Part shown: positions 1 through 64,000 of the stretch, in pieces
Layout of the letters: each line of letters opens with the position of its first letter
Numbering within the stretch: position 1 is the first letter of the stretch
Source: Mycobacterium marseillense
GTDB lineage: Bacteria > Actinomycetota > Actinomycetes > Mycobacteriales > Mycobacteriaceae
NCBI RefSeq assembly: GCF_010731675.1
Contig: NZ_AP022584.1
Coordinates: 930,001 to 994,000 of the forward strand
DNA length: 64,000 nt
Direction of reading: 5' to 3'
The notes under the pieces: model-generated
The model's input: the letters and a program-made list of their open reading frames with translations, nothing else
Told to the model about the DNA's origin: nothing
The model's database searches: none
Position numbers and translations under genes: made by a program

Positions 1-811
1 TGATGAGCGCGCGTGCGCGCAGGGTGGTGGTGTGGCCGTTGGCCGATCGCAGCGAAACGTCCCAGGCGCCCTCGGCGTCGTCCCATGCGGCCGCGAGAAC
101 CTCGGTCTGCCAACGTATCCGGTCGGCCAAGTCGTGTGCGTCGATGACCTTGGTGAAGTAGTCCCGCAGCTCGTATTGCTCGGCGAAGAAGTGGGTCCAG
201 TCGTTGTTGGGTTCGAAGCTGTAGCAATAGAAATGGTTCGCCACGTCCACCCGGGCGCCGGGATAGCTGTTCTCCCACCAGGTTCCGCCGGGCCCGGCGT
301 TCTTCTCGACGATGGTGAACGGGATGTTGGCCTGCTGGAGGCGCACGCCGGCCAGGATGCCGGATTCGCCGCACCCGACGACGAGCACCGGCAGCTGCGA
401 TGCCCGCTCGGCCGGCAAGGCGGCCGGGCGGCGGGGGTCGGCGCCCTCGAGGTCCAGCTCTTCGGCGACCAACGACAGATAGTCATCGGGAACGTGCTCA
501 CACGCCGCCCAGTCCATCATTTCCCTGATGAGCTCGCCGCTCAGCGGCGCCGGTTCGGGGCAGCCGCGATCCCGGTACTCGGTGATCACCGTCAGCGCCT
601 CGGCCCGGGCCCGCGCCTTGTCCTCCTCCGACATGAACCCCTGGACCTCGTTGAGGAAGACGCCCATCTGCTTGTAGTCGCGGATGAATCGGGGGTCGCC
701 GGTGATGTGGACGAGCGAGAGCAACAGCGTCGGGATGCTGACATCCTCGAGGGCGGTGGCGATCTCGGTCGTCGGCGTGGTGAAGGGATCGCCGGCGTAG
801 CGGCTGCGCAT
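1..811 (-). CDS. Flavin-containing (Baeyer-Villiger-type) monooxygenase, C-terminus cut by window edge
   Basis: Reading leftward from an ATG at 811, 270 codons stay open to the window edge. Residues 1-135 form a mainly helical N-terminal extension. A Rossmann FAD motif follows (VLVVGCGESG, about 142-151), then GGTWWENSYPGARVD near 175-189, the signature of class B flavin monooxygenases and Baeyer-Villiger enzymes. Such enzymes insert one oxygen from O2 into ketones or oxidise soft heteroatoms using NADPH. The start is supported by GAGAGGA about eight bases upstream. It diverges from the nitronate-monooxygenase-like gene, and its upstream region holds a long inverted repeat. The substrate cannot be told, and the C-terminal NADPH and fingerprint motifs lie outside the window. 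Confidence 0.85.
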   Translation of the reverse strand, partial: MRSRYAGDPFTTPTTEIATALEDVSIPTLLLSLVHITGDPRFIRDYKQMGVFLNEVQGFMSEEDKARARAEALTVITEYRDRGCPEPAPLSGELIREMMDWAACEHVPDDYLSLVAEELDLEGADPRRPAALPAERASQLPVLVVGCGESGILAGVRLQQANIPFTIVEKNAGPGGTWWENSYPGARVDVANHFYCYSFEPNNDWTHFFAEQYELRDYFTKVIDAHDLADRIRWQTEVLAAAWDDAEGAWDVSLRSANGHTTTLRARALI

Positions 812-838
812 CAAGCCGATCCTCTCGATGGTGTGGAA

Positions 839-871
839 GCCAATTACGCTACGCACAGTTTCGTAATTGGC
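839..871. promoter_or_regulatory. Inverted repeat upstream of the flavin monooxygenase (putative operator)
   Basis: GCCAATTACG (839-848) and CGTAATTGGC (862-871) are perfect 10-base inverted arms around 13 bases. The motif TACGCTAC occurs at 846-853 and again at 877-884. The site begins 28 bases upstream of the monooxygenase start codon, a usual place for a TetR-type operator. The regulator is not visible here and probably lies beyond the left edge. Confidence 0.55.
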
Positions 872-1021
872 AGCACTACGCTACCCGGTCGCTCGGCGCA
901 GGATCAAGGGATTGGAGGCGGTGGCGGACGAACCGCATCGCAACGCGGTCCCGGCGACGAGTCGTAGTGACGGGGCGCAGTTCAGGACCCGCTGGCCACG
1001 TCAGTGAGCTCCGTACTAAAC

Positions 1022-1035
1022 TAGAACACGTTCCA
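1022..1035 (+). promoter_or_regulatory. KstR-like operator upstream of the nitronate-monooxygenase gene
   Basis: TAGAACACGTTCCA fits the palindromic consensus TnnAACnnGTTnnA known for KstR, the TetR-family repressor of mycobacterial cholesterol catabolism. It lies 26 bases before the ATG at 1062. The 15-base core GAACACGTTCCAATT (1024-1038) is repeated exactly upstream of the CYP125-like gene, which strengthens the call. Binding by KstR itself is inference. Confidence 0.7.
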
Positions 1036-1061
1036 ATTCGGCGAGCATCCCAGGAGTTGTA

Positions 1062-2192
1062 ATGCACACCCCTATTTGCGACGAACTCGGCATCGAGTTC
1101 CCGATCTTCGCCTTCACCCACTGCCGCGACGTCGTCGTGGCGGTCAGCAAGGCCGGGGGGTTCGGCGTGCTCGGGGCCGTCGGCTTCACGCCCGAGCAGC
1201 TCGAGATCGAGCTCAACTGGATCGACGAGAACATCGGCGACCACCCCTATGGCGTCGACATCGTCATCCCGAACAAGTACGAGGGCATGGACTCGCACCT
1301 GTCCGCGGAGGAACTGGCGGACACGCTGCGCAAGATGGTGCCCCAGGAGCACCTTGACTTCGGGAAGAAGATCCTCGCCGACCACGGTGTGCCGGTCGAG
1401 GACAGCGACGGCGACAGCCTGCAGCTCCTCGGCTGGACCGAGGCGACCGCCACGCCCCAGGTCGAGGTGGCGCTCAAGCACCCGAAGGTGAAGATGATCG
1501 CCAACGCGCTGGGCACCCCGCCCGCCGACATGATCAAGCACATCCACGATGCAGGGCTCAAGGTCGCCGCACTGTGCGGCTCCCCCTCGCAGGCCCGCAA
1601 GCACGCCGACGCGGGCGTCGACATCATCATCGCCCAGGGTGGCGAGGCCGGCGGCCACTGCGGCGAGGTGGGCTCGATCGTGCTGTGGCCGCAGGTCGTC
1701 AAGGAGGTCGCCCCGGTTCCGGTGCTGGCCGCCGGCGGCATCGGCAGCGGCGAGCAGATCGCGGCCGCGCTGGCGCTGGGCGCGCAGGGCGCGTGGACCG
1801 GATCGCAGTGGTTGATGGTCGAGGAATCCTCGAACACCCCGGTCCAGCAGGAGGCCTACGTCAAGGCCGGCAGCCGCGACACGGTCCGCAGCCGGTCGTT
1901 CACCGGCAAGCCGGCCCGCATGCTGCGCAACGACTGGACCGAGGCGTGGGAGGCCCCGGACAACCCGAAGCCCCTCGGAATGCCGTTGCAGTACATGGTG
2001 TCCGGCATGGCGGTTCGCGCCACGAACAGGTACCCGAACGAATCCGTCGACGTCGCGTTCAACCCGGTCGGACAGGTCGTCGGCCAGTTCACCAAGGTGG
2101 AGAAGACGTCGACGGTCATCGAGCGCTGGGTGCAGGAGTACCTGGAGGCGACCAACAGGCTGGACGAGCTCAACGAGGCCGCCTCCGTCTGA
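1062..2192 (+). CDS. Nitronate monooxygenase (2-nitropropane dioxygenase) family flavoprotein
   Basis: The 376-residue protein has the FMN-binding TIM-barrel layout of nitronate monooxygenases: an N-terminal PIFAFTHCRD segment, the phosphate-loop region QGGEAGGHCG (about 190-199), LAAGGIGSG (about 223) and GAQGAWTGSQWL (about 240). Members oxidise nitronates or serve as FMN oxidoreductases; some mycobacterial paralogues act on steroid intermediates. It resembles my memory of H37Rv Rv1894c, and the convergent small gene downstream agrees with that neighbourhood. A GGAG ribosome site precedes the ATG. The KstR-like box in its promoter suggests induction by sterols, but the physiological substrate is not established from sequence. 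Confidence 0.85.
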   Translation: MHTPICDELGIEFPIFAFTHCRDVVVAVSKAGGFGVLGAVGFTPEQLEIELNWIDENIGDHPYGVDIVIPNKYEGMDSHLSAEELADTLRKMVPQEHLDFGKKILADHGVPVEDSDGDSLQLLGWTEATATPQVEVALKHPKVKMIANALGTPPADMIKHIHDAGLKVAALCGSPSQARKHADAGVDIIIAQGGEAGGHCGEVGSIVLWPQVVKEVAPVPVLAAGGIGSGEQIAAALALGAQGAWTGSQWLMVEESSNTPVQQEAYVKAGSRDTVRSRSFTGKPARMLRNDWTEAWEAPDNPKPLGMPLQYMVSGMAVRATNRYPNESVDVAFNPVGQVVGQFTKVEKTSTVIERWVQEYLEATNRLDELNEAASV

Positions 2193-2221
2193 CGGCGGCG
2201 GCGTGCCTGGCCGGCGGGTGG

Positions 2222-2443
2222 CTAGACGTCGTCGACGTCCTGCCGGCCGGTGAAGACTTCCTTCGTCCGGTCCAGCGCGTACGTGCCGATATCGATGGAG
2301 TTCTGAACGATTCCGCTGGCACCGCCGGCGAGGTCGCCCCGGATGATGTCGCTGGCGTGCTCGACGATGTCGGAGGCTTTCTCGACGGCGTTGGTCGCGA
2401 TGTCCCTCGCCGCGTCGACCGCATCCTTGGGATTGAAGGCCAT
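2222..2443 (-). CDS. Small conserved mycobacterial helical protein (Rv1893-like)
   Basis: This gives 73 residues rich in Ala, Asp, Val and Ile, with heptad-like amphipathic helices (DAARDIATNAVEKASDIVEH). No signal peptide or membrane segment is seen. AAGGAGA sits at ideal distance from the ATG at 2443, which fixes the start. It converges with the nitronate-monooxygenase gene. It matches what I recall of Rv1893, which has no known function. The repeated helix-forming pattern would suit a small protein that associates with a membrane or another helix; this is inference. Confidence 0.75.
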   Translation of the reverse strand: MAFNPKDAVDAARDIATNAVEKASDIVEHASDIIRGDLAGGASGIVQNSIDIGTYALDRTKEVFTGRQDVDDV

Positions 2444-2533
2444 CTCGAGTCTCCTTTGTCGCAGGTTCGTTGCCCTGAACTCTAGACGGGAATCGAGACC
2501 ATTTCTCGGCGGCCTTGGGCCCGTAATGGGCCG

Positions 2534-2824
2534 TCAGTAATGGACCAGGGTGCGCCAGTAGTCTTCGGGAATTTCGGCCCCGGACCGCAGTATTCGGGCC
2601 AGCCCGACGGCCATCGCGATGCCCAGCAACCCCAGCCACAGCCCGGTCACCGCGATGATGCCCCACAACACGGCGGTGACCGTCGGCCACGGCGAGAACA
2701 CGGCCAGGACCGGCGCGAAAAAGAAACCGGTGCCGATGTACCACGCCGACCCGGCGCGATCCGAAGCCAGGACGAAACGTAGCCAGCGGGGCACGGGAGA
2801 CGCGCCGGGCTCACCACGGTTCAT
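2534..2824 (-). CDS. Small two-helix membrane protein (Rv1892-like)
   Basis: Starting at the ATG at 2824, the protein is 96 residues. Two hydrophobic segments, WYIGTGFFFAPVLAVF and a longer VTAVLWGIIAVTGLWLGLLGIAMAVGLA region, imply two membrane passes with a charged C-terminal tail (ILRSGAEIPEDYWRTLVHY). The same frame stays open upstream to 3433, but that extension is unlike a protein and overlaps the next gene. It follows the secreted protein at 2836-3240 by 11 bases, so the two are likely co-transcribed. The order and size agree with H37Rv Rv1891-Rv1892. Function unknown. Confidence 0.7.
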   Translation of the reverse strand: MNRGEPGASPVPRWLRFVLASDRAGSAWYIGTGFFFAPVLAVFSPWPTVTAVLWGIIAVTGLWLGLLGIAMAVGLARILRSGAEIPEDYWRTLVHY

Positions 2825-2835
2825 CGTCGTTCCGA

Positions 2836-3240
2836 TCAGTCGGAGGGCGGGAAAAATCCTGCCCCGGTAAACCATCCGGGCTGCCACCCCTGGTCTCCCA
2901 GGCACAACATGGGAAGCCCGTCCGGAGTCTGCGCCGCCGCCTGCGAGCCGGGGCATTTCGCGCCGGTCTGCTGGACCCCATACAGCGGGTAAGACGCCAC
3001 CCAATACCCGATGGTGGCCGCCGGGAACTGGTTCGGTGGCGGGAAATGACAGGCCTCGGCCTGGCCACTGGGCCCGCGCCCGAAGATGAAGCGCTCGTAG
3101 TTGTCGCACGGGGCGCCCAGCGAAGCTTGGTAATTCATGCCCGGGACGTCGCCGTCGTAATGCGGGTCGGCGGCCGCGCACGGCGCCATGCCGATCGTGA
3201 TGCCCGCTATCGATGCGGCGCTCACCAATTCCCGAATCAT
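2836..3240 (-). CDS. Secreted protein with signal peptide (Rv1891-like)
   Basis: This is a 134-residue protein starting at the ATG at 3240. Residues 1-24 form a signal peptide (MIRELVSAASIAGITIGMAPCAAA) with cleavage expected before DPHYDG. The mature part contains several Cys (GAPCDNYERF, EACHFPP, AKCPGSQ, LCLGDQGW), which suggests disulphides, and many aromatic residues. It is probably exported by the Sec system to the cell envelope. It sits directly upstream of the small membrane protein. The family is known to me only as a mycobacterial conserved exported protein. Confidence 0.75.
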   Translation of the reverse strand: MIRELVSAASIAGITIGMAPCAAADPHYDGDVPGMNYQASLGAPCDNYERFIFGRGPSGQAEACHFPPPNQFPAATIGYWVASYPLYGVQQTGAKCPGSQAAAQTPDGLPMLCLGDQGWQPGWFTGAGFFPPSD

Positions 3241-3369
3241 GTTCCACCCCGCCTGTCGTCGCCGGTGACCTGCACCAAAGCATATCGGTCGGTCCGCCGG
3301 CCACAAGACGGTTTCGGCGCGCGGCCGCGATCCCTGGTGGCGGCCGCCGCGGCGGAAAATGCGCACGTG

Positions 3370-3383
3370 CGGAACACGTTCCA
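3370..3383 (+). promoter_or_regulatory. KstR-like operator upstream of the CYP125-like gene
   Basis: CGGAACACGTTCCA matches TnnAACnnGTTnnA except for the first base. The core GAACACGTTCCAATT (3372-3386) is identical to that at 1024-1038. It lies about 100 bases before the P450 start codon. Known cyp125 genes are KstR targets, so control of the cyp125-adh-yceI operon by sterol-responsive repression is a reasonable inference. Confidence 0.65.
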
Positions 3384-3484
3384 ATTTGGCCCCGGCGATC
3401 TTGTGTCAATGCTTCCCAACCGTGGTCCGGCAATGGTTTCCTTGCACAAGGACGCCTAGACGACTTCGTATCGAGGAGTGCGCC

Positions 3485-4771
3485 ATGTCAACCGTCGAGC
3501 CCAGCACCAAGCCGGTCCCCAACCTGCCTCCCGGCTTTGACTTCACCGATCCGGACATCCACGCCGAGCGCTTGCCGGTCGAAGAACTGGCCGAGCTGCG
3601 CCGGACGGCGCCGATCTGGTGGAACGAGCAGCCGATCGGGGCGGGCGGCTTCGACGACGGTGGCTTCTGGGTGGTGTCCAAGCACAAGGACGTCAAAGAG
3701 GTCTCGCTGCGCAGTGACGTGTTCTCCAGCCTGGAGAAGACCGCGCTGCCCCGCTACAAGGACGGCACGGTCGGCGAGCAGGTGGAGCGCGGCAAGTTCG
3801 TCCTGCTCAACATGGACGCGCCGCAGCACACCCGGCTGCGCAAGATCATTTCGCGGGCCTTCACCCCCCGGGCCATCGAGCGCCTGAGTTCAGACCTCGC
3901 CGAGCGTGCCCGCCACATCGTTGAGGAAGCGGCCGCCGAGGGGCGCGGCGACTTCGTCGAACAGGTGTCGTGCGAGCTGCCGCTGCAGGCCATCGCCGGG
4001 CTGATGGGCGTGCCGCAGGAGGAACGCAAGAAGCTGTTCCACTGGTCCAACGAGATGGTCGGCGACCAGGACCCCGAATTCGCCAACAACGACGCCATCA
4101 CCGCCTCGGTCGAACTCATCATGTACGGCATGCAGATGGCCGCCGACCGGACGGCGAATCCGGGCGAAGACCTTGTCACCAAGCTGGTCCAGGCCGACAT
4201 CGACGGGCACAAGCTTTCCGACGACGAATTCGGCTTTTTCGTGATCCTGTTGGCGGTGGCCGGAAACGAGACCACCCGCAACTCCATCACCCAGGGCATG
4301 ATGGCCTTCACCGACTTTCCCGACCAGTGGGAGCTGTTCAAGAAGGAGCGTCCCGGCACCGCGGCCGACGAGATCGTCCGATGGGCCACCCCGGTCACGT
4401 CGTTCCAGCGCACCGCGCTCGAGGACTACGAACTGTCCGGCGTGCAGATCAAAAAGGGTCAGCGCGTCGTAATGGTCTACCGCTCAGCCAATTTCGACGA
4501 GGACGTCTTCGACGATCCGTTCACGTTCAACATCCTGCGCGATCCCAACCCGCACGTCGGGTTCGGCGGAACCGGCGCCCACTACTGCATCGGGGCGAAC
4601 CTGGCGCGCATGACCATCGACCTGATGTTCAACGCGATCGCCGACGGCATCCCCAACCTCGAATCCATCGGCAAGCCCGAACGACTCCGGTCGGGCTGGC
4701 TCAACGGGATCAAGCACTGGCAGGTGGACTACCACACCGACAGCGCGACGAAATCCCCTGCCGCGCACTAA
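3485..4771 (+). CDS. Cytochrome P450, CYP125 family (steroid side-chain hydroxylase-like)
   Basis: The 428-residue protein has the oxygen-binding helix AGNETT (259-264), EIVR of the ExxR motif (296-299) and the haem loop FGGTGAHYCIG with the ligand Cys at about 368. Long stretches (NLPPGFDFTDP, CELPLQAIAGLMGVPQE, RSGWLNGIKHWQVDY) closely resemble CYP125A1, which oxidises the cholesterol side chain at C26/C27 to begin its degradation. It may be the main CYP125 or a paralogue, because its N-terminus differs from that of M. tuberculosis. The start at 3485 has GAGGAG upstream. The same frame is open further upstream but that part is not P450-like. It heads an operon with a dehydrogenase nine bases downstream. 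Confidence 0.88.
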   Translation: MSTVEPSTKPVPNLPPGFDFTDPDIHAERLPVEELAELRRTAPIWWNEQPIGAGGFDDGGFWVVSKHKDVKEVSLRSDVFSSLEKTALPRYKDGTVGEQVERGKFVLLNMDAPQHTRLRKIISRAFTPRAIERLSSDLAERARHIVEEAAAEGRGDFVEQVSCELPLQAIAGLMGVPQEERKKLFHWSNEMVGDQDPEFANNDAITASVELIMYGMQMAADRTANPGEDLVTKLVQADIDGHKLSDDEFGFFVILLAVAGNETTRNSITQGMMAFTDFPDQWELFKKERPGTAADEIVRWATPVTSFQRTALEDYELSGVQIKKGQRVVMVYRSANFDEDVFDDPFTFNILRDPNPHVGFGGTGAHYCIGANLARMTIDLMFNAIADGIPNLESIGKPERLRSGWLNGIKHWQVDYHTDSATKSPAAH

Positions 4772-4780
4772 GCTAAGCCG

Positions 4781-5794
4781 ATGCCCACACATCAAGCCGT
4801 CCGGATCCAGACCGCAGGCGGCCCCTTAGAGCTGGCCGACGTCGAAACCCCATCACCCGGTCGCGGCGAGGTACGGCTGGCGGTCGCCGCGTGCGGCATC
4901 TGCGGCACCGACGCGCACTTCGTCAACGGTGGGTTCCCGGGCATCTCATGGCCCCTGACCCCCGGACACGAGATCGCGGGCAAAATCGCCGAAGTCGGCG
5001 ACGGTGTCGAGGATTTCGCGGTCGGTGATCGCGTCGCGGTCGGCTGGTTCGGCGGGTGCTGCCTGCATTGCGATCAATGCCGCAAGGGCCTCTTCATTCA
5101 CTGCGAGAACGGGAAGGTGCCCAGCTGGCAGTATCCCGGCGGGTACGCGGAGTCGGTGACCGTGCCGGTGAGCGCCCTGGCCCGGATACCGGCCGAGCTC
5201 TCCGACGCCGAAGCCGCCCCTATGGGTTGCGCCGGCGTCACCACCTACAACGCCCTACGTCACACCAAGGCGCTGCCCGGCGATCGGGTGGCGATACTCG
5301 GCGTCGGCGGGCTAGGGCACCTCGGCGTGCAATTCGCCCGGGCGATGGGCTTCGAGACCATCGCGATCAACCGCGGCACCGGCAAGGCCGATGACGCACG
5401 CAAACTCGGTGCCCACCACTACATCGATTCCACGGCCAACGATCCCGCCGAAGCGCTGAAGGACTTGGGCGGCGCGACGGTCGTCCTGGCCACCGCGGGC
5501 AATTCGAAGGCGATGGCCGCAACGGTCGGCGGCATCGTCCCCCAGGGCGAACTCGTCACCATCGGCGTCACGCCCGAGCCGCTGCCGATCAGTCCCGTAC
5601 AGCTGATAACCCCCGGAATCAGCATCGTCGGCCATCCGTCCGGGACGGCCAAAGATGTCGAGGACACCATGCATTTCGCCGTCCTGTCCGGCGTGCGGGC
5701 GTGGATCGAGGAGTTGCCGCTGGCGCAGGCGGCCGAGGGTTATGCGGCGTTGGAGCGGGGGCAAGCGCACTACCGCACCGTGTTGACCATGTGA
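4781..5794 (+). CDS. Zinc-dependent medium-chain alcohol dehydrogenase
   Basis: This is a 337-residue MDR family enzyme. Catalytic zinc ligands are Cys41 (in CGTD) and His63-Glu64 (GHE). A structural zinc lobe follows, with Cys near 94, 97, 100 and 108. The nucleotide-binding motif GVGGLGHLG lies at about 174-182. The protein interconverts an alcohol and an aldehyde or ketone with NAD(P)H. It starts nine bases after the P450 stop, so translational linkage is likely. An appealing but unproven role is oxidation of the alcohol produced by the P450, moving a sterol or other lipid side chain toward the acid. Confidence 0.85.
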   Translation: MPTHQAVRIQTAGGPLELADVETPSPGRGEVRLAVAACGICGTDAHFVNGGFPGISWPLTPGHEIAGKIAEVGDGVEDFAVGDRVAVGWFGGCCLHCDQCRKGLFIHCENGKVPSWQYPGGYAESVTVPVSALARIPAELSDAEAAPMGCAGVTTYNALRHTKALPGDRVAILGVGGLGHLGVQFARAMGFETIAINRGTGKADDARKLGAHHYIDSTANDPAEALKDLGGATVVLATAGNSKAMAATVGGIVPQGELVTIGVTPEPLPISPVQLITPGISIVGHPSGTAKDVEDTMHFAVLSGVRAWIEELPLAQAAEGYAALERGQAHYRTVLTM

Positions 5795-5806
5795 CACCGT
5801 CGTTCC

Positions 5807-6367
5807 GTGACTTCTGAGAAGGACGTGACGTGGACGATCGGCCCGCCCGACGGTGAACTGTTGCTCCACACCGGTGTTGCCGGCCGGGCGGCACGCATGG
5901 GCCACCGCCTCACCATCGCGATGGCGCGGTGGCGTGCCACCGTGAGCTGGGCGGGTACGCGGCCCGTCAGCGCGGAACTCGCGGTCGACGTCGATTCGTT
6001 CGACGTGCAAAGCGGCCAGGGTGGTGTCAAAGGGCTGTCCACGATCGAGAAAGCACAGGTCCGATCCAACGCCTTGAAGTCGTTGCGCGCCAACAAGTTC
6101 CCTGAGATTCGCTTCAATGCGGAAGTCATCGAGCCGACCGGTGACGGGTACCGGCTCGCCGGCGCGCTCGAAATCCTGGGCACCTCGCGCGACCACGTCA
6201 TCGACCTGCGCACGGAAGATCTCGGAGACGCGTGGCGCATGTCCGGTGAAACCACCGTCCGTCAAACCGATTACGGCATCAAGCCCTACTCGCTGCTGAT
6301 GGGCTCGGTCCAGGTCGCCGACGAGGTGTCCTTGACCTTTACCGCGGTGCACGCCAAGGACGGGTGA
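5807..6367 (+). CDS. YceI-family lipocalin-like protein
   Basis: Read from a GTG at 5807, this is a 186-residue protein that spans the YceI domain, a lipocalin-like beta barrel that binds polyisoprenoid or other amphiphilic molecules. Family features are the early TWTIGPPDGEL strand, the VDSFDVQSG and LKSLRANKFPEIRF segments, and the paired strands to the end. There is no signal peptide, so it is probably cytoplasmic. It is the third gene of the P450-dehydrogenase operon, 12 bases downstream. It could carry a hydrophobic intermediate; that is only inference from the family and location. Confidence 0.8.
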   Translation: MTSEKDVTWTIGPPDGELLLHTGVAGRAARMGHRLTIAMARWRATVSWAGTRPVSAELAVDVDSFDVQSGQGGVKGLSTIEKAQVRSNALKSLRANKFPEIRFNAEVIEPTGDGYRLAGALEILGTSRDHVIDLRTEDLGDAWRMSGETTVRQTDYGIKPYSLLMGSVQVADEVSLTFTAVHAKDG

Positions 6368-6385
6368 GTTGCCCGCTCGGGAGAA

Positions 6386-7528
6386 TCAGGGCTGCGGCTC
6401 GGCCGCGCGCGGCGCCGAATCGGCGGCGTCGCCCGCGTCACCGGGGATGTGCTCGAGCACTCGGGTCAAGTAGGGCTGCCCGTTGCCGGGATCCGGCAGC
6501 CGGTCGCCGTCCGCGACCGGTTGCTCTTCGGGAACGGCAGGCCCGGCAGCGGGTTCGCCGGCGGGCGGCTTGGCATGCGGGGCGGGGCGCTTGACCGGCG
6601 GGGCCGCCGGAAGCGGCGCGACGGCCCTGGCTGCCTCGGCGGCCTGGGGCGTGGGCGGATGGGTGGCGTGCTTGGCCGCGGGCGCGCTGGCCGGACCCAC
6701 GTGGATTCCCACCGCAAGCGACACAGAGCCGACGAAGGTGATCGCACCGGCCGCCAACGCGGTGAGGGCTCCGGCGTAGGGCAGGTGCCGCTGCCGTGCG
6801 GGGGCTGTGGAAGCGGGTTCGCTGTGGTGGGCCACCAGCTGATCGTCGGTGAACTCGGTGCTGCGGGCCGCGGACAGCGCCGCGCCCCGCGCGATGGTCA
6901 CCTGGGCCATCGATTGCACGAAAACCGGTACCGGCAAGGCTTTTTCGAGTTGCCAGGAGAAGCCGTCGATGTCGCGGTGTGCGCCCACGACGACGACCCC
7001 GCCCGGCTGCCATCCGCTGCGGTCGAACATGCCGGTCAGCCAGCGGGTCAAGCCGTCGAGGCCGCCGCGCACGTGCTTGGTCGCCGTCTGGGTCTCCCCG
7101 TCCTGGGTGTCCACCATGACGACGGTGGTGACGTCATTGTCGAGAATGCAGACGGCGGTCTGTTCGTAACCGATGACGGGTGCGATGGCCTGCGCCAGGG
7201 TCTCGACGGCCTCGAGGAACCGGATCGGCACGACGTTGTCGAAACCCGCGTCGGTCAACGCCTCCAGCACCAGCGCCGCCTGAGCGGATGCGTCGTCGTT
7301 CCAGGTCACCCCAATGACGCGCAGGCGGTGATCGCTCGCGGCCGCCGCCGTGTCGACCCGCAACACCTCGTTGAGGACTTGCTCGGCGGTACTCACGGCA
7401 TGGACACCCCGGCCGGCGCGCAGCGCCAACTCCTGGTGATCCAGGATGGTGCCGTCCGCGCCGTGTCCTTCAGCGAGGACCCACCCAACGGCGGTCGGCG
7501 TCACTGACAGGCCAAGTACCGTGTCCAA
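6386..7528 (-). CDS. DUF7159-type mycobacterial membrane-anchored Ala/Pro-rich protein
   Basis: The start chosen is the TTG at 7528, giving MDTVLGLSVTPTAVGW, the typical opening of this mycobacterial family; GGGG lies ten bases upstream. The longer frame to 7852 has no protein-like composition. The 380-residue product has an N-terminal domain of about 240 residues with an actin-like feel (ILDNDVTTVVMVDTQDG, VVVVGAHRDIDG), one transmembrane helix (about 265-290), and a Pro/Ala/Lys-rich tail. The length equals that of Rv1887 in my memory. Topology would place the tail outside the cytoplasm. No enzymatic function is known to me. Confidence 0.7.
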   Translation of the reverse strand: MDTVLGLSVTPTAVGWVLAEGHGADGTILDHQELALRAGRGVHAVSTAEQVLNEVLRVDTAAAASDHRLRVIGVTWNDDASAQAALVLEALTDAGFDNVVPIRFLEAVETLAQAIAPVIGYEQTAVCILDNDVTTVVMVDTQDGETQTATKHVRGGLDGLTRWLTGMFDRSGWQPGGVVVVGAHRDIDGFSWQLEKALPVPVFVQSMAQVTIARGAALSAARSTEFTDDQLVAHHSEPASTAPARQRHLPYAGALTALAAGAITFVGSVSLAVGIHVGPASAPAAKHATHPPTPQAAEAARAVAPLPAAPPVKRPAPHAKPPAGEPAAGPAVPEEQPVADGDRLPDPGNGQPYLTRVLEHIPGDAGDAADSAPRAAEPQP

Positions 7529-9150
<1,622 letters not shown>

Positions 9151-9165
9151 CCATTCACCTGACGC

Positions 9166-9203
9166 CACTACTGCGCTTGACGACATCGTCAGGCGCAGTA
9201 GTG
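9166..9203 (+). terminator. 17-bp hairpin between fbpB and the chorismate mutase gene
   Basis: CACTACTGCGCTTGACG (9166-9182) and CGTCAGGCGCAGTAGTG (9187-9203) pair over 17 positions with one T-G, around a four-base loop (ACAT). It starts 16 bases after the fbpB stop and ends 26 bases before the next start codon. There is no U-run after it, as is common for mycobacterial hairpin terminators. It may end or attenuate fbpB transcription, or protect the 3' end of the abundant fbpB mRNA. Confidence 0.65.
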
Positions 9204-9229
9204 CGTTAAGGGGAGTCAGACTCGTCGTC

Positions 9230-9808
9230 ATGCCCGCCAGCACGCGCTTGCGCCGCGTCACTGTGCTGTGTATCGCCGTGGCCGGCGGCCTGACCGGGTG
9301 GGCGGCGCCGGCTCGCGCCGACAGCGTCGGTTCCCTGACGCCATTGGTCGACGCCGCCGCGCAACGGCTACAGATCGCCGACCCGGTGGCGGCTTATAAA
9401 TGGCACACCCGTGGGGCCATTGAAGACCCGGTACGCGTCCGCCAGGAATTGGCAAAGCTGGGCGATGACGCCGTCGTCGCGCGCATCGATCGCGACTACG
9501 TCACCCGCGTCTTCGGTGACCAGATCGACGCGACCGAGGCGATCGAGTACAGCCGGTTCGCGGACTGGAAGCTGAATCCGGGTGACGCGCCGGCCGACCC
9601 GGCGGACCTGGCGGCCTCGCGGTCGGCGATCGATGGCCTCAACCAGGAAATGCTGACTCAGATATCGCGAAACTGGGACGTGCTGCACTCGCCGGCGTGC
9701 GCGCCGCAACTGGGCGCCGCGAGGAGCGACATCGCCGCGAGCCGCCGCCTCGATGACCTCTACCAACGGGCCCTCTGGTCAGCGACGCAATCGTATTGCC
9801 AGCAATAA
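9230..9808 (+). CDS. Secreted chorismate mutase (AroQ-gamma type)
   Basis: From the ATG at 9230 the precursor is 192 residues, with a signal peptide ending at APARA before DSVGSL. The mature all-helical domain carries [37 protein letters not shown] and [13 protein letters not shown], all close to the secreted M. tuberculosis chorismate mutase (Rv1885c). It rearranges chorismate to prephenate, here in the periplasm or outside the cell; the reason for export is not understood. AAGGGGAG lies upstream but rather far (about 14 bases). The frame is open to 9137 but that extension overlaps fbpB. C-terminal Cys residues suggest a disulphide. Confidence 0.9.
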
Positions 9809-9913
9809 TTTAATTTTTCCTCACCATTCCCTAACCGTCGAATTTGGCCTGGCGATAAGGCGATTTCCGCAGATAGAAGGCATATCTCGCGCCATTTTCG
9901 AATAGGTAACGCT

Positions 9914-10351
9914 TTGGCCACACGCGCCGAAATGCTTGACATGAAGAATCCCTGCAAGCTTCTCGTCAAGTCCGTAGCGGTCGGCGGGTTCGTTGCAGCA
10001 TCGATGGCTTCGTCCACGGGTGTGGTGAGCGCGGACGCCGCTCCCAACTGGGACGCGATCGCTCAATGCGAATCCGGCGGCAACTGGCACGCCAACACCG
10101 GAAACGGCAATTACGGTGGACTGCAATTCAAACCGGCCACCTGGGCGCGCTACGGCGGCGTCGGCAACCCGGCGGCCGCCTCCAGGGAGCAGCAAATCGC
10201 CGTGGCCAACCGGGTTTTCGCCGAAGAGGGCGTGGAGCCCTGGCCGAAGTGCGGTGCGAATTCCGGTCTGCCGATCGGTTGGTACTCGCACCCGGCGCAG
10301 GGCATCAAGCAGATCATCAACGGGTTGATCCAGGCGGCCATCCCGCACTGA
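9914..10351 (+). CDS. rpfC: Resuscitation-promoting factor RpfC
   Basis: This is a secreted protein of up to 145 residues with a signal peptide ([26 protein letters not shown]) and a single Rpf domain of about 75 residues. The catalytic Glu lies in CESGGNW, followed by the lysozyme/transglycosylase-like [15 protein letters not shown] core and the second Cys (WPKCG). It cleaves peptidoglycan and helps dormant cells resume growth. The start is uncertain: TTG 9914 has AGGTAA nearby, while ATGs at 9932 and 9941 would give a more usual signal peptide. The position after the chorismate mutase matches Rv1884c. Confidence 0.92.
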
Positions 10352-10404
10352 TGACACGCCCGTGTGGTCTATGACCCGACACGAAGCTGTGTTTGGATCA
10401 GCCC

Positions 10405-10866
10405 ATGGAAGGTTCGGCGACTGTTCACATGGCGGCGCCTGCGGCCAAGATCTGGGATCTCATCGCGGACGTGCGCAACACCGGACGGTTTTCCCCGGAA
10501 GTTTTCGAAGCCGAGTGGCTGGGCGATGCGACCGGCCCGGCCCTCGGCGCGAAATTCCGCGGTCACGTCCGGCGCAATGAAATGGGACCGGTGTATTGGA
10601 CGACCTGCAAGGTCACCGCGTGCGAACCGGGCCGCGAATTCGGCTTCACGGTGCTGCTCGGTGATCGGGAGGTCAACAACTGGCACTACCGCTTGGCGCC
10701 CAGCGGCGGCGGAACGGATGTCACCGAGTCGTTTCGGCTGAACCCCGCGCCATGGCTGGGCATGTACTGGTTGTTCGGCGGCTTTCTGCGCAAGCGCCGC
10801 AATATCCGCGACATGACCAAGACGCTGAACCGCATCAAAGACGTGGTCGAGGCCGACGCGTCGTGA
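10405..10866 (+). CDS. SRPBCC (START-like) family protein
   Basis: From the ATG at 10405 there are 153 residues with the polyketide-cyclase/dehydrase fold: opening SATVHMAAPAAKIWDLIADVRNTGRFSPEV, central beta strands, and a final long helix RNIRDMTKTLNRIKDVVEAD. The fold binds hydrophobic ligands in a cavity. An upstream TTG at 10393 is possible. The stop codon overlaps the GTG start of the next SDR gene by four bases, so the pair is translationally coupled, as in Rv1883c-Rv1882c. The ligand is unknown. Confidence 0.82.
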   Translation: MEGSATVHMAAPAAKIWDLIADVRNTGRFSPEVFEAEWLGDATGPALGAKFRGHVRRNEMGPVYWTTCKVTACEPGREFGFTVLLGDREVNNWHYRLAPSGGGTDVTESFRLNPAPWLGMYWLFGGFLRKRRNIRDMTKTLNRIKDVVEADAS

Positions 10867-11696
10867 AATCGGTCTTCATCACCGGCGCAGGCAGCGGCAT
10901 GGGCCGCGAAGGCGCAAAGCTGTTCCACGCCAAAGGCTGGCGGGTGGGCGCGGTGGACCGCAACGACGACGGCCTGGCCACGCTGCAGCAAGAACTGGGT
11001 GGCGACCGGTTGTGGACCCGTGCCGTCGACGTGACCGACAAGGCGGCCCTGGACGGCGCCCTGGCCGACTTCTGCTCCGGCAACACCGGCGGCGGCCTCG
11101 ACATGATGTGGAACAACGCCGGCGTCGGCGAATCCGGGTGGTTCGAGGACGTGCCGTATGACGCCGCGATGCGCCTCGTCGATGTGAACTACAAAGCGGT
11201 GCTGACCGGCGCCTACGGTGCGCTGCCCTACCTCAAGAAAAACCCTGGCAGCCTGATGTTTTCGACGTCGTCCTCCTCGGGGACCTACGGCATGCCCCGC
11301 CTTGCCGTCTACTCGTCGACCAAGCACGCGGTCAAGGGGCTGACCGAGGCGCTGAGCGTGGAGTGGCAGCGACACGGGGTGCGCGTCGCCGACGTGCTGC
11401 CCGGCCTGATCGACACCGCCATCCTCACCACGACGACCAACCACTCCGACGACGGCGGCGCGCCGAGAACGGCCGAGGAGTTGCGCGCCACCGCTCCCAA
11501 GAAAGGCCCGCTGCGGTTGATGCCGGCCAGCAGCGTGGCCGAGGCGGCGTGGCAGGCCTACCACCATCAGAAGCGGCTGCATTGGTATGTGCCCAAGAGC
11601 ATCCGCTTGATCGACTTCTTCAAGGGCTTGAGTCCGGAACTCGTGCGACGCAGTATCGTCAAGGCCCTACCCGCGCTCGCGCCGAAGCGGCAGTAA
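10863..11696 (+). CDS. Short-chain dehydrogenase/reductase (Rv1882c-like)
   Basis: This is a 277-residue protein from GTG 10863, overlapping the preceding stop. The classical SDR motifs are complete: cofactor loop TGAGSGMG (about 7-14), NNAG (about 82), and catalytic YxxxK in VYSSTKHA (about 151). A C-terminal extension with a basic, hydrophobic tail (IRLIDFFKGLSPELVRRSIVKALP) may sit at the membrane. It should oxidise or reduce an unidentified alcohol/ketone. The frame is open upstream to 10752 but that part overlaps the SRPBCC gene. Confidence 0.88.
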   Translation: MKSVFITGAGSGMGREGAKLFHAKGWRVGAVDRNDDGLATLQQELGGDRLWTRAVDVTDKAALDGALADFCSGNTGGGLDMMWNNAGVGESGWFEDVPYDAAMRLVDVNYKAVLTGAYGALPYLKKNPGSLMFSTSSSSGTYGMPRLAVYSSTKHAVKGLTEALSVEWQRHGVRVADVLPGLIDTAILTTTTNHSDDGGAPRTAEELRATAPKKGPLRLMPASSVAEAAWQAYHHQKRLHWYVPKSIRLIDFFKGLSPELVRRSIVKALPALAPKRQ

Positions 11697-11708
11697 GGAG
11701 GTCGGCTG

Positions 11709-12131
11709 GTGCAAAACCGCTTGCCCACAGTCGCTTTGGTCCTGGCGGCGGTCGCCGTCAGCGTCGCGGGCTGCAGCGCCGCGCAGACGACACCGCGCCG
11801 GGCCGCCCGGCTGACCATCGACGGCGCCACCCACACGACACGTCCCCCGGCCTGCCGACAAGACCAGATGTACCGGACCATCAAAATCCCGGACCACGAC
11901 GGCGGCGTCGAAGCGGTGGTGCTGCTCAGCGGTTACCGGGTCATGCCGCAGTGGGTGAAGATTCGCAATGTCGACGGCTTCACCGGCAGCTATTGGCAAG
12001 GCGGCGTGGGAGACGCGCATGTCGACCTCAACAACAATGCCTACACCATCGCCGGCAGCGCGTACGGCATCAACAGCAGCAACCCCAACAAAGTGGTGAC
12101 CACCGACTTCAAAATCGTCGCGGAGTGCTGA
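11709..12131 (+). CDS. lppE: Lipoprotein LppE
   Basis: This is 140 residues from GTG 11709, with AAGGAGG at good distance. The N-terminus QNRLPTVALVLAAVAVSVAGC ends in the lipobox VAGC (acylated Cys at about 22), so the protein is anchored to the outer face of the membrane. The mature domain resembles the mycobacterial LppE/lipoprotein 19-kDa-like beta-sandwich region (GGVGDAHVDLNNNAYTIAGSAYG). Location between the SDR and cyp140 agrees with Rv1881c. Function not known. Confidence 0.85.
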   Translation: MQNRLPTVALVLAAVAVSVAGCSAAQTTPRRAARLTIDGATHTTRPPACRQDQMYRTIKIPDHDGGVEAVVLLSGYRVMPQWVKIRNVDGFTGSYWQGGVGDAHVDLNNNAYTIAGSAYGINSSNPNKVVTTDFKIVAEC

Positions 12132-12186
12132 CTCCCCCGATCGGTGAGGCCTACGCTCGTAGCGAAACCTGAGCGAGGGAGGGCCG

Positions 12187-13509
12187 GTGAAGGAACGACT
12201 GCACTGGTTCGCGATGCATGGCTTCATCCGCGGCGTCGCGGCGTTCGGCGCCCGCCGGGGTGACGTCCAGGCCAGGTTGATTGCCGATCCGGCGGTGGCC
12301 GCCGATCCGGTGGGCTTCTACGACGAAGTCCGCGCCCGCGGCAACCTGGTCAAAGGCCGCGTCGCCTACCTGACGGCCGATCACGCACTCGCCCACGAGC
12401 TGCTGCGGTCCGACGACTTCCGGGTGTTGATTTTCGGGTCGAATCTGCCCGCACCCTTGCGATGGCTCGAGCGCCGCACTCGCGACGACCTCCTGCACCC
12501 CCTGCGCGCGCCCTCCTTGCTGGCCGTCGAGCCCCCCGACCACACCCGCTATCGCAAGACCGTGTCGGCGGTGTTCACGCCCAGGGCGGTCGCGGCCCTG
12601 CGGGAGCGCGTCGAGCAGACGGCCGCCGACCTGCTCGAGCAGCTCACCGGCGAGTCCGGCGTGGTCGACATCGTCGGCCGCTATTGCGCGCAACTGCCCG
12701 TCTCGATCATCAGCGAGATCCTCGGCGTGCCCGAGTCGGACCGGCCGCGCGTCCTGGAATTCGGCGAGCTGGCCGCGCCGAGCCTCGACATCGGCCTGCC
12801 GTGGCGGCAGTACCGCAGCGTGCAGCGCGGAATCGCCGGCTTCAGCACCTGGCTCGCCGAACATCTGCAGCGGCTGCGCCTCGAGCCCAGCGACAACGTG
12901 ATGAGCCAGCTGATCCAGACCGTCGAAAGCGGCTCTGCGGAAACCTATCTCAACGACAGCGAGCTGCAGGCCATCGCCGGACTGGTATTGGCGGCGGGCT
13001 TCGAGACCACGGTCAACCTGCTGGGCAACGGGATTCGCATGCTGTTGGACGCGCCCGAGCACCTCGAGACCCTACGGCGCCGCCCGGAGCTGTGGCCCAA
13101 TGCCGTCGAGGAGATCCTGCGGCTGGAATCGCCGGTGCAGCTGACCGCGCGGGTGGCGCGGGGCGATGTCGAAATCGCGGGGCACCAGCTCGCCCGCGGC
13201 GACCTGGTGCTGGTGTATCTTGCTGCCGCCAACCGGGATCCGGCCGTGTTCAGCGACCCGCACCGCTTCGACATCGAAAGGCCGAACGCCGGACGGCATC
13301 TCGCCTTTTCCGGTGGCCGACACTTTTGTCTCGGCGCGGCGCTTGCCCGCGCCGAGGGAGAAGTGGGCCTGCGGACGTTCTTCGACCGCTTCCCCGAGGT
13401 GCGCGCGGCGGGCACCGGATGCCGGCGCGAGACCCGGGTCCTGCGGGGATGGTCGTCGCTGCCGGTGGCGCTCGGGCCGGCCCGGTCGATGGCCGCCGCC
13501 GAGAGTTAG
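12187..13509 (+). CDS. cyp140: Cytochrome P450 CYP140
   Basis: This is a 440-residue P450 from GTG 12187. Visible are the I-helix AAGFETT (about 264-270), EEILRLE for ExxR (about 303) and the haem loop FSGGRHFCLGAALAR with Cys near 381. It is closest in order and length to CYP140 (Rv1880c), a mycobacterial orphan monooxygenase whose substrate is not established. Basic residues at the N-terminus precede a short helix but no clear membrane anchor. GGGAGGGCCG precedes the start. It follows lppE by 55 bases in the same direction. Confidence 0.9.
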   Translation: MKERLHWFAMHGFIRGVAAFGARRGDVQARLIADPAVAADPVGFYDEVRARGNLVKGRVAYLTADHALAHELLRSDDFRVLIFGSNLPAPLRWLERRTRDDLLHPLRAPSLLAVEPPDHTRYRKTVSAVFTPRAVAALRERVEQTAADLLEQLTGESGVVDIVGRYCAQLPVSIISEILGVPESDRPRVLEFGELAAPSLDIGLPWRQYRSVQRGIAGFSTWLAEHLQRLRLEPSDNVMSQLIQTVESGSAETYLNDSELQAIAGLVLAAGFETTVNLLGNGIRMLLDAPEHLETLRRRPELWPNAVEEILRLESPVQLTARVARGDVEIAGHQLARGDLVLVYLAAANRDPAVFSDPHRFDIERPNAGRHLAFSGGRHFCLGAALARAEGEVGLRTFFDRFPEVRAAGTGCRRETRVLRGWSSLPVALGPARSMAAAES

Positions 13510-13574
13510 CCGTTGGCACGCGAGTATGCCCGCAGTGGTTGACACCGGGTCGCCAACCGAGTTTATTTGCCGGT

Positions 13575-14033
13575 ATGACAGAGGTATCTATGATCGCGGT
13601 CGAGGATGTCGTCCATGGGCTGTGGCAGGCCCTTTCGCGCCGTGATTGGGAGGCGATCCCGGCATTTTTGTCCGACGACTGCCTCTACGTCGACATGCCG
13701 GTTCCGGCCTTGTCGGCCCGCGGTCCCGAGGGCATCGTCAAACGGCTCAAGATGGGTCTCGAGCACCTCGCGGGCTACGAGAACCACACCGGCGTGTTGG
13801 TGTCCAACGGTTCCGACGTGCTCTACGAGCACTCCGAGACCTGGACATTCGCGACCGGCGAGCAGGGTGTCCTGCGATTCGTGACGGTCCACCAGGTCGT
13901 CGACGGCAAGATCACCGTCTGGAAAGACTATTGGGACATGAACAGCCTGGTGGCCTTCGCTCCCCCCAACCACTTCGAGGCTCTGGCGACCGGCGACACG
14001 AGTTGGGTGTTCGACGCGTCAGCGCTCGTCTGA
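13575..14033 (+). CDS. NTF2-like / limonene-epoxide-hydrolase-like protein
   Basis: This is a 152-residue protein starting at ATG 13575. The pattern of an N-terminal helix (VVHGLWQALSRRDWEAIPAFLSDD), LYVDMPVPALSARGPEGIV and alternating strands ending in ITVWKDYWDMNSL is typical of the SnoaL/NTF2 cone fold that includes limonene-1,2-epoxide hydrolases. I could not confirm the full Arg-Asp-Asp catalytic triad, so hydrolase activity is uncertain. It lies 65 bases after cyp140; an epoxide or hydroxylated product of the P450 is one conceivable substrate. Confidence 0.7.
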   Translation: MTEVSMIAVEDVVHGLWQALSRRDWEAIPAFLSDDCLYVDMPVPALSARGPEGIVKRLKMGLEHLAGYENHTGVLVSNGSDVLYEHSETWTFATGEQGVLRFVTVHQVVDGKITVWKDYWDMNSLVAFAPPNHFEALATGDTSWVFDASALV

Positions 14034-14181
14034 CAGTTCCCATTTTCCGAGCCGGGTCGCGGAATCCCCTGCGGCCCACGGCAATACGCCGGCTCGGCGC
14101 GTGGTGCCGTGGAATGCCGGCATGGCCACCCCTCATAGGCCATTCCGGCGATCCCTCGGCACAAACGCTGATAGGGCTTGA

Positions 14182-14328
14182 CTACAACCCGCCCTGTTGC
14201 GGGTATGACACGCGGTCACCAGAACTGGCGGCGTAGCAACCGCCACTGGGTGAGGCGTAGGTCGAAGGCGCCAAAGAGGCGGCGACGGTAGCGAAGGCTG
14301 CGTCGACGACGGCAGCACGGGACAACAT
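14182..14328 (-). CDS. Possible 48-residue small exported peptide
   Basis: A perfect AAGGAGG lies nine bases before an ATG at 14328 on the minus strand. The reading frame encodes 48 residues: an Ala/Val-rich first half (MLSRAAVVDAAFATVAASLA) like a short signal peptide, then PSTYASPSGGCYAASSGD and a stop at 14182. The rest of the 415-base gap (14034-14448) shows no other supported gene. It may be a real small protein, or the intact 5' end of a decayed secreted protein gene. Confidence 0.4.
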   Translation of the reverse strand: MLSRAAVVDAAFATVAASLAPSTYASPSGGCYAASSGDRVSYPQQGGL

Positions 14329-14448
14329 GTGCCCAAACCTCCTTGGAGCCTCAGTTTGGTGACGTTGCCCGATTCGTCTCCCGAAGCCTATGCGCCCCGA
14401 CGTTTGCTTACATCGAAATTTGTGAAAATTTTTGCCCGCGCCGATTTC

Positions 14449-15582
14449 TCACGGCCGGTCACCCGGTGCGGCGAGGCCATAGATCCTTCGGGCGTTCTCG
14501 GCGGCGATGAGATCGACCACCCGGATGGCGTCGGCCTCGCTCCAATCACCGTGATCGACGAATTCGCGCAGCACTCGGTGCAGTCTCCTGCGCCACAGCG
14601 CGGCTCCGAGAAAGTGCAGTTCCGCGGGACCGAATCCGTCTGACGAGTAGAGGATCTTGGACAAGGGCGCCAGCTCCAGCAGCCGCGCGAGGAAAGCCGG
14701 CGACCGCGCCCCCAAGTGATTCACGCTCAGTCCACCGTCGAGGTAGACGTTGTTGAACGCCTGCGCCAGATAGCCGGCCTCACGCTCGTAGGGATAACAG
14801 TGCAACAGCACGATCGGGGCGTCGGCGGCCTGGCGCAGAAAGTCAAGCAGCAGCAGCGGATTGGCCTTGTGCAGATCGCAGTCGCGATCACCGAACCCGA
14901 CGTGGAATTGCAACGGCTTGCCGAGCCGCAGCGCTTGGTGCAACCCGAACCGCAGCAGTACCCGATCCGTTAATCGCGTCCCGCCGCGCTCGCGCCACCG
15001 GGTGGCGGCGTCGGCGACCTCCGTCGTCGATGGCTCGCTGAGGTCGCCCTCGAAACCGCCCCGGTAGGCCAGGATCGATTTGGTGCCAACGGCGCCGGCC
15101 CCGCGGCCGTGCAGGATCTCCTCGAACGCCGCCGCATAGTCACCCGGCGCCTGGGCGGCCTGTTCGGCCACCTCCTCGAGACGCACGATTTCGTGCGCCG
15201 GGTTGCCCGACAGCCGGGCCATCTGCCCGACGCCGGCGATGCCGTCGCCGCCAATGCCGGTGTCTACCAGCCAGTCCCCGACGCCGGCGGCGGCCAGGAA
15301 CATCCGCGCCAGTTCGTCCTCACCGAACTGGCGGCGACGCTCCCAATAAGCCTGCGGGTCGACGTGTTTGGGCAACCCGAGCACGGGGGCGCAGTGCGCG
15401 CGCACGGCGAACCCGAGTTGCGAGTCGAAACCGGAATCGGTGATGGGCTCGGTGTTGGCCTCATTGAGTGCGTTCTCGAATCGCTGTCGGTCTCCTGCCG
15501 TCAACCAACAACCGTGGACGTGCTGATCGATCAGCGACACGGCACCGATGTGCTCGGCCAGGTCGCGGGTGTCGGCGCTCAT
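14449..15582 (-). CDS. Amidohydrolase (metal-dependent hydrolase, Rv1879-like)
   Basis: From ATG 15582 there are 377 residues; a GTG one codon earlier is equally possible. Metal-ligand motifs of the amidohydrolase superfamily are seen: DQHVHG (about 27-32), QFHVGFGD (about 230), VLLHCYPYERE (about 265) and YSSDGFGPAE (about 315). It likely hydrolyses an amide in partnership with glnA3, which starts just 10 bases upstream on the same strand; fused or paired amidohydrolase-glutamine-synthetase-like proteins are known for gamma-glutamyl compounds. The exact substrate is inference. Confidence 0.85.
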   Translation of the reverse strand: MSADTRDLAEHIGAVSLIDQHVHGCWLTAGDRQRFENALNEANTEPITDSGFDSQLGFAVRAHCAPVLGLPKHVDPQAYWERRRQFGEDELARMFLAAAGVGDWLVDTGIGGDGIAGVGQMARLSGNPAHEIVRLEEVAEQAAQAPGDYAAAFEEILHGRGAGAVGTKSILAYRGGFEGDLSEPSTTEVADAATRWRERGGTRLTDRVLLRFGLHQALRLGKPLQFHVGFGDRDCDLHKANPLLLLDFLRQAADAPIVLLHCYPYEREAGYLAQAFNNVYLDGGLSVNHLGARSPAFLARLLELAPLSKILYSSDGFGPAELHFLGAALWRRRLHRVLREFVDHGDWSEADAIRVVDLIAAENARRIYGLAAPGDRP

Positions 15583-15592
15583 CACCAGCCCG

Positions 15593-16954
15593 TCACACAC
15601 TCCAGGCCATGCGGAACCGATCCGCGAGTTGCTCGGGGTCCAGATCGCCGTAGCGTTCGTGTTCCAGCCGGCGGACCGCGACCACCATGTCGACCGCCGG
15701 ATCGCCCAGAATGCTGCGCATCCGCGCCGAAGCATCCAGTGCCGCGATCGCCTCGACCTGCGAATCGGTCAGGCGCACGACGCCGTCCCGCGCGCGATCG
15801 GCGTCGGAGCCGGCGGCCGGGTCGACCGTGATCTCCGGGGGCAGCGGGGCTCCGGATTCGATGCCGTCCAGCGCGAGCCCCAGGATGGCCGCCGACGCCA
15901 GGTACGGATTGGCCGAGGGATCGACGATTTTGACCTCGACGTTGCCCCCGCGCGGGCTGGCGGGTCCGCCGGTGACGAATCGCACTGCGGCCTCGCGGTT
16001 CTCGGTGCCCCAGCACGCGTAGGCGCCGGCCCAATTGCCGGGACGCATCCGCAGGCCCGAGACGATCGATCCGCACAGCACACCCTGGGCTTCCGGCAGG
16101 CCGCGAACCACGCCCGCCACCGCGCTCTCCCCCGCCGGCGTCATGCCCGCGGCGCCCGCGCCGTAGGAGAACAGCGGGCCGTCCGGCGTCGTCAGCGAGA
16201 AGTGTTGGTGGGCACCGGATCCGGCGTCCCCGGCGAAGGGCGTGGGCGACAAGCTAATGCGCAGGCCGTGGCGGCGTGCCACGCGGCCGACGATGAGCCG
16301 CATCAGTACCAGCTGATCGACGGCGGCTATCGGCGACTGCGGTGGCAGCGAGATCTCGAACTGGTTGACGCCAAACTCGGAGTGGAACTGTTCGATCGCG
16401 ATCCCGGCCCCCGTCGCCGACCCGATCACCTCCCGGATGAACGTCTCGCGCTCGAGCACGCCGGCGAGGCCGTACGGGGCCCACAGCGTGGGCGGCAGCC
16501 GGCCACAGTCCGGGGCGACCAGGAGGAATTCGATTTCGTGCCCGACGGTCGCCTCGACGCCGGCGTCGGCGAGCGCGGCCTCGACCCGTCGCAGGGTTCC
16601 GCGCCCGCACGCGGGTACCGGCGTGCCGTCCTGTTCGAAAAACGCGGCGGGCGCCCACGCCAGGCCGTCGCCCACGATGCGCAACGCGGACAGGTCGATC
16701 CGGAGCCGTTGGTCCCCGACCACACCCACGTCGGCGGTGAAGGCGATCCCGGTCTGGTCGATGGCGAACGCGTGCCAGGACGGGCTGGCGCCCAGGCCCG
16801 GATCGGCGAACGTGTTCGTCTGGCGGATCGGCACCGCCTTGGCCAGGGTGAGCCCGGCCGGATTGACGACGGTGCCGATGACCGTGTCGACGCCCTCGGC
16901 CTCCAGCTGGGCGATCGCCGCGGCGGCAAGGGGTGTGCCGGTCATGGCAGTCAT
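15593..16954 (-). CDS. glnA3: Glutamine synthetase-like gamma-glutamylamine ligase GlnA3
   Basis: This is a 453-residue protein of the glutamine synthetase superfamily. Retained motifs are the metal-site Glu in GHEIEFLL (about 138), EQFHSEFGVNQFEIS (about 200), and the GSGAHQHFSL glutamate/ATP loop (about 252). The usual NRxxSY-K-R segment is replaced by RMRPGNWAGAYACWG, and the C-terminal adenylylation NLY loop is absent, so it is not an assimilatory, adenylylated enzyme. GlnA3 orthologues are reported to glutamylate polyamines. The amidohydrolase gene follows after 10 bases. Substrate identity here is by analogy. Confidence 0.86.
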   Translation of the reverse strand: MTAMTGTPLAAAAIAQLEAEGVDTVIGTVVNPAGLTLAKAVPIRQTNTFADPGLGASPSWHAFAIDQTGIAFTADVGVVGDQRLRIDLSALRIVGDGLAWAPAAFFEQDGTPVPACGRGTLRRVEAALADAGVEATVGHEIEFLLVAPDCGRLPPTLWAPYGLAGVLERETFIREVIGSATGAGIAIEQFHSEFGVNQFEISLPPQSPIAAVDQLVLMRLIVGRVARRHGLRISLSPTPFAGDAGSGAHQHFSLTTPDGPLFSYGAGAAGMTPAGESAVAGVVRGLPEAQGVLCGSIVSGLRMRPGNWAGAYACWGTENREAAVRFVTGGPASPRGGNVEVKIVDPSANPYLASAAILGLALDGIESGAPLPPEITVDPAAGSDADRARDGVVRLTDSQVEAIAALDASARMRSILGDPAVDMVVAVRRLEHERYGDLDPEQLADRFRMAWSV

Positions 16955-17003
16955 TCTGCAGCCTCGTCGTGCCCCGGTCGGGTAAACCGTGCCGCGTGGC
17001 CGG

Positions 17004-17885
17004 TCAGTTCTGGCGGCCGACGAGTTCGGAGACGAACCGGTCGAGGAATCCGTCCACCGGTGCCCGACCGGCGGGCCGGATGACGAATTTCGTCAGCCCC
17101 GCCTCGAGGTACGCGTCCAGTTGGCGGTGCAGCCGATCCCACCCGGCGGCGATCAGCTCACCGGGATCGAGATCCGGTCGGCGCTTGCGGGCCGCCGCGG
17201 CCAGGTCGGCGGGCAGCTCGCCCTCGGTGACGGCCAGCGAGATGCCGAAGTGGTCGGGTTCGATGTGCCGGCCGGCCTGCGCCGCGGACCGCTCGATCGC
17301 CTCGCGCCCGGCCCGGGCCTCGGCCGGGGTGAGAAAACTGCCCAGCCAGCCGTCGCCCAAGGCCCCGATGCGCCGAAACGCCGCCGGCGCCGACCCGCCC
17401 AACCAGATGTCCAGCGGCGGCGCCGGTTTCGGGGCGACCGCGGCGCCGGTGACGGTGAAGTAGTGGCCCGTGAACGTGGTCGAATCCCCTTCCAGCGCCG
17501 CGCGCAGCACCCGCAGCGACTCGTCGAAGACCGCCGCCCGCCGGCCGTCGGGGACCACGAACACCTCGCGCTCGGCCGGAATCGCCGACCGCAAACCGAA
17601 CACGGGAAGGACCCGCTTCGGGGCGACGGCCGCCAGCGACGCCAGCTGCTTGGCCACCAGCACCGGATGACGGCCCGGCAGCACCGCCACCGAGGTGCCC
17701 ACCTTCAGCCGGCTCGTGCGGGCGAGCGCGTAGGCCATCCCGACCGTCGGATCCACCGCCGGCGAGTACACCAGCTCGGAGAACCACAGCGAATCCACGC
17801 CGTTGGCCTCGAGGTGATCCACGATGGCGGCCAGCTCATGTGGGGCGGTGTCCGCCCCCAGTCCGACGCCGAAGCGAACCTTCAC
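17004..17885 (-). CDS. F420-dependent luciferase-like (LLM) oxidoreductase
   Basis: From GTG 17885 this is a 293-residue TIM-barrel protein. Typical LLM features are RFGVGLG at the start, LWFSELVYSPAVDPTVGMAYALARTSRLKVGTSV, PGRHPVLVAKQLASLA, and LDIWLGGSAPAAFRRIGALGDGWLG. Mycobacterial members of this group use the deazaflavin F420 or FMN. The longer frame upstream has poor composition. It lies 49 bases before glnA3 on the opposite side of a small gap, same strand order. No substrate can be assigned. Confidence 0.8.
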   Translation of the reverse strand: MKVRFGVGLGADTAPHELAAIVDHLEANGVDSLWFSELVYSPAVDPTVGMAYALARTSRLKVGTSVAVLPGRHPVLVAKQLASLAAVAPKRVLPVFGLRSAIPAEREVFVVPDGRRAAVFDESLRVLRAALEGDSTTFTGHYFTVTGAAVAPKPAPPLDIWLGGSAPAAFRRIGALGDGWLGSFLTPAEARAGREAIERSAAQAGRHIEPDHFGISLAVTEGELPADLAAAARKRRPDLDPGELIAAGWDRLHRQLDAYLEAGLTKFVIRPAGRAPVDGFLDRFVSELVGRQN

Positions 17886-17995
17886 CGGCGTGTCCTCCCG
17901 CGTGGTCTCACCCGTGGCGCAACGCCGCGGCACCACGTTTTGTGCCCGCGGCGCGCGTCACCGCCCACTGCCCGGATTTCGTGGGGCGCGAGCCG

Positions 17996-18490
17996 CTATG
18001 CGCGGCTGGGAATGGTCAGCTTGCAGGCCTGGCCGATGTCGAGGGTCCGCAGCACCCGGCCCATGCCCACCCACAGGGCGCAGGACAGCGCCAGGTCGGC
18101 CAGCAGCTCATCGGAGAAGTGTGGGGCGCAGCGCGCCCAGAAGTCCTCGTCGTCGCGCAGGCCGGTGTGATCGGTGGCGAAGCGGTCGGCGAACTCGGCC
18201 GCCAGCCGCTCCTGGTCGCTGTAGCCGGCCCAGGTGCGCCACTCGTGGACGTGGTCGTACAGCTCTTCGTCGACGCCCGCGGCGGGTCCGTCCTCGTCGC
18301 GGGTGTTGACGCACACGACGCATTCGTTGCGGTGGGCGATCACGGCGCGCGCCAATTCGCGCGTGCGCAACGGCAACCGGTTCTTGGTGTACACCGCTTG
18401 GCTGAAGCCACCGAGCGCGCCGCCGATGTCCGGTGACTTCGCAAACCAGCCGGCCAGGTCGTCGTCAGCAAATGTTCCGATTCGGCTCAT
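17996..18490 (-). CDS. Carboxymuconolactone decarboxylase / AhpD-like protein
   Basis: From ATG 18490 this is a 164-residue helical protein of the CMD family. The segment RELARAVIAHRNECVVCVNTRDEDG carries a CxxC pair as in AhpD-type peroxidase partners, while the AhpD catalytic His after CxxC is not at its usual position. The protein may be a thiol-disulphide oxidoreductase or a non-catalytic relative. It reads in the same direction as the LLM oxidoreductase 110 bases downstream. Confidence 0.78.
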   Translation of the reverse strand: MSRIGTFADDDLAGWFAKSPDIGGALGGFSQAVYTKNRLPLRTRELARAVIAHRNECVVCVNTRDEDGPAAGVDEELYDHVHEWRTWAGYSDQERLAAEFADRFATDHTGLRDDEDFWARCAPHFSDELLADLALSCALWVGMGRVLRTLDIGQACKLTIPSRA

Positions 18491-18555
18491 GGCGTGATGG
18501 TACGCCCGCCGGATGCCGCGAGTGACGGTTGCCGGGAAACGGGTGGCGCCGCCCG

Positions 18556-20625
18556 CTAGCGGGCGGCCGGGCCGATGGCCGTGGTCGGCGTTTCGTCGTG
18601 CCAATCACGTTGGGCGAGAACGCGATGCGCGACGCGTTCGAGCGCGGCCTGCACGGCGCGGCGGTCCGGGCGGCCCTCGAAGCCCGGTGAGCGGGCGAGC
18701 TTGTCGACGAGCCAGGCCACCAGCAGCGAGTGCACGTAGGCGACCTGCTGGGCGCCGGCCGGGGTGAGCCACAGTTGTTCGCCGTCGCTGTGCGCGTAGC
18801 CGCCGGCCGCCAGCCGCGCGAAGGTGGGCTCGAGAACCTCGAACGGGATCCGGTGATAGTCGGCCATGTCGGTGAGACGGGCGGCCCCGTACATCTGCGT
18901 GTAGCGATTGATGCGCAGAACTCCCCACAGCCCGGCTACGTCGAGCCGGCAGTCGGGCCGCATGGCGATGCTGCGCAACCGCATGCCGGTTTCGCCGCGC
19001 AGCATCCGCGCGATCGCGTTCTCCAGCATCTGTTCGGGGGTCTCGGAGGTCGGCATGCCGAACGCGTCGCCGAGATCGACTGTGCTGTCGTGGATATCCC
19101 GCAGCGGGACCTCGCGCAGGAACAGCGCCAGCACGAAACCGATCAGGGCGACCGGGGCGGCCCATAAGAAGACCTGGGTCAGTGACTCGGCGTAGGCCGC
19201 CACGATGGGCGCGGCCACGTCATGCGGCTGCCGGTGCAGCGCACCGGGCGAACTGACGGCGCTCGGGGGCACGCCGCTGGCCGCCAGGGCCGGCCCGATG
19301 CGGCGGTCGAGGAAGTTCACGAACAGCGAGCCGAATATCGCCGCGCCGAAAGAACTTCCGATGGTGCGAAAGAACGTCACCCCCGACGTGGCGACGCCGA
19401 GGTCTTCGAAGTTCGATGTGTTTTGCACGATGAGAACCAGCACCTGCATGGACAATCCGATGCCGGCGCCCAGGATGACCAGGTACAGCGACTGAATCAG
19501 GGCGGACGTCGACGGGTCCATCCGCGACATCAGCAAAAACGCCAGCGCCATCAGCGCGGTGCCGGCCACCGGGAAGATCTTGTAGCGGCCGGTGCGGCCG
19601 ACCAGGGTGCCGCTGCCGGTCGAGGTGATCAGCATCCCGACCACCATGGGCAGCGTGCGCAGACCCGAGGTGGTCGCCGAAACCCCGTTGACGTACTGCA
19701 TATAGGTCGGCAGGAACGTCAGCGCACCCAGCATCGCAAAACCCACGACGAAGGACAGCACGCAGCACACGGTGAACACCGGACTGGCGAACAACCGGAT
19801 GGGCAGGATCGGTTCGGCGGCCCGGCGTTCCACCACCACGAAAACGCCCAGCGCCACCGCGGCCCCGACGAACAAGCCGATGATCGTCGGTGACCCCCAC
19901 GCGTACAGCGTTCCGCCCCAGCTGGTGGCCAGGGTCAGGGCCGCCGCGCCCAGGCCGACGAACGCTATTCCGGAGTAGTCGATGATCGGCTTGGCGGACG
20001 CGGCCAGCGCCGGAATCGTCGCGGCGGCAACGAAAATCACGACCACCGAAATCGGCACGTTGATCCAGAACGCCCACCGCCAGGTCAGGTAGTCGGTGAA
20101 ATAGCCGCCCAGCAACGGGCCGATGACCGTCGTGACGCCGAAGACCGCGCCGAGGATGCCCTGATACCGGCCCCGCTCGCGCAGCGGAACGACCTCGCCG
20201 ATCAGCGCGCTGGCGGTGACGGTGATGGCGCCGCCGCCGATCCCTTGCAGGGCACGGGATCCCACCAGCATGGCCATCGACTGGGACAGCCCGCACAACG
20301 CCGACCCGACGACGAAGAAGACGATGGCCCCCTGGAACACCCGCTTGCGCCCGTAGAGGTCCCCGAGCTTGCCGGCCAACGCGGTGACGACGGTCGACGC
20401 GAGCAGATAACTGGTGACCACCCAGGACTGATGGCCGGCGTCGCCCAGGTTGGCGACGATCGTCGGCAGCGCCGTGGCGACGATGGTCTGGTCCAACGCC
20501 GCGAGCAGCATCCCCAGCACGATTGCGACGAAGATCAGATTGCGCCGTTGCGGACTGATCAGCTCGCCGCTGGTCGCGGAATTCGCCGCCGGGGTCGCCT
20601 GGGTCACCGCTCTCGGGCTCGTCAT
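18556..20625 (-). CDS. MFS multidrug exporter (DHA2, 14 TM) with C-terminal winged-helix-like domain
   Basis: This is a 689-residue protein. Residues 1-510 show the 14-helix DHA2 topology, with motif C-like ALDQTIVATALPTIVANLG, motif A GKLGDLYGRKRVF (about 85-97) and GGYFTDYLTWRWAFWINVP. Proton-driven export of drugs or lipids is the family role. Residues 511-689 form a cytoplasmic tail (LWGVLRINRYTQMYGAAR, FEVLEPTFARLAAGGYAHS, LWLTPAGAQQV) that looks like a MarR-type winged helix. The size and order agree with Rv1877. The tail could sense a ligand or bind a partner; this is inference. Confidence 0.9.
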   Translation of the reverse strand: MTSPRAVTQATPAANSATSGELISPQRRNLIFVAIVLGMLLAALDQTIVATALPTIVANLGDAGHQSWVVTSYLLASTVVTALAGKLGDLYGRKRVFQGAIVFFVVGSALCGLSQSMAMLVGSRALQGIGGGAITVTASALIGEVVPLRERGRYQGILGAVFGVTTVIGPLLGGYFTDYLTWRWAFWINVPISVVVIFVAAATIPALAASAKPIIDYSGIAFVGLGAAALTLATSWGGTLYAWGSPTIIGLFVGAAVALGVFVVVERRAAEPILPIRLFASPVFTVCCVLSFVVGFAMLGALTFLPTYMQYVNGVSATTSGLRTLPMVVGMLITSTGSGTLVGRTGRYKIFPVAGTALMALAFLLMSRMDPSTSALIQSLYLVILGAGIGLSMQVLVLIVQNTSNFEDLGVATSGVTFFRTIGSSFGAAIFGSLFVNFLDRRIGPALAASGVPPSAVSSPGALHRQPHDVAAPIVAAYAESLTQVFLWAAPVALIGFVLALFLREVPLRDIHDSTVDLGDAFGMPTSETPEQMLENAIARMLRGETGMRLRSIAMRPDCRLDVAGLWGVLRINRYTQMYGAARLTDMADYHRIPFEVLEPTFARLAAGGYAHSDGEQLWLTPAGAQQVAYVHSLLVAWLVDKLARSPGFEGRPDRRAVQAALERVAHRVLAQRDWHDETPTTAIGPAAR

Positions 20626-20661
20626 GCCGGGCCGACGTTACCTACGTCGCCGCCGCACGAC

Positions 20662-21141
20662 TCAGCTGGGTGGCCGCGACACGCACTGCGCCGAGTACAG
20701 CTCCACGCCCAGCTTGTCCATCAACTCCAGCTGCGTCTCGAGGTAATCGATGTGCTTTTCCTCGTCCGCCACGATCTCCTCGAACAGCGTGGCGGTGGTG
20801 GAATCCTGCTTGTCGCGGCACAAGACGATGGCCGGCTTGAGGCGCTCCATCACCTCATACTCGATGGCCAGGTCGGCCTCGAATTGCTCACGCAAGGTCT
20901 GACCGATGCGCAGCGAGAAGAGGCGCTGGTAGTTCGGCAACCCGTCGAGCAACAGGATGCGGTCGGTGATCGCCTCGGCGTGTCGCATCTCGTCGAAGGA
21001 CTCGGCGCGGGTGTGCTCAGCTAACTCGGTGAAACCCCAGTTGTCCTGCATCTTGGAGTGCAGGAAGTATTGGTTGATCGCGGTGAGCTCGCTGGTCAAC
21101 TGCTCGTTGAGTAGACGCAAAACTTCCGGATCCCCTTGCAT
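20662..21141 (-). CDS. bfrA: Bacterioferritin BfrA
   Basis: This is a 159-residue ferritin-like subunit from ATG 21141, preceded by GGAG. Ferroxidase ligands Glu18, Glu51, His54, Glu94, Glu127 and His130 all appear in the expected places, and Met52 (haem ligand between subunits) is present in DEMRHAE. The 24-mer oxidises and stores iron with haem. Upstream in-frame codons exist but the length equals known BfrA. It is divergent from bfd, with a tandem iron box 170-210 bases upstream of this start; in M. tuberculosis IdeR activates bfrA from such a pair. Confidence 0.95.
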   Translation of the reverse strand: MQGDPEVLRLLNEQLTSELTAINQYFLHSKMQDNWGFTELAEHTRAESFDEMRHAEAITDRILLLDGLPNYQRLFSLRIGQTLREQFEADLAIEYEVMERLKPAIVLCRDKQDSTTATLFEEIVADEEKHIDYLETQLELMDKLGVELYSAQCVSRPPS

Positions 21142-21308
21142 TTTCACTCCTACGGTGTCTGCGGCTGTCATGTTCGGCCGCGGTCGGCGCGCTGGGCTGA
21201 AGCGCACAAACCTGGGCTGTAGCAGCACTTTGCCACGGCCGCCGCAAATGTTCTAGCAAGGTTTGGCTGCACTCAGTGGGGTATCGAGCTAGTCTAATCA
21301 CCTCGTTG

Positions 21309-21327
21309 TTAGGTTAGACTTCACTAA
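21309..21327. promoter_or_regulatory. IdeR iron box 1 in the bfrA-bfd intergenic region
   Basis: TTAGGTTAGACTTCACTAA matches the 19-base iron box TTAGGTTAGGCTAACCTAA at 15 positions by eye. It is the first of two copies spaced 24 bases apart. Tandem boxes upstream of bfrA are known to allow activation by iron-loaded IdeR, unlike single boxes over promoters, which repress. Confidence 0.8.
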
Positions 21328-21332
21328 TCAAG

Positions 21333-21351
21333 TTAGGTTAGACTCCACTAA
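21333..21351. promoter_or_regulatory. IdeR iron box 2 in the bfrA-bfd intergenic region
   Basis: TTAGGTTAGACTCCACTAA differs from box 1 at one base and has the same orientation. A partial third copy may exist near 21290-21299 (TAGTCTAATC). The pair lies between divergent bfrA and bfd and may serve both. Confidence 0.8.
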
Positions 21352-21480
21352 TATGCGGCTTGTTTGTTCGGCACCCCCGTCGGGGCCCTTGGGCACCCGG
21401 GAGGCCGGGCGCGGGGCCGACATCGGGTCGCTCGGACGAGCCGTCGACGGAAGGGAAGCCCACATGCGGGAGGTGCGCTG

Positions 21481-21666
21481 ATGTACGTGTGCCTGTGCGT
21501 CGGGGCTACCAGCCAGACCGTGTGCGACGTCGTCGCCCAGGGGGCGTCGACCTCCAAAGAAATCGCCGCGGCGTGTGGAGCGGGCGGTGACTGCGGTCGC
21601 TGCCGGCGCACCCTGCGCGCGATCCTCGCCGACTCGGCGAAGTTAGAGACGGCGCCGTCGGCCTGA
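21481..21666 (+). CDS. bfd: Bacterioferritin-associated ferredoxin ([2Fe-2S])
   Basis: This is a 61-residue protein with Cys4 and Cys6 in YVCLCVG and Cys38 and Cys41 in GGDCGRC, the C-x-C...C-x2-C pattern that holds the [2Fe-2S] cluster of Bfd. Bfd gives electrons to bacterioferritin to release stored iron. GGGAGG precedes ATG 21481. It is divergent from bfrA and shares the iron-box region, so storage and release genes may be regulated from one control zone. Confidence 0.88.
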   Translation: MYVCLCVGATSQTVCDVVAQGASTSKEIAAACGAGGDCGRCRRTLRAILADSAKLETAPSA

Positions 21667-21681
21667 CGGCGGAACGCCGCG

Positions 21682-22431
21682 TCAGCCCTTGTTGAAATCG
21701 GCCAGCGCCGCGGCGTTGGCCTGCGCGCCCATGAGCTCGGCGAAGTGCGCGTTCTCCCGCGCGGTGGCCGCCGCGATCTCGGGGCGGACCGGCTCCATCA
21801 TCGTGTGTTTGACGGCCATCAGGCTCGAGATCGGCCGGGAGGCAAGGATTTCGGCGTGGTGGCGAGCCTGCGGCAGCAGGTCGTCCGGTTGGCACACCCG
21901 CCAAACCAGGCCCATCCGCAACGCCTCGTCTGCGTCGACCCATTCCGACGACATCAACAGCCACGCGGCGTTCTGCCGGCCCACCAGCTGCGGCAGCAGA
22001 TACGACGACGCCGCTTCCGGGGCCACGCCCAGGCTGGTGAACGGGCACTTCAGGCGGGCCGTCGATGACATGAACGTCAGGTCGGCATAGCCCAGGATCG
22101 TGGCGCCGATCCCGACCCCGACGCCGTTCACCGCGCAGATCAGCGGCTTGGGAAAGGCGCTGAGCGCGTTGATGAGTCCGATGAAGCCATGCTTGCCCGG
22201 GGTGAAGCCGGGGTCGGTGATGCGGGCCTGCATCTCGCCGAGGTCGGTACCGGCGCTGAACCCGCGACCCGCGCCGGTCAACAGGACCACGGCCACCTCG
22301 GGATCGTCGGCAGCGGCCAGCAGCGCCTCGGCGGCGGCGTCATAGAGGGCTTCGTTGAAGGCGTTGAGCGCCTCCGGGCGGTTCAGCGTGAGGGTGCGTA
22401 CCCGCTTGTCGTCATCGATCTGCAGCGTCAC
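21682..22431 (-). CDS. Enoyl-CoA hydratase/isomerase (crotonase) family protein
   Basis: This is 249 residues from GTG 22431. Crotonase hallmarks include LNRPEALNAFNEAL, the oxyanion-hole segment GRGFSAGTDLGEM (about 54-66), and NGVGVGIGATILGYADLTF (about 98-116). GVAPEAASSYLLPQLVG carries one Glu in the position used by enoyl-CoA isomerases and lacks the second hydratase Glu, so an isomerase-like reaction is more likely. It acts on acyl-CoA. It is the last of three minus-strand genes spaced closely (19 and 10 bases). Confidence 0.85.
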   Translation of the reverse strand: MTLQIDDDKRVRTLTLNRPEALNAFNEALYDAAAEALLAAADDPEVAVVLLTGAGRGFSAGTDLGEMQARITDPGFTPGKHGFIGLINALSAFPKPLICAVNGVGVGIGATILGYADLTFMSSTARLKCPFTSLGVAPEAASSYLLPQLVGRQNAAWLLMSSEWVDADEALRMGLVWRVCQPDDLLPQARHHAEILASRPISSLMAVKHTMMEPVRPEIAAATARENAHFAELMGAQANAAALADFNKG

Positions 22432-22449
22432 GCCAGCAGCCTAGCGAGG

Positions 22450-22893
22450 CTAGCCGTTGCTGTAGACGCGGGTTGGCGCGATCAGCACGACGGCGCGACC
22501 CTCGGAGGCCATCACCCGGTCGTACTCGTCCCAGTTGTCGTGCGTGCCGCCCGCCGCAGTGAACACGTCGCGCAGCAGCATCCGCAACCGATCGGGATCC
22601 GTCAGCCACGGCTGGGTGTCCTCGGGGCCGACCACCTCGGCGCGGCCCTCGACGGTCGCCCACTGCCACCCGTTGCGGAAGGTGACAGCCAGCTGCGGCC
22701 GGGCCCGCAGGTTGGCGAGCTTGACTCTCCCGTTGGTGGTAAACCCCAGCACCGGTTCACCGTTCGCCGGGTGCGCCAACAGGCCCACGTTGACCAGCGA
22801 CGCCTGCACCGTTCCGTCACCGCGGACGGTCGAGACCACCGCCAATCCGCTTTCCGCCGCCGCCAACGCCACGGCGTCTCGCAGTGTCGTCAT
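22450..22893 (-). CDS. Pyridoxamine-5'-phosphate-oxidase-like / F420-binding split-barrel protein (Rv1875-like)
   Basis: This is a 147-residue protein with the split beta-barrel of flavin/deazaflavin oxidoreductases: LAVVSTVRGDGTVQASLVNVGLL, LGFTTNGRVKLANLRARPQLAVTFRNGWQWATVEGRAEVVG. Many mycobacterial members bind F420 and reduce biliverdin-like or quinone compounds. It sits 10 bases downstream of the next gene. The cofactor is inferred from family. Confidence 0.82.
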   Translation of the reverse strand: MTTLRDAVALAAAESGLAVVSTVRGDGTVQASLVNVGLLAHPANGEPVLGFTTNGRVKLANLRARPQLAVTFRNGWQWATVEGRAEVVGPEDTQPWLTDPDRLRMLLRDVFTAAGGTHDNWDEYDRVMASEGRAVVLIAPTRVYSNG

Positions 22894-22902
22894 CGGAAAG
22901 CC

Positions 22903-23604
22903 TCATTCCCTGAACGGCGTGCTGATGACGTAGCGGCTCGTTGGCACGGTGTCGATGTTCTCGTTGGCGCCAAAGGCCGTCGTACTGGCCACCATTCGTC
23001 CCAATCGATGTTGTAGGTCGCGGTCGTCGGCGGCCCCGAAAAACGCCTGAAGATCGGTGATCGCCTCCGCCGGAAACAACTCCTCGACGATCCCGGCGAT
23101 TCCCGGCGCGTCTTCGGTGAGCGCGCGCACCACCCAATTCTGGGTGTAGCCGAACGTCGACTGTGTCTCGATGGCGACCGGCGTATGGTCGCGTTGCCAA
23201 CGGGTCAGCCACGTCGCCTGGTCCATGTCCGCGGGCCGGCGCAGCAACGCGATGTTGGCTAAACCCGGTGTGCGCGAACCGGACTCGACGGTAGGCGCGC
23301 TCAGCGGGACCGATTCCGTCACCAGATAGGCGGCGAGCTGCTCGCACTCCTTGGCGAGCAGGGCGAGCGCGGAGGTCATCTGCTCGCCGTAGCACTGCTG
23401 GGTCCACATACTCACCACCGCGGCGACCGGGGGGTCCAGCGTCGTGAGAGTCATCAACGACTGGCGCACGGCGTCGTCGCGGACATTGACCGACAATCCG
23501 GGCACACCCAGCTCCAGCAGCGCGTCGGCGACCGGCCCCCGCTGCCGGGCGCACCAATCGTCATCGGAGTCGGCGCGCATGAGCACGGCGATTACCTTTT
23601 CCAT
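22903..23604 (-). CDS. Conserved protein, EthD-like duplicated domain (Rv1874-like)
   Basis: This is 233 residues with no signal peptide. Strand-helix patterns KVIAVLMRADSDDDWCARQRGPVADALLELG and NIALLRRPADMDQATWLTRWQRDHTPVAIETQSTFGYTQNWV suggest two ferredoxin-like alpha/beta domains related to EthD-type small proteins. The position just upstream of the F420-like gene matches Rv1874-Rv1875. Function unknown. Confidence 0.72.
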   Translation of the reverse strand: MEKVIAVLMRADSDDDWCARQRGPVADALLELGVPGLSVNVRDDAVRQSLMTLTTLDPPVAAVVSMWTQQCYGEQMTSALALLAKECEQLAAYLVTESVPLSAPTVESGSRTPGLANIALLRRPADMDQATWLTRWQRDHTPVAIETQSTFGYTQNWVVRALTEDAPGIAGIVEELFPAEAITDLQAFFGAADDRDLQHRLGRMVASTTAFGANENIDTVPTSRYVISTPFRE

Positions 23605-23640
23605 AGGCCGAACCTACCGTTGCGGGCCAGCCGCGCACGT

Positions 23641-24576
23641 CTACTTCACCAGCCGCACCGGGTGCTGGCTGCTGATCAATCCCCCGACGAGCGCGGCCAG
23701 CTGACGGTATGACTCGTCGCGACCGCTCGATGAGCGGTAGACCAGGCCGATCCGCCGCCCCGGGCGGGGCGCCGCGAACTGCGCCAGGCCCAGGCGGCTT
23801 CGCGAGGCCTCGACCGGCACCGCGCTCTGGGGAATCAGCGTCACTCCCAAACCGCCCGTCACGCACTGCACCGCGGTAGCCAATGAGGCCGCCCGCGTGT
23901 TGGCGAGCTCCGCGCGGACCCCCGCCTTGTGGCAGACGTCCAGCGCCTGATCACGCAGGCAGTGCCCCTCGTCCAGCAGCAGCAGCGGCAGGTCGGCCAG
24001 CGCCGTCGCCGGAACGCGGCGCTTGCCCGCCAGCGGATGGCCGGGCGGCAGGGCGAGAACGAAATCCTCGTCGTAGATGGGGATCGAACTGATCCCGGCG
24101 GTCTCGGCGGGCAGGGCGATCAATGCCGCGTCCAATGCCCCTTCGCGCAGGACCGCCAACAGACGTTCGGTCTGGTCTTCGGTCACCCGCAAGGTGAGTT
24201 CCGGAAGTTGCTCGGCCACGCCGGCCAGCACGGTCGGCAGCACGTAGGGCGCCACGGTGGGGATCAGTCCCAGCCGCATGCCGGTCCGCAACGGATCCGA
24301 GGCGCCCGCCGCGGCGGCGGTGAAGGCGTCGGCGGACTCGACGACGGCCTGGGCGCGCGGCAACAGCTCCGTGCCCTGGGGTGTCAAGAAGACACGCCGT
24401 GTCGAGCGCTCTACGAGACGGGTACCCAGCCCCGCCTCCAGCGCCGAGAGGGCCTGCGACAACGTCGACTGGCTGACACCGAGAGCGGCTGCGGCGCTGC
24501 TGAATTGGTGCTTCTCGGCCACCGCCACGAAGGCGCGGAGGCCGGCGATCGTCGGCTGATAAGTCTTATCGGTCAT
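23641..24576 (-). CDS. oxyR: Peroxide-sensing LysR-type regulator OxyR
   Basis: This is a 311-residue protein from ATG 24576. The N-terminal winged helix ([42 protein letters not shown], about 13-54) is followed by a ligand-sensing domain with Cys in [19 protein letters not shown] (redox pair region about 205-216), as in OxyR. It is divergent from ahpC. The gene is complete and uninterrupted, unlike the broken oxyR of M. tuberculosis. It should activate ahpC-ahpD on peroxide stress. Its own start codon lies within the palindromic operator. Confidence 0.9.
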
Positions 24577-24585
24577 ACCTATAAG
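24565..24585. promoter_or_regulatory. OxyR operator overlapping the oxyR start
   Basis: CTTAT (24565-24569) and ATAAG (24581-24585) enclose 11 bases, with inner GGT and ACC also paired around CAT. This is the T-N11-A LysR form, and the same element is described in other mycobacterial oxyR-ahpC regions. It covers the oxyR ATG (24574-24576), which fits autorepression, and lies about 100 bases from the ahpC start. Confidence 0.75.
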
Positions 24586-24677
24586 TGTAGTGGGAAGTAT
24601 CACCTTTACTTCAACGAGCGCGCGCGGCAACATGGTGGAAGAAAGCTAATCTTGAGTAAATCCAAATAAGGAGCGAC

Positions 24678-25265
24678 ATGCCACTGCTGACCATCGGCGA
24701 CCAGTTCCCCGAATACGAGCTCACTGCGCTGATCGCGGGCGATCTGTCCAAGGTCGACGCCCAGCAGCCCGAGGACTACTTCACCACCGTCTCCAGCGAC
24801 GACCACGCCGGCAAATGGCGCGTGGTCTTCTTCTGGCCGAAGGACTTCACCTTCGTGTGCCCGACCGAGATTGCCACCTTCGGCAAGCTCAACGACGAGT
24901 TCGCCGACCGCGACGCTCAGGTTCTGGGCGTGTCGATCGACAGCGAATTCGTCCACTTCAACTGGCGTGCGCAGCACGAGGACCTCAAGAAGCTGCCCTT
25001 CCCGATGCTCTCGGACATCAAGCGGGAGCTGAGCCTGGCCACCGGCGTGCTCAATGCCGACGGTGTTGCCGACCGGGCGACCTTCCTCGTCGACCCCAAC
25101 AACGAGATCCAGTTCGTTTCGGTCACCGCGGGTTCGGTGGGCCGCAACGTCGAGGAAGTGCTGCGCGTGCTCGACGCACTGCAGTCCGACGAGCTGTGCG
25201 CGTGCAACTGGCGCAAGGGCGACCCGACGCTCGACGCCACCGAGCTGCTCAAGCAGTCGGCCTGA
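24678..25265 (+). CDS. ahpC: Alkyl hydroperoxide reductase subunit C (2-Cys peroxiredoxin)
   Basis: This is a 195-residue protein. Peroxidatic Cys61 lies in FVCPTE, and the resolving pair Cys174/Cys176 in ELCACNW, the three-Cys pattern special to mycobacterial AhpC. It reduces peroxides and peroxynitrite in the cytoplasm and is recharged by AhpD. AAGGAGCGAC precedes ATG 24678. ahpD follows after 38 bases. An intact OxyR box suggests peroxide induction. Confidence 0.96.
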   Translation: MPLLTIGDQFPEYELTALIAGDLSKVDAQQPEDYFTTVSSDDHAGKWRVVFFWPKDFTFVCPTEIATFGKLNDEFADRDAQVLGVSIDSEFVHFNWRAQHEDLKKLPFPMLSDIKRELSLATGVLNADGVADRATFLVDPNNEIQFVSVTAGSVGRNVEEVLRVLDALQSDELCACNWRKGDPTLDATELLKQSA

Positions 25266-25303
25266 TCCGGGCCTGATCCCGTAGGGTCTGAATAGGAGGC
25301 GAG

Positions 25304-25840
25304 ATGAGCGTAGAGAATCTCAAGGAAGCGCTGCCGGAGTACGCCAAGGACCTCAAGCTCAACCTGGGCTCGATCGCGCGCACGACCGAGCTCAACGAGG
25401 AACAGCTGTGGGGCACGCTGTTGGCGAGCGCCGCGGCGACCCGGAACACGCAGGTGCTCACCGAGATTGGCGCTGAGGCGGCCGACACCCTGTCCGCCGA
25501 GGCGTACAACGCGGCGCTGGGAGCCGCATCGGTCATGGCCATGAACAACGTGTTCTACCGTGGCCGGGGCTTCCTCGATGGCAAGTACGACGACCTGCGC
25601 GCGGGATTGCGGATGAACATCATCGCCAATCCCGGTGTCGAGAAGGCGAACTTCGAGCTGTGGTGTTTCGCGGTGTCGTCGATCAACGGATGTCCGGATT
25701 GCGTGGCCGCTCATGAGCACACGCTGCGCGAGGCCGGCGTCAGCCGGGAAACCATCCAGGAGGCGCTGAAGGCCGCGGCGATCGTTTCCGGCGTGGCCCA
25801 GGCGATTGTCGCTTCCCAGACGCTGGCGACCGTCAGCTGA
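25304..25840 (+). CDS. ahpD: Alkyl hydroperoxidase AhpD
   Basis: This is a 178-residue all-helical CMD-family protein. Catalytic residues Glu118, Cys130, Cys133 and His137 are present ([10 protein letters not shown]). AhpD acts as a thiol adaptor passing electrons from lipoylated SucB/Lpd to AhpC. GGAGGCG precedes ATG 25304. It is co-transcribed with ahpC. The amylase-like gene begins 10 bases after its stop, and a strong hairpin begins 112 bases after it. Confidence 0.95.
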
Positions 25841-25850
25841 TCGCGCCGTC

Positions 25851-27179
25851 GTGACCAGCGCCGTGTCGAGACCCGACTGGGTCCAGCACGCGATCTGGTG
25901 GCAGGTCTACCCACTGGGGTTCGTGGGCGCGTACCCCGTACCGCAGTCAAACGAGCCGCCGCAACCGGAGCAACACCGGTTGCGGCGGCTCGTCGACTGG
26001 TTGGACCACGCCATAAAACTCGGGGCATCCGGTATCGCGCTGGGCCCCATCTTCGCCTCGCGCACACACGGTTACGACACCACCGACCATTACCGCATCG
26101 ATCCCCGGCTCGGTGACGACGCCGATTTCGACCACCTCGTCGCCGAAGCGCGTCGGCGCGGCCTGCGCGTCCTGCTCGATGGCGTGTTCAACCACGTCGG
26201 GGTGGATTTTCCGCGTCACCGCGAGGCGGCCGATGACGATGCCGCCGCGCGCTGGTTTCGCGGGCGTCCCGGGCGTTTTCACACGTTCGAGGGCCACGAC
26301 GGGCTGATCACCCTCAACCACGACAACCCCGAGGTCGTCGACTACACCGCCGAGGTGATGGCGCATTGGTTGGGGCGCGGCGCTGACGGCTGGCGCCTCG
26401 ATGCGGCTTACGCCGTGCCCCAACACTTCTGGGCGGCGACACTGCCCCGGGTGCGCGAGCGTTATCCGGACGCCTGGTTCGTCGGCGAACTCATTCACGG
26501 CGACTACGCCGCCGTCGTCGAGGCCGCCACCTTCGACTCGGCCACCCAATACGAGTTATGGAAGGCGATCTGGAGCAGTCTCAATGACGGCAACTTCTTC
26601 GAGCTGGACTGGGCGCTGCAGCGCCACAACGACTTTCTGAGCCGCTTCGCGCCGCTGACATTCATCGGCAATCACGACGTCACCCGCATCGCCAGCCGGC
26701 TGGAAGACCCCGCGCACGCGGCCCACGCGCTGGTGTTGCTGCTCACCATCGGCGGGGTGCCCAGCGTCTACGCGGGCGACGAGCTCGGATTCCGCGGCGT
26801 CAAGGAAGAACGGTTCGGCGGTGACGACGCGGTCCGCCCCGAATTCGGCTCTCCCCCACTGCCACTGGATGCCGTCGGCGTCGAAACCTGGGCGCTGCAC
26901 CAGTACCTGGTCGGGCTGCGACGCCGCCACCCCTGGCTGCACGGGGCATCCACCACCGCGCTGCGGCTGGACAACCGGCACTACGTCTACGAGACGCGCA
27001 ACGCCGACGACGCCCTGTTGGTGGCGCTCAACATCGACGATGAACCGCTGCAGGTCTTGTTGTCAGAGCTGGGCACGGGACGCGCACAGGTGATCGGCGG
27101 GTCGGCGGCCCCGCCGCCGGAGGTCGTCGACACCGTTGCCGTCGAGCCGCACGGGTGGCGGATCCTAAGTCCGGCCTAG
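25851..27179 (+). CDS. GH13 alpha-amylase-family glycosidase
   Basis: From GTG 25851 there are 442 residues. GH13 motifs: WWQVYPLGFVG (strand 1), VLLDGVFNHVG (about 108), GWRLDAAY with nucleophile Asp (about 183), FVGELIHGD with acid/base Glu (about 212), and FIGNHDVTRIAS with Asp (about 276). It probably cleaves or transfers alpha-glucosides such as trehalose or maltose; the exact specificity is not visible. There is no signal peptide. A perfect 17-base hairpin lies in codons 34-48, a strange place inside a coding region. The stop overlaps the convergent DUF1810 gene by 15 bases. Confidence 0.85.
   Translation: MTSAVSRPDWVQHAIWWQVYPLGFVGAYPVPQSNEPPQPEQHRLRRLVDWLDHAIKLGASGIALGPIFASRTHGYDTTDHYRIDPRLGDDADFDHLVAEARRRGLRVLLDGVFNHVGVDFPRHREAADDDAAARWFRGRPGRFHTFEGHDGLITLNHDNPEVVDYTAEVMAHWLGRGADGWRLDAAYAVPQHFWAATLPRVRERYPDAWFVGELIHGDYAAVVEAATFDSATQYELWKAIWSSLNDGNFFELDWALQRHNDFLSRFAPLTFIGNHDVTRIASRLEDPAHAAHALVLLLTIGGVPSVYAGDELGFRGVKEERFGGDDAVRPEFGSPPLPLDAVGVETWALHQYLVGLRRRHPWLHGASTTALRLDNRHYVYETRNADDALLVALNIDDEPLQVLLSELGTGRAQVIGGSAAPPPEVVDTVAVEPHGWRILSPA
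25952..25992. other. Perfect 17-bp hairpin inside the 5' end of the amylase-like gene
   Basis: CGAGCCGCCGCAACCGG (25952-25968) and CCGGTTGCGGCGGCTCG (25976-25992) pair without mismatch around a seven-base loop. It encodes part of NEPPQPEQHRLRRLVD. As it begins 112 bases after ahpD, it may attenuate transcription from the ahpCD operon or slow translation of the amylase mRNA. Confidence 0.6.
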
Positions 27180-27602
27180 CCGTTTCAGGGTCAGCTCGTC
27201 CTGGCGGCCGTCGTAATACTTCTCGAGCACCGCGACGAAGTCCGCGTCGTCCTCGGTGGCGTGGGCGAACAATGTCATCGACGAGCACAGCTTGAGGTCA
27301 TCGGGCGAACCGAAAATCTGCGCGGCCGATCGCCCCTGCACGCCGGTGACCAGGCGGGCGCACTCGCGCAGCCGCGGCCCTAGCAGTGCATGGCCCAGGT
27401 ACGCGCGGGCCTCGTCCAGCGAGGAAATGCCGTAGTGGACCGCGGTCGGGCTGCCGCCCAGGCCGCGCAGCTGCGGGAAGACAAACCACATCCAGTGACT
27501 GCGCTTGCGTCCGTCGCGGAGTTCGCCGACGACGTTGCCGTAGACCGCAGCCTGCGCGTCCACAAAACGTTTGAGATCGAAGGGGTCGCCTGCCGATTCC
27601 AT
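27165..27602 (-). CDS. DUF1810 protein (Rv1873-like)
   Basis: This is 145 residues from ATG 27602, equal to Rv1873. DUF1810 features include DLKRFVDAQAAVYGNVVGELRDGRKRSHWMWFVFPQLRGLG and the ending FAVLEKYYDGRQDELTLKRL. It is a helical cytoplasmic protein with a solved structure in M. tuberculosis but no firm function. It is convergent with the amylase gene and divergent from lldD2, whose start lies 19 bases away. Confidence 0.85.
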   Translation of the reverse strand: MESAGDPFDLKRFVDAQAAVYGNVVGELRDGRKRSHWMWFVFPQLRGLGGSPTAVHYGISSLDEARAYLGHALLGPRLRECARLVTGVQGRSAAQIFGSPDDLKLCSSMTLFAHATEDDADFVAVLEKYYDGRQDELTLKRLGRT

Positions 27603-27621
27603 GTGACTACGGTGGCACATT

Positions 27622-28881
27622 ATGGAACTCGAAAGGCGAAAAGCCGTCCGACGACGAGTGCCCAAAATACGCGACCTCGCCCCGCTCATGCAGTTCAAGC
27701 GGCCCGAGCTCAACGCGACAAAGCGGCGCCTCGACGCCGCCCACACCATCGAAGACCTGCGGCGCCTCGCCAAGCGGCGCACCCCCAAGGCGGCGTTCGA
27801 CTACACCGACGGCGCGGCCGAAGACGAACTGTCCATCCGACGCGCCCGACAAGCCTTCCGCGACATCGAATTTCACCCGACGATCCTGCGCGACGTCTCC
27901 CAAGTGACCGCCGGGTGGAACGTGCTCGGCCAGCCGGTCGTGCTGCCGTTCGGGATCGCACCCACCGGATTCACCAGGCTGATGCACACCGAGGGCGAGA
28001 TCGCCGGCGCGCGGGCGGCGGCCAGGGCCGGGATCCCGTTTTCCCTGTCCACATTGGGCACCTGCGCGATCGAGGACCTGGTCACCGCCGTCCCGCAGGG
28101 CCGCAAGTGGTTTCAGCTCTACATGTGGCGCGACCGTGAACGCTCGATGGAGCTGGTGAAACGCGCCGCCGACGCCGGCTTCGACACCCTGCTGGCCACC
28201 GTCGACGTCCCGGTCTCCGGCGCGCGGCTGCGCGACAACCGCAACGGGATGACGATCCCGCCCACGCTGACGCTGCGCACCGTGCTGGACGCGGTGCCCC
28301 ACCCGAAGTGGTGGTTCGATCTGTTGACCACCGAGCCGTTGGCGTTCGCGTCGCTGGACCGCTGGCCCGGCACGGTCGCCGAATATCTGAGCACGATGTT
28401 CGACCCCAGCCTGACCTTCGACGACCTGGAGTGGATCAAGGAGCAATGGCCCGGCAAGCTCGTCGTGAAAGGGATCCAGACGCTTGACGATGCCCGCGCG
28501 GTCGTCGACCGCGGCGTCGACGGCCTCGTGTTGTCCAATCACGGCGGGCGTCAGCTGGACCGGGCCCCGGTGCCCTTCCACCTGTTGCCCACGGTGGCCC
28601 GCGAACTGGGTCAGCACACCGAGGTCCTGGTGGACACCGGCATCATGTCGGGCGCCGACATCGTCGCCGCGATCGCCCTGGGGGCCCGGTGCACGCTGGT
28701 CGGGCGCGCCTACCTGTACGGCCTGATGGCCGGCGGTGAGGCGGGCGTGGTCCGCGCGATCGACATCCTCGCCGAGGGCGTGATCCGCACGATGCGCCTG
28801 CTCGGCGTCACGTGCCTCGAGGAGCTCTCGCCCCGGCACGTCACGCAACTCCGGCGGCTGGGGCCCCTGCCCCCGGCGTGA
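27622..28881 (+). CDS. lldD2: FMN-dependent L-lactate dehydrogenase LldD2
   Basis: This is a 419-residue alpha-hydroxy-acid oxidase family enzyme. Visible parts are [11 protein letters not shown] at the N-terminus, the substrate/FMN Tyr in WFQLYMWRD (about 172), Lys in KLVVKGIQ (about 287), the catalytic His-Gly-Gly in [10 protein letters not shown] (about 308-316) and [12 protein letters not shown] for FMN phosphate (about 337). It oxidises L-lactate to pyruvate, passing electrons to the respiratory quinone; the long N-terminal basic region may help membrane association. The order after DUF1810 matches Rv1872c. Lactate use supports growth in macrophages in related species. Confidence 0.92.
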
Positions 28882-28928
28882 AGCCGGCCGCACACTCGCG
28901 CGCCCGTGTGAGGCTGGCCGCACACTCG
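28878..28928 (+). repeat. Two tandem 21-base repeats after lldD2
   Basis: GTGAAGCCGGCCGCACACTCG (28878-28898) recurs as GTGAGGCTGGCCGCACACTCG (28908-28928), period 30 bases, between lldD2 and lon. Each copy can fold on itself through GTGTG/CACAC. A related copy lies at 39272-39292. They look like a dispersed short intergenic repeat, perhaps a transcription end signal. Confidence 0.55.
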
Positions 28929-29004
28929 CCCGGGCCGGCGCCCGGGGGAACAAACCGGCGCCCGGCTGGGTTAAGCGCATCAGACTCAACTTTTGGAGGA
29001 TTTG

Positions 29005-31338
29005 ATGGCTGAAGCCAAGTCGGTGCCGGTGCTGTTTGTCACTGACACCATCGTGCTGCCCGGAATGGTGGTGCCGATCGCGCTGGACGACGCGGCCCGC
29101 GCGGCGATCGACGCCGCCCAGGCCAGCGAGTCCGGGCAGCTGCTGATCGCCCCCCGGCTCGAGGACCGCTACCCCTCGCACGGCGTGATCGCCAAGATCC
29201 TGCAGGTCGGCCGCATCGCCGGTGGCGGCACCGCCGCGGTGGTGCGCGGTGAGCGCAGGGCGCAGATCGGGGCGGGTGCCTCCGGCCCCGGGGCGGCGCT
29301 GTGGGTCGAGGTGACCGACGTCGCCGAGGCCGAGGCGACCGATGAGATCAAGGCGCTGACCGCGGAGTACAAGAAGCTGCTGCTGGCCATGCTGCAACGC
29401 CGCGAGGCCTGGGAGATCATCGATTACGTCAACCGGCTGTCGGATCCGTCGGCGCTGGCGGACACCTCCGGGTACGCGTCCTACTTGAGCAACGCGCAGA
29501 AGCGGCAGCTGCTCGAGACCGTGGATGTCGCCGAGCGGTTGCGTGTGCTGATCGATTGGACCAGCGACCATCTCGCCGAGGTCGAGGTGAGCGACAAGAT
29601 CGCCGAGGACGTGCGCGAGGGCATGGAGAAGACGCAGAAGGAATTCCTGCTCCGCCAACAGCTGGCCGCCATCCGCAAGGAACTGGGCGAGGGCGAGCCG
29701 GATGGTTCCGACGATTACCGGGCCCGCGTCGAGGCGGCCGAGCTGCCCGAGAATGTGCGCGAGGCCGCGCTGCGCGAGGTCGGCAAGCTGGAACGCTCGA
29801 GCGATCAGAGCCCGGAGAGCGGCTGGATTCGCACCTGGCTCGACACCGTGCTCGACCTGCCGTGGAACGTCAAGACCGAGGACTCCACCGACCTGAAGGC
29901 GGCGCGCGACGTCCTGGACGCTGACCACCACGGGCTCGACGACGTCAAGGATCGCATCGTCGAGTACCTGGCCGTGCGGGCGCGCCGCGCCCAGCGCGGG
30001 CTGCAGGTCGTCGGCGGCCGCGGTTCGGGCGCGGTGATGGTGCTGGCCGGTCCCCCGGGCGTGGGCAAGACGTCGCTGGGCGAGAGCGTGGCCCGGGCGC
30101 TGGGCCGCAAGTTCGTGCGCGTCGCCCTGGGCGGCGTGCGCGACGAGGCCGAGATCCGGGGGCACCGGCGCACCTACGTGGGCGCGCTGCCGGGCCGGAT
30201 CGTGCGCGCGATCGGTGAGGCGGGATCGATGAATCCCGTTGTACTGCTGGACGAAATCGACAAGGTCGGTTCCGACTATCGTGGCGACCCGAGCGCGGCG
30301 CTGCTCGAGGTGCTCGACCCGGCGCAGAACCACACGTTCCGCGACCACTACCTGGATCTGGACCTGGACCTGTCCGATGTGGTGTTCCTGGCGACGGCCA
30401 ACGTGATCGAGAACATCCCGTCGGCCCTGCTGGACCGCATGGAGTTGGTTCAGATTGACGGCTACACCGAGGACGACAAGGTCGCCATCGCGCGGGACTA
30501 CCTGCTGCCCCGGCAGCGGGAACGCGCGGCGCTGACCGAGGACGAGGTCGCGGTGACCGACGCGGCGTTGCGCAAGATCGCCGCGGACTACACCCGCGAA
30601 CCCGGTGTGCGGCAGTTCGAACGCCTGCTGGCCAAGGCGCTGCGCAAGGCGACCACCAAGCTGGCCGACAATTCCGCAGCGCTGACGATCGACGAGCCGG
30701 ATCTGGTTGACTACCTAGGCCGTCCGCGGTTCATGCCGGAGTCGGCCGAACGCACGGCGGTGCCCGGTGTGGCCACCGGCCTGGCCGTCACCGGTCTGGG
30801 CGGCGACGTCCTCTACATCGAGGCAGGATCCACCGACGGCGAGCCCGGTTTGCAACTGACGGGTCAACTGGGCGACGTGATGAAGGAATCGGCGCAGATC
30901 GCGCTGTCCTACGTGCGCTCCCACGCCGCCGAGCTGGGCATTGATATCAACAAAGACCCGAAAGCGCTCGACCGGCGCATCCACGTGCACGTGCCCGCCG
31001 GGGCGGTGCCCAAGGACGGCCCGTCGGCCGGTGTCACCATGGTGACCGCCCTGGTCTCCATGGCCACCGGACGCCAGGTCCGCTCCGACGTGGGCATGAC
31101 CGGCGAGGTCACGCTGAACGGCCGGGTGCTGCCCATCGGCGGTGTGAAGCAAAAGCTGCTGGCCGCCCAACGTGCCGGGCTCTCAACGGTTTTCATTCCG
31201 CAGCGCAACGAGCCCGATCTCGATGACGTGCCCGCCGAGGTCCTCGAGGCGCTGGACGTGCGTCCCATGACCGACGTCGCCGAGATCGTGGCCCAGGCGC
31301 TCGAACCGGCGGCCGCGGCCGCCACGGTGGCCGCCTGA
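29005..31338 (+). CDS. lon: ATP-dependent protease Lon
   Basis: This is 777 residues from ATG 29005 with GGAGGA upstream. Lon N-domain (about 8-190) with [21 protein letters not shown], coiled segment [19 protein letters not shown] (about 212), AAA+ domain with Walker [10 protein letters not shown] (about 349-357), Walker [12 protein letters not shown], and the Ser-Lys peptidase with Ser674 in [10 protein letters not shown] and Lys715 in GGVKQKLL. It degrades damaged and regulatory proteins. M. tuberculosis lacks lon, so its presence separates this organism from that species. Confidence 0.95.
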
Positions 31339-31413
31339 CGCCGCGGCCAGGTGACTAGCGGGCCCTGTTGAACCAACGTTGACCAGACCCGATGCGGTGT
31401 CCCAGGGCATGGT

Positions 31414-31434
31414 GGGGGAGTTTCAGGCTCCCCC
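31414..31434 (+). terminator. Hairpin terminator after lon
   Basis: GGGGGAG (31414-31420) and CTCCCCC (31428-31434) pair perfectly around a seven-base loop, 75 bases after the lon stop. No U-tract follows, as is usual in mycobacteria. Confidence 0.55.
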
Positions 31435-31580
31435 CGGGACGGGTACGCAGCAACGCAGAGGGAAGACCGGCCGAGGGGGGATGACCTCTGCTCGACGTCG
31501 AAAAGACGCGGGTGACGAACAACAAATTACCGCTGTGAGGCGGCCCGATGGCGGCCTCGCAGCTCGATAAGGAGTTCATC

Positions 31581-32012
31581 ATGAGGTTGAACAGAATCGC
31601 TGCCAGCGCCGCAATCGCGGGTGCGCTGACGTCCGGTGCGCTCGGAGTAGGTGCGGGGTTGGCTCAAGCCGATCCGAATGGCCCGAATGTGCCGGGCCCA
31701 GTGCCCGGGCCTAACGTGCCGGGACCGGGTCCGGTGCCGGGCCAGAATGTGCCGGGACCCATGCCGGGACAGGGGGTACCGATCTGTAACGCCGGACCGG
31801 GCGTCAACTGCACGGCCCCGGGCACGCCGCTTCCGCCCGGACAAAACGGATTCCCGCCACCGGGCCACTACAACGACCCGATCGGCTACGGGCTTCCGGC
31901 CCGCTGGATGCCGCCGGGTCAACCAGGCGACTATCCGGTCGTATTCAACCCGGGCGTGAACCAGTGGGGCGTCTTCCTGCCCGACGGTCAATTCGTCGCA
32001 TACGCGACGTAA
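31581..32012 (+). CDS. Secreted Pro/Gly-rich protein with elastin-like VPGPG repeats
   Basis: From ATG 31581 (AAGGAG upstream) there are 143 residues. A signal peptide (MRLNRIAASAAIAGALTSGALGVGAGLAQA) is followed by a low-complexity region of VPGP/NVPGPxPGQ repeats (about 35-75), one Cys pair (ICNAGPGVNC), and an aromatic-rich C-terminal region ending DGQFVAYAT. An N-terminal extension to 31548 is unlikely. It should be exported to the envelope. Elastin-like repeats suggest a flexible, extended linker. The 242-base upstream spacer (31339-31580) contains only the lon terminator. Confidence 0.75.
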   Translation: MRLNRIAASAAIAGALTSGALGVGAGLAQADPNGPNVPGPVPGPNVPGPGPVPGQNVPGPMPGQGVPICNAGPGVNCTAPGTPLPPGQNGFPPPGHYNDPIGYGLPARWMPPGQPGDYPVVFNPGVNQWGVFLPDGQFVAYAT

Positions 32013-32027
32013 TCAGGCCCAGCGAGA

Positions 32028-32051
32028 CAGCCGCCGCGAATGCGGCGGCTG
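32028..32051 (+). terminator. Intrinsic terminator after the secreted VPGP-repeat protein
   Basis: CAGCCGCCGC (32028-32037) and GCGGCGGCTG (32042-32051) form a perfect 10-base stem with loop GAAT, followed by TTTCTC. It lies 16 bases after the stop and separates the secreted protein from the Ddn-like gene. Confidence 0.75.
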
Positions 32052-32080
32052 TTTCTCGTCTGCGGCAGAATGTAGAGGCT

Positions 32081-32470
32081 ATGACGGATATTCGGATTCT
32101 GAAACGACAAGTGGTTCATCGCGTTCAACGCCTGCTGGTCAACCCGGTCGGGCGGCAGCTGCCCATGACGATGCTCGAAACCACCGGACGCAAGAGCGGG
32201 CAGCCGAGGCGCACCGCGGTGGGCGGGCGCGTCGTGGACAACCAGTTCTGGATGGTCTCCGAGCACGGCGAACACTCGGACTACATCCGCAATATCAAGG
32301 CCAATCCGGCTGTGCGAGTGCGCGTCGGCGGCAGGTGGCGCGAGGGCACCGCCCAGCTACTGCCCGACGACGACGCGGTGCAGCGCCTGGGCAACCTGCC
32401 GCGGCTGAACAGTGCGATGGTGCGCCTGATGGGCAGTGACCTGCTGACCGTCCGAGTCGATCTGGACTGA
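32081..32470 (+). CDS. Deazaflavin (F420)-dependent nitroreductase (Ddn) family protein
   Basis: This is 129 residues from ATG 32081. Ddn-type signature: VVHRVQRLLVNPVGRQLPMTMLETTGRKSGQPRRTAVGGRVVDNQFWMVSEHGEHSDYIRNIKANPAVRVRVGG in the expected order, i.e. Arg/Lys-rich F420 phosphate-binding motif and the N-terminal helix. Relatives reduce quinones and activate nitroimidazole drugs with F420H2. It may act at the membrane. It starts a four-gene run with TfoX-N, HhH-GPD and DUF72 proteins, with small gaps. Confidence 0.82.
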   Translation: MTDIRILKRQVVHRVQRLLVNPVGRQLPMTMLETTGRKSGQPRRTAVGGRVVDNQFWMVSEHGEHSDYIRNIKANPAVRVRVGGRWREGTAQLLPDDDAVQRLGNLPRLNSAMVRLMGSDLLTVRVDLD

Positions 32471-32477
32471 CCCCGCG

Positions 32478-32810
32478 ATGGCCTACGACGAAGACCTGGC
32501 CGACCGGATCCGCGAACTCCTCGGCGGCCAGCGAGGCATCGACGAAAAGCGCATGTTCGGCGGTCTGGCGTTCCTGGTCAACGGCCACATGTCGGTGGCC
32601 GTGAGCGGCCAGGGCGGACTGTTGGTGCGCGTGCCGCGCGAGGACACCGACAAACTCACCGGGCGCGCGCACGTCAGCCCCATGGTGATGGCGGGGCGGG
32701 AGGCCCGCGGCTGGTTGCGCGTCGAGGCGGCCGGTGTGCACACCAAACGTCAGCTTCGCAGCTGGGTCACCCTCGGGGTCGAGCACGCGCGCAGCCTGCC
32801 GCCCAAGTAG
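32478..32810 (+). CDS. TfoX N-terminal-domain protein
   Basis: This is a 110-residue protein that fits the TfoX_N domain: DRIRELLGGQRGIDEKRMFGGLAFLVNGHMSVAVSGQGGLLVRV. In other bacteria TfoX-related proteins affect competence, but stand-alone N-domains have no assigned role. It begins seven bases after the Ddn-like stop, implying co-transcription. Confidence 0.8.
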   Translation: MAYDEDLADRIRELLGGQRGIDEKRMFGGLAFLVNGHMSVAVSGQGGLLVRVPREDTDKLTGRAHVSPMVMAGREARGWLRVEAAGVHTKRQLRSWVTLGVEHARSLPPK

Positions 32811-32853
32811 CGGGCGCGGTTTGTGGTAGCGGCGCGGGGGTACGCGGTGCGGT

Positions 32854-33480
32854 ATGGACAAGCGGGTGCGACGACTCCTCGACGTGGCCGGCACGACGTA
32901 TGCGGCACAGGCGCGCATCACGATGAGCGACAAGCCGATGCCGCTGTTCCAGCTTCTGGTGCTGTGCATGCTGGCCAGCAAGCCGATCGATGCGGCCATC
33001 GCCATGGGCGCCGCGCGTGAACTCTTCAAGGCGGGCTTGCGGACGCCCAAAGCCGTGCTGGCCTCGGACCGGCGAACCATGATCGACGCCTTCGGGCGCG
33101 CGCACTACGTGCGCTACGACGAGAGCTCGGCCACCCGGCTCACCGACATGGCCGAGCGGGTTGACGAGGACTACTCCGGCGACCTGCGTGAATTGGCCGA
33201 TCGCAGCGGGCATGACGTGGCCGCGGCAAAGCGGATGCTCAAGAAGTTCAAGGGAATTGGTGACACCGGCGCCGACATCTACCTCCGCGAGGTTCAGGAC
33301 GTGTGGACCTGGGTGCGGCCCTACTTCGATGACCGCGCCACCGGGACCGCCAAGCGATTGGGCCTGCCCACCGAACCGAAGAAGCTGGGAACCCTTGCGC
33401 CGCGGGCCAATGCGCGGCTGGCCGCCGCGCTGGTCAGGGCGTCGCTGGACGACGAGGTGCGGCAGCAGGTGACCGGCTGA
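32854..33480 (+). CDS. HhH-GPD / endonuclease III-like protein without iron-sulphur cluster
   Basis: This is a 208-residue, mainly helical protein with a helix-hairpin-helix segment MLKKFKGIGDTGADIYLREV (about 129-148) and a following Asp-rich helix, like base-excision DNA glycosylases. The four-Cys cluster loop is absent. It may be a divergent glycosylase or a structural relative. It lies 43 bases after the TfoX-N gene, and the DUF72 gene starts seven bases later. Confidence 0.72.
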   Translation: MDKRVRRLLDVAGTTYAAQARITMSDKPMPLFQLLVLCMLASKPIDAAIAMGAARELFKAGLRTPKAVLASDRRTMIDAFGRAHYVRYDESSATRLTDMAERVDEDYSGDLRELADRSGHDVAAAKRMLKKFKGIGDTGADIYLREVQDVWTWVRPYFDDRATGTAKRLGLPTEPKKLGTLAPRANARLAAALVRASLDDEVRQQVTG

Positions 33481-33487
33481 GCGCGCA

Positions 33488-34213
33488 GTGGCCATTCGAA
33501 TAGGTACCTCGGGGTGGTCGTACAACCACTGGATCAACGTGCTGTATCCGCCGGGAACGCCGTCGGCGCGCCGGCTCGCCCGCTACGTCGAGGTGTTCGA
33601 AACGGTCGAACTGAACGCCAGTTTCTACCGGTGGCCCAAGGATTCGACGTTCCAGGGATGGCGCGATCAACTGCCGGACGGCTTCGCCATGTCGGTCAAG
33701 GCGCACCGCGGCCTGACGCACTACCGCCGGCTGGCCTCCCCGGAACCGTGGATCGAACGCTTCGAACGCTGCTGGCAGCTGCTGGGCGATCGCCACGGCG
33801 TGCTGCTGGTGCAACTACACCCCGAACAACAGCGCGACGACGCGCGCCTGGACTCGTTCCTCCAGCGCATGCCCGCGACCATCCGCGTGGCCGTCGAACT
33901 GCGGCATCCATCGTGGAATGACCCCGCGGTGTTTGAGTTGTTGGAACGCCGGCGCGCCGCATACGTGGTGATGAGTGGGCTCGGCCTGCAGTGCATTCCC
34001 CGCGCGACGAGCGATGTGGTGTACATCCGGATGCACGGGCCGGATCCGGAGGCGAATTACGCCGGCTCCTACACCGACGACGATTTGCGGCGCTGGGCCG
34101 AGCGGCTCACCGGTTGGGACGGTGAGGGAAAAGACGTGTGGATGTATTTCAACAACGACCTGGGCGGCCACGCGGTCCGCAACGCGCTCGACCTGCGGGA
34201 GCTGTTGCGTTGA
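33488..34213 (+). CDS. DUF72 (YecE-like) protein
   Basis: This is 241 residues from GTG 33488. DUF72 TIM-barrel features: RIGTSGWSYNHW at the start, FETVELNASFYRWP, VAVELRHPSW, VVYIRMHGP and DVWMYFNNDLGGHAVRNA. It is a conserved metal-free or phosphate-binding barrel of unknown biochemistry, sometimes linked to DNA or nucleotide repair by genome context. Here it directly follows a glycosylase-like gene, which supports but does not prove that link. Confidence 0.82.
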   Translation: MAIRIGTSGWSYNHWINVLYPPGTPSARRLARYVEVFETVELNASFYRWPKDSTFQGWRDQLPDGFAMSVKAHRGLTHYRRLASPEPWIERFERCWQLLGDRHGVLLVQLHPEQQRDDARLDSFLQRMPATIRVAVELRHPSWNDPAVFELLERRRAAYVVMSGLGLQCIPRATSDVVYIRMHGPDPEANYAGSYTDDDLRRWAERLTGWDGEGKDVWMYFNNDLGGHAVRNALDLRELLR

Positions 34214-34259
34214 GCGCCTGCGAGTAGGCTGAAAATTTCCACAGAACGGAGCACGATCC

Positions 34260-35492
34260 ATGGGCAACTCGACCAGCTTCGTCATCATCGGCGGCGGACT
34301 CGCGGCAGCAAAAGCCGTAGAGGCATTGCGCGACAATGAGTTTGATGGACATATCATCGTGTTCGCCGACGAGGAGCACCTGCCCTACGAGCGGCCGCCG
34401 CTGTCGAAGGAGTATTTGGCCGGCAAGAAATCGCTGACCGATTTCACCGTGCAGAACTCCGATTGGTACCGGGACCACAACGTCGACCTCCGGCTCAACA
34501 CACGGGTGGCCTCCCTGGACGCCGCCGACCACACCGTGGGCTTGCCCGACGGCACCACGATCGGCTACGACAAGCTGCTGCTGGCGACGGGATCGGCCTC
34601 GCGGCGCCCACCGATACCGGGATCGGACTCCGCCGGTGTGCATTACCTGCGCACCTACGAAGACGCCGCGGCGTTGAATGCCGTTCTGACCGAAGGGACT
34701 TCGCTCGCGGTGGTGGGCGCCGGGTGGATCGGGCTGGAGGTGGCTGCCGGTGCGCGCCAGCGAGGCGTGGACGTCACCGTGGTGGAAACCGCCAAACAAC
34801 CGCTGCTGGCCGCGCTGGGCGAGACCGTCGGCGAGGTGTTCGCCACCCTGCATCGCGAACACGGCGTGGACCTTCGGCTCGAGACGCAGGTCGAGGAGAT
34901 CACCCAGGCCGACGGCTCGGCCACCGGCCTGCGGACGCGGGACGGAGCGACGATCGCCGCCGACGCCGTGCTGGTAGCCGTCGGCGCCAAGCCAAACATC
35001 GAACTCGCCGAGCAGGCCGGGCTGTCCCTGGGTGACGGCGGGGTGCTGGTCGACGCATCGCTGCGCACCAGCGACCCCGACATCTATGCCGTCGGCGACA
35101 TCGCCGCCGCCGAACACCCGCTGCTGCGCACCCGCATCCGCACCGAACACTGGGCCAACGCGCTCAAGCAGCCCGCCGTGGCGGTGGCCGGGATGCTGGG
35201 CACGCCAGGCGAATACGCGGAGCTACCCTATTTCTTCACCGATCAGTACGACCTCGGCATGGAGTACGCGGGCCACGCCCCCAGCTTCGAGCGCGTGGTG
35301 TTCCGCGGCGACGTCGCCGGCTGGGAGTTCGTCGCGTTCTGGCTCGACGGCGACAACCGGGTGCTGGCCGGAATGAACGTCAACATCTGGGATGTGCTCG
35401 ACGACGTCAAGGCGCTGATCCGGTCCCAGGCTTGCGTCGACCCCGACAAGCTGGCCGACCCGCGCTCACCCCTGGGCGAGCTGCTCGGCTGA
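34260..35492 (+). CDS. FAD-dependent ferredoxin/rubredoxin reductase-type protein (Rv1869c-like)
   Basis: This is 410 residues with two nucleotide-binding domains: FAD GxGxxA-type FVIIGGGLAAAKAV (about 7-20), NAD(P)H VVGAGWIGLEVA (about 154-165), and the FAD C-motif TSDPDIYAVGDIA (about 268-280). The C-terminal reductase domain is complete. It likely passes electrons from NAD(P)H to a ferredoxin that could serve the P450s in this window. The last 27 bases overlap the convergent gene. Length and order match Rv1869c. Confidence 0.88.
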   Translation: MGNSTSFVIIGGGLAAAKAVEALRDNEFDGHIIVFADEEHLPYERPPLSKEYLAGKKSLTDFTVQNSDWYRDHNVDLRLNTRVASLDAADHTVGLPDGTTIGYDKLLLATGSASRRPPIPGSDSAGVHYLRTYEDAAALNAVLTEGTSLAVVGAGWIGLEVAAGARQRGVDVTVVETAKQPLLAALGETVGEVFATLHREHGVDLRLETQVEEITQADGSATGLRTRDGATIAADAVLVAVGAKPNIELAEQAGLSLGDGGVLVDASLRTSDPDIYAVGDIAAAEHPLLRTRIRTEHWANALKQPAVAVAGMLGTPGEYAELPYFFTDQYDLGMEYAGHAPSFERVVFRGDVAGWEFVAFWLDGDNRVLAGMNVNIWDVLDDVKALIRSQACVDPDKLADPRSPLGELLG

Positions 35493-37619
35493 GCCTTCCT
35501 CGCCGGCGGGCTCGCCGCCCGAACCAAGAGCGTTGCGCGGGACGGGTGCCCAGGCGCCGTCGATGACGTCCGGTGGGTACTGCGCCTGCAGGCGTTCGCG
35601 TTCGGTGCGGCGCCGCTTGATCCGCAGCCGCGCATCGCCCGGCATGGTGACAAGTTCATTGCACGTCAGGTAATACATGTCGTCGACGGCGTCGATCAAA
35701 TCCGCCTCGACCCGCAGAGATCCCAACGCGCGCAACGTCATCCGCAGCTCGTGCGTGAACCGCATCGTGGTGTCGTGGGCCAGCTCCCGTGAACCGCGCG
35801 CATTGGCGCTAACGCGCTCGGCCAGGGTGGCCGGCGCGGGCTCGGGGGGTGCGGCAGCCGCGGCGGCGGTCAGCAACATCGTCGGGTCGTCGTCGAAGGT
35901 TGTGCTGGCCAGCTCGGCCTCGCCCGGGCCGCGGTGCCCGATCCGTGCGACGACCGCATCCAGGGCGGCGGCGGTCTTCGGCGACAGCGCACGAATGCTC
36001 GCGAGGTTGCCCTCGGCGGCCAGCGCGGCCAACGGCGGGTCCGCGCGCAGCATCGACGCCAACTCCGCGGTCTCCGCCGCGACGAGTCCGCTGTCGGTGA
36101 TCATGCCCATCCCCGGCACGCTGCGCCCGGCCTGGCTGCGGACCAGCGCCGCGGCGGTGACACCGCTGTCGATCAGCCAGAGCGCGTTGAGGATCCAGCC
36201 CTGGTGGATGCGGTCGCGCAACAGCCGCAGACGCACCTCCAGCGCGGCTTCCGGCAGCAACGCCAGTTGGGTGGCATCGAGGTGCTCGGCTGCTGCGGCG
36301 GCGCAATACGCCCGGGTGTCCGCCCGCAGGTGACGCAAGAGCGCGACCGAGCGTCCCGCGGCGACCGCCTTGGCGACCGAGCCGAGCGCGCCGGCCGTCC
36401 AGGCGGGCTCGCCGAACGGCAGGGGATCACCGACCTGGGGCTGACCGACGAGGGCGTGCGCGACGGCGTCCTGGTCCCAGCCGGGCAGCTGGCTGGCCGC
36501 GACCATGTTGACCGACACCCCGACGTAGGGGCGGTGGCCGAACACCGCGATGGCCCTGGTGCCCCATTCGGCATCGGCCACGCCGCCGAGCGCGAGCACC
36601 TGCCCCAGCACCCGGCTCGCGGCGCGCAGTCCGCTCAGTTGGACGTCCAGCGTGATCGGGGTGAGGGGTCCGGGCAGCGCCTCGGCCAGGGCGGCGGCGC
36701 TGAAAACCGGGAACCGCGCATCGATCTGATCGTCGAATTCGCCCTCCAGGCCCTCCGGCGCGGCGGTGTGCACGTCGTCGCCCGGCCGCCGGGTGTGCGG
36801 CAGCACCTCAACGGGCAGCGCGAGCTGTCCCCCCTGGTTGATCGCGCCGGCGGCGTCGAGCCGGCGGCCGACGAGTCCCCGCGCGGTATCGGCGACCGCG
36901 TCAAGCGCGTGCCAGCCGTACGAGAACATCCAATCCTCTTGTGCCGCAGCGACATCGAGCTCCGGAGTTAGTAGCGCCCAACTGCGGACCCGATGCAGCC
37001 GGGAGCGCGGGTCGGCGGCTCGCAGCACCCGCCAGGCGGTGACCATGTTGACGGTGTCCGGGCTGGCCAGGTCCACCACGCCGGTGCGGTCGGTGTTCAG
37101 CGCCAGGACCAAAAACCGCATCAGGTCGTCGAGGTGCAACACCCGCATGGGGTGTGCGGAGACCTTGCTGCGCAACAGCGTGGCCACCGTGCGGCACACC
37201 ATCCAGTCCAGTTGGCGTCCGACCGGCGGTGCGATCCGGATGACCGCGGTGGGCCCCCAACTCGAGGACACCAGGTCCTCGGCCGGTCGATACAGCTCGG
37301 GCCGCCCCGCGGCCTGCGACACGAACAACAGACGCGAGCCGGCGCGGGCGGCCGCGTCGGTGACCCGCGCAAGCCCGTCCATGCCGGCGCTGCCGGGCGC
37401 GCTGGGGTCGATGGGGGCCAGGTGGATGACGGCGTCGGCCTCGTCGGTGAGCTCCCGCAAGGCCCGGTCACGCAGCGACGCGCAAACAAACTCGACGTTG
37501 CGGTCGAGGCAGGGATGCGGTAGCTCAGCAATGCCGCTGACCGTGTGCCCGGCAGCGATCAGTTGCCCAGCGACCAGGCGCCCGAGTGCGCCGGTGGCGT
37601 CGGTAACCAGGATGTGCAC
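35466..37619 (-). CDS. Two-part protein: SDR/epimerase N-domain plus PEP-utiliser-like helical C-region (Rv1868-like)
   Basis: This is 717 residues. Residues 1-240 form an extended SDR/NmrA-like NAD(P)-binding domain (ILVTDATGALGRLVAGQL). Residues from about 300 to the end are helical and include DAVDDMYYLTCNELVTMPGDARLRIKRRRTERERLQAQYPPDVIDG, much like the linker of PEP-synthase and rifampicin phosphotransferase proteins (D-D-x-F/Y-Y-L-T-x-x-E-L). The catalytic His and swivelling-domain motifs of those enzymes are not seen. Function unknown; lack of the phospho-His suggests a structural relic or a new role. Confidence 0.7.
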   Translation of the reverse strand: MHILVTDATGALGRLVAGQLIAAGHTVSGIAELPHPCLDRNVEFVCASLRDRALRELTDEADAVIHLAPIDPSAPGSAGMDGLARVTDAAARAGSRLLFVSQAAGRPELYRPAEDLVSSSWGPTAVIRIAPPVGRQLDWMVCRTVATLLRSKVSAHPMRVLHLDDLMRFLVLALNTDRTGVVDLASPDTVNMVTAWRVLRAADPRSRLHRVRSWALLTPELDVAAAQEDWMFSYGWHALDAVADTARGLVGRRLDAAGAINQGGQLALPVEVLPHTRRPGDDVHTAAPEGLEGEFDDQIDARFPVFSAAALAEALPGPLTPITLDVQLSGLRAASRVLGQVLALGGVADAEWGTRAIAVFGHRPYVGVSVNMVAASQLPGWDQDAVAHALVGQPQVGDPLPFGEPAWTAGALGSVAKAVAAGRSVALLRHLRADTRAYCAAAAAEHLDATQLALLPEAALEVRLRLLRDRIHQGWILNALWLIDSGVTAAALVRSQAGRSVPGMGMITDSGLVAAETAELASMLRADPPLAALAAEGNLASIRALSPKTAAALDAVVARIGHRGPGEAELASTTFDDDPTMLLTAAAAAAPPEPAPATLAERVSANARGSRELAHDTTMRFTHELRMTLRALGSLRVEADLIDAVDDMYYLTCNELVTMPGDARLRIKRRRTERERLQAQYPPDVIDGAWAPVPRNALGSGGEPAGEEGSAEQLAQG

Positions 37620-37731
37620 CTGGGCTCACCTCCCCCAACCCTCAGCACTCAACAATAGGCAAGTCGGCATAGGCTACGCGACCGTTACCCACGATCGGCG
37701 CCCCTGACCGGCCACCGTGCGACTGACGGGG

Positions 37732-39216
37732 CTACTGCAGCGTCGCGCTGCCGTCCGCGGCGACGGCAACCTTGGCGCCACCGAGATCGTCACGCACCGA
37801 GGCCTGCGCCGCCGCGCCGTCGGTCACCACGGCCAGCGCCCGCGACCCGTCGGGGGTGCGCACCGCCAGAAAGGCCTTTTCCGGCCGCCCCTCGCGGTCA
37901 TACGGCGTCGTCCAGGCCTCGACGGTGCCGACGCCCTCCCATTCGACCACCGCGTCGGTCGTCGGCTCCCGGTCGACCTCCGGTTGTGAGTCCTCCCAAC
38001 GAAATTCGGCCGGGGGTTCCGTGCTGTAGACGCCGAAGCTGTGTTTGGTCAGATAGCCACCGTTGGCGGTGATCAGACCGCGCCGGCCCGGATTGGCAAC
38101 CAGCAACTCCGCCATCGTCGCGATCGAATGCATCACGTAGTTGCTCCACGGGCCGCCGGCGAACGTCAGCCCGCCGGTCACGGTCAGCGGGCGGGCGGGG
38201 TCGTCGGTGCTCAGCCCGAGCTCGGCGGCCGCCACCTGCACCGCGGAGGGAAAGCACGAGTACAGATCGACGTAATCGATGTCGTCGACGCCCAGGCCGG
38301 CCAGCTCGAGCGCCCGCGCACCGGCGATCCGGATGGCCGTGGACCGGTGCAGTTCGTGACGCTCGGCGATGGACGGTGTGTCGTGCGCGTCGGTGCCCGC
38401 GTGCGGGTACACCCAGCGCTCGGCCGGGATGTTCAGCCGCGTCGCCTGCTCGACCGAGGTCAAGACGAGCGCAGCACCCTGGTCGACCATGTTGTTGGAG
38501 TTCATCAACTTGGTGTAGGGCCAGCTGATCATCCGGTTCTGCGGGCCCGCCTCGCGGATGTCGTCGGCGGACGACGGCTTACGGATCCACGCGTGCGGGT
38601 TGTCCACCGCCACCGCGTTGAACCGCGCCCACAGCTCCCCGATGCGCTTGAGGTGATCGTCGATCGACTCGCCGCGCGCCACCCGCAGCGCCTGCTCGAA
38701 CAGCGGGTAGACATACGCCGGGCGGTCCAGGGAGATCCTGATCTCCGCCTCGCCGGCCATCGGAACGTCGTCGCCGCTCACCTCGGCCATCGGGACCGAG
38801 CGGTCCTGCTCGGTCCACACCAGCTTGGAGCCCTGGGCCCGCAACCCCCGCCGGGTCCGCCAGGTTTCGGCGCCGGCCAGCAGCACGACGCCCGCGCGGC
38901 CGCCCTGGATGTCCAGGCACGCCTGGTTGAGCAGCGACTGCGGCACATTGCCGCCGACCGGGCTGTACAGCGTGCTGAAGTCGGAGGCGCCGATGCGCTG
39001 CCCGAGCAACAGGCCGGGATCCCGATACTGGGCCGACAGGATGTTGACCACCCGGATGGAGTCGATCGCCTCGATCACCGCGGCGTCGGCGGCCTTCTCG
39101 ACGGCGGCCACCATCAGGTCGACGGGCTCGACGGACCGCGTGGCCGGATCGATGTCGTCGCGATGGTTGACCTGGCCATAGCCGATCAAAACCGGGGTCC
39201 TGGGGTCAACGGTCAT
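37732..39216 (-). CDS. Thiolase-family acetyl-CoA acetyltransferase (Rv1867-like)
   Basis: This is 494 residues from ATG 39216, the same length as Rv1867. Features: TPVLIGYGQVNHRDD, NQACLDIQGGRAGVVLLAGAETWRTR (alternative Cys region about 120), YVDLYSCFPSAVQVAAAELG (about 310), LTVTGGLTFAGGPWSNYVMHSIATMAELL (conserved His-Asn region). It belongs to the SCP2-type/lipid-transfer thiolases and likely uses CoA thioesters, but the standard thiolase Cys-His-Cys set could not be verified. It is 92 bases from the CoA-transferase pseudogene on the same strand. Confidence 0.82.
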   Translation of the reverse strand: MTVDPRTPVLIGYGQVNHRDDIDPATRSVEPVDLMVAAVEKAADAAVIEAIDSIRVVNILSAQYRDPGLLLGQRIGASDFSTLYSPVGGNVPQSLLNQACLDIQGGRAGVVLLAGAETWRTRRGLRAQGSKLVWTEQDRSVPMAEVSGDDVPMAGEAEIRISLDRPAYVYPLFEQALRVARGESIDDHLKRIGELWARFNAVAVDNPHAWIRKPSSADDIREAGPQNRMISWPYTKLMNSNNMVDQGAALVLTSVEQATRLNIPAERWVYPHAGTDAHDTPSIAERHELHRSTAIRIAGARALELAGLGVDDIDYVDLYSCFPSAVQVAAAELGLSTDDPARPLTVTGGLTFAGGPWSNYVMHSIATMAELLVANPGRRGLITANGGYLTKHSFGVYSTEPPAEFRWEDSQPEVDREPTTDAVVEWEGVGTVEAWTTPYDREGRPEKAFLAVRTPDGSRALAVVTDGAAAQASVRDDLGGAKVAVAADGSATLQ

Positions 39217-39271
39217 ACGAAGAACGTATCGGACACCGGGTGTTCGGCCCGCCGCACATTCGGGCGCGAGC

Positions 39272-39292
39272 GTACGGCTGGCCGCGCACTGG
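39272..39292 (+). repeat. Copy of the lldD2-lon intergenic repeat
   Basis: GTACGGCTGGCCGCGCACTGG resembles the 21-base repeats at 28878-28928 (GTGAGGCTGGCCGCACACTCG). A half copy (GCCGCACATTCG) lies 31 bases earlier at 39250. It lies between the thiolase and CoA-transferase genes. Confidence 0.4.
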
Positions 39293-39308
39293 GGCGATCG
39301 GGGATGAC

Positions 39309-41716
39309 TCAGGCGTTGTCGGGCGGGCCGAACAGCACGCGGTCGTCGATCAGCCGCTGGATGTCGGCGGCGTTCATTCCCAGCACGTTTCGGCAGATCT
39401 CGACGGTGTCCTGCCCGGGCTGAGGCGCCGGGGCCTGGCGGGCCGACGGAATGTGGCGGTAGGGCGCGGGTCCCGTCTCGGCGGGCAGCGGGTTCTCGAT
39501 GAGCGGATGTGTCATCGCGCTGTAGACGTTGCGCGCGATCAGCTGGGGGTCTTCGAGGATATCGGGCGGGCGGTTCATCGGCCCGGCCGGAACTCCGGCC
39601 GACTGCAGCAGCTCGGCGGCGCGCGCCGGGGTCCGGGTGCGGGTCCAAGCCGAGACCCGTTGCACCAACTCGCCCCGATTGTCCAGCCGCGCTTCGCCGG
39701 TGGCGAAGCGCGGGTCGTCCGCCCAGTCGGGGTGGTCGAAAACCGAAGCGGCGCGCCGCCATTCGTCGTCCGAGCGGATCGAGATGACGCACCATTCGTC
39801 ATCGCCGGCGCACGGATAGACGGCGTGCAGGCCGGTGTCCTGGCGGATCTGGGCGACGCCCGCCGCCATCGCGGCTTGCGTGACGTAGAGGGTGTCGAGC
39901 TGATTGACCACGACCTCGGCCTGCGAGATGTGGACGTGGGCGCCCCCACCGGCCCGGTTGCGGTGGATCAGCGCGGCCAGCGCGGCGATGGCGGTGACGC
40001 GGCCCACCACGTGGTCGGGGAACACCGTCGTCGCGTCGTAAAACGCGTGGCGCGCCGAGTCGGCCTCCTCCCCCGGGCCGTCGGATGTCCAGAGCCGGGT
40101 GACACCGGTCGTTGCGCGCACCAGCGGGCCGTACCCCAACCGCGCGCTCCACGGCCCCGAGTCGCCGAACGCGCTGCTTTCGGCCAGGACGATCCGCGGG
40201 TTGATGGCACGCAGCTCATCGTAGGAAAACCCCAGTGCGCCAAGGGTTCCCGGCTTGAAGTTGGCGAAGACCGCGTCGGCCTCGGCGACGAGGCGGCCGA
40301 AGATCTTCTTTCCCTCCGCGCTGCGCAGGTCCAGCCCCAATCCCCGGTTGTTGCGGTGCGTCCAGGCGAAGGACTCGCTCATGGCCTCGCCGACGCGGGC
40401 CTGGCGCAAACCGTCGGGGTAATCGGCGCTTTCGACCTTGATCACGTCGGCGCCCAGATCACCGAACAGTCGGCTCAGCTCGCCGCCGGCGACGATGATG
40501 CCCAGATCCAGAATCCGCAGTCCCGCAAAGGGATAGTCGCCGAGCCGGCCCGAGGCCGACGGCACCACCGACGGATTGCCGCGCCAGTACGGTTCGTCAT
40601 GACCCGCGGCGGGCACCGGTGTGCGAAAACCAGCGCGTCGCCCGTCCACCACGAAATATCCGGTCGGCACGGCGGTGCGCACGCCGGGGACGAGCTCGGC
40701 GTCGGTGATCGCGCCGACCGCCTGGAAGTGTTCGGACCCCAGGATCCGCGCCGGGGTCAGTACCCCGCAATGGGCACCCCGTGCGCCTGGCCGGCGGCCA
40801 CCAGATCCTTCATGGTCTGGTCGGCGAACAGCTGCTGCAGCAGCTCGCTGATCTGCGGCCAGACCGCGAAGCGCGCGCCGATGACGTCGTATTTGGGATC
40901 TTGGAAGTCTTCGGGCTCCCCCAGCCAGCGCCGCAGGCCGCGCCACTGCCGGGGCGCCATCACGCACAGCCGGACGTAGCCGTCCCGGCACGGATAGATC
41001 GGGTAGGCGTCCTGGTTCTTCGGGCGGCCCCGCCACCGCCCGGTACGCCGGATGCCCGCTGCCGCCTGCCCGTGCGCGCCGAACGCCGGGTCGAGGGCCA
41101 TGACGACCGCGTCGAACCACGAGAAGTCGATGTAATCGCCCGTCCCGCAACGCAGTCGGTTGTAGTAGGCCGCGAGCGCGGCCCACGCCGCCTGGACGAC
41201 CGCGGTGGCCGACGCGATGCCGTCCGGTGGCAGCACCGGGGTTCCGGTGGTGGGGCCGGACCGCGACAGCGCGCCGCACATCGCGTACAGCACCGGGTCC
41301 GTGGCGCGCCACGAGGACCGCGGGCCCGTCGCGCCGAAGTCGGTGATCGACAGCACCACCAGGTGCGGGTAGCGGGCGGCCAGCTCCTCGCCGGAGGTCC
41401 CGAACATGGCGCCGCGCTCGTCGGCGCCGGTGTCCACGACGATGTCGGCGTCGGCGGCCAAATCGAGGAAGCGGGCGCAGTCCTCGTCGTCGAACGGGTC
41501 GAGCACCGCGCCGCGTTTGTTGGCGTTGTGCACGGCGAACGGGATGCTGGCGCCGCGCAGCGTCGGCAGCGCGTCACGCGCCAGGCAGCCGCCCGGCGGT
41601 TCCACCTTCAACACGTCGGCGCCCAGGTCGGCGAACAGGCGTGTCACCGCGTCGGCGACCCCACTCGACAAGTCGAGGACGCGCACGGCATCGAGCAACC
41701 CGTCGACCATCTGCAC
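39309..41716 (-). pseudogene. Two-domain CaiB-type CoA-transferase (Rv1866-like), frameshifted
   Basis: Two reading frames join into one protein of about 802 residues. The first frame (41716 to 40757, 319 residues) has the CaiB/BaiF opening VDGLLDAVRVLDLSSGVADAV and RLFADLGADVLKVE and ends HGVPIAGY. The second continues GVLTPARILGSEHF and runs to 39309, holding a second CaiB domain (FAGLRILDLGIIVAGGELSRLFGDLGADVIKVE, about 400 residues). Adding one G to the run at 40763-40766 (C on the plus strand) restores HGVPIAGVLTPA, as in the intact M. tuberculosis protein. It transfers CoA between acids when intact. Whether this is true decay, sequence error or -1 slippage cannot be told. Confidence 0.8.
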
Positions 41717-41922
41717 ACCGTACCTGCCTGGTCAGGGCGTTGCACGGCGGCCGCTCACCGGCCCGTCCGGGCGACGAGGCGTCCAAAAGGCCGGGTGGAC
41801 AAGCGGATTCGACGAACGCCCGGTCACGCCGCGCCGAACGCTTAGTCGGCACGCCGCGCGGGCGCGGCGTGGGCTATCGTCACAGGCCGACCGCGACCCG
41901 TCGTCTGATGGAGGCATCCGCT

Positions 41923-42846
41923 ATGACCGCGCACTTGAGCTACGTCGAGGCCGTGGTGGTCGGCGCGTTCCAGGGCGTCACCGAGCTGTTCCCGGTCTCG
42001 AGCCTGGGGCACGCGGTGCTGGTGCCGGCGCTCGTCGGCGGGCGGTGGGCCGAAGACCTCAGCGTCTCGGCGCCCCATTCGCCCTACCTGGCGTTCATCG
42101 TTGGCCTCCATGTGGCGACGGCCGCCGCCCTGCTGCTGTTCTTCTGGCGCGACTGGGTGCGCATCCTGTCGGGGTTCTTCTCCTCGTTGCGGTATCGCCG
42201 CATTCAGACGCCCGACGAACGGCTGGCCTGGCTGATCGTGGCGGGCACCATCCCGGTGGGCCTGGCCGGCCTGGCGCTCGAGCACCTGTTCCGGACCACG
42301 CTCGGCAAACCCGTTCCGGCGGCGACGTTTCTGTTGCTCAACGGCATCGCCCTGTACGTCGGCGAGGTGCTGCGCCGCCGCATCGCGCCCGCGCCCGCGG
42401 CGGGCGGGCCCGCACCGGCCGACGCGGAGCTCGAACATGGCGACGAGGCCTCGGATCTGCGGCTCGCCCAACTCCCGCTGCCGCGCGGCCTGGTGATCGG
42501 CGCCGCGCAGATCCTGGCCCTGTTCCCCGGTATCAGCCGGTCGGGGATCACCATCGTCGCCGGCCTGTGGCGCGGCCTGTCGCACGAGGATGCCGCCCGC
42601 TTCTCCTTCCTGCTCGCGACGCCGATCATCCTGGCCGCCGGGGTGTACAAGATCCCCGAGCTGTTCGGGCCGCTGGGCGCCGGCATCGGCGGGCAGGTGC
42701 TGGTCGGCAGCGTCGCCTCGTTCGTCTTTGCCTACCTCGCCGTGCGCTTCCTGACGCGGTACTTCCAGACCCGGACGCTGACCCCGTTCGCGATCTACTG
42801 CGCCCTGGCCGGCGGTGCCAGCCTGGTGTGGCTCGCCGTGCGCTGA
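41923..42846 (+). CDS. uppP: Undecaprenyl-diphosphatase (UppP/BacA type)
   Basis: This is 307 residues from ATG 41923 (GGAGG upstream). UppP motifs QGVTELFPVSSLGHAVLVPAL (about 18-38) and FPGISRSGITIVAG (about 200-213) hold the catalytic Glu and Arg/Ser. About eight membrane helices are predicted. It recycles the cell-wall lipid carrier and gives bacitracin resistance. A hydrophilic insert (APAPAAGGPAPADAELEHGDEASD, about 158-181) is unusual. M. tuberculosis has its uppP at another locus, so this may be a second copy in this genome. Confidence 0.9.
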   Translation: MTAHLSYVEAVVVGAFQGVTELFPVSSLGHAVLVPALVGGRWAEDLSVSAPHSPYLAFIVGLHVATAAALLLFFWRDWVRILSGFFSSLRYRRIQTPDERLAWLIVAGTIPVGLAGLALEHLFRTTLGKPVPAATFLLLNGIALYVGEVLRRRIAPAPAAGGPAPADAELEHGDEASDLRLAQLPLPRGLVIGAAQILALFPGISRSGITIVAGLWRGLSHEDAARFSFLLATPIILAAGVYKIPELFGPLGAGIGGQVLVGSVASFVFAYLAVRFLTRYFQTRTLTPFAIYCALAGGASLVWLAVR

Positions 42847-42912
42847 CCCCGCGCGGTCCGACCGGTTGTTGCGCGGCCGGACTTCGAGTGCTGTGCTTAC
42901 CGGATTGTCTAG

Positions 42913-42926
42913 TTGACACCCGTCAA
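42913..42926. promoter_or_regulatory. Palindrome upstream of the SDR gene at 42947 (putative operator)
   Basis: TTGAC (42913-42917) and GTCAA (42922-42926) are inverted around ACCC, 20 bases before ATG 42947. This is a likely TetR/GntR operator or a -35-type element within the promoter. Confidence 0.45.
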
Positions 42927-42946
42927 GAATCTGGAAGGCACCGAAC

Positions 42947-43807
42947 ATGGCAGACACGGGTTCCCTCGGCCTCAAGGTCCGCGGAAAAGTTCGCGACAAG
43001 GTGGTAGTCATCACCGGTGGAGCCCGGGGAATCGGCCTGGCCACCGCGACCGCGCTGCACAACCTGGGCGCCAAGGTCGCCATCGGCGACGTCGACGAGG
43101 TGCGGGTGAAGGAGTCGGGCGCCGACCTGGGCCTCGACGTCTACGGGAAACTCGACGTCACCGACCCGCACTCGTTCGCCGACTTCCTCGACGACGTCGA
43201 ACGCCAGCTCGGCCCGATCGACGTGCTGATCAACAACGCCGGCATCATGCCCGTCGGCCGCATCGTCGACGAGCCGGACGCGGTCACCCGGCGGATCCTG
43301 GACATCAACGTCTACGGCGTGATGCTGGGCAGCAAGCTGGCGGCCCAACGCATGGTGCCGCGCGGTAAAGGCCACGTCATCAACGTCGCCTCGCTGGCCG
43401 GGGAGCTCTACATCGTCGGCCTGGCGACCTACTGCGCCAGCAAGCACGCGGTGGTCGCGTTCACCGACTCGGCCCGGCTGGAGTACCGCTCGGCCGGGGT
43501 GAAGTTCTCCACGGTGCTGCCGACGTTCGTCAACACCGAACTGGTGGCCGGGACGCCCGGGATGAAGGGGTTCCGCAACGCGGAGCCCGCCGAGATCGCC
43601 GACGCCATCGTCAACCTGGTCGCGCACCCCAAGCCGCGGGTGCGGATCACCAAGGCCGCGGGCGCGATGGTGGTGTCCCAGAAATTCTGGCCGCGCCGCA
43701 TCGCCGAAGGCCTCAACCGGATACTCGGCGGCGATCACGTCTTCACCGACGACGTCGACGTCGAAAAGCGGCAGGCGTACGAAGCCCGCGCCCGCGGGGA
43801 GGAGTAA
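42947..43807 (+). CDS. Short-chain dehydrogenase/reductase (Rv1865c-like)
   Basis: This is a 286-residue classical SDR. Cofactor loop TGGARGIG (about 24-31), NNAG (about 95), active-site Ser region INVASLAG and YxxxK in TYCASKHA (about 162). It probably oxidises or reduces a lipid-derived alcohol using NAD(P). ATG 42947 is preceded by GGAAGG. A palindromic element upstream suggests regulation. It converges on no gene and is followed by xfp after 30 bases. Confidence 0.88.
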   Translation: MADTGSLGLKVRGKVRDKVVVITGGARGIGLATATALHNLGAKVAIGDVDEVRVKESGADLGLDVYGKLDVTDPHSFADFLDDVERQLGPIDVLINNAGIMPVGRIVDEPDAVTRRILDINVYGVMLGSKLAAQRMVPRGKGHVINVASLAGELYIVGLATYCASKHAVVAFTDSARLEYRSAGVKFSTVLPTFVNTELVAGTPGMKGFRNAEPAEIADAIVNLVAHPKPRVRITKAAGAMVVSQKFWPRRIAEGLNRILGGDHVFTDDVDVEKRQAYEARARGEE

Positions 43808-43837
43808 CAGGAGGGATCGGCGGGAACAATCGGTGAG

Positions 43838-46213
43838 ATGACCGCCGCACCCGCGCTCTCCGACGACGAACTCGCCCTGCTCGACAAGTACTGGCGCGCC
43901 GCCAATTATTTGTCGGTCGGGCAGATCTACTTGCTGGACAATCCGCTGCTCACCGAGCCGCTGACCGTCGATCACGTCAAGCCGCGGTTGCTGGGGCATT
44001 GGGGCACCACCCCCGGGCTCAACCTCGTCTATGCGCACCTGAACCGGGTCATCCGCCGCCGCGACGCCGACGTCATCTACGTGACCGGGCCGGGTCACGG
44101 CGGGCCCGGGCTGGTCGCCAACGCCTACCTCGAGGGCACCTACAGCGAGGTCTACACCGGCATCGAGGAGGACACCGAGGGCCTGCGCAAGCTGTTCCGC
44201 CAGTTCTCCTTCCCCGGCGGCATCCCCAGCCACGTCGCGGCCCAGACGCCGGGATCCATCCATGAGGGCGGTGAGCTCGGCTACGCGCTGGTGCACGCGT
44301 ACGGCGCCGCGCTGGACAACCCGTATCTGGTGGTGGCCTGCGTCGTCGGTGACGGTGAGGCCGAAACCGGGCCGCTGGCCGCCAGCTGGCACTCCAACAA
44401 GTTCCTCAACCCCGTGACCGACGGCGCCGTGCTGCCCATCCTGGCGCTCAACGGCTACAAGATCGCCAACCCGACGGTGCTGGCCCGCATCCCGCACGCG
44501 GAACTGGAATCACTGCTGCGCGGTTACGGGTATCGGCCGATCACCGTCGCCGGTGATGACCCGGCCGATGTGCACCAACAGCTGGCCGCCGCCCTCGACG
44601 ACGCCTTCGACGACATCGCGGCCATCCAGAGCGCCGCGCGCGGCGGCAACGGGGTCGAGCGGCCGGTGTGGCCGATGATCGTGCTGCGCACGCCCAAGGG
44701 CTGGACCGGGCCAAAGGTGGTGGACGGCAAGAAGGTTGAGGGCACCTGGCGCTCGCACCAGGTGCCGCTGGCCGCGACGCGCGACAATCCCGAACACCGT
44801 GCCCAGCTCGAAGAGTGGCTGCGCAGCTATGGGCCCGGGGAACTGTTCGACGAGGCCGGCCGGCTGCGGCCGGAGCTGCGGGCGCTGGCGCCCACCGGCG
44901 ATCGGCGGATGAGCGCCAACCCCCACGCCAACGGCGGGCTGTTGCTGCACGACCTCGATTTGCCCGACTTCCGCGACTACGCCGTCGCCGTCGAGCGGCC
45001 GGCGGCCGTCACCCACGAGGCCACCCGGGTGCTGGGCGGGTTCTTGCGCGACGTGATCGCGCGCAACAAGGATCGGTTCCGGCTCTTGGGGCCCGACGAG
45101 ACGGCGTCTAATCGGCTCGACGCCGTCTACGGATCGACCGACAAGGTGTGGCTGTCCGAGACCGAGCCCGACGACGAGCACCTGGCGCCCGACGGCCGCG
45201 TGATGGAGGTGCTGTCCGAGCACCTGTGCCAGGGCTGGCTGGAAGGCTACTTGTTGACCGGGCGCCATGGCCTGTTCAACTGCTACGAAGCGTTTGTGCA
45301 CATCGTCGACTCGATGATGAACCAGCACGCGAAATGGCTTGCGACCAGCCGGGAATTGCCGTGGCGGCGGCCGATCGCGTCGCTGAACTACCTGCTGAGC
45401 TCGCACGTGTGGCGCCAGGACCACAACGGCGCGTCCCACCAGGACCCGGGCTTCATCGACCTTGTCGCCAACAAGCGCCCCGAGCTGACCCGGGTGTACC
45501 TGCCGCCGGACGGCAACACGCTGCTGTCGGTGGCCGACCACTGCCTGCGCAGCCGCGACTACATCAACGTCATCGTCGCCGGCAAGCAGCCCGCGCTGGC
45601 CTACCTCGACATGAACGAGGCCATCGCGCACTGCACCCGCGGCCTGGGCATCTGGGAGTGGGCGAGCACGGCCACCGACGAACCCGACGTGGTGCTGGCG
45701 TGCGCCGGGGACATCCCGACGCTGGAGACGCTGGCCGCCGCCGACATCCTGCGCTCCGAGCTGCCGGAGCTGGCGGTTCGGGTGGTCAACGTCGTCGACC
45801 TGATGCGGTTGCAGCCCGATACCGAGCACCCGCACGGCCTGCCGGACCGCGAGTTCGACGCGCTGTTCACCCCGGACCGGCCGGTCATCTTCGCCTACCA
45901 CGGCTATCCATGGCTGATCCACCGGCTCACCTACAGCCGCACCAACCACGCGCATATGCATGTGCGCGGCTTCAAGGAACGCGGCACCACGACGACGCCG
46001 TTCGACATGGTGATGCTCAACGATCTGGACCGCTTCCATCTGGTGCTCGACGTCATCGACCGCGTCGACGGATTGGCCAGCCGCGCCGCCATGCTGCGCC
46101 AGCGCATGGTCGACGCCCGCCTGGCCGCGCGGATGTACACCCGCGAGCACGGCGAGGACGACCCGGCGATTTCGGGATGGACCTGGGGAGCCGAGCGAGC
46201 AGAACGAGCGTAG
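43838..46213 (+). CDS. xfp: Xylulose-5-phosphate/fructose-6-phosphate phosphoketolase
   Basis: This is a 791-residue thiamine-diphosphate enzyme. Hallmarks: [20 protein letters not shown] (about 76-95), [28 protein letters not shown] (about 126), [13 protein letters not shown] (ThDP-Mg motif, about 169-181) and [12 protein letters not shown]. It splits xylulose-5-P or fructose-6-P with phosphate to acetyl-P. No acetate kinase or phosphotransacetylase gene is in the window. Its presence opens a carbon-saving route to acetyl-CoA. The order resembles the M. avium-type arrangement in my memory. Confidence 0.95.
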
Positions 46214-46323
46214 TGAGTGATGCGAGCGAGGCGACCCATCCGACCGGAACAAAGGGGCAATGAGACATCTGTGACGGCAATCGCGTAGCCGGTCGGGCGC
46301 CGGCCCGCCGGTAGACTGGCCGG

Positions 46324-47085
46324 ATGCTTGAGGCCACCGAGACAGCCGACGTTCACCCCGTGGCGTCTCAGCCCTCGGCGTTGCACCGGTTCCGGATCCA
46401 TCTGGACATCGCCGTCGTCGTCGTCGTTCTCGTCCTGACGGATCTGATCGCGCACTTCACCACGCCGTGGGCGAGCGTGGCCACCGTCCCGGCCGCCGCC
46501 GTCGGGTTGGTCATCCTGATGCGGTGCCGTGGTTTGGGCTGGGTGGACCTCGGTCTGGGCCGCGAGCACTGGAAGCCGGGACTGGGTTATGCGCTGGCGG
46601 CCGTGGCCGTCGTGGCCTCGGTGATCGCGGTGGGCGTGCTGCTGCCGGCGACCCGGCCGATGTTCCTGAACAACCGCTACGCCACGATCTCGGGCGCGAT
46701 GGTCGCCTCGATGGTCATCATCCCGCTGCAGACCGTCATCCCCGAGGAGTTGGCGTTTCGCGGTGTGCTGCACGGCGCGCTCAACCGGGCGTGGGGTTTT
46801 CGCGGGGTCGCGCTGGCGGGCTCGCTGCTGTTCGGTCTGTGGCATGTGGCCACGTCGTTCGGACTGACCAGCAGCAACGTGGGCTTCACGCGGCTGTTCG
46901 GCGGCGGGATCGTGGGGATGCTGACCGGGGTGGCGGGCGCCGTGGTGGCGACGGGAGCCGCGGGGTTCGTCTTCAGCTGGTTGCGCCGGCGCAGCGGCAG
47001 CCTGATCGCGCCGATCGCCTTGCACTGGTCACTGAATGGGCTGGGTGCGCTCGCCGCGGCGTTCGTGTGGCACCTGTCCACCTGA
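46324..47085 (+). CDS. CPBP-family intramembrane metalloprotease (CAAX-protease-like)
   Basis: This is 253 residues with seven or eight hydrophobic segments. Abi motifs: EELAFRGVLHGALNRAW (motif 1, EExxxR, about 140-156), FGLWHVATSF (motif 2, about 175), and ALHWSLNGLG (motif 3, about 240). It is a membrane-embedded peptidase of the CPBP type, probably processing membrane proteins or peptides. Length and place match Rv1863c. It is convergent with adhA, only six bases apart. Confidence 0.85.
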   Translation: MLEATETADVHPVASQPSALHRFRIHLDIAVVVVVLVLTDLIAHFTTPWASVATVPAAAVGLVILMRCRGLGWVDLGLGREHWKPGLGYALAAVAVVASVIAVGVLLPATRPMFLNNRYATISGAMVASMVIIPLQTVIPEELAFRGVLHGALNRAWGFRGVALAGSLLFGLWHVATSFGLTSSNVGFTRLFGGGIVGMLTGVAGAVVATGAAGFVFSWLRRRSGSLIAPIALHWSLNGLGALAAAFVWHLST

Positions 47086-47091
47086 GACCGG

Positions 47092-48120
47092 TCACGCCAG
47101 CAGCACCGCCGCCCCCGCGATGCGCCCGGCGCTCAGATCCGCCAACGCTTGATCGGCTTGTCCAAGAGGGTATTCCGGCGTGGTCACCTCGATGTGGTGC
47201 TCGCCCGCGAAGTCGAGGAAGGCGCGCGCGTCGGCACGGGTGTTGGACGTGACCGATCGGACCTGGCGTTCCTGAAACAGGTGGCGCTGGTAGTTCAGCG
47301 TCGGGATGTCCGACAGGTGGATCCCGGCGATCGCCAGGGTGCCACCGCGATCCAGCGCCTCCAGCGCGGGCAACACCAGATCACCGACCGGAGCGAACAA
47401 GATCGCGGCGTCCAGCGGCAGCGGCGGCGGATCCGCCGCGCCCTGGGCGGATGCCGCGCCGAGTTCCAATGCCAACTCGCGGGCCCGGGATCCGCGCGTC
47501 ATCACGTGCACCTCGGCGCCCTGGGCCAGGGCGACCTGCGCGGTGATGTGTGCGCTGCCGCCAAAACCGTAGAGCCCCAGGCGCCCACCGGGCGGCAACT
47601 CGGCGCGAAGGAGCGAGCGGTAACCGATGATGCCCGCGCACAACAACGGGGCGAGTTCGCTGTCACTGTAGCCGGCGGGTAGGGGGTGTGCGAAAGCGGC
47701 TGGGACGGTGGCGAATTCGGCGTAGCCGCCGTCAGCGTCCCACCCCGTGTAGCGCGACTCGGGGCACAGGTTCTCGTCGCCGCGACGGCAGTATTTGCAC
47801 ACGCCGCAGGTGTGGCGCAGCCAGGCGATGCCCACCCGGTCCCCCACCCCGAACTCGTCTCCCGCCTCGGAGCCGACCTCGACGACCTCGCCGACCACCT
47901 CATGTCCGGGCGTGACCCGGTCGCGGTGGACGGGAAGGTCGCCTTCAGTGACGTGCAGATCGGTGCGGCAGACCCCGCAGGCGCGCACCGCCACCAGCAG
48001 TTCGGACGGCCCCGGCCGCGGCACCTCGGTGATGACCTGCTCGAGCGGGCCGGTAGCCATCGGCCCGGGTCGACGCACGCGCCAGGCGTGCATTGCCGTG
48101 GTGGTCACCGGTGGGGCCAT
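47092..48120 (-). CDS. adhA: Zinc-dependent alcohol dehydrogenase AdhA
   Basis: This is a 342-residue MDR enzyme. Catalytic Cys in [10 protein letters not shown] (about 48-56), GHE (about 72), structural zinc lobe [15 protein letters not shown] (about 105-119), and a Rossmann segment YGFGGSAH near 184-191. It oxidises primary alcohols with NAD(P)+. Matches Rv1862. It is convergent with the CPBP gene and starts 48 bases from the GlsB-like gene, same strand. Confidence 0.88.
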
Positions 48121-48167
48121 CGCTCCATCATGCCGCTGACCACCACGGCCGCAACGGGTTCGGTCGG

Positions 48168-48467
48168 CTAGGTCCTGCGCACCATGCCGACGATCCAGAG
48201 CAGGATCAACGAGCCGAGCAACGCGGTGAAGAAGGTGAAGAAGTAGCCACCGCTCGCGGTGTCGACGAAGAAGCTCAAGATGAAGCCGCCGACCAGCGCG
48301 CCCACGATGCCGATCACGATGTCCATCAGGATTCCGGCTCCGCTACCGCGGATGATCTTGCTGGCGATCGCACCGGCGATACCACCGATGATGATGTAAC
48401 CGATCCAGCCCACGCTGGTGAGTGTGCTTGATCGAGCGAGGAATTCCGTAGCTGCCAAGATGTCCAT
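48168..48467 (-). CDS. GlsB/YeaQ/YmgE-family stress-response membrane protein
   Basis: From ATG 48467 (GGAGACC upstream) this is a 99-residue protein with three hydrophobic helices rich in Gly and Ile ([62 protein letters not shown]). This is the transglycosylase-associated/GlsB family of small membrane proteins, linked to general stress in other bacteria. Place and length resemble Rv1861. Confidence 0.85.
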
Positions 48468-48614
48468 TGCGGGTCTCCTTGCAATCGCTGGCAAAGCCCA
48501 GCGCTTTGCTGGGCCGTCACTTCGGTATACCCAGTTTGGGTCACGAAACGAGTGCCGAAACGGAGACGGTTGCCCAACCGGTTTTCCGGCCGGGCCCGCG
48601 AAGGGTCCGGCCGG

Positions 48615-49706
48615 TCAGGCCGACAGCGTTTGCTGCGGCGCCGGCGCGGGGGTGGGGCTGACCTCTACGGCCGGCGCCTGACCCGGGACCGGTGCGGGCG
48701 CCGGCGCCGGTGCTCCCGGAGCCGCCGGTGCGGCGGGCGCGCCCGGAGCGGCCGGTGCTGGTGCTGGTGCGGGCGCACCCGGCGGCGCCGGGGCGCCCGG
48801 GGGCGGTGGCGGAGCTGCCGGCGGTGTCCACGCCTGGATCGACTCGGTGAGCGCCTTGGCCGCGCCGCGGTCCACCGGGTCGTTGGAGGTGCCGAGCCAG
48901 ACCACAAACCAGCGTTGCGCGTTCCCGCCATTGGCCGACCCGATCACGCCGGTCCAAATCTGGCCGTTCGGCTTGGAGGCGTCACTGAATTTGACCTCGT
49001 AGTACGACCCACTCCCGGTGCTTCCGTTGGCGCCGGCCAATGGGGTGCTCTCCTGGTTGATCCGCGTGCCGGGATAGGGCATGAAGAACTCACCCATGTC
49101 CGAACCCAGCCGCACCGCGGCCTTGGCGTTGTCGGCTTCCGCGCTGGCGTAAAGCTTTTGGTCGAGGCGGCCCATCACGATGCGGGTGTCGTTGGCCACC
49201 AGCGGTGGCTGGTCGGGCATCGGGGGCGGACCCGTCACCTTGCTCAGCAGCGCCGAGCCGTAGTCCAGGTGGGAGGCGTCCGACTCCACCCAGCCGGCGG
49301 GCAGGACATAGCTGAATCCCCCGACGGCGTTGTTGATCCGCCCGGCGTTCGGGTCGACCGGCGGTGGCGGAGGCGCGTTGGGGTCGACCGGCGGCGGGGG
49401 CGCGTTGGGGTCGACGGGCGGTGGCGGCGCCCCGTTCGGGCCGAGGGGCGGCGGGACCGCGTTGGGATCACCCGGTGCCGGTTGCGCATTCGGCGCGGGC
49501 GCGGCGGGCGCTGCCGGCGCGGCAGGCGCCCCAGGTGCGGGCGGGGCCGTGGCCGTGCTCGGCGGGACGGGGGTCGGGACTTCGGGATCGGCGTTCGAGG
49601 TCGCCGGCAACGCGATGGCGAGTGCGCTGGCACCACTGACCGTGGTGATGGCCAGCGTCGTCCACAGTCCTTTGCGGCGTGTCGAAATCGGTTCCACCTG
49701 CTCCAT
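48615..49706 (-). CDS. apa: Apa, alanine-proline-rich secreted glycoprotein (fibronectin attachment)
   Basis: This is a 363-residue precursor with signal peptide through PATSNA before [10 protein letters not shown]. The mature protein has an Ala/Pro-rich N-region with [10 protein letters not shown] repeats (about 88-123), a globular domain from [27 protein letters not shown], and a Pro/Ala C-tail (about 290-363). Thr-Pro sites are O-mannosylated in the M. tuberculosis protein, and fibronectin-binding motifs lie in the globular part. It is a major antigen at the cell surface. The repeat region is longer than I remember for M. tuberculosis, as in M. avium. Confidence 0.93.
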
Positions 49707-49847
49707 GGCGACGAACCTACCGTGTTACCGCTGTGACGCAAGGAGCTTTGCGGACTAATGCAGCGCAGTTGTGTCGATGTTGCCAATGTGCAACCTGCCG
49801 CGCGCCGTCCGGACATCGGGTGCCGCCCGAACCTTTTTCGCCGGCGC

Positions 49848-50951
49848 TCAGTGGGCGGCCGGATACAGCGTCACCTCATGGGCTTTCACCGAGAACCACA
49901 CCCGATCCCCCGGCGCCAATCGCAACTCCGCGGCGGCGTCCGCGGTGATCTCCGCGGCCAGGCCCGGGGCCCCGTCGGGTTGCTGAGCGCCGCGCACCAA
50001 CACCGCCGACCCGCGGATATCCAGCTCGGCCACGGTCACCTCAACGGCGTTGCGGGGGCTGCCGTGCGGCTGATCGCGGTAGACGGCGACCACCGTGGGC
50101 GGGAACACCGCGATCGCATGCTGCTCGGGTGAGACCAGGTCGCCTCGCGCATCATGGGCCGCGTACCAGCGGTCGCCCGAGGGCGCGAGCAGCGAGCCGT
50201 CGCGATCGACCGTTCCGTTGACCAGGTTGATGCCGGCGATGCGGGCCGCGAAATGACTGCGAGGCGCGGTGAGCACCTCGGGCACCGGGCCGATTTCGGC
50301 GGCCTTGCCGGACTCGAGCACCAGCACTCGATCGGCCAACGTGAACACGTCCAGCAGGTCGTGGGTGACCAGGATCGCGGCGCAGCCGGTGCGGGAGATG
50401 ACCTGGCGCAGCACGGCCCGGATCGCGGCGGCCGCGGCGACGTCGAGGCCGGCCAGGGGTTCATCGAGGAGCAACACGTCGGGTTCGGCCGCCAGCGCCC
50501 GCGCGATCGCAACCCGCTGAGCCTGCCCGCCGGAGAGCTGTCGCGGTTTTCGGTCGGCGAGGCGCTCGGCGTCCACCTCGCGCAACCAGCGGGCCGCCGT
50601 CGCTTTCTCCGCCGCGCGGGCCGGGCGCAGCCTCGCGCGACGACTGTGCGGTCCGAAAGCGACGTTGGCGGCAACGCTCATGTGCGGGAACAACAATGCG
50701 TCTTGCAGCAACAGCCCCACCCGGCGGTCGTGCGTCGGGACGTTGATCCCGGCCGCGGTGTCGGTCAAGACCCGCTCGCCCAACCGCACCGCCCCGCGGT
50801 CGGGCCGAAGCAGGCCCGCGATGACATGCAGGACAGTCGATTTGCCCGCGCCGTTGGGACCGAGCACCGCGAGCACCTCTCCCGCGGCCACCGAGAACTC
50901 CACATCCACCTGACGTTCGGCGACGACCGCGCGCAGCTGCAATTCGCTCAT
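49848..50951 (-). CDS. modC: Molybdate ABC transporter ATP-binding protein ModC
   Basis: This is 367 residues. Walker A GPNGAGKST (about 32-40), ABC signature LSGGQAQRVAIARAL (about 136-150), Walker B VLLLDEPLAG (about 157), switch His in LVTHD (about 194), and a C-terminal TOBE domain (about 290-365) for oxyanion sensing. It powers molybdate uptake for molybdenum-cofactor enzymes. modB ends nine bases upstream. Confidence 0.93.
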   Translation of the reverse strand: MSELQLRAVVAERQVDVEFSVAAGEVLAVLGPNGAGKSTVLHVIAGLLRPDRGAVRLGERVLTDTAAGINVPTHDRRVGLLLQDALLFPHMSVAANVAFGPHSRRARLRPARAAEKATAARWLREVDAERLADRKPRQLSGGQAQRVAIARALAAEPDVLLLDEPLAGLDVAAAAAIRAVLRQVISRTGCAAILVTHDLLDVFTLADRVLVLESGKAAEIGPVPEVLTAPRSHFAARIAGINLVNGTVDRDGSLLAPSGDRWYAAHDARGDLVSPEQHAIAVFPPTVVAVYRDQPHGSPRNAVEVTVAELDIRGSAVLVRGAQQPDGAPGLAAEITADAAAELRLAPGDRVWFSVKAHEVTLYPAAH

Positions 50952-50960
50952 GACCCCGCC

Positions 50961-51782
50961 CTACCTGGCGTCGGCCCCGGTCAGCCGGCGCGCGCCCAGC
51001 CCCAGCACCACCAGGGCCGCCACCACCACCAGCAGGATCGACAACGCCACGGCCGCGTCGGCGTCGGTCACGCGCTGCAAATAAATCTCCAGCGGCAGCG
51101 TGCGGGTCACGCCTTGCCGCGAGCCGGCGAAGGTCAGGGTGGCGCCGAACTCCCCCAGCGAACGGGCGAACGCCAACACCGCGCCCGAAACGACCCCCGG
51201 CACCAACAGCGGCAGGGTGACGCGCCACCACACCGCGCTCGGCCGCGCCCCCAGCGTCGCGGCCACCACCTCGAAATCGGCGCCCGCGGTGCGCGCGGCG
51301 CCCTCCAGCGAGATCACCAGGAACGGCAGCGAGACGAACGTCTGCGCCAGCACGACGGCGGTGGTGCTGAAGGCGATGCTGATGCCGGCGGCCTCCAGGT
51401 ACCGGCCGAGCAAGCCGAGCCGCCCGAACGCGTACAGCAGGGCGATGCCCCCCACGACCGGCGGCAGCACCAGCGGCAGCAGGATCAGTGGCCGCAGCAA
51501 CCGCACCGGCCGCGCCGTGCTGCGGGCCAGCACCAGTGCCATCGGCACGCCCAGCGCCACGCACAACGCGGTGCTGGCGGTGGCGGTCTGCAGGCTGAGC
51601 GCCAGCGCGGTGCGCGACGAGGAACTCGTGATCAACGACCAGAAGTGCGGCCAGTCGACCTTGATCGCGATGGCCAGCAACGGCAATACCACGAAGACGG
51701 TCCCGACGGCCGCGGGCAGATACACCCAGCGGGGCAGATCCGTGCTGTGTGCGCTAATACCTACCCTCCTGCCGGCGGTCAC
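50961..51782 (-). CDS. modB: Molybdate ABC transporter permease ModB
   Basis: This is 273 residues from GTG 51782, with five or six membrane helices and the permease EAA loop [25 protein letters not shown] (about 170-190 region). No good ribosome site precedes that GTG. AGGAGGG lies just upstream of an in-frame ATT at 51758, where the homologous ModB begins ([14 protein letters not shown]), so an unusual ATT start is possible. It is followed by modC. Confidence 0.9.
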
Positions 51783-51985
51783 CTCGACAACTCACGCGGG
51801 AACAGCTCACCCGCTCCTCGCATTACACCGGAATGCCGTGGGCTGCGCGCGTAGTGGGAGCGAGACCCGCCGACGGGCGTAAGTGGCGCCCCGGCGACCG
51901 GTGGTCAGCCGGAGCGACGAGAATGGTTTTGCGCGGCCATCGCCACGGGTAGCCGGAAGATCACCGCCAGGACGAAGGTGCATGG

Positions 51986-52666
51986 ATGCCATCTGAACAG
52001 GCGCCGCCCCCGCCCAAATCGGCGCCGGGCTGGTACCCCGATCCCGCAGGGGTTGGACACGGGCTGCAACGGTATTTCGACGGCACCAACTGGACTAGCG
52101 AATGGGCTTTCGCCACCGAGCCGCCCCAGAAGGGCGTCTCGGGAAAGGTCGCCCTGGCGCTGTCGGTACTCACCGTGCTGGTTCTCCTCGTCATCGTCGG
52201 TAAAAGCTGGGGTTTCGGCGACAGAAACGACAGCCAACCCTCATCGGGCGGTACGACCACGGCGGGGCCGTCGACACCCGCCGAGGCGGCCCCCTCGACG
52301 CCGGCCGGCCCCAAGAAGCCCGACGGCGTCACGTTCACGACCGCAGCAGGCCCGGACGGCGAACTCGTCGACGCGTTATTCGCCATCCGCGACAACTACA
52401 CCGAGCTGCTGATCAAAGACGGTGCGCGGCTGGACACCATCGACATCCTCCGGTACGCCCGGGCGACCTACCCCGACGCCGCCGCGGTGAACGTTCAGGG
52501 CACCTTCCCGATGACCGACCCGTACGGCAATACCTCGACCCAGGTCGCCATCGACCTCACCTACTCGCGGGCGACGTTGAACAAGATCAACTTCGACGGC
52601 GTGACCAAGAACAGCATTTGGGAGATCCGCGATTCCGGCTCGATCCTCCCGGCGTTCCAGCCTTAG
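51986..52666 (+). CDS. DUF2510 membrane protein inserted within the mod operon
   Basis: This is 226 residues. The DUF2510 motif GWYPDPAGVGHGLQRYFDGTNWTSEWAF (about 15-42) is followed by one membrane helix (ALALSVLTVLVLLVIVG, about 57-73), a Ser/Thr/Pro-rich linker, and an extracellular domain (LVDALFAIRDNYTELLIKDG, IDLTYSRATL). The gene lies on the opposite strand between modA and modB, which are adjacent in M. tuberculosis. Function unknown. Confidence 0.8.
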   Translation: MPSEQAPPPPKSAPGWYPDPAGVGHGLQRYFDGTNWTSEWAFATEPPQKGVSGKVALALSVLTVLVLLVIVGKSWGFGDRNDSQPSSGGTTTAGPSTPAEAAPSTPAGPKKPDGVTFTTAAGPDGELVDALFAIRDNYTELLIKDGARLDTIDILRYARATYPDAAAVNVQGTFPMTDPYGNTSTQVAIDLTYSRATLNKINFDGVTKNSIWEIRDSGSILPAFQP

Positions 52667-52701
52667 GCGACGACGAGCACCGTCGCCGCGGTGGATCGCG
52701 A

Positions 52702-53478
52702 TCAAGGCTTGGCGAAACCCGCCTGGGCCAAAATCTGCTGGCCGGCCGGGGAGGTCACCAAATCGACGAACTTCTGCGCCTGCGCGGAATGCGGAGCCTT
52801 CTTCAACACCCCGATGGGATAGACGTTCACGGCGCCGGCGGCCTCGGGGAAGGCCACGGTCGCGACCTTGTCGCCGGCCGCCTTGGCGTCGGTGACGTAG
52901 ACCAGCGCGGCGTCGGCCTGGCCGCTGGTGACCTTGTTCAGGGCGTCCGTCACGCTGAGTTCCTCGCTGACCGGGTTGAGGTGCACCCCGGTGCTGTCTT
53001 CGACGCGATGGGTGGCCGCGCCGCACGGCACCGGGTGCTGGCACGTCACCACGGTGCGGCCCGGCTCGGCCAGATCGGCGAAGGAGCCGATCTTTTTCGG
53101 GTTGCCCGGCGCGGTGACGATGACCAACGTGTTCGACGCGAAGTTCCTCGGGTCACCGCTCAGCAGGCCCGCCTTGCTGACCGTGTCCATCTGCGCGGTA
53201 TCGGCCGACGCGAAGACGTCGGCGGTGGCGCCCTGTGTCAACTGGGTGGCCAGCTCGGAGGAGCCGGCGAACTCGAATTCGACGCCGCCGCCCGGGTTTT
53301 CGGCCGTGAACTGCTGGCCGAGCCGCGTGAACGTCGGTTTGAGCGACGCGGCGGCAAACACCATCACCTTCCCAGGGGCTTGCGACGACTGCGCCGGCGG
53401 CGGTGGGGAACCGCACCCGACCAGACCCGCCAGCAGCACCGTCGAAAGCAAACCGGCCAGGAACCCGATCCGACGCAT
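52702..53478 (-). CDS. modA: Molybdate-binding lipoprotein ModA
   Basis: This is a 258-residue periplasmic binding protein. A lipobox ends at Cys22 (LVGC), then VMVFAAASLKPTFTRLGQQF, SSELATQL, LVYVTDAKAAGD and INYPIGVLKK-like strands that frame the oxyanion pocket. It captures molybdate/tungstate for ModBC. The modB gene is about 920 bases downstream with an opposite-strand gene between, so modBC probably needs another promoter. Confidence 0.93.
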   Translation of the reverse strand: MRRIGFLAGLLSTVLLAGLVGCGSPPPPAQSSQAPGKVMVFAAASLKPTFTRLGQQFTAENPGGGVEFEFAGSSELATQLTQGATADVFASADTAQMDTVSKAGLLSGDPRNFASNTLVIVTAPGNPKKIGSFADLAEPGRTVVTCQHPVPCGAATHRVEDSTGVHLNPVSEELSVTDALNKVTSGQADAALVYVTDAKAAGDKVATVAFPEAAGAVNVYPIGVLKKAPHSAQAQKFVDLVTSPAGQQILAQAGFAKP

Positions 53479-53600
53479 GGATGCACCCTAGCCCGCCGAT
53501 GATGCGGTCGCCCTGGCGGCCGAATCGCCGCAAAAAGTGTCGCCCAAAGAGTTACCCAAATGATCCGCGCGTCGCGGCGGCAAAAATTTCGTCAGCTAGC

Positions 53601-53612
53601 TACTGTCCAGTA
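53601..53612. promoter_or_regulatory. Palindrome upstream of the SDR at 53666 (putative operator)
   Basis: TACTG and CAGTA are inverted around TC, 54 bases before the start codon, near a TTGACG sequence (53626). TetR-family operators often have this form. No adjacent regulator gene is seen. Confidence 0.4.
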
Positions 53613-53665
53613 ACATATACGGGGATTGACGCCATAACGTGCTGAGGTCCCAGGCAGAGGAGGTC

Positions 53666-54343
53666 ATGGCAGTGGAGGTACTGGTTACCGGCGGAGACAC
53701 GGAGCTGGGACGCGCGGTGGCCGAGGGCTTCCGCGACGACGGCCACAAAGTGACCCTCGTGGGCGCCCGCAAGAGCGATCTGGAGATCGCCGCCAAGGAA
53801 CTCGAGGTCGAGGCGATCGTCTGCGACACCACCGACCCGGCCAGCCTCGAAGAGGCCCGCCCGCTGTTCCCCCACCACCTGGACACCATCGTCAACGTGC
53901 CCGCGCCCACCTGGGAGGCCGGGGACCCGCGCACCTACTCGATCGCCGACACCGCCAACGCGTGGCGCAAAGCGCTTGACGCGACGGTGCTTTCGGCGGT
54001 GCTGACGCTCCAGACCGTCGGCGATCATCTCCGGTCGGGCGGGTCGATCATCAGCGTGGTACCCGAGAACCCGCCGGCGGGCAGCGCCGATGCCGCAATC
54101 AAAGCGACGCTGACGAATTGGACCGCGGGGCAGGCCGCCGTCTTCGGCACGCGCGGAATCACGGTCAACGCCGTCGCCAGTGGGCGCAGCGCCCACGCCG
54201 GCTACGACGGACTCACTCGCACCCCCGCGCCGGTGGCCGCCGAGGTCGCGCGCCTGGCGCTGTTCTTGACCACGTCGGCGGCGCGCCACATCACCGGTCA
54301 GACGTTGCACGTGAGCCACGGCGCGCTGGCTCAGTTCGCCTGA
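53666..54343 (+). CDS. Short-chain dehydrogenase-like protein (Rv1856c-like)
   Basis: This is 225 residues from ATG 53666 (AGAGGAGG upstream), the length of Rv1856c. An N-terminal cofactor loop is present (VLVTGGDTELGRAVAEGF), but the catalytic Tyr-x-x-x-Lys is not seen; the corresponding segment reads SADAAIKATLTNW. It may bind NAD(P) or act with a partner. Divergent from modA. Confidence 0.75.
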   Translation: MAVEVLVTGGDTELGRAVAEGFRDDGHKVTLVGARKSDLEIAAKELEVEAIVCDTTDPASLEEARPLFPHHLDTIVNVPAPTWEAGDPRTYSIADTANAWRKALDATVLSAVLTLQTVGDHLRSGGSIISVVPENPPAGSADAAIKATLTNWTAGQAAVFGTRGITVNAVASGRSAHAGYDGLTRTPAPVAAEVARLALFLTTSAARHITGQTLHVSHGALAQFA

Positions 54344-54406
54344 GGCGTAACCCGCGCCGGTCGCAAACCCTTCTCCCCCGCCCGGCCGATCGCTACGGTG
54401 ATCAGC

Positions 54407-55324
54407 GTGGCTATTCGACTTGGTTTGCAGATTCCCAACTTTTCCTACGGCACCGGGGTAGAGGAACTCTTCCCCACCGTCATCGCCCAGGCGCGCGAGG
54501 CCGAATCCGCTGGATTCGACTCGGTTTTCGTGATGGACCACTTCTACCAACTGCCGATGTTGGGGTCGCCCGACCAGCCGATGCTGGAGGCCTACACCGC
54601 GCTGGGGGCGCTGGCCACCGCCACCGAGCGGGTGCAGCTGGGCACCCTGGTGACCGGCAATACGTATCGCAACCCCAGCCTGCTGGCGAAGACCATCACC
54701 ACGCTGGACGTGGTGAGTCAGGGCCGCGCGATCCTGGGCATCGGCACCGGTTGGTTCCAGCTCGAGCATGACCAGCTGGGTTTCGAATTCGGCACCTTCA
54801 CCGACAGATTCAACCGGCTCGACGAAGCACTGGAGATCATCTTGCCGATGATCAAGGGCGAGCGGGCGACCTTCTCGGGCAAGTGGTATCGCACCAGCGA
54901 GGCGTTCGCCAATCCCCGCTTCCGAGACCACATTCCGCTGATGATCGGCGGCAGCGGCGAAAAGAAGACAATCCCGCTCGCCGCACGGCATTTCGACCAC
55001 CTCAACGTGATCGCGGGCTTCGACGAACTGCCCGGCAAGTTGGAGGTGGTGCGACGCTCCTGCGAGGAGGTGGGCCGCGACCCGGCCACCCTGGAGACCA
55101 GCACGCTGACCACCGTCATGATCGACGAAAACGCGAGCCTCGACCAGATTCCCGCGGAGATGAAACAGCGCATGGTGGTCGGCAACCCGGACTCGGTCGC
55201 CGATCAGATCAAGACCAAGGTGATCGACGCGGGCATCGACGGCGTGATCATCAACCTGCCGTTCTACACACCGGGCATCGTCGAGGCGGCCGGCGCAGCG
55301 CTGCGCCCGCTCGTCGGGCTCTAG
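54407..55324 (+). CDS. LLM class F420-dependent oxidoreductase (Rv1855c-like)
   Basis: This is 305 residues from GTG 54407. LLM TIM-barrel signature: RLGLQIPNF, DSVFVMDHFYQLPML, VQLGTLVTGNTYRNPSLLAKTITTLDVVSQGRAILGIGTGWFQLEHDQLG, and IPLMIGGSGEKKTIPLAARH. It probably uses F420H2. A GTG three codons earlier is an alternative start. Substrate unknown. Confidence 0.86.
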   Translation: MAIRLGLQIPNFSYGTGVEELFPTVIAQAREAESAGFDSVFVMDHFYQLPMLGSPDQPMLEAYTALGALATATERVQLGTLVTGNTYRNPSLLAKTITTLDVVSQGRAILGIGTGWFQLEHDQLGFEFGTFTDRFNRLDEALEIILPMIKGERATFSGKWYRTSEAFANPRFRDHIPLMIGGSGEKKTIPLAARHFDHLNVIAGFDELPGKLEVVRRSCEEVGRDPATLETSTLTTVMIDENASLDQIPAEMKQRMVVGNPDSVADQIKTKVIDAGIDGVIINLPFYTPGIVEAAGAALRPLVGL

Positions 55325-55425
55325 GCCCTACGCGGCTCGCGGATTCGTCGTGGCGCGGTAATACTTCCCGAATAGCGTTTACCTGCGCCACAGTCGCGCA
55401 GCGCACAAGAAAAGCCGGGGAGGCC

Positions 55426-55806
55426 ATGAAGAAACGAGCATGGGCCGCGCTCGCCGTCGGCGTGGCGTTGGCCCCCGCCCCCCTCGCGCATGCCGACGAC
55501 ACCTGGATCGCCATGGCGATATCGGACTCCACCGGGCACATCAGCATCGCCGATGGCGCGGCCAGCCAGGGCGCGGCCGAAAAGGCGGCCATGGATACGT
55601 GCCGCAAGAGCATCAGCGACTGTCGTCTGCTGGCCAGCGGCCAGGGCGGCTGCGTGGCCCTCGCCTTGAACGGGGCCAAATCCCGATATTTCGGGGGCTG
55701 GGGTCCGACGCGCGAGGACGCCGAGGCGGCGGCGCTGGCGCGCGCACCCGGCGGAATGGTCCAGGCCGGCCACGACCACTGCGCGGGAGAAGGTGCCCCC
55801 CAATGA
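55426..55806 (+). CDS. Secreted DUF4189-type protein
   Basis: This is a 126-residue secreted protein: signal peptide MKKRAWAALAVGVALAPAPLAHA, then DDTWIAMAISDSTGHISIADGAASQGAAEKAAMDTCRKSISDCRLLASGQGGCVALAL. Three Cys and the repeated alternating Ala pattern are typical of DUF4189 exported proteins of actinobacteria. GGGGAGG precedes ATG 55426. Function unknown. Confidence 0.82.
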   Translation: MKKRAWAALAVGVALAPAPLAHADDTWIAMAISDSTGHISIADGAASQGAAEKAAMDTCRKSISDCRLLASGQGGCVALALNGAKSRYFGGWGPTREDAEAAALARAPGGMVQAGHDHCAGEGAPQ

Positions 55807-55893
55807 CGGCCACGCGATGCGCGGCGCTGCTGTCTCAGCGGGATTGATAACTTCACCACAGCGCCGGTCGACGACCAGGCGTGATGCGCACGG

Positions 55894-55909
55894 TGTGGTT
55901 GATTACACA
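55894..55909. promoter_or_regulatory. Crp-like half-palindrome upstream of ndh
   Basis: TGTGG-TTGATT-ACACA (55894-55909) has the six-base spacer of the Crp consensus TGTGA-N6-TCACA, with one mismatch per arm. It lies about 93 bases before the ndh start. It may be a cAMP-receptor-protein site; weak by itself. Confidence 0.35.
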
Positions 55910-56001
55910 TGTTGCCAGTTAGGTTTCGGGTATCCGTCTGACTAGCGTGGTTGCTATCTGCAGTCGCGCGTCCAAAAGCCCTCGTCAGGAGCAGCGGAAA
56001 C

Positions 56002-57387
56002 ATGAGCCCCCAGCCAGGTAACGCAGCTGGACCGGAGCGTCGCCACCAGGTCGTCATCATCGGGTCGGGCTTCGGCGGGCTCAACGCTGCCAAGAAACTC
56101 AAGCACGCAGGCGTCGACATCAAGCTGATCGCGCGCACCACGCACCACCTCTTCCAGCCGCTGCTGTACCAGGTGGCGACGGGCATCGTGTCCGAAGGCG
56201 ACATCGCTCCGCCGACCCGGGTCGTGCTGCGTCGGCAGCGCAACGTCCAGGTGCTGCTCGGCGACGTCACCCACATCGATTTGGCCGGCAAGTTCGTCGT
56301 GTCCGATCTGCTCGGCCACACCTACGAAACCCCTTACGACAGCTTGATTGTCGCCGCCGGCGCGGGCCAGTCGTACTTCGGGAACGACCATTTCGCCGAG
56401 TTCGCCCCCGGCATGAAATCGATCGACGACGCGCTCGAGGTCCGCGGCCGGATCCTGTCCGCCTTCGAGCAGGCCGAGCGGTCCCGTGATCCGGAGCGAC
56501 GGGCCAAGCTGTTGACCTTCACCGTGATCGGCGCCGGCCCCACCGGCGTCGAAATGGCCGGGCAGATCGCGGAATTGGCGACCTACACGCTCAAAGGCTC
56601 GTTCCGCCACATCGACTCCACCAAGGCGCGCGTGATCCTGCTCGACGCCGCCCCCGCGGTGCTGCCACCCTTCGGCGACAAGCTGGGCCAGCGGGCCGCC
56701 GACCGGCTGGAAAAGATGGGCGTGGAGATTCAGCTGGGCGCCATGGTCACCGACGTCGATCGCAACGGCATCACCGTCAAGGACTCCGACGGCACCGTGC
56801 GGCGCATCGAATCCGCTTGCAAGGTATGGTCCGCCGGCGTTTCGGCCAGTCCGCTGGGCCGCGACCTCGCCGACCAATCGACGGTCGAACTCGACCGGGC
56901 GGGGCGGGTCAAGGTGCTGCCCGACCTGTCCGTCCCGGGCCACCCCGACGTGTTCGTCATCGGCGACCTGGCCGCGGTCGAAGGCGTGCCGGGCGTCGCG
57001 CAGGGTGCCATTCAGGGCGCCAAGTACGTCGCGAACACGATCAAGGCCGAGCTCGACGGCGCCAACCCGGCCGAGCGGGAACCGTTCCAGTACTTCGACA
57101 AGGGATCGATGGCCACGGTGTCGCGATTTTCCGCGGTGGCCAAGATCGGCCCGGTCGAATTCAGCGGCCTGTTCGCCTGGTTCGCGTGGCTCGTGCTGCA
57201 CCTGGTCTACCTGGTCGGGTTCAAGACCAAGATCAGCACGCTGCTGTCCTGGACGGTGACGTTCCTGAGCACCCGACGGGGCCAACTCACCATCACCGAG
57301 CAGCAGGCGTTCGCCCGCACCCGCCTCGAGCAGCTGGCGGTGCTGGCCGCGGAGACCAAACGCCCGGTCGCCAGACGGGCCAGCTAG
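56002..57387 (+). CDS. ndh: Type II NADH dehydrogenase
   Basis: This is 461 residues from ATG 56002 (AGGAGC upstream). FAD motif VVIIGSGFGGLNAAKKL (about 17-33), NADH motif FTVIGAGPTGVEMAGQIAEL (about 174-193), quinone-site region and membrane-anchoring C-terminal hydrophobic segment FSGLFAWFAWLVLHLVYLVGF (about 392-412). It passes electrons from NADH to menaquinone without pumping protons. It is the single-subunit enzyme essential for growth in M. tuberculosis. Convergent with the thioesterase gene. Confidence 0.95.
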   Translation: MSPQPGNAAGPERRHQVVIIGSGFGGLNAAKKLKHAGVDIKLIARTTHHLFQPLLYQVATGIVSEGDIAPPTRVVLRRQRNVQVLLGDVTHIDLAGKFVVSDLLGHTYETPYDSLIVAAGAGQSYFGNDHFAEFAPGMKSIDDALEVRGRILSAFEQAERSRDPERRAKLLTFTVIGAGPTGVEMAGQIAELATYTLKGSFRHIDSTKARVILLDAAPAVLPPFGDKLGQRAADRLEKMGVEIQLGAMVTDVDRNGITVKDSDGTVRRIESACKVWSAGVSASPLGRDLADQSTVELDRAGRVKVLPDLSVPGHPDVFVIGDLAAVEGVPGVAQGAIQGAKYVANTIKAELDGANPAEREPFQYFDKGSMATVSRFSAVAKIGPVEFSGLFAWFAWLVLHLVYLVGFKTKISTLLSWTVTFLSTRRGQLTITEQQAFARTRLEQLAVLAAETKRPVARRAS

Positions 57388-57396
57388 CTCACGTTC

Positions 57397-57420
57397 CCCA
57401 GTCCTGTTCCCGGACTTGGG
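57397..57420 (+). terminator. Weak hairpin after ndh
   Basis: CCCAGTCC (57397-57404) and GGACTTGGG (57412-57420) form an eight-base stem with one bulge, 10 bases after the ndh stop and between convergent genes, so it may serve both. Confidence 0.4.
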
Positions 57421-57456
57421 TATTCGGCGACCCGGGTCCTGGACTCAATCCCTTGA

Positions 57457-57879
57457 TCAGCTGTCGCGCAGCTCGAGATTCTGCAGGCGCACCTGGCCTC
57501 GGGCGACCACGCGATCGTCGTCGTCGGTGATGGTGACCAACCACAATTGCTGGCGCCGGCCGCGGTGGATCGGTTCGACGACGCCGTAGACCATGCCCGA
57601 GCCGATCGAGCGCAGGAAGTCGGTGTTGTTGTTGACTCCCACGACATTTCCGCCACCACGGGTGGCCAGCCACGTGTAGGCCGCGACGCTGGCCATGCTT
57701 TCGATCATCGAGCAGTAAACGCCGCCGTGCACGAGCCCCATCGGCTGCAACAGCTTGGGCGTCACCTCGAGCTGCGCGCGGGCCCCGTCGGGGCTGAGTT
57801 CGGTGAATTGCAAGCCGATCTCGCGGTCGAAGGGCGCGGAGAAATGCGGCGGAATGATCGGTTCCTGCGGCTCTGGCAC
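57457..57879 (-). CDS. PaaI-type hotdog thioesterase (Rv1847-like)
   Basis: From GTG 57879 there are 140 residues, as in Rv1847. Hotdog fold with GLVHGGVYCSMIESMASVAAY (about 49-69) and VVGVNNNTDFLRSIGSGMVYGVVEPIHRGRRQQLWLVTITDDDDRVVARGQVRLQNL. It hydrolyses acyl-CoA thioesters. In M. tuberculosis this gene was reported in the iron-responsive IdeR set; here an iron-box-controlled small RNA is read toward it from the same strand, so some transcript could extend into it. It reads toward ndh. Confidence 0.87.
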   Translation of the reverse strand: MPEPQEPIIPPHFSAPFDREIGLQFTELSPDGARAQLEVTPKLLQPMGLVHGGVYCSMIESMASVAAYTWLATRGGGNVVGVNNNTDFLRSIGSGMVYGVVEPIHRGRRQQLWLVTITDDDDRVVARGQVRLQNLELRDS

Positions 57880-57949
57880 GTCCCTGTGTCTACACCATCG
57901 CGGGCGGGACGTCTTTCGCGGCAGGGCAACTGGCTCGAGAACACCCCCG

Positions 57950-58052
57950 AAAACGGCTGAGCCCCGTGCACAAGGCACGGGGCTCGCCGATCGAGTAGAC
58001 CGGGGGTCACTGCAGCCCTCAGGACTCTCACGCGGTCCGTTATCGCTCGACT
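57950..58052 (-). ncRNA. mrsI: Iron-responsive small RNA MrsI (homologue of ncRv11846)
   Basis: On the minus strand a promoter TTGCAA-N18-TATGCT (-35 at about 58087-58082, -10 at 58063-58058) predicts a start near 58052. An intrinsic terminator, stem GAGCCCCGTGC/GCACGGGGCTC (57959-57985) with loop ACAAG in plus orientation, then a U-run at 57953-57950 follows. The predicted transcript is about 103 nucleotides and has no open frame. An IdeR-type box lies between the -35 and -10. Place (between Rv1846c and Rv1847 homologues), strand and length match MrsI, an iron-starvation-induced small RNA of M. tuberculosis that represses bfrA and hypF. Identification is from synteny and memory, not from alignment. 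Confidence 0.75.
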
Positions 58053-58060
58053 CGATTAGC

Positions 58061-58079
58061 ATAGGCAAGGCTGCCCTAA
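58061..58079. promoter_or_regulatory. IdeR iron box within the mrsI promoter
   Basis: ATAGGCAAGGCTGCCCTAA matches the iron-box consensus at 14 of 19 positions by eye. It lies over the spacer of the predicted small-RNA promoter, where iron-loaded IdeR would repress, so the RNA would appear only under iron limitation. Confidence 0.72.
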
Positions 58080-58167
58080 CTTTGCAAGGGGTATTGTTCA
58101 ACTTGTTCGCGACGGGGCGCGCACGGTGGCCGGCACAGTGATTTGTCAGCTTTCCGTACGACGGCCG

Positions 58168-58186
58168 GTAGTAAGCGGGAGTAGTC
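58168..58186. promoter_or_regulatory. Direct GTAGT repeats upstream of blaI (possible BlaI site)
   Basis: GTAGTA (58168-58173) and GTAGTC (58181-58186) repeat 13 bases apart, 31-49 bases before the blaI ATG. BlaI of M. tuberculosis is known to bind its own promoter through an ACT/AGT-rich element. The orientation here is direct and not inverted, so support is weak. Confidence 0.35.
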
Positions 58187-58216
58187 TGGTTTCGACGCTC
58201 AGGAGATGAACGAACT

Positions 58217-58636
58217 ATGGCCAAACTGACACGGCTGGGGGATCTGGAACGGGCCGTCATGGACCATTTGTGGTCCACGCCCGAACCTCAGACGGTTCGC
58301 CAGGTCCATGAGGCGTTGTCGGCGCAGCGCGACCTGGCCTACACCACGATCATGACCGTGCTGCAGCGGCTGGCCAAGAAGAACCTGGTCTCCCAGATCC
58401 GCGACGACCGGGCGCACCGGTACGCCCCCGTGCACGGCCGCGACGAACTGGTCGCCGGCCTCATGGTGGACGCCCTCGCGCAGGCCGAGGACTCCGGGGG
58501 CCGGCAGGCCGCGCTGGTGCACTTCGTCGAGCGCGTCGGCGCCGACGAGGCCGAGGCACTGCGGCGCGCGCTCGCCGAACTGGAAGCCAATCAACGCAAT
58601 AACTTGCCATCTGCTGGCGCGGGCCCGGAGGGCTGA
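58217..58636 (+). CDS. blaI: BlaI-type winged-helix transcription repressor
   Basis: This is 139 residues. Winged helix: LGDLERAVMDHLWSTPEPQTVRQVHEALSAQRDLAYTTIMTVLQRLAKKNLVSQIRDDRAHRYAPV (about 6-72), then a dimer helix region (about 85-130). BlaI represses beta-lactamase and respiratory genes in M. tuberculosis and is released after cleavage by the adjacent membrane protease. The protease gene follows after 14 bases. Matches Rv1846c. Confidence 0.92.
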   Translation: MAKLTRLGDLERAVMDHLWSTPEPQTVRQVHEALSAQRDLAYTTIMTVLQRLAKKNLVSQIRDDRAHRYAPVHGRDELVAGLMVDALAQAEDSGGRQAALVHFVERVGADEAEALRRALAELEANQRNNLPSAGAGPEG

Positions 58637-58650
58637 GGGACACTAACAGT

Positions 58651-59601
58651 GTGTCCGCGCTGGCTTTCATCATTCTCGCGGTGCTACTGACCGGCCCGGT
58701 GCCGGCCCTGTTGGCACGCGCGCGCTGGCCGCTGCGCGCGCCACGCGCCGCGATGGTGTTGTGGCAAGCCGTCGCGCTGGCCGCGGTCCTGTCGGCGTTC
58801 AGCGCCGGGATCGCGATCGCCACCCGGCTGCTCATGCCCGGACCCGACGGGCGGCCCACGACCAGCATCCTCGGCGCCGCCGACCGGCTCGGCTGGCCGC
58901 TGTGGGCGGCCTACATCGGGGTCTTCGCGTTGACTGTGCTGGTCGGCGCCCGATTGGTGGTCGCCGTCGCCCGGGTGGGCATCGCCAATCGGAAGCGGCG
59001 CGCCCATCACCGCATGGTCGTCGACCTGGTCGGGGTCGGCCACGGCGCGGCCCTGTCCCAGTCCTGCACCCGCACGCGCGACCTTCGCGTGCTGGATGTC
59101 CCCCAACCGCTCGCCTACTGCCTACCGGGTGTGCGCAGCCGGGTGGTGGTCAGCGAAGGCACGCTGAGCACGCTCGCCGACGCCGAGGTCGCGGCCATCC
59201 TCACCCACGAACGGGCCCACCTGAGGGCGCGGCACGACCTGGTGCTGGAGGCGTTCACCGCTGTGCACGCGGCCTTCCCGCGGGTGGTCCGCAGCGCCAA
59301 CGCGCTGGGTGCGGTGCAGCTTCTGGTCGAGTTGCTCGCCGACGACGCCGCGGTGCGTGCCGCCGGCCGCGCCCCGCTGGCCCGGGCGCTGGTCGCCTGC
59401 GCGTCGGGGCGGGCGCCGTCGGGCGCGCTCGCGGCGAGCGGTCCCAGCACGGTGCTGCGCGTGCGCCGGCTGGGCGGACGCGGCAACAGCGCCACGCTGT
59501 CGGCGGCCGCCTACCTGGCCGCGGCGGCGGTGTTCGTGGTCCCCACCATCGCGCTCGCCGTGCCCTGGCTCACCGAGCTGGAACGCCTGTTCAACCTCTG
59601 A
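58651..59601 (+). CDS. M56-family membrane metalloprotease (BlaR-like, Rv1845c)
   Basis: This is 316 residues from GTG 58651 with four or so membrane helices. The zinc site is HExxH in ILTHERAHLRARHD (about 189-202). No penicillin-sensing domain is present, unlike BlaR1 of staphylococci; only the protease half remains. It likely cleaves BlaI after a signal, inducing beta-lactamase or stress genes. Co-transcribed with blaI. Confidence 0.88.
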   Translation: MSALAFIILAVLLTGPVPALLARARWPLRAPRAAMVLWQAVALAAVLSAFSAGIAIATRLLMPGPDGRPTTSILGAADRLGWPLWAAYIGVFALTVLVGARLVVAVARVGIANRKRRAHHRMVVDLVGVGHGAALSQSCTRTRDLRVLDVPQPLAYCLPGVRSRVVVSEGTLSTLADAEVAAILTHERAHLRARHDLVLEAFTAVHAAFPRVVRSANALGAVQLLVELLADDAAVRAAGRAPLARALVACASGRAPSGALAASGPSTVLRVRRLGGRGNSATLSAAAYLAAAAVFVVPTIALAVPWLTELERLFNL

Positions 59602-59701
59602 CGCCGCGCAGGGCCGATCACCCCGGGCGCGCTTGTCTGCGCTGTGCCACAGTGTCACCGAAAGCTTTTCGGAAATGTTCTCCCGATTGAGAGGCGAAGA
59701 C

Positions 59702-61171
59702 ATGAGTTCGTCGGACACCCAGGCGGGTTCCAAGACCGGCACCGCGCAGATTGGCGTCACGGGCCTGGCCGTGATGGGGTCGAACATCGCCCGCAATTTC
59801 GCCCGCCACGGCTACACCGTGGCGCTGCACAATCGGTCGATCGCCAAAACCGATGCGCTGCTCAAAGAGCACGGTGACGACGGCAACTTCGTGCGGTCGG
59901 AGACCATCGCCGAATTCCTCGACGCGCTGGAAAAGCCGCGCCGGGTGCTGATCATGGTCAAGGCCGGCGACCCGACGGACGCGGTGATCAACGAGCTGGC
60001 CGACGCCATGGAAGACGGCGACATCATCATCGACGGCGGCAACGCCCTCTACACCGACACCATCCGCCGGGAGAAGGCGATGCGCGAGCGCGGCCTGCAC
60101 TTCGTCGGCGCCGGCATCTCCGGCGGCGAGGAGGGCGCGCTCAACGGCCCGTCGATCATGCCCGGCGGCCCGGCCGAGTCGTACAAGTCCCTCGGCCCCC
60201 TGCTCGAGGAGATCTCCGCGCACGTCGACGGGGTGCCGTGCTGCACCCACATCGGTCCCGACGGCGCCGGTCACTTCGTCAAGATGGTGCACAACGGCAT
60301 CGAGTACTCCGACATGCAGCTGATCGGCGAGGCCTACCAGCTGCTGCGCGACGGGCTCGGCAAGACCGCCGGCGAGATCGCCGACGTGTTCGCCGAGTGG
60401 AACTCCGGCGACCTGGACAGCTACCTCATCGAGATCACCGCCGAGGTGCTCAAGCAGACCGACGCCAAGACCGGCAAGCCGCTCGTCGACCTGATCCTCG
60501 ACGAGGCCGAGCAGAAGGGCACCGGCCGCTGGACGGTCAAATCGGCCCTCGACCTCGGCGTGCCGGTCACCGGCATCGCCGAGGCGGTCTTCGCCCGCGC
60601 GCTGTCGGGGTCGGTGACCCAGCGCAAGGCCACCACCGGACTGGCCTCCGGCGACCTCGGCGAAAAGCCTTCCGACGCAACACAGTTCACCGAGGACGTG
60701 CGCCGCGCGCTGTACGCGTCGAAGATCATCGCCTATGCGCAGGGCTTCAACCAGATCCAGGCCGGCAGCGCCGAGTACGACTGGGACATCACCCCCGGCG
60801 ACATGGCCACCATCTGGCGCGGCGGCTGCATCATCCGGGCCAAGTTCCTCAACCGCATCAAAGAGGCCTTCGACGAGAACCCCGACCTGCCGACGCTGAT
60901 CGTCGCCCCGTACTTCCGCGAGGCCATCGAGGCCTCGATCGACAGCTGGCGCCGCGTCGTGGTGACCGCCACCCGGTTGGGCATCCCGATCCCCGGCTTC
61001 GCCTCGGCGCTGTCCTACTACGACGCGCTGCGCACCGAGCGGCTGCCCGCCGCGCTGACCCAGGGGTTGCGGGACTTCTTCGGCGCGCACACCTACGGTC
61101 GCATCGATGACGACCCGGACAAGCGCTTCCACACGCTGTGGAGCGGCGATCGCACCGAAGTGCCCGCCTAA
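59702..61171 (+). CDS. gnd1: 6-phosphogluconate dehydrogenase (decarboxylating)
   Basis: From ATG 59702 (GAGAGG upstream) this is 489 residues. NADP loop GVTGLAVMGSNIARN (about 18-32), catalytic-Lys region GHFVKMVHNGIEYSDMQLIGEAY (about 196-218), and the RGGCIIRAKFLNRI motif (about 376). It converts 6-phosphogluconate to ribulose-5-P with NADP reduction (oxidative pentose pathway). Matches Rv1844c. The frame is open upstream to 59309 but that part lies inside the protease gene. Confidence 0.95.
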   Translation: MSSSDTQAGSKTGTAQIGVTGLAVMGSNIARNFARHGYTVALHNRSIAKTDALLKEHGDDGNFVRSETIAEFLDALEKPRRVLIMVKAGDPTDAVINELADAMEDGDIIIDGGNALYTDTIRREKAMRERGLHFVGAGISGGEEGALNGPSIMPGGPAESYKSLGPLLEEISAHVDGVPCCTHIGPDGAGHFVKMVHNGIEYSDMQLIGEAYQLLRDGLGKTAGEIADVFAEWNSGDLDSYLIEITAEVLKQTDAKTGKPLVDLILDEAEQKGTGRWTVKSALDLGVPVTGIAEAVFARALSGSVTQRKATTGLASGDLGEKPSDATQFTEDVRRALYASKIIAYAQGFNQIQAGSAEYDWDITPGDMATIWRGGCIIRAKFLNRIKEAFDENPDLPTLIVAPYFREAIEASIDSWRRVVVTATRLGIPIPGFASALSYYDALRTERLPAALTQGLRDFFGAHTYGRIDDDPDKRFHTLWSGDRTEVPA

Positions 61172-62647
<1,476 letters not shown>

Positions 62648-62657
62648 CACGAGCGGG

Positions 62658-62676
62658 TAAGGCTAGCCTTGCCTAA
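62658..62676. promoter_or_regulatory. IdeR iron box upstream of mbtL
   Basis: TAAGGCTAGCCTTGCCTAA, whose reverse matches the iron-box consensus at 15 of 19 positions by eye. It is followed by TAATAG (possible -10, overlapping its edge) and the mbtL ATG 24 bases later. It indicates repression of the siderophore locus when iron is sufficient. Confidence 0.78.
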
Positions 62677-62700
62677 TAGAGCCTGCTAACCTTCTGCGCC

Positions 62701-62955
62701 ATGACCCCCTCTTCCCCTACCGTCAGCGCCGAACTGCTGAGCATCCTGCGCGAGGACCTCAACGTCGACGCGTCCCGCCTGACCCCCGACGCCCGACTGG
62801 TCGACGACGTCGGGCTGGATTCCGTGGCCTTCGCGGTGGGCATGGTGGCCATCGAGGAACGGCTGGGTGTCTCGCTGTCCGAAGAGGAACTCCTCAACTG
62901 CGACACGGTCGGCGACCTGCAGGCCGCGATCGCCGCAAAACATCGCGATGAGTGA
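62701..62955 (+). CDS. mbtL: Acyl carrier protein MbtL (mycobactin synthesis)
   Basis: This is 84 residues. Phosphopantetheine Ser41 in [22 protein letters not shown] and the ending [18 protein letters not shown] are near-identical to MbtL of M. tuberculosis (Rv1344). It carries the lipid side chain being attached to mycobactin. Overlaps the next gene by eight bases. In M. tuberculosis these genes lie far away from guaB1, so the junction is a rearrangement. Confidence 0.92.
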
Positions 62956-64000
62956 GCTGGCCGCGGCGCTGACGGACGCGATGCGCGGCGGCACCAGCGA
63001 TCTGGTGGTCTTCGACCGCGAGGCCTCGGCCTGGCACCGCCATCCCTGGCCCGAGGTGCACGGGCTGGCCGAGAGCGTCGCCGCGTGGCTGCTGGACCGC
63101 GGCCGGCCGGCCGCCGTGGGGCTGGTCGGCGAACCCACCGTCGAGTTTGTCGCCGCCATCCAGGGTGCGTGGCTGACGGGCGCGAGCGTCTCGATCCTGC
63201 CCGGGCCGGTGCGCGGCGCCGAGGGCCGGCGGTGGGCCGAGGCGACACTGACCCGCTTCCGCGGCATCGGGGTGCGCGCCGTCCTGAGCCACGGCTCGTA
63301 CCTGGACGGCCTGCAATCGCTGGATCCGGCGGGCCTCGACGAGGGCATGGTCGTCGAAGACGTTGGGCCCGCGGCACACACGGGCCGCTCCTGCGGCGAC
63401 CTGCCGGCCCGCCCCGGCAACCCCGCGATCCTGCAGGGGACGGCGGGCTCGACCGGTTCGCCCAAGACCGCCGCCCTGTCGGCGCAGGCGGTGCTGGCCA
63501 ACCTGCGCGGCCTCAACCAGCGCCTCTCGGTGACTCCCGCGGACGTCGGGTGCTCGTGGCTGCCGCTCTACCACGACATGGGTCTGTCCTTCTTGCTCGC
63601 GTCGTCGCTGGGGGGCATGTCGGTATGGCTTTCGCCCACTTCGGCTTTCACCGCCTCGCCGTTTCGATGGTTGAGCTGGCTGTCGGAAAGCCGCGCGACG
63701 ATCACCGCGGCGCCGAACTTCGCCTACAACCTGGTCGGCAGGTACGCCCGGCGGGTCTCCGACGTCGACCTCGGCGCCGTGCGGGTGGCGATCAACGGTG
63801 GCGAGCCGGTCGACTGCGAGGGATTCGCGCGTTTCGCCGACGCGATGGGCCCGTTCGGGTTCGACGCCGGCGCCGCGACTCCGTCCTACGGGCTGGCGGA
63901 GTCGACGTGCGCGGTGAGCGTGCCCGCCCCGGGCACCGGGCTGCGGTTCGCCGACGTCACCGACGAGACTGGCGCGCGCCGCCACGCGGTGCTGGGCGAG
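62948..64000 (+). CDS. mbtM: Fatty acyl-AMP ligase MbtM (FadD33), C-terminus cut by window edge
   Basis: From ATG 62948 at least 351 codons are open. AMP-binding motif [17 protein letters not shown] (about 158-174) and [15 protein letters not shown] (about 199), [13 protein letters not shown] (about 281) and [12 protein letters not shown] (about 308) define an adenylate-forming enzyme. MbtM activates fatty acids and loads them on MbtL for the mycobactin acyl tail. It overlaps mbtL by eight bases. The remaining mbt-2 genes (mbtN, mbtK) presumably continue beyond the window. Confidence 0.92.

Follow-up and report, generated by a model that had tools for sequence, protein, structure and literature searches.

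Does the gap between the divergent blaI and thioesterase genes of Mycobacterium marseillense give rise to an iron-regulated small RNA, and if it does, which RNA is it and how would it find its targets? The locus lies in a 64,000-nt stretch, bases 930001-994000 of contig 1 of the 5.5-Mb genome, which is called the window here. As the original prediction had it, the gap measures 337 nt, counted from the blaI ATG at 58217 to the likely GTG of the thioesterase gene at about 57879, a putative start. The BlaI protein of the window shares 99% identity with its M. colombiense counterpart.

Table 1. Positions of the features discussed, numbered within the window
Feature	Position	Strand	Basis and remarks
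4HBT thioesterase (Rv1847-like)	57457..57879	-	Pfam PF03061; putative start codon; downstream of MrsI
MrsI small RNA, ~102 nt	57950..58051	-	start deduced from -10 spacing; predicted ends
Intrinsic terminator	57950..57989	-	11-bp stem, bulged A, 4 more pairs, UUUU
Conserved seed hairpin of MrsI	57998..58037	-	outer GACCG/CGGUC, inner GUC-CUG / CAG-n-GAC; covariation
7-nt apical loop AGGGCUG	58013..58019	-	last six, GGGCUG, are the presumed seed
-10-like element TATGCT	58058..58063	-	sequence read
Predicted iron (IdeR) box TTAGGGCAGCCTTGCCTAT over promoter spacer	58061..58079	-	sequence and conservation
-35-like element TTGCAA	58082..58087	-	sequence read; TTGC at the same place in many homologues
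BlaI-type repressor (Rv1846c-like)	58217..58636	+	Pfam PF03965
bfrA, bacterioferritin	20662..21141	-	NCBIfam TIGR00754 above cut-off
bfrA leader hairpin, 7-nt loop UCAGCCC (CAGCCC at 21199-21194)	21186..21208	-	proposed MrsI partner; R2 match; same loop in the unconstrained fold of the leader
Second CAGCCC in bfrA leader, little stem	21214..21219	-	L131, -78, score 3.5

The minus strand of the gap carries the elements expected of a regulated transcript. The sigma-A-like promoter of the original prediction is present as TTGCAA and TATGCT with a spacer of 18 nt and is upheld by conservation; several MrsI loci of other genera have TTGACA there as a -35-like element. The iron box was said to lie exactly over this spacer. 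It does cover most of it, but the fit is not exact, as the box reaches into the first 3 nt of the -10 element. Among 99 homologous loci, near-duplicates counted, 73 share the first 18 nt of the box unchanged, and the box departs from the IdeR consensus at 6 of 19 positions. Upstream of the RNA in 29 loci of other genera, an iron-box-like site differs from this consensus at 5.1 positions on average, vs 9.7 after shuffling. At the other end, the perfect 11-bp terminator stem stands as predicted (GAGCCCCGTGC/GCACGGGGCTC, 57985-57959), while the U-run amounts to merely four U. Eight of the 11 stem pairs vary on both sides between species, and the region folds better than its dinucleotide shuffles (z = -3.0). 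A consensus scan of the region returned 0 promoters and 0 terminators, so that the case for both elements rests on their conservation.

The transcribed part had also been described as free of open frames, which turned out to be wrong: ORFs of 273 and 89 aa on the minus strand and of 128 aa on the plus strand cross it. The two minus-strand ORFs could be taken to mean that the region codes for a small protein. However, in the 64 named loci in which the sRNA and the thioesterase gene are adjacent, the phase between them is split 25/20/19, and the frame running into the thioesterase, the one minus-strand frame to which this count applies, is closed in 56 of the 64. The base pairs of the region, in addition, covary. 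Because of the phase spread and the closed frames, a protein gene in the region is very unlikely, and the chance that the locus encodes a small minus-strand protein appears practically negligible.

The position of the element points to a known RNA. Excerpts of the published work place ncRv11846 of M. tuberculosis at 2096766-2096867 on the plus strand, between blaI and Rv1847 (PMC8628891), give it a predicted terminator and an IdeR site (PMC11188477), and describe MrsI as having a six-nt seed and a 7-nt apical loop (PMC12101431). Its reported targets include bfrA, hypF, and fprA. The window RNA likewise lies in the gap between blaI and an Rv1847-type thioesterase gene and on the thioesterase strand. 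It has a predicted IdeR box at its promoter, spans about 100 nt between predicted ends, closes in a rho-independent terminator with a short U-run, and contains a six-nt seed within the seven-nt apical loop AGGGCUG, where we infer that the published seed corresponds to GGGCUG. The naming of the RNA as probably MrsI thus agrees with published ncRv11846 in position, orientation, iron box, length, and terminator. The bfrA gene, a reported target, does lie in the same window, and conservation extends past the terminator, the most conserved block of the homologues being the seed hairpin. By position, strand, iron box, length, terminator, and seed loop, the assignment of the window RNA as an MrsI orthologue is supported at the level of sequence.

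MrsI itself is already known, and the window copy is a new member. According to excerpts on MrsI/ncRv11846 of M. tuberculosis and M. smegmatis, the known RNA and that of the window share the locus, the strand, the iron box, the length of ~100 nt, the terminator, the six-nt seed, the 7-nt apical loop, and the bfrA target (PMC8628891, PMC11188477, PMC12101431). They differ in species, and added here are the covariation, the hairpin on the target side, the hemerythrin candidate, and homologues in 20 other genera. No Rfam family reaches its gathering score within the 64-kb window. Weak Rfam matches in the blaI-thioesterase gap were rejected as terminator look-alikes, among them the F6 sRNA (RF01791), which reaches 17.6 bits where its gathering score is set at 46 and matches the terminator region only.

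Instead of a free sRNA, the element might belong to the thioesterase gene, as its iron-regulated leader or attenuator, since MrsI lies less than 400 nt upstream of that gene and on its strand in 64 of the 67 named loci in which both were found. The covarying terminator, however, would end the RNA before the thioesterase gene, and two reviews (PMC8628891, PMC11188477) and an expression study report an MrsI sRNA of ~100 nt that is induced in low iron. We consider an attenuator highly improbable.

How the sRNA presents its seed can be read from the homologues. The 99 loci were first reduced to 60 by near-identity, and three decayed copies (L077, L079, L080) and one with a broken terminator (L085) were left out, giving a set of 56 genus sequences, A1. 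Here 96.2% of cells pair as the proposed structure requires, and both sides vary at 14 pairs; none of 500 shuffles reaches any of the five measures. The loop AGGGCUG is invariant in all 56 sequences, the decayed copies having been excluded beforehand. A second set, A2, holds 41 sequences, 28 of them from other genera, with L156 and L168 excluded. Its seed hairpin pairs in 96.9% of cells, 4 pairs vary on both sides (reached by 1 of 500 shuffles), and the covariation score is reached by none of 500. GGGCUG is present in 41/41 and the full AGGGCUG in 40/41, the exception being a UGGGCUG in a locus of another genus (L167). In the minimum-energy fold of the full-length window RNA, GGGC is partly paired within a competing hairpin with a 3-nt loop, for which there is no covariation.

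The same core is widespread in the genus. Both BLAST with 171 nt and a covariance model, R1, match 104 of 118 sampled genus genomes, counts that take in the genome of the window and two decayed copies. Among 80 named blaI loci, 70 have the core. It is absent from the few kb examined around the other 10, nine of which are Mycolicibacter (L096, L099-L103, L109, L112, L115) and one Candidatus M. methanotrophicum (L076). Several of the core-less Mycolicibacter loci have a thioesterase start apparently close to blaI. At L083-L095 and other fast-grower or Mycobacteroides loci, MrsI adjoins the thioesterase gene and blaI is ~1 kb off, which leaves room for an extra gene.

Beyond the genus, R1 matched 92 of 121 family genomes, or 91 once a spurious match was removed (G157, E 9.6e-4), whose locus L168 lacks the core at the match. 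Seven of these 91 belong to the genus; the other 84, out of 114 genomes sampled beyond it, span 20 of 30 other genera, and GGGCUG is kept in all 29 other-genus loci read. In 200 genomes of the order there were 31 R1 matches, 27 of them within the family, and no true copy was found outside it. The remaining four matches (G244, G336, G338, G379; E 6e-4 to 1e-3) were rejected and read as terminator hairpins because both the seed (no GGGCTG in the inspected stretch) and an iron-box-like site are absent. The R1 searches of genus, family, and order used stricter filters that lose weak matches. Taken at this sequence level, MrsI has likely spread outside Mycobacterium, to many genera of the family.

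If GGGCUG is the seed, its complement should be found in the targets. The bfrA leader of the window, to which the original prediction had pointed, contains this complement, CAGCCC, twice, and the seed duplex has an energy of -10.1 kcal/mol. In 110-nt genus leaders, CAGCCC is the commonest 6-mer of bfrA, occurring in 23 of 30, vs a mean of 3.7 and a maximum of 10 in shuffles. Control leaders contain it in 1/80 (blaI) and 13/265 (generic leaders from mechanical ORFs). A further 19 bfrA leaders of the genus, some from second copies, include 14 with the site. The second copies L264-L266 have CAGCCC, and the first copies in the same three genomes (L139, L141, L142 of G004, G052, G024) do not.

CAGCCC often occupies the loop of a hairpin, and the stem beneath it varies from species to species. 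Over 58 sites from 70 leaders, the pairing between its flanks scores 8.11, vs 5.35 +/- 0.32 for swapped flanks, with a maximum of 6.68 in 2000 swaps. A stem score of at least 8 is found in 27 of the 58 sites, vs 9.3 expected by swapping, and 31 fall below 8. For 22 further sites the score is 8.32 vs 5.17 +/- 0.49 swapped (0/5000). A target-hairpin model with a 7-nt loop geometry, R2, was built on 19 sites. Pair counts on these 19 are circular and were set aside for the 58-site and 22-site tests, because the sites had been picked for their stems. R2 scores the window bfrA hairpin, a member of its training set, at 25.5 bits, the next best match in the window reaching 14.8.

These hairpins bear on whether MrsI instead acts through an ordinary linear seed, with the target hairpins merely reflecting GC-rich leaders or exposing a single-stranded site. 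Several CAGCCC sites with little stem would suit a linear seed, as would a near-start site in L124, whose complementarity continues past the loop, and some leaders without CAGCCC (e.g. L139), in which matches close to the ribosome site reach no more than 5-6 nt. On the other hand, the stems pair better than with swapped flanks in both independent collections of bfrA sites, the 7-nt loop geometry of R2 equals that of the MrsI loop, and among 79 recurrent 6-mers none has a higher stem score than CAGCCC, the three that follow all overlapping with it. We regard a linear seed as possible but unlikely. Complementary hairpin loops are found on both RNAs by sequence, pairing statistics, and covariation, which suggests that MrsI recognises bfrA through two matching kissing loops.

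Iron-box-like repeats, TTAGGTTAGACT, occur twice at 21308-21350 of the window, between bfrA and a divergent ORF that we take to resemble bacterioferritin-associated ferredoxin. These repeats are fitting for a direct control of bfrA by IdeR, which may act besides the sRNA.

The distribution of the site follows that of the sRNA. Among 150-nt bfrA leaders, CAGCCC is found in 33 of 43 from genus genomes and in 12 of 20 from other-genus genomes with MrsI, vs 0 of 11 from genomes that lack it, five of them in the genus. The two genomes with a decayed MrsI, G114 and G074, correspond in their contig coordinates to the leprosy bacilli M. leprae and M. lepromatosis and have no CAGCCC in their bfrA leaders (0/2). 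The contrast within the genus, 33/43 vs 0/7, has a Fisher p of 2e-4 that ignores relatedness, and the species counts are not independent because the species are related. Two of the five MrsI-lacking genus genomes are incomplete (G005, 84%; G025, 80%), and the site is missing despite MrsI from 10/43 genus and 8/20 other-genus leaders. As to the decay itself, the MrsI copies of M. lepromatosis (L079) and M. leprae (L080) have no comparable terminator hairpin, and the loop is changed in M. leprae. M. uberis (L077) has kept the terminator, with the iron box and the loop altered.

Sites for RNA-binding proteins likewise tend to combine a conserved loop with a variable stem. The CAGCCC hairpin of the bfrA and hemerythrin leaders might accordingly be bound by a protein or another regulator and be unrelated to MrsI. 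Yet its loop exactly complements the invariant MrsI seed, and CAGCCC is absent from the 13 bfrA leaders examined in genomes where MrsI is missing or decayed, both leprosy bacilli included. We find such a site very doubtful and retain the kissing-loop reading.

A search of the genome of the window with R2 extends this reading to a second gene. The bfrA hairpin, a training copy, ranks first, and among the best 8 of 12 matches one other lies in a leader, that of a hemerythrin-domain gene (PF01814) from outside the training set. The other six of the best 8 were rejected, since each is enclosed in a reading frame on one strand or on both. The hemerythrin hairpin, GCGCA[ACAGCCC]UGCGC, is located 26 nt upstream of the gene. 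We sampled the best hemerythrin locus in each of 30 genus genomes, from a list of 59 places in 42 genomes. No 6-mer is commoner in these leaders than CAGCCC, which is present in 25 of 28 from genomes with MrsI (L291, one of the 28, being too short for a reading) and in neither of the two from genomes lacking it. The stem score is 10.16, vs 5.40 +/- 0.62 for Markov flanks. Against swapped flanks (9.01 +/- 0.39, maximum 10.46) the test is weak, because GC-rich flanks resemble each other across species. Three MrsI-bearing genomes of other genera have hemerythrin homologues without the site (L349, L351, L352), and it is likewise missing at second hemerythrin paralogues in the genome of the window (L357) and in G017 (L356). 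We propose from these leaders that the hemerythrin-domain gene is a second candidate target of MrsI within the genus.

Of 30 R2 loci from 13 genomes, only two, both bfrA leaders, are convincing; a few others have a possible later start, and four gave no site by the filter. In genera without a close BfrA (13 genomes of eight genera, 30 loci), there is one clear leader case and one ambiguous intergenic match, and nearly all the other loci were discarded as lying inside reading frames or having no convincing start. The clear case is the best R2 match in two genomes of one such genus (L319, L320), where a CAGCCC hairpin of 26.1 bits precedes an OYE/FadH-type flavoenzyme gene (Oxidored_FMN) by 26 nt. 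The NCBIfam matches of this gene, including that to an Fe-S flavoenzyme, fall short of the curated cut-offs, and the sequence is cut by the end of the locus. The ambiguous case is the best match of genome G126 (L323, 24.3 bits), intergenic and ~190 nt upstream of a gene for a 4Fe-4S dicluster protein. The hairpin may lie outside that transcript, because a promoter-like TTGACA comes after it. A literature search that excluded Gerrick 2018, whose gene lists could already include hemerythrin or the target structure, returned no publication on the target hairpin, on a hemerythrin target, or on MrsI outside mycobacteria.

Read together with the publications on M. tuberculosis and M. smegmatis, the promoter box suggests that iron-loaded IdeR would block MrsI transcription. 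In iron shortage, the ~100-nt RNA would be made and stop at the terminator, presenting GGGCUG in its 7-nt hairpin loop. Target mRNAs would present CAGCCC in the loop of a 5' leader hairpin, the first contact being a 6-bp loop-loop (kissing) helix, and translation may then be blocked or the mRNA decay. As an outcome, no iron would be spent on dispensable iron proteins. The final step may differ between species, because CAGCCC precedes the start by ~26 nt, close to the ribosome site, in several fast-grower-like leaders and by 50-67 nt in many others. We consider it probable that the window RNA is an MrsI orthologue under IdeR control that meets the bfrA and hemerythrin leaders by kissing loops. 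With somewhat less confidence, we favour a broader reading, in which MrsI is a family-wide iron-sparing kissing-loop RNA. CAGCCC leader hairpins would have been rebuilt with lineage-specific stems in bfrA and in the Mycobacterium hemerythrin-domain gene, and perhaps in flavoenzyme and 4Fe-4S genes of genera without a close BfrA, and lineages in which the sRNA has decayed or is absent, the leprosy bacilli among them, would have no such sites.

Two loops of ~7 nt make the first contact, as proposed here for MrsI, in staphylococcal RNAIII, OxyS-fhlA, and plasmid RNAI-RNAII. These RNAs are unrelated to MrsI, and their kissing was demonstrated by experiment, whereas we infer it from sequence. RyhB of Enterobacteria and IsrR of Staphylococcus act with a Fur-type regulator, in contrast to IdeR here, and are likened to MrsI by role. 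In excerpts of the literature they are described as iron-sparing sRNAs, as is MrsI (PMC8628891, PMC12101431).

In mycobacteria, which have no known Hfq, it is an open question how sRNAs find their targets. With a loop-loop code legible in the sequence, MrsI targets would become predictable, and here this code led from bfrA to the hemerythrin-domain gene. The proposed mechanism is directly testable in M. smegmatis. Our data extend a likely iron-sparing RNA beyond the mycobacteria alone, to many genera of the family.
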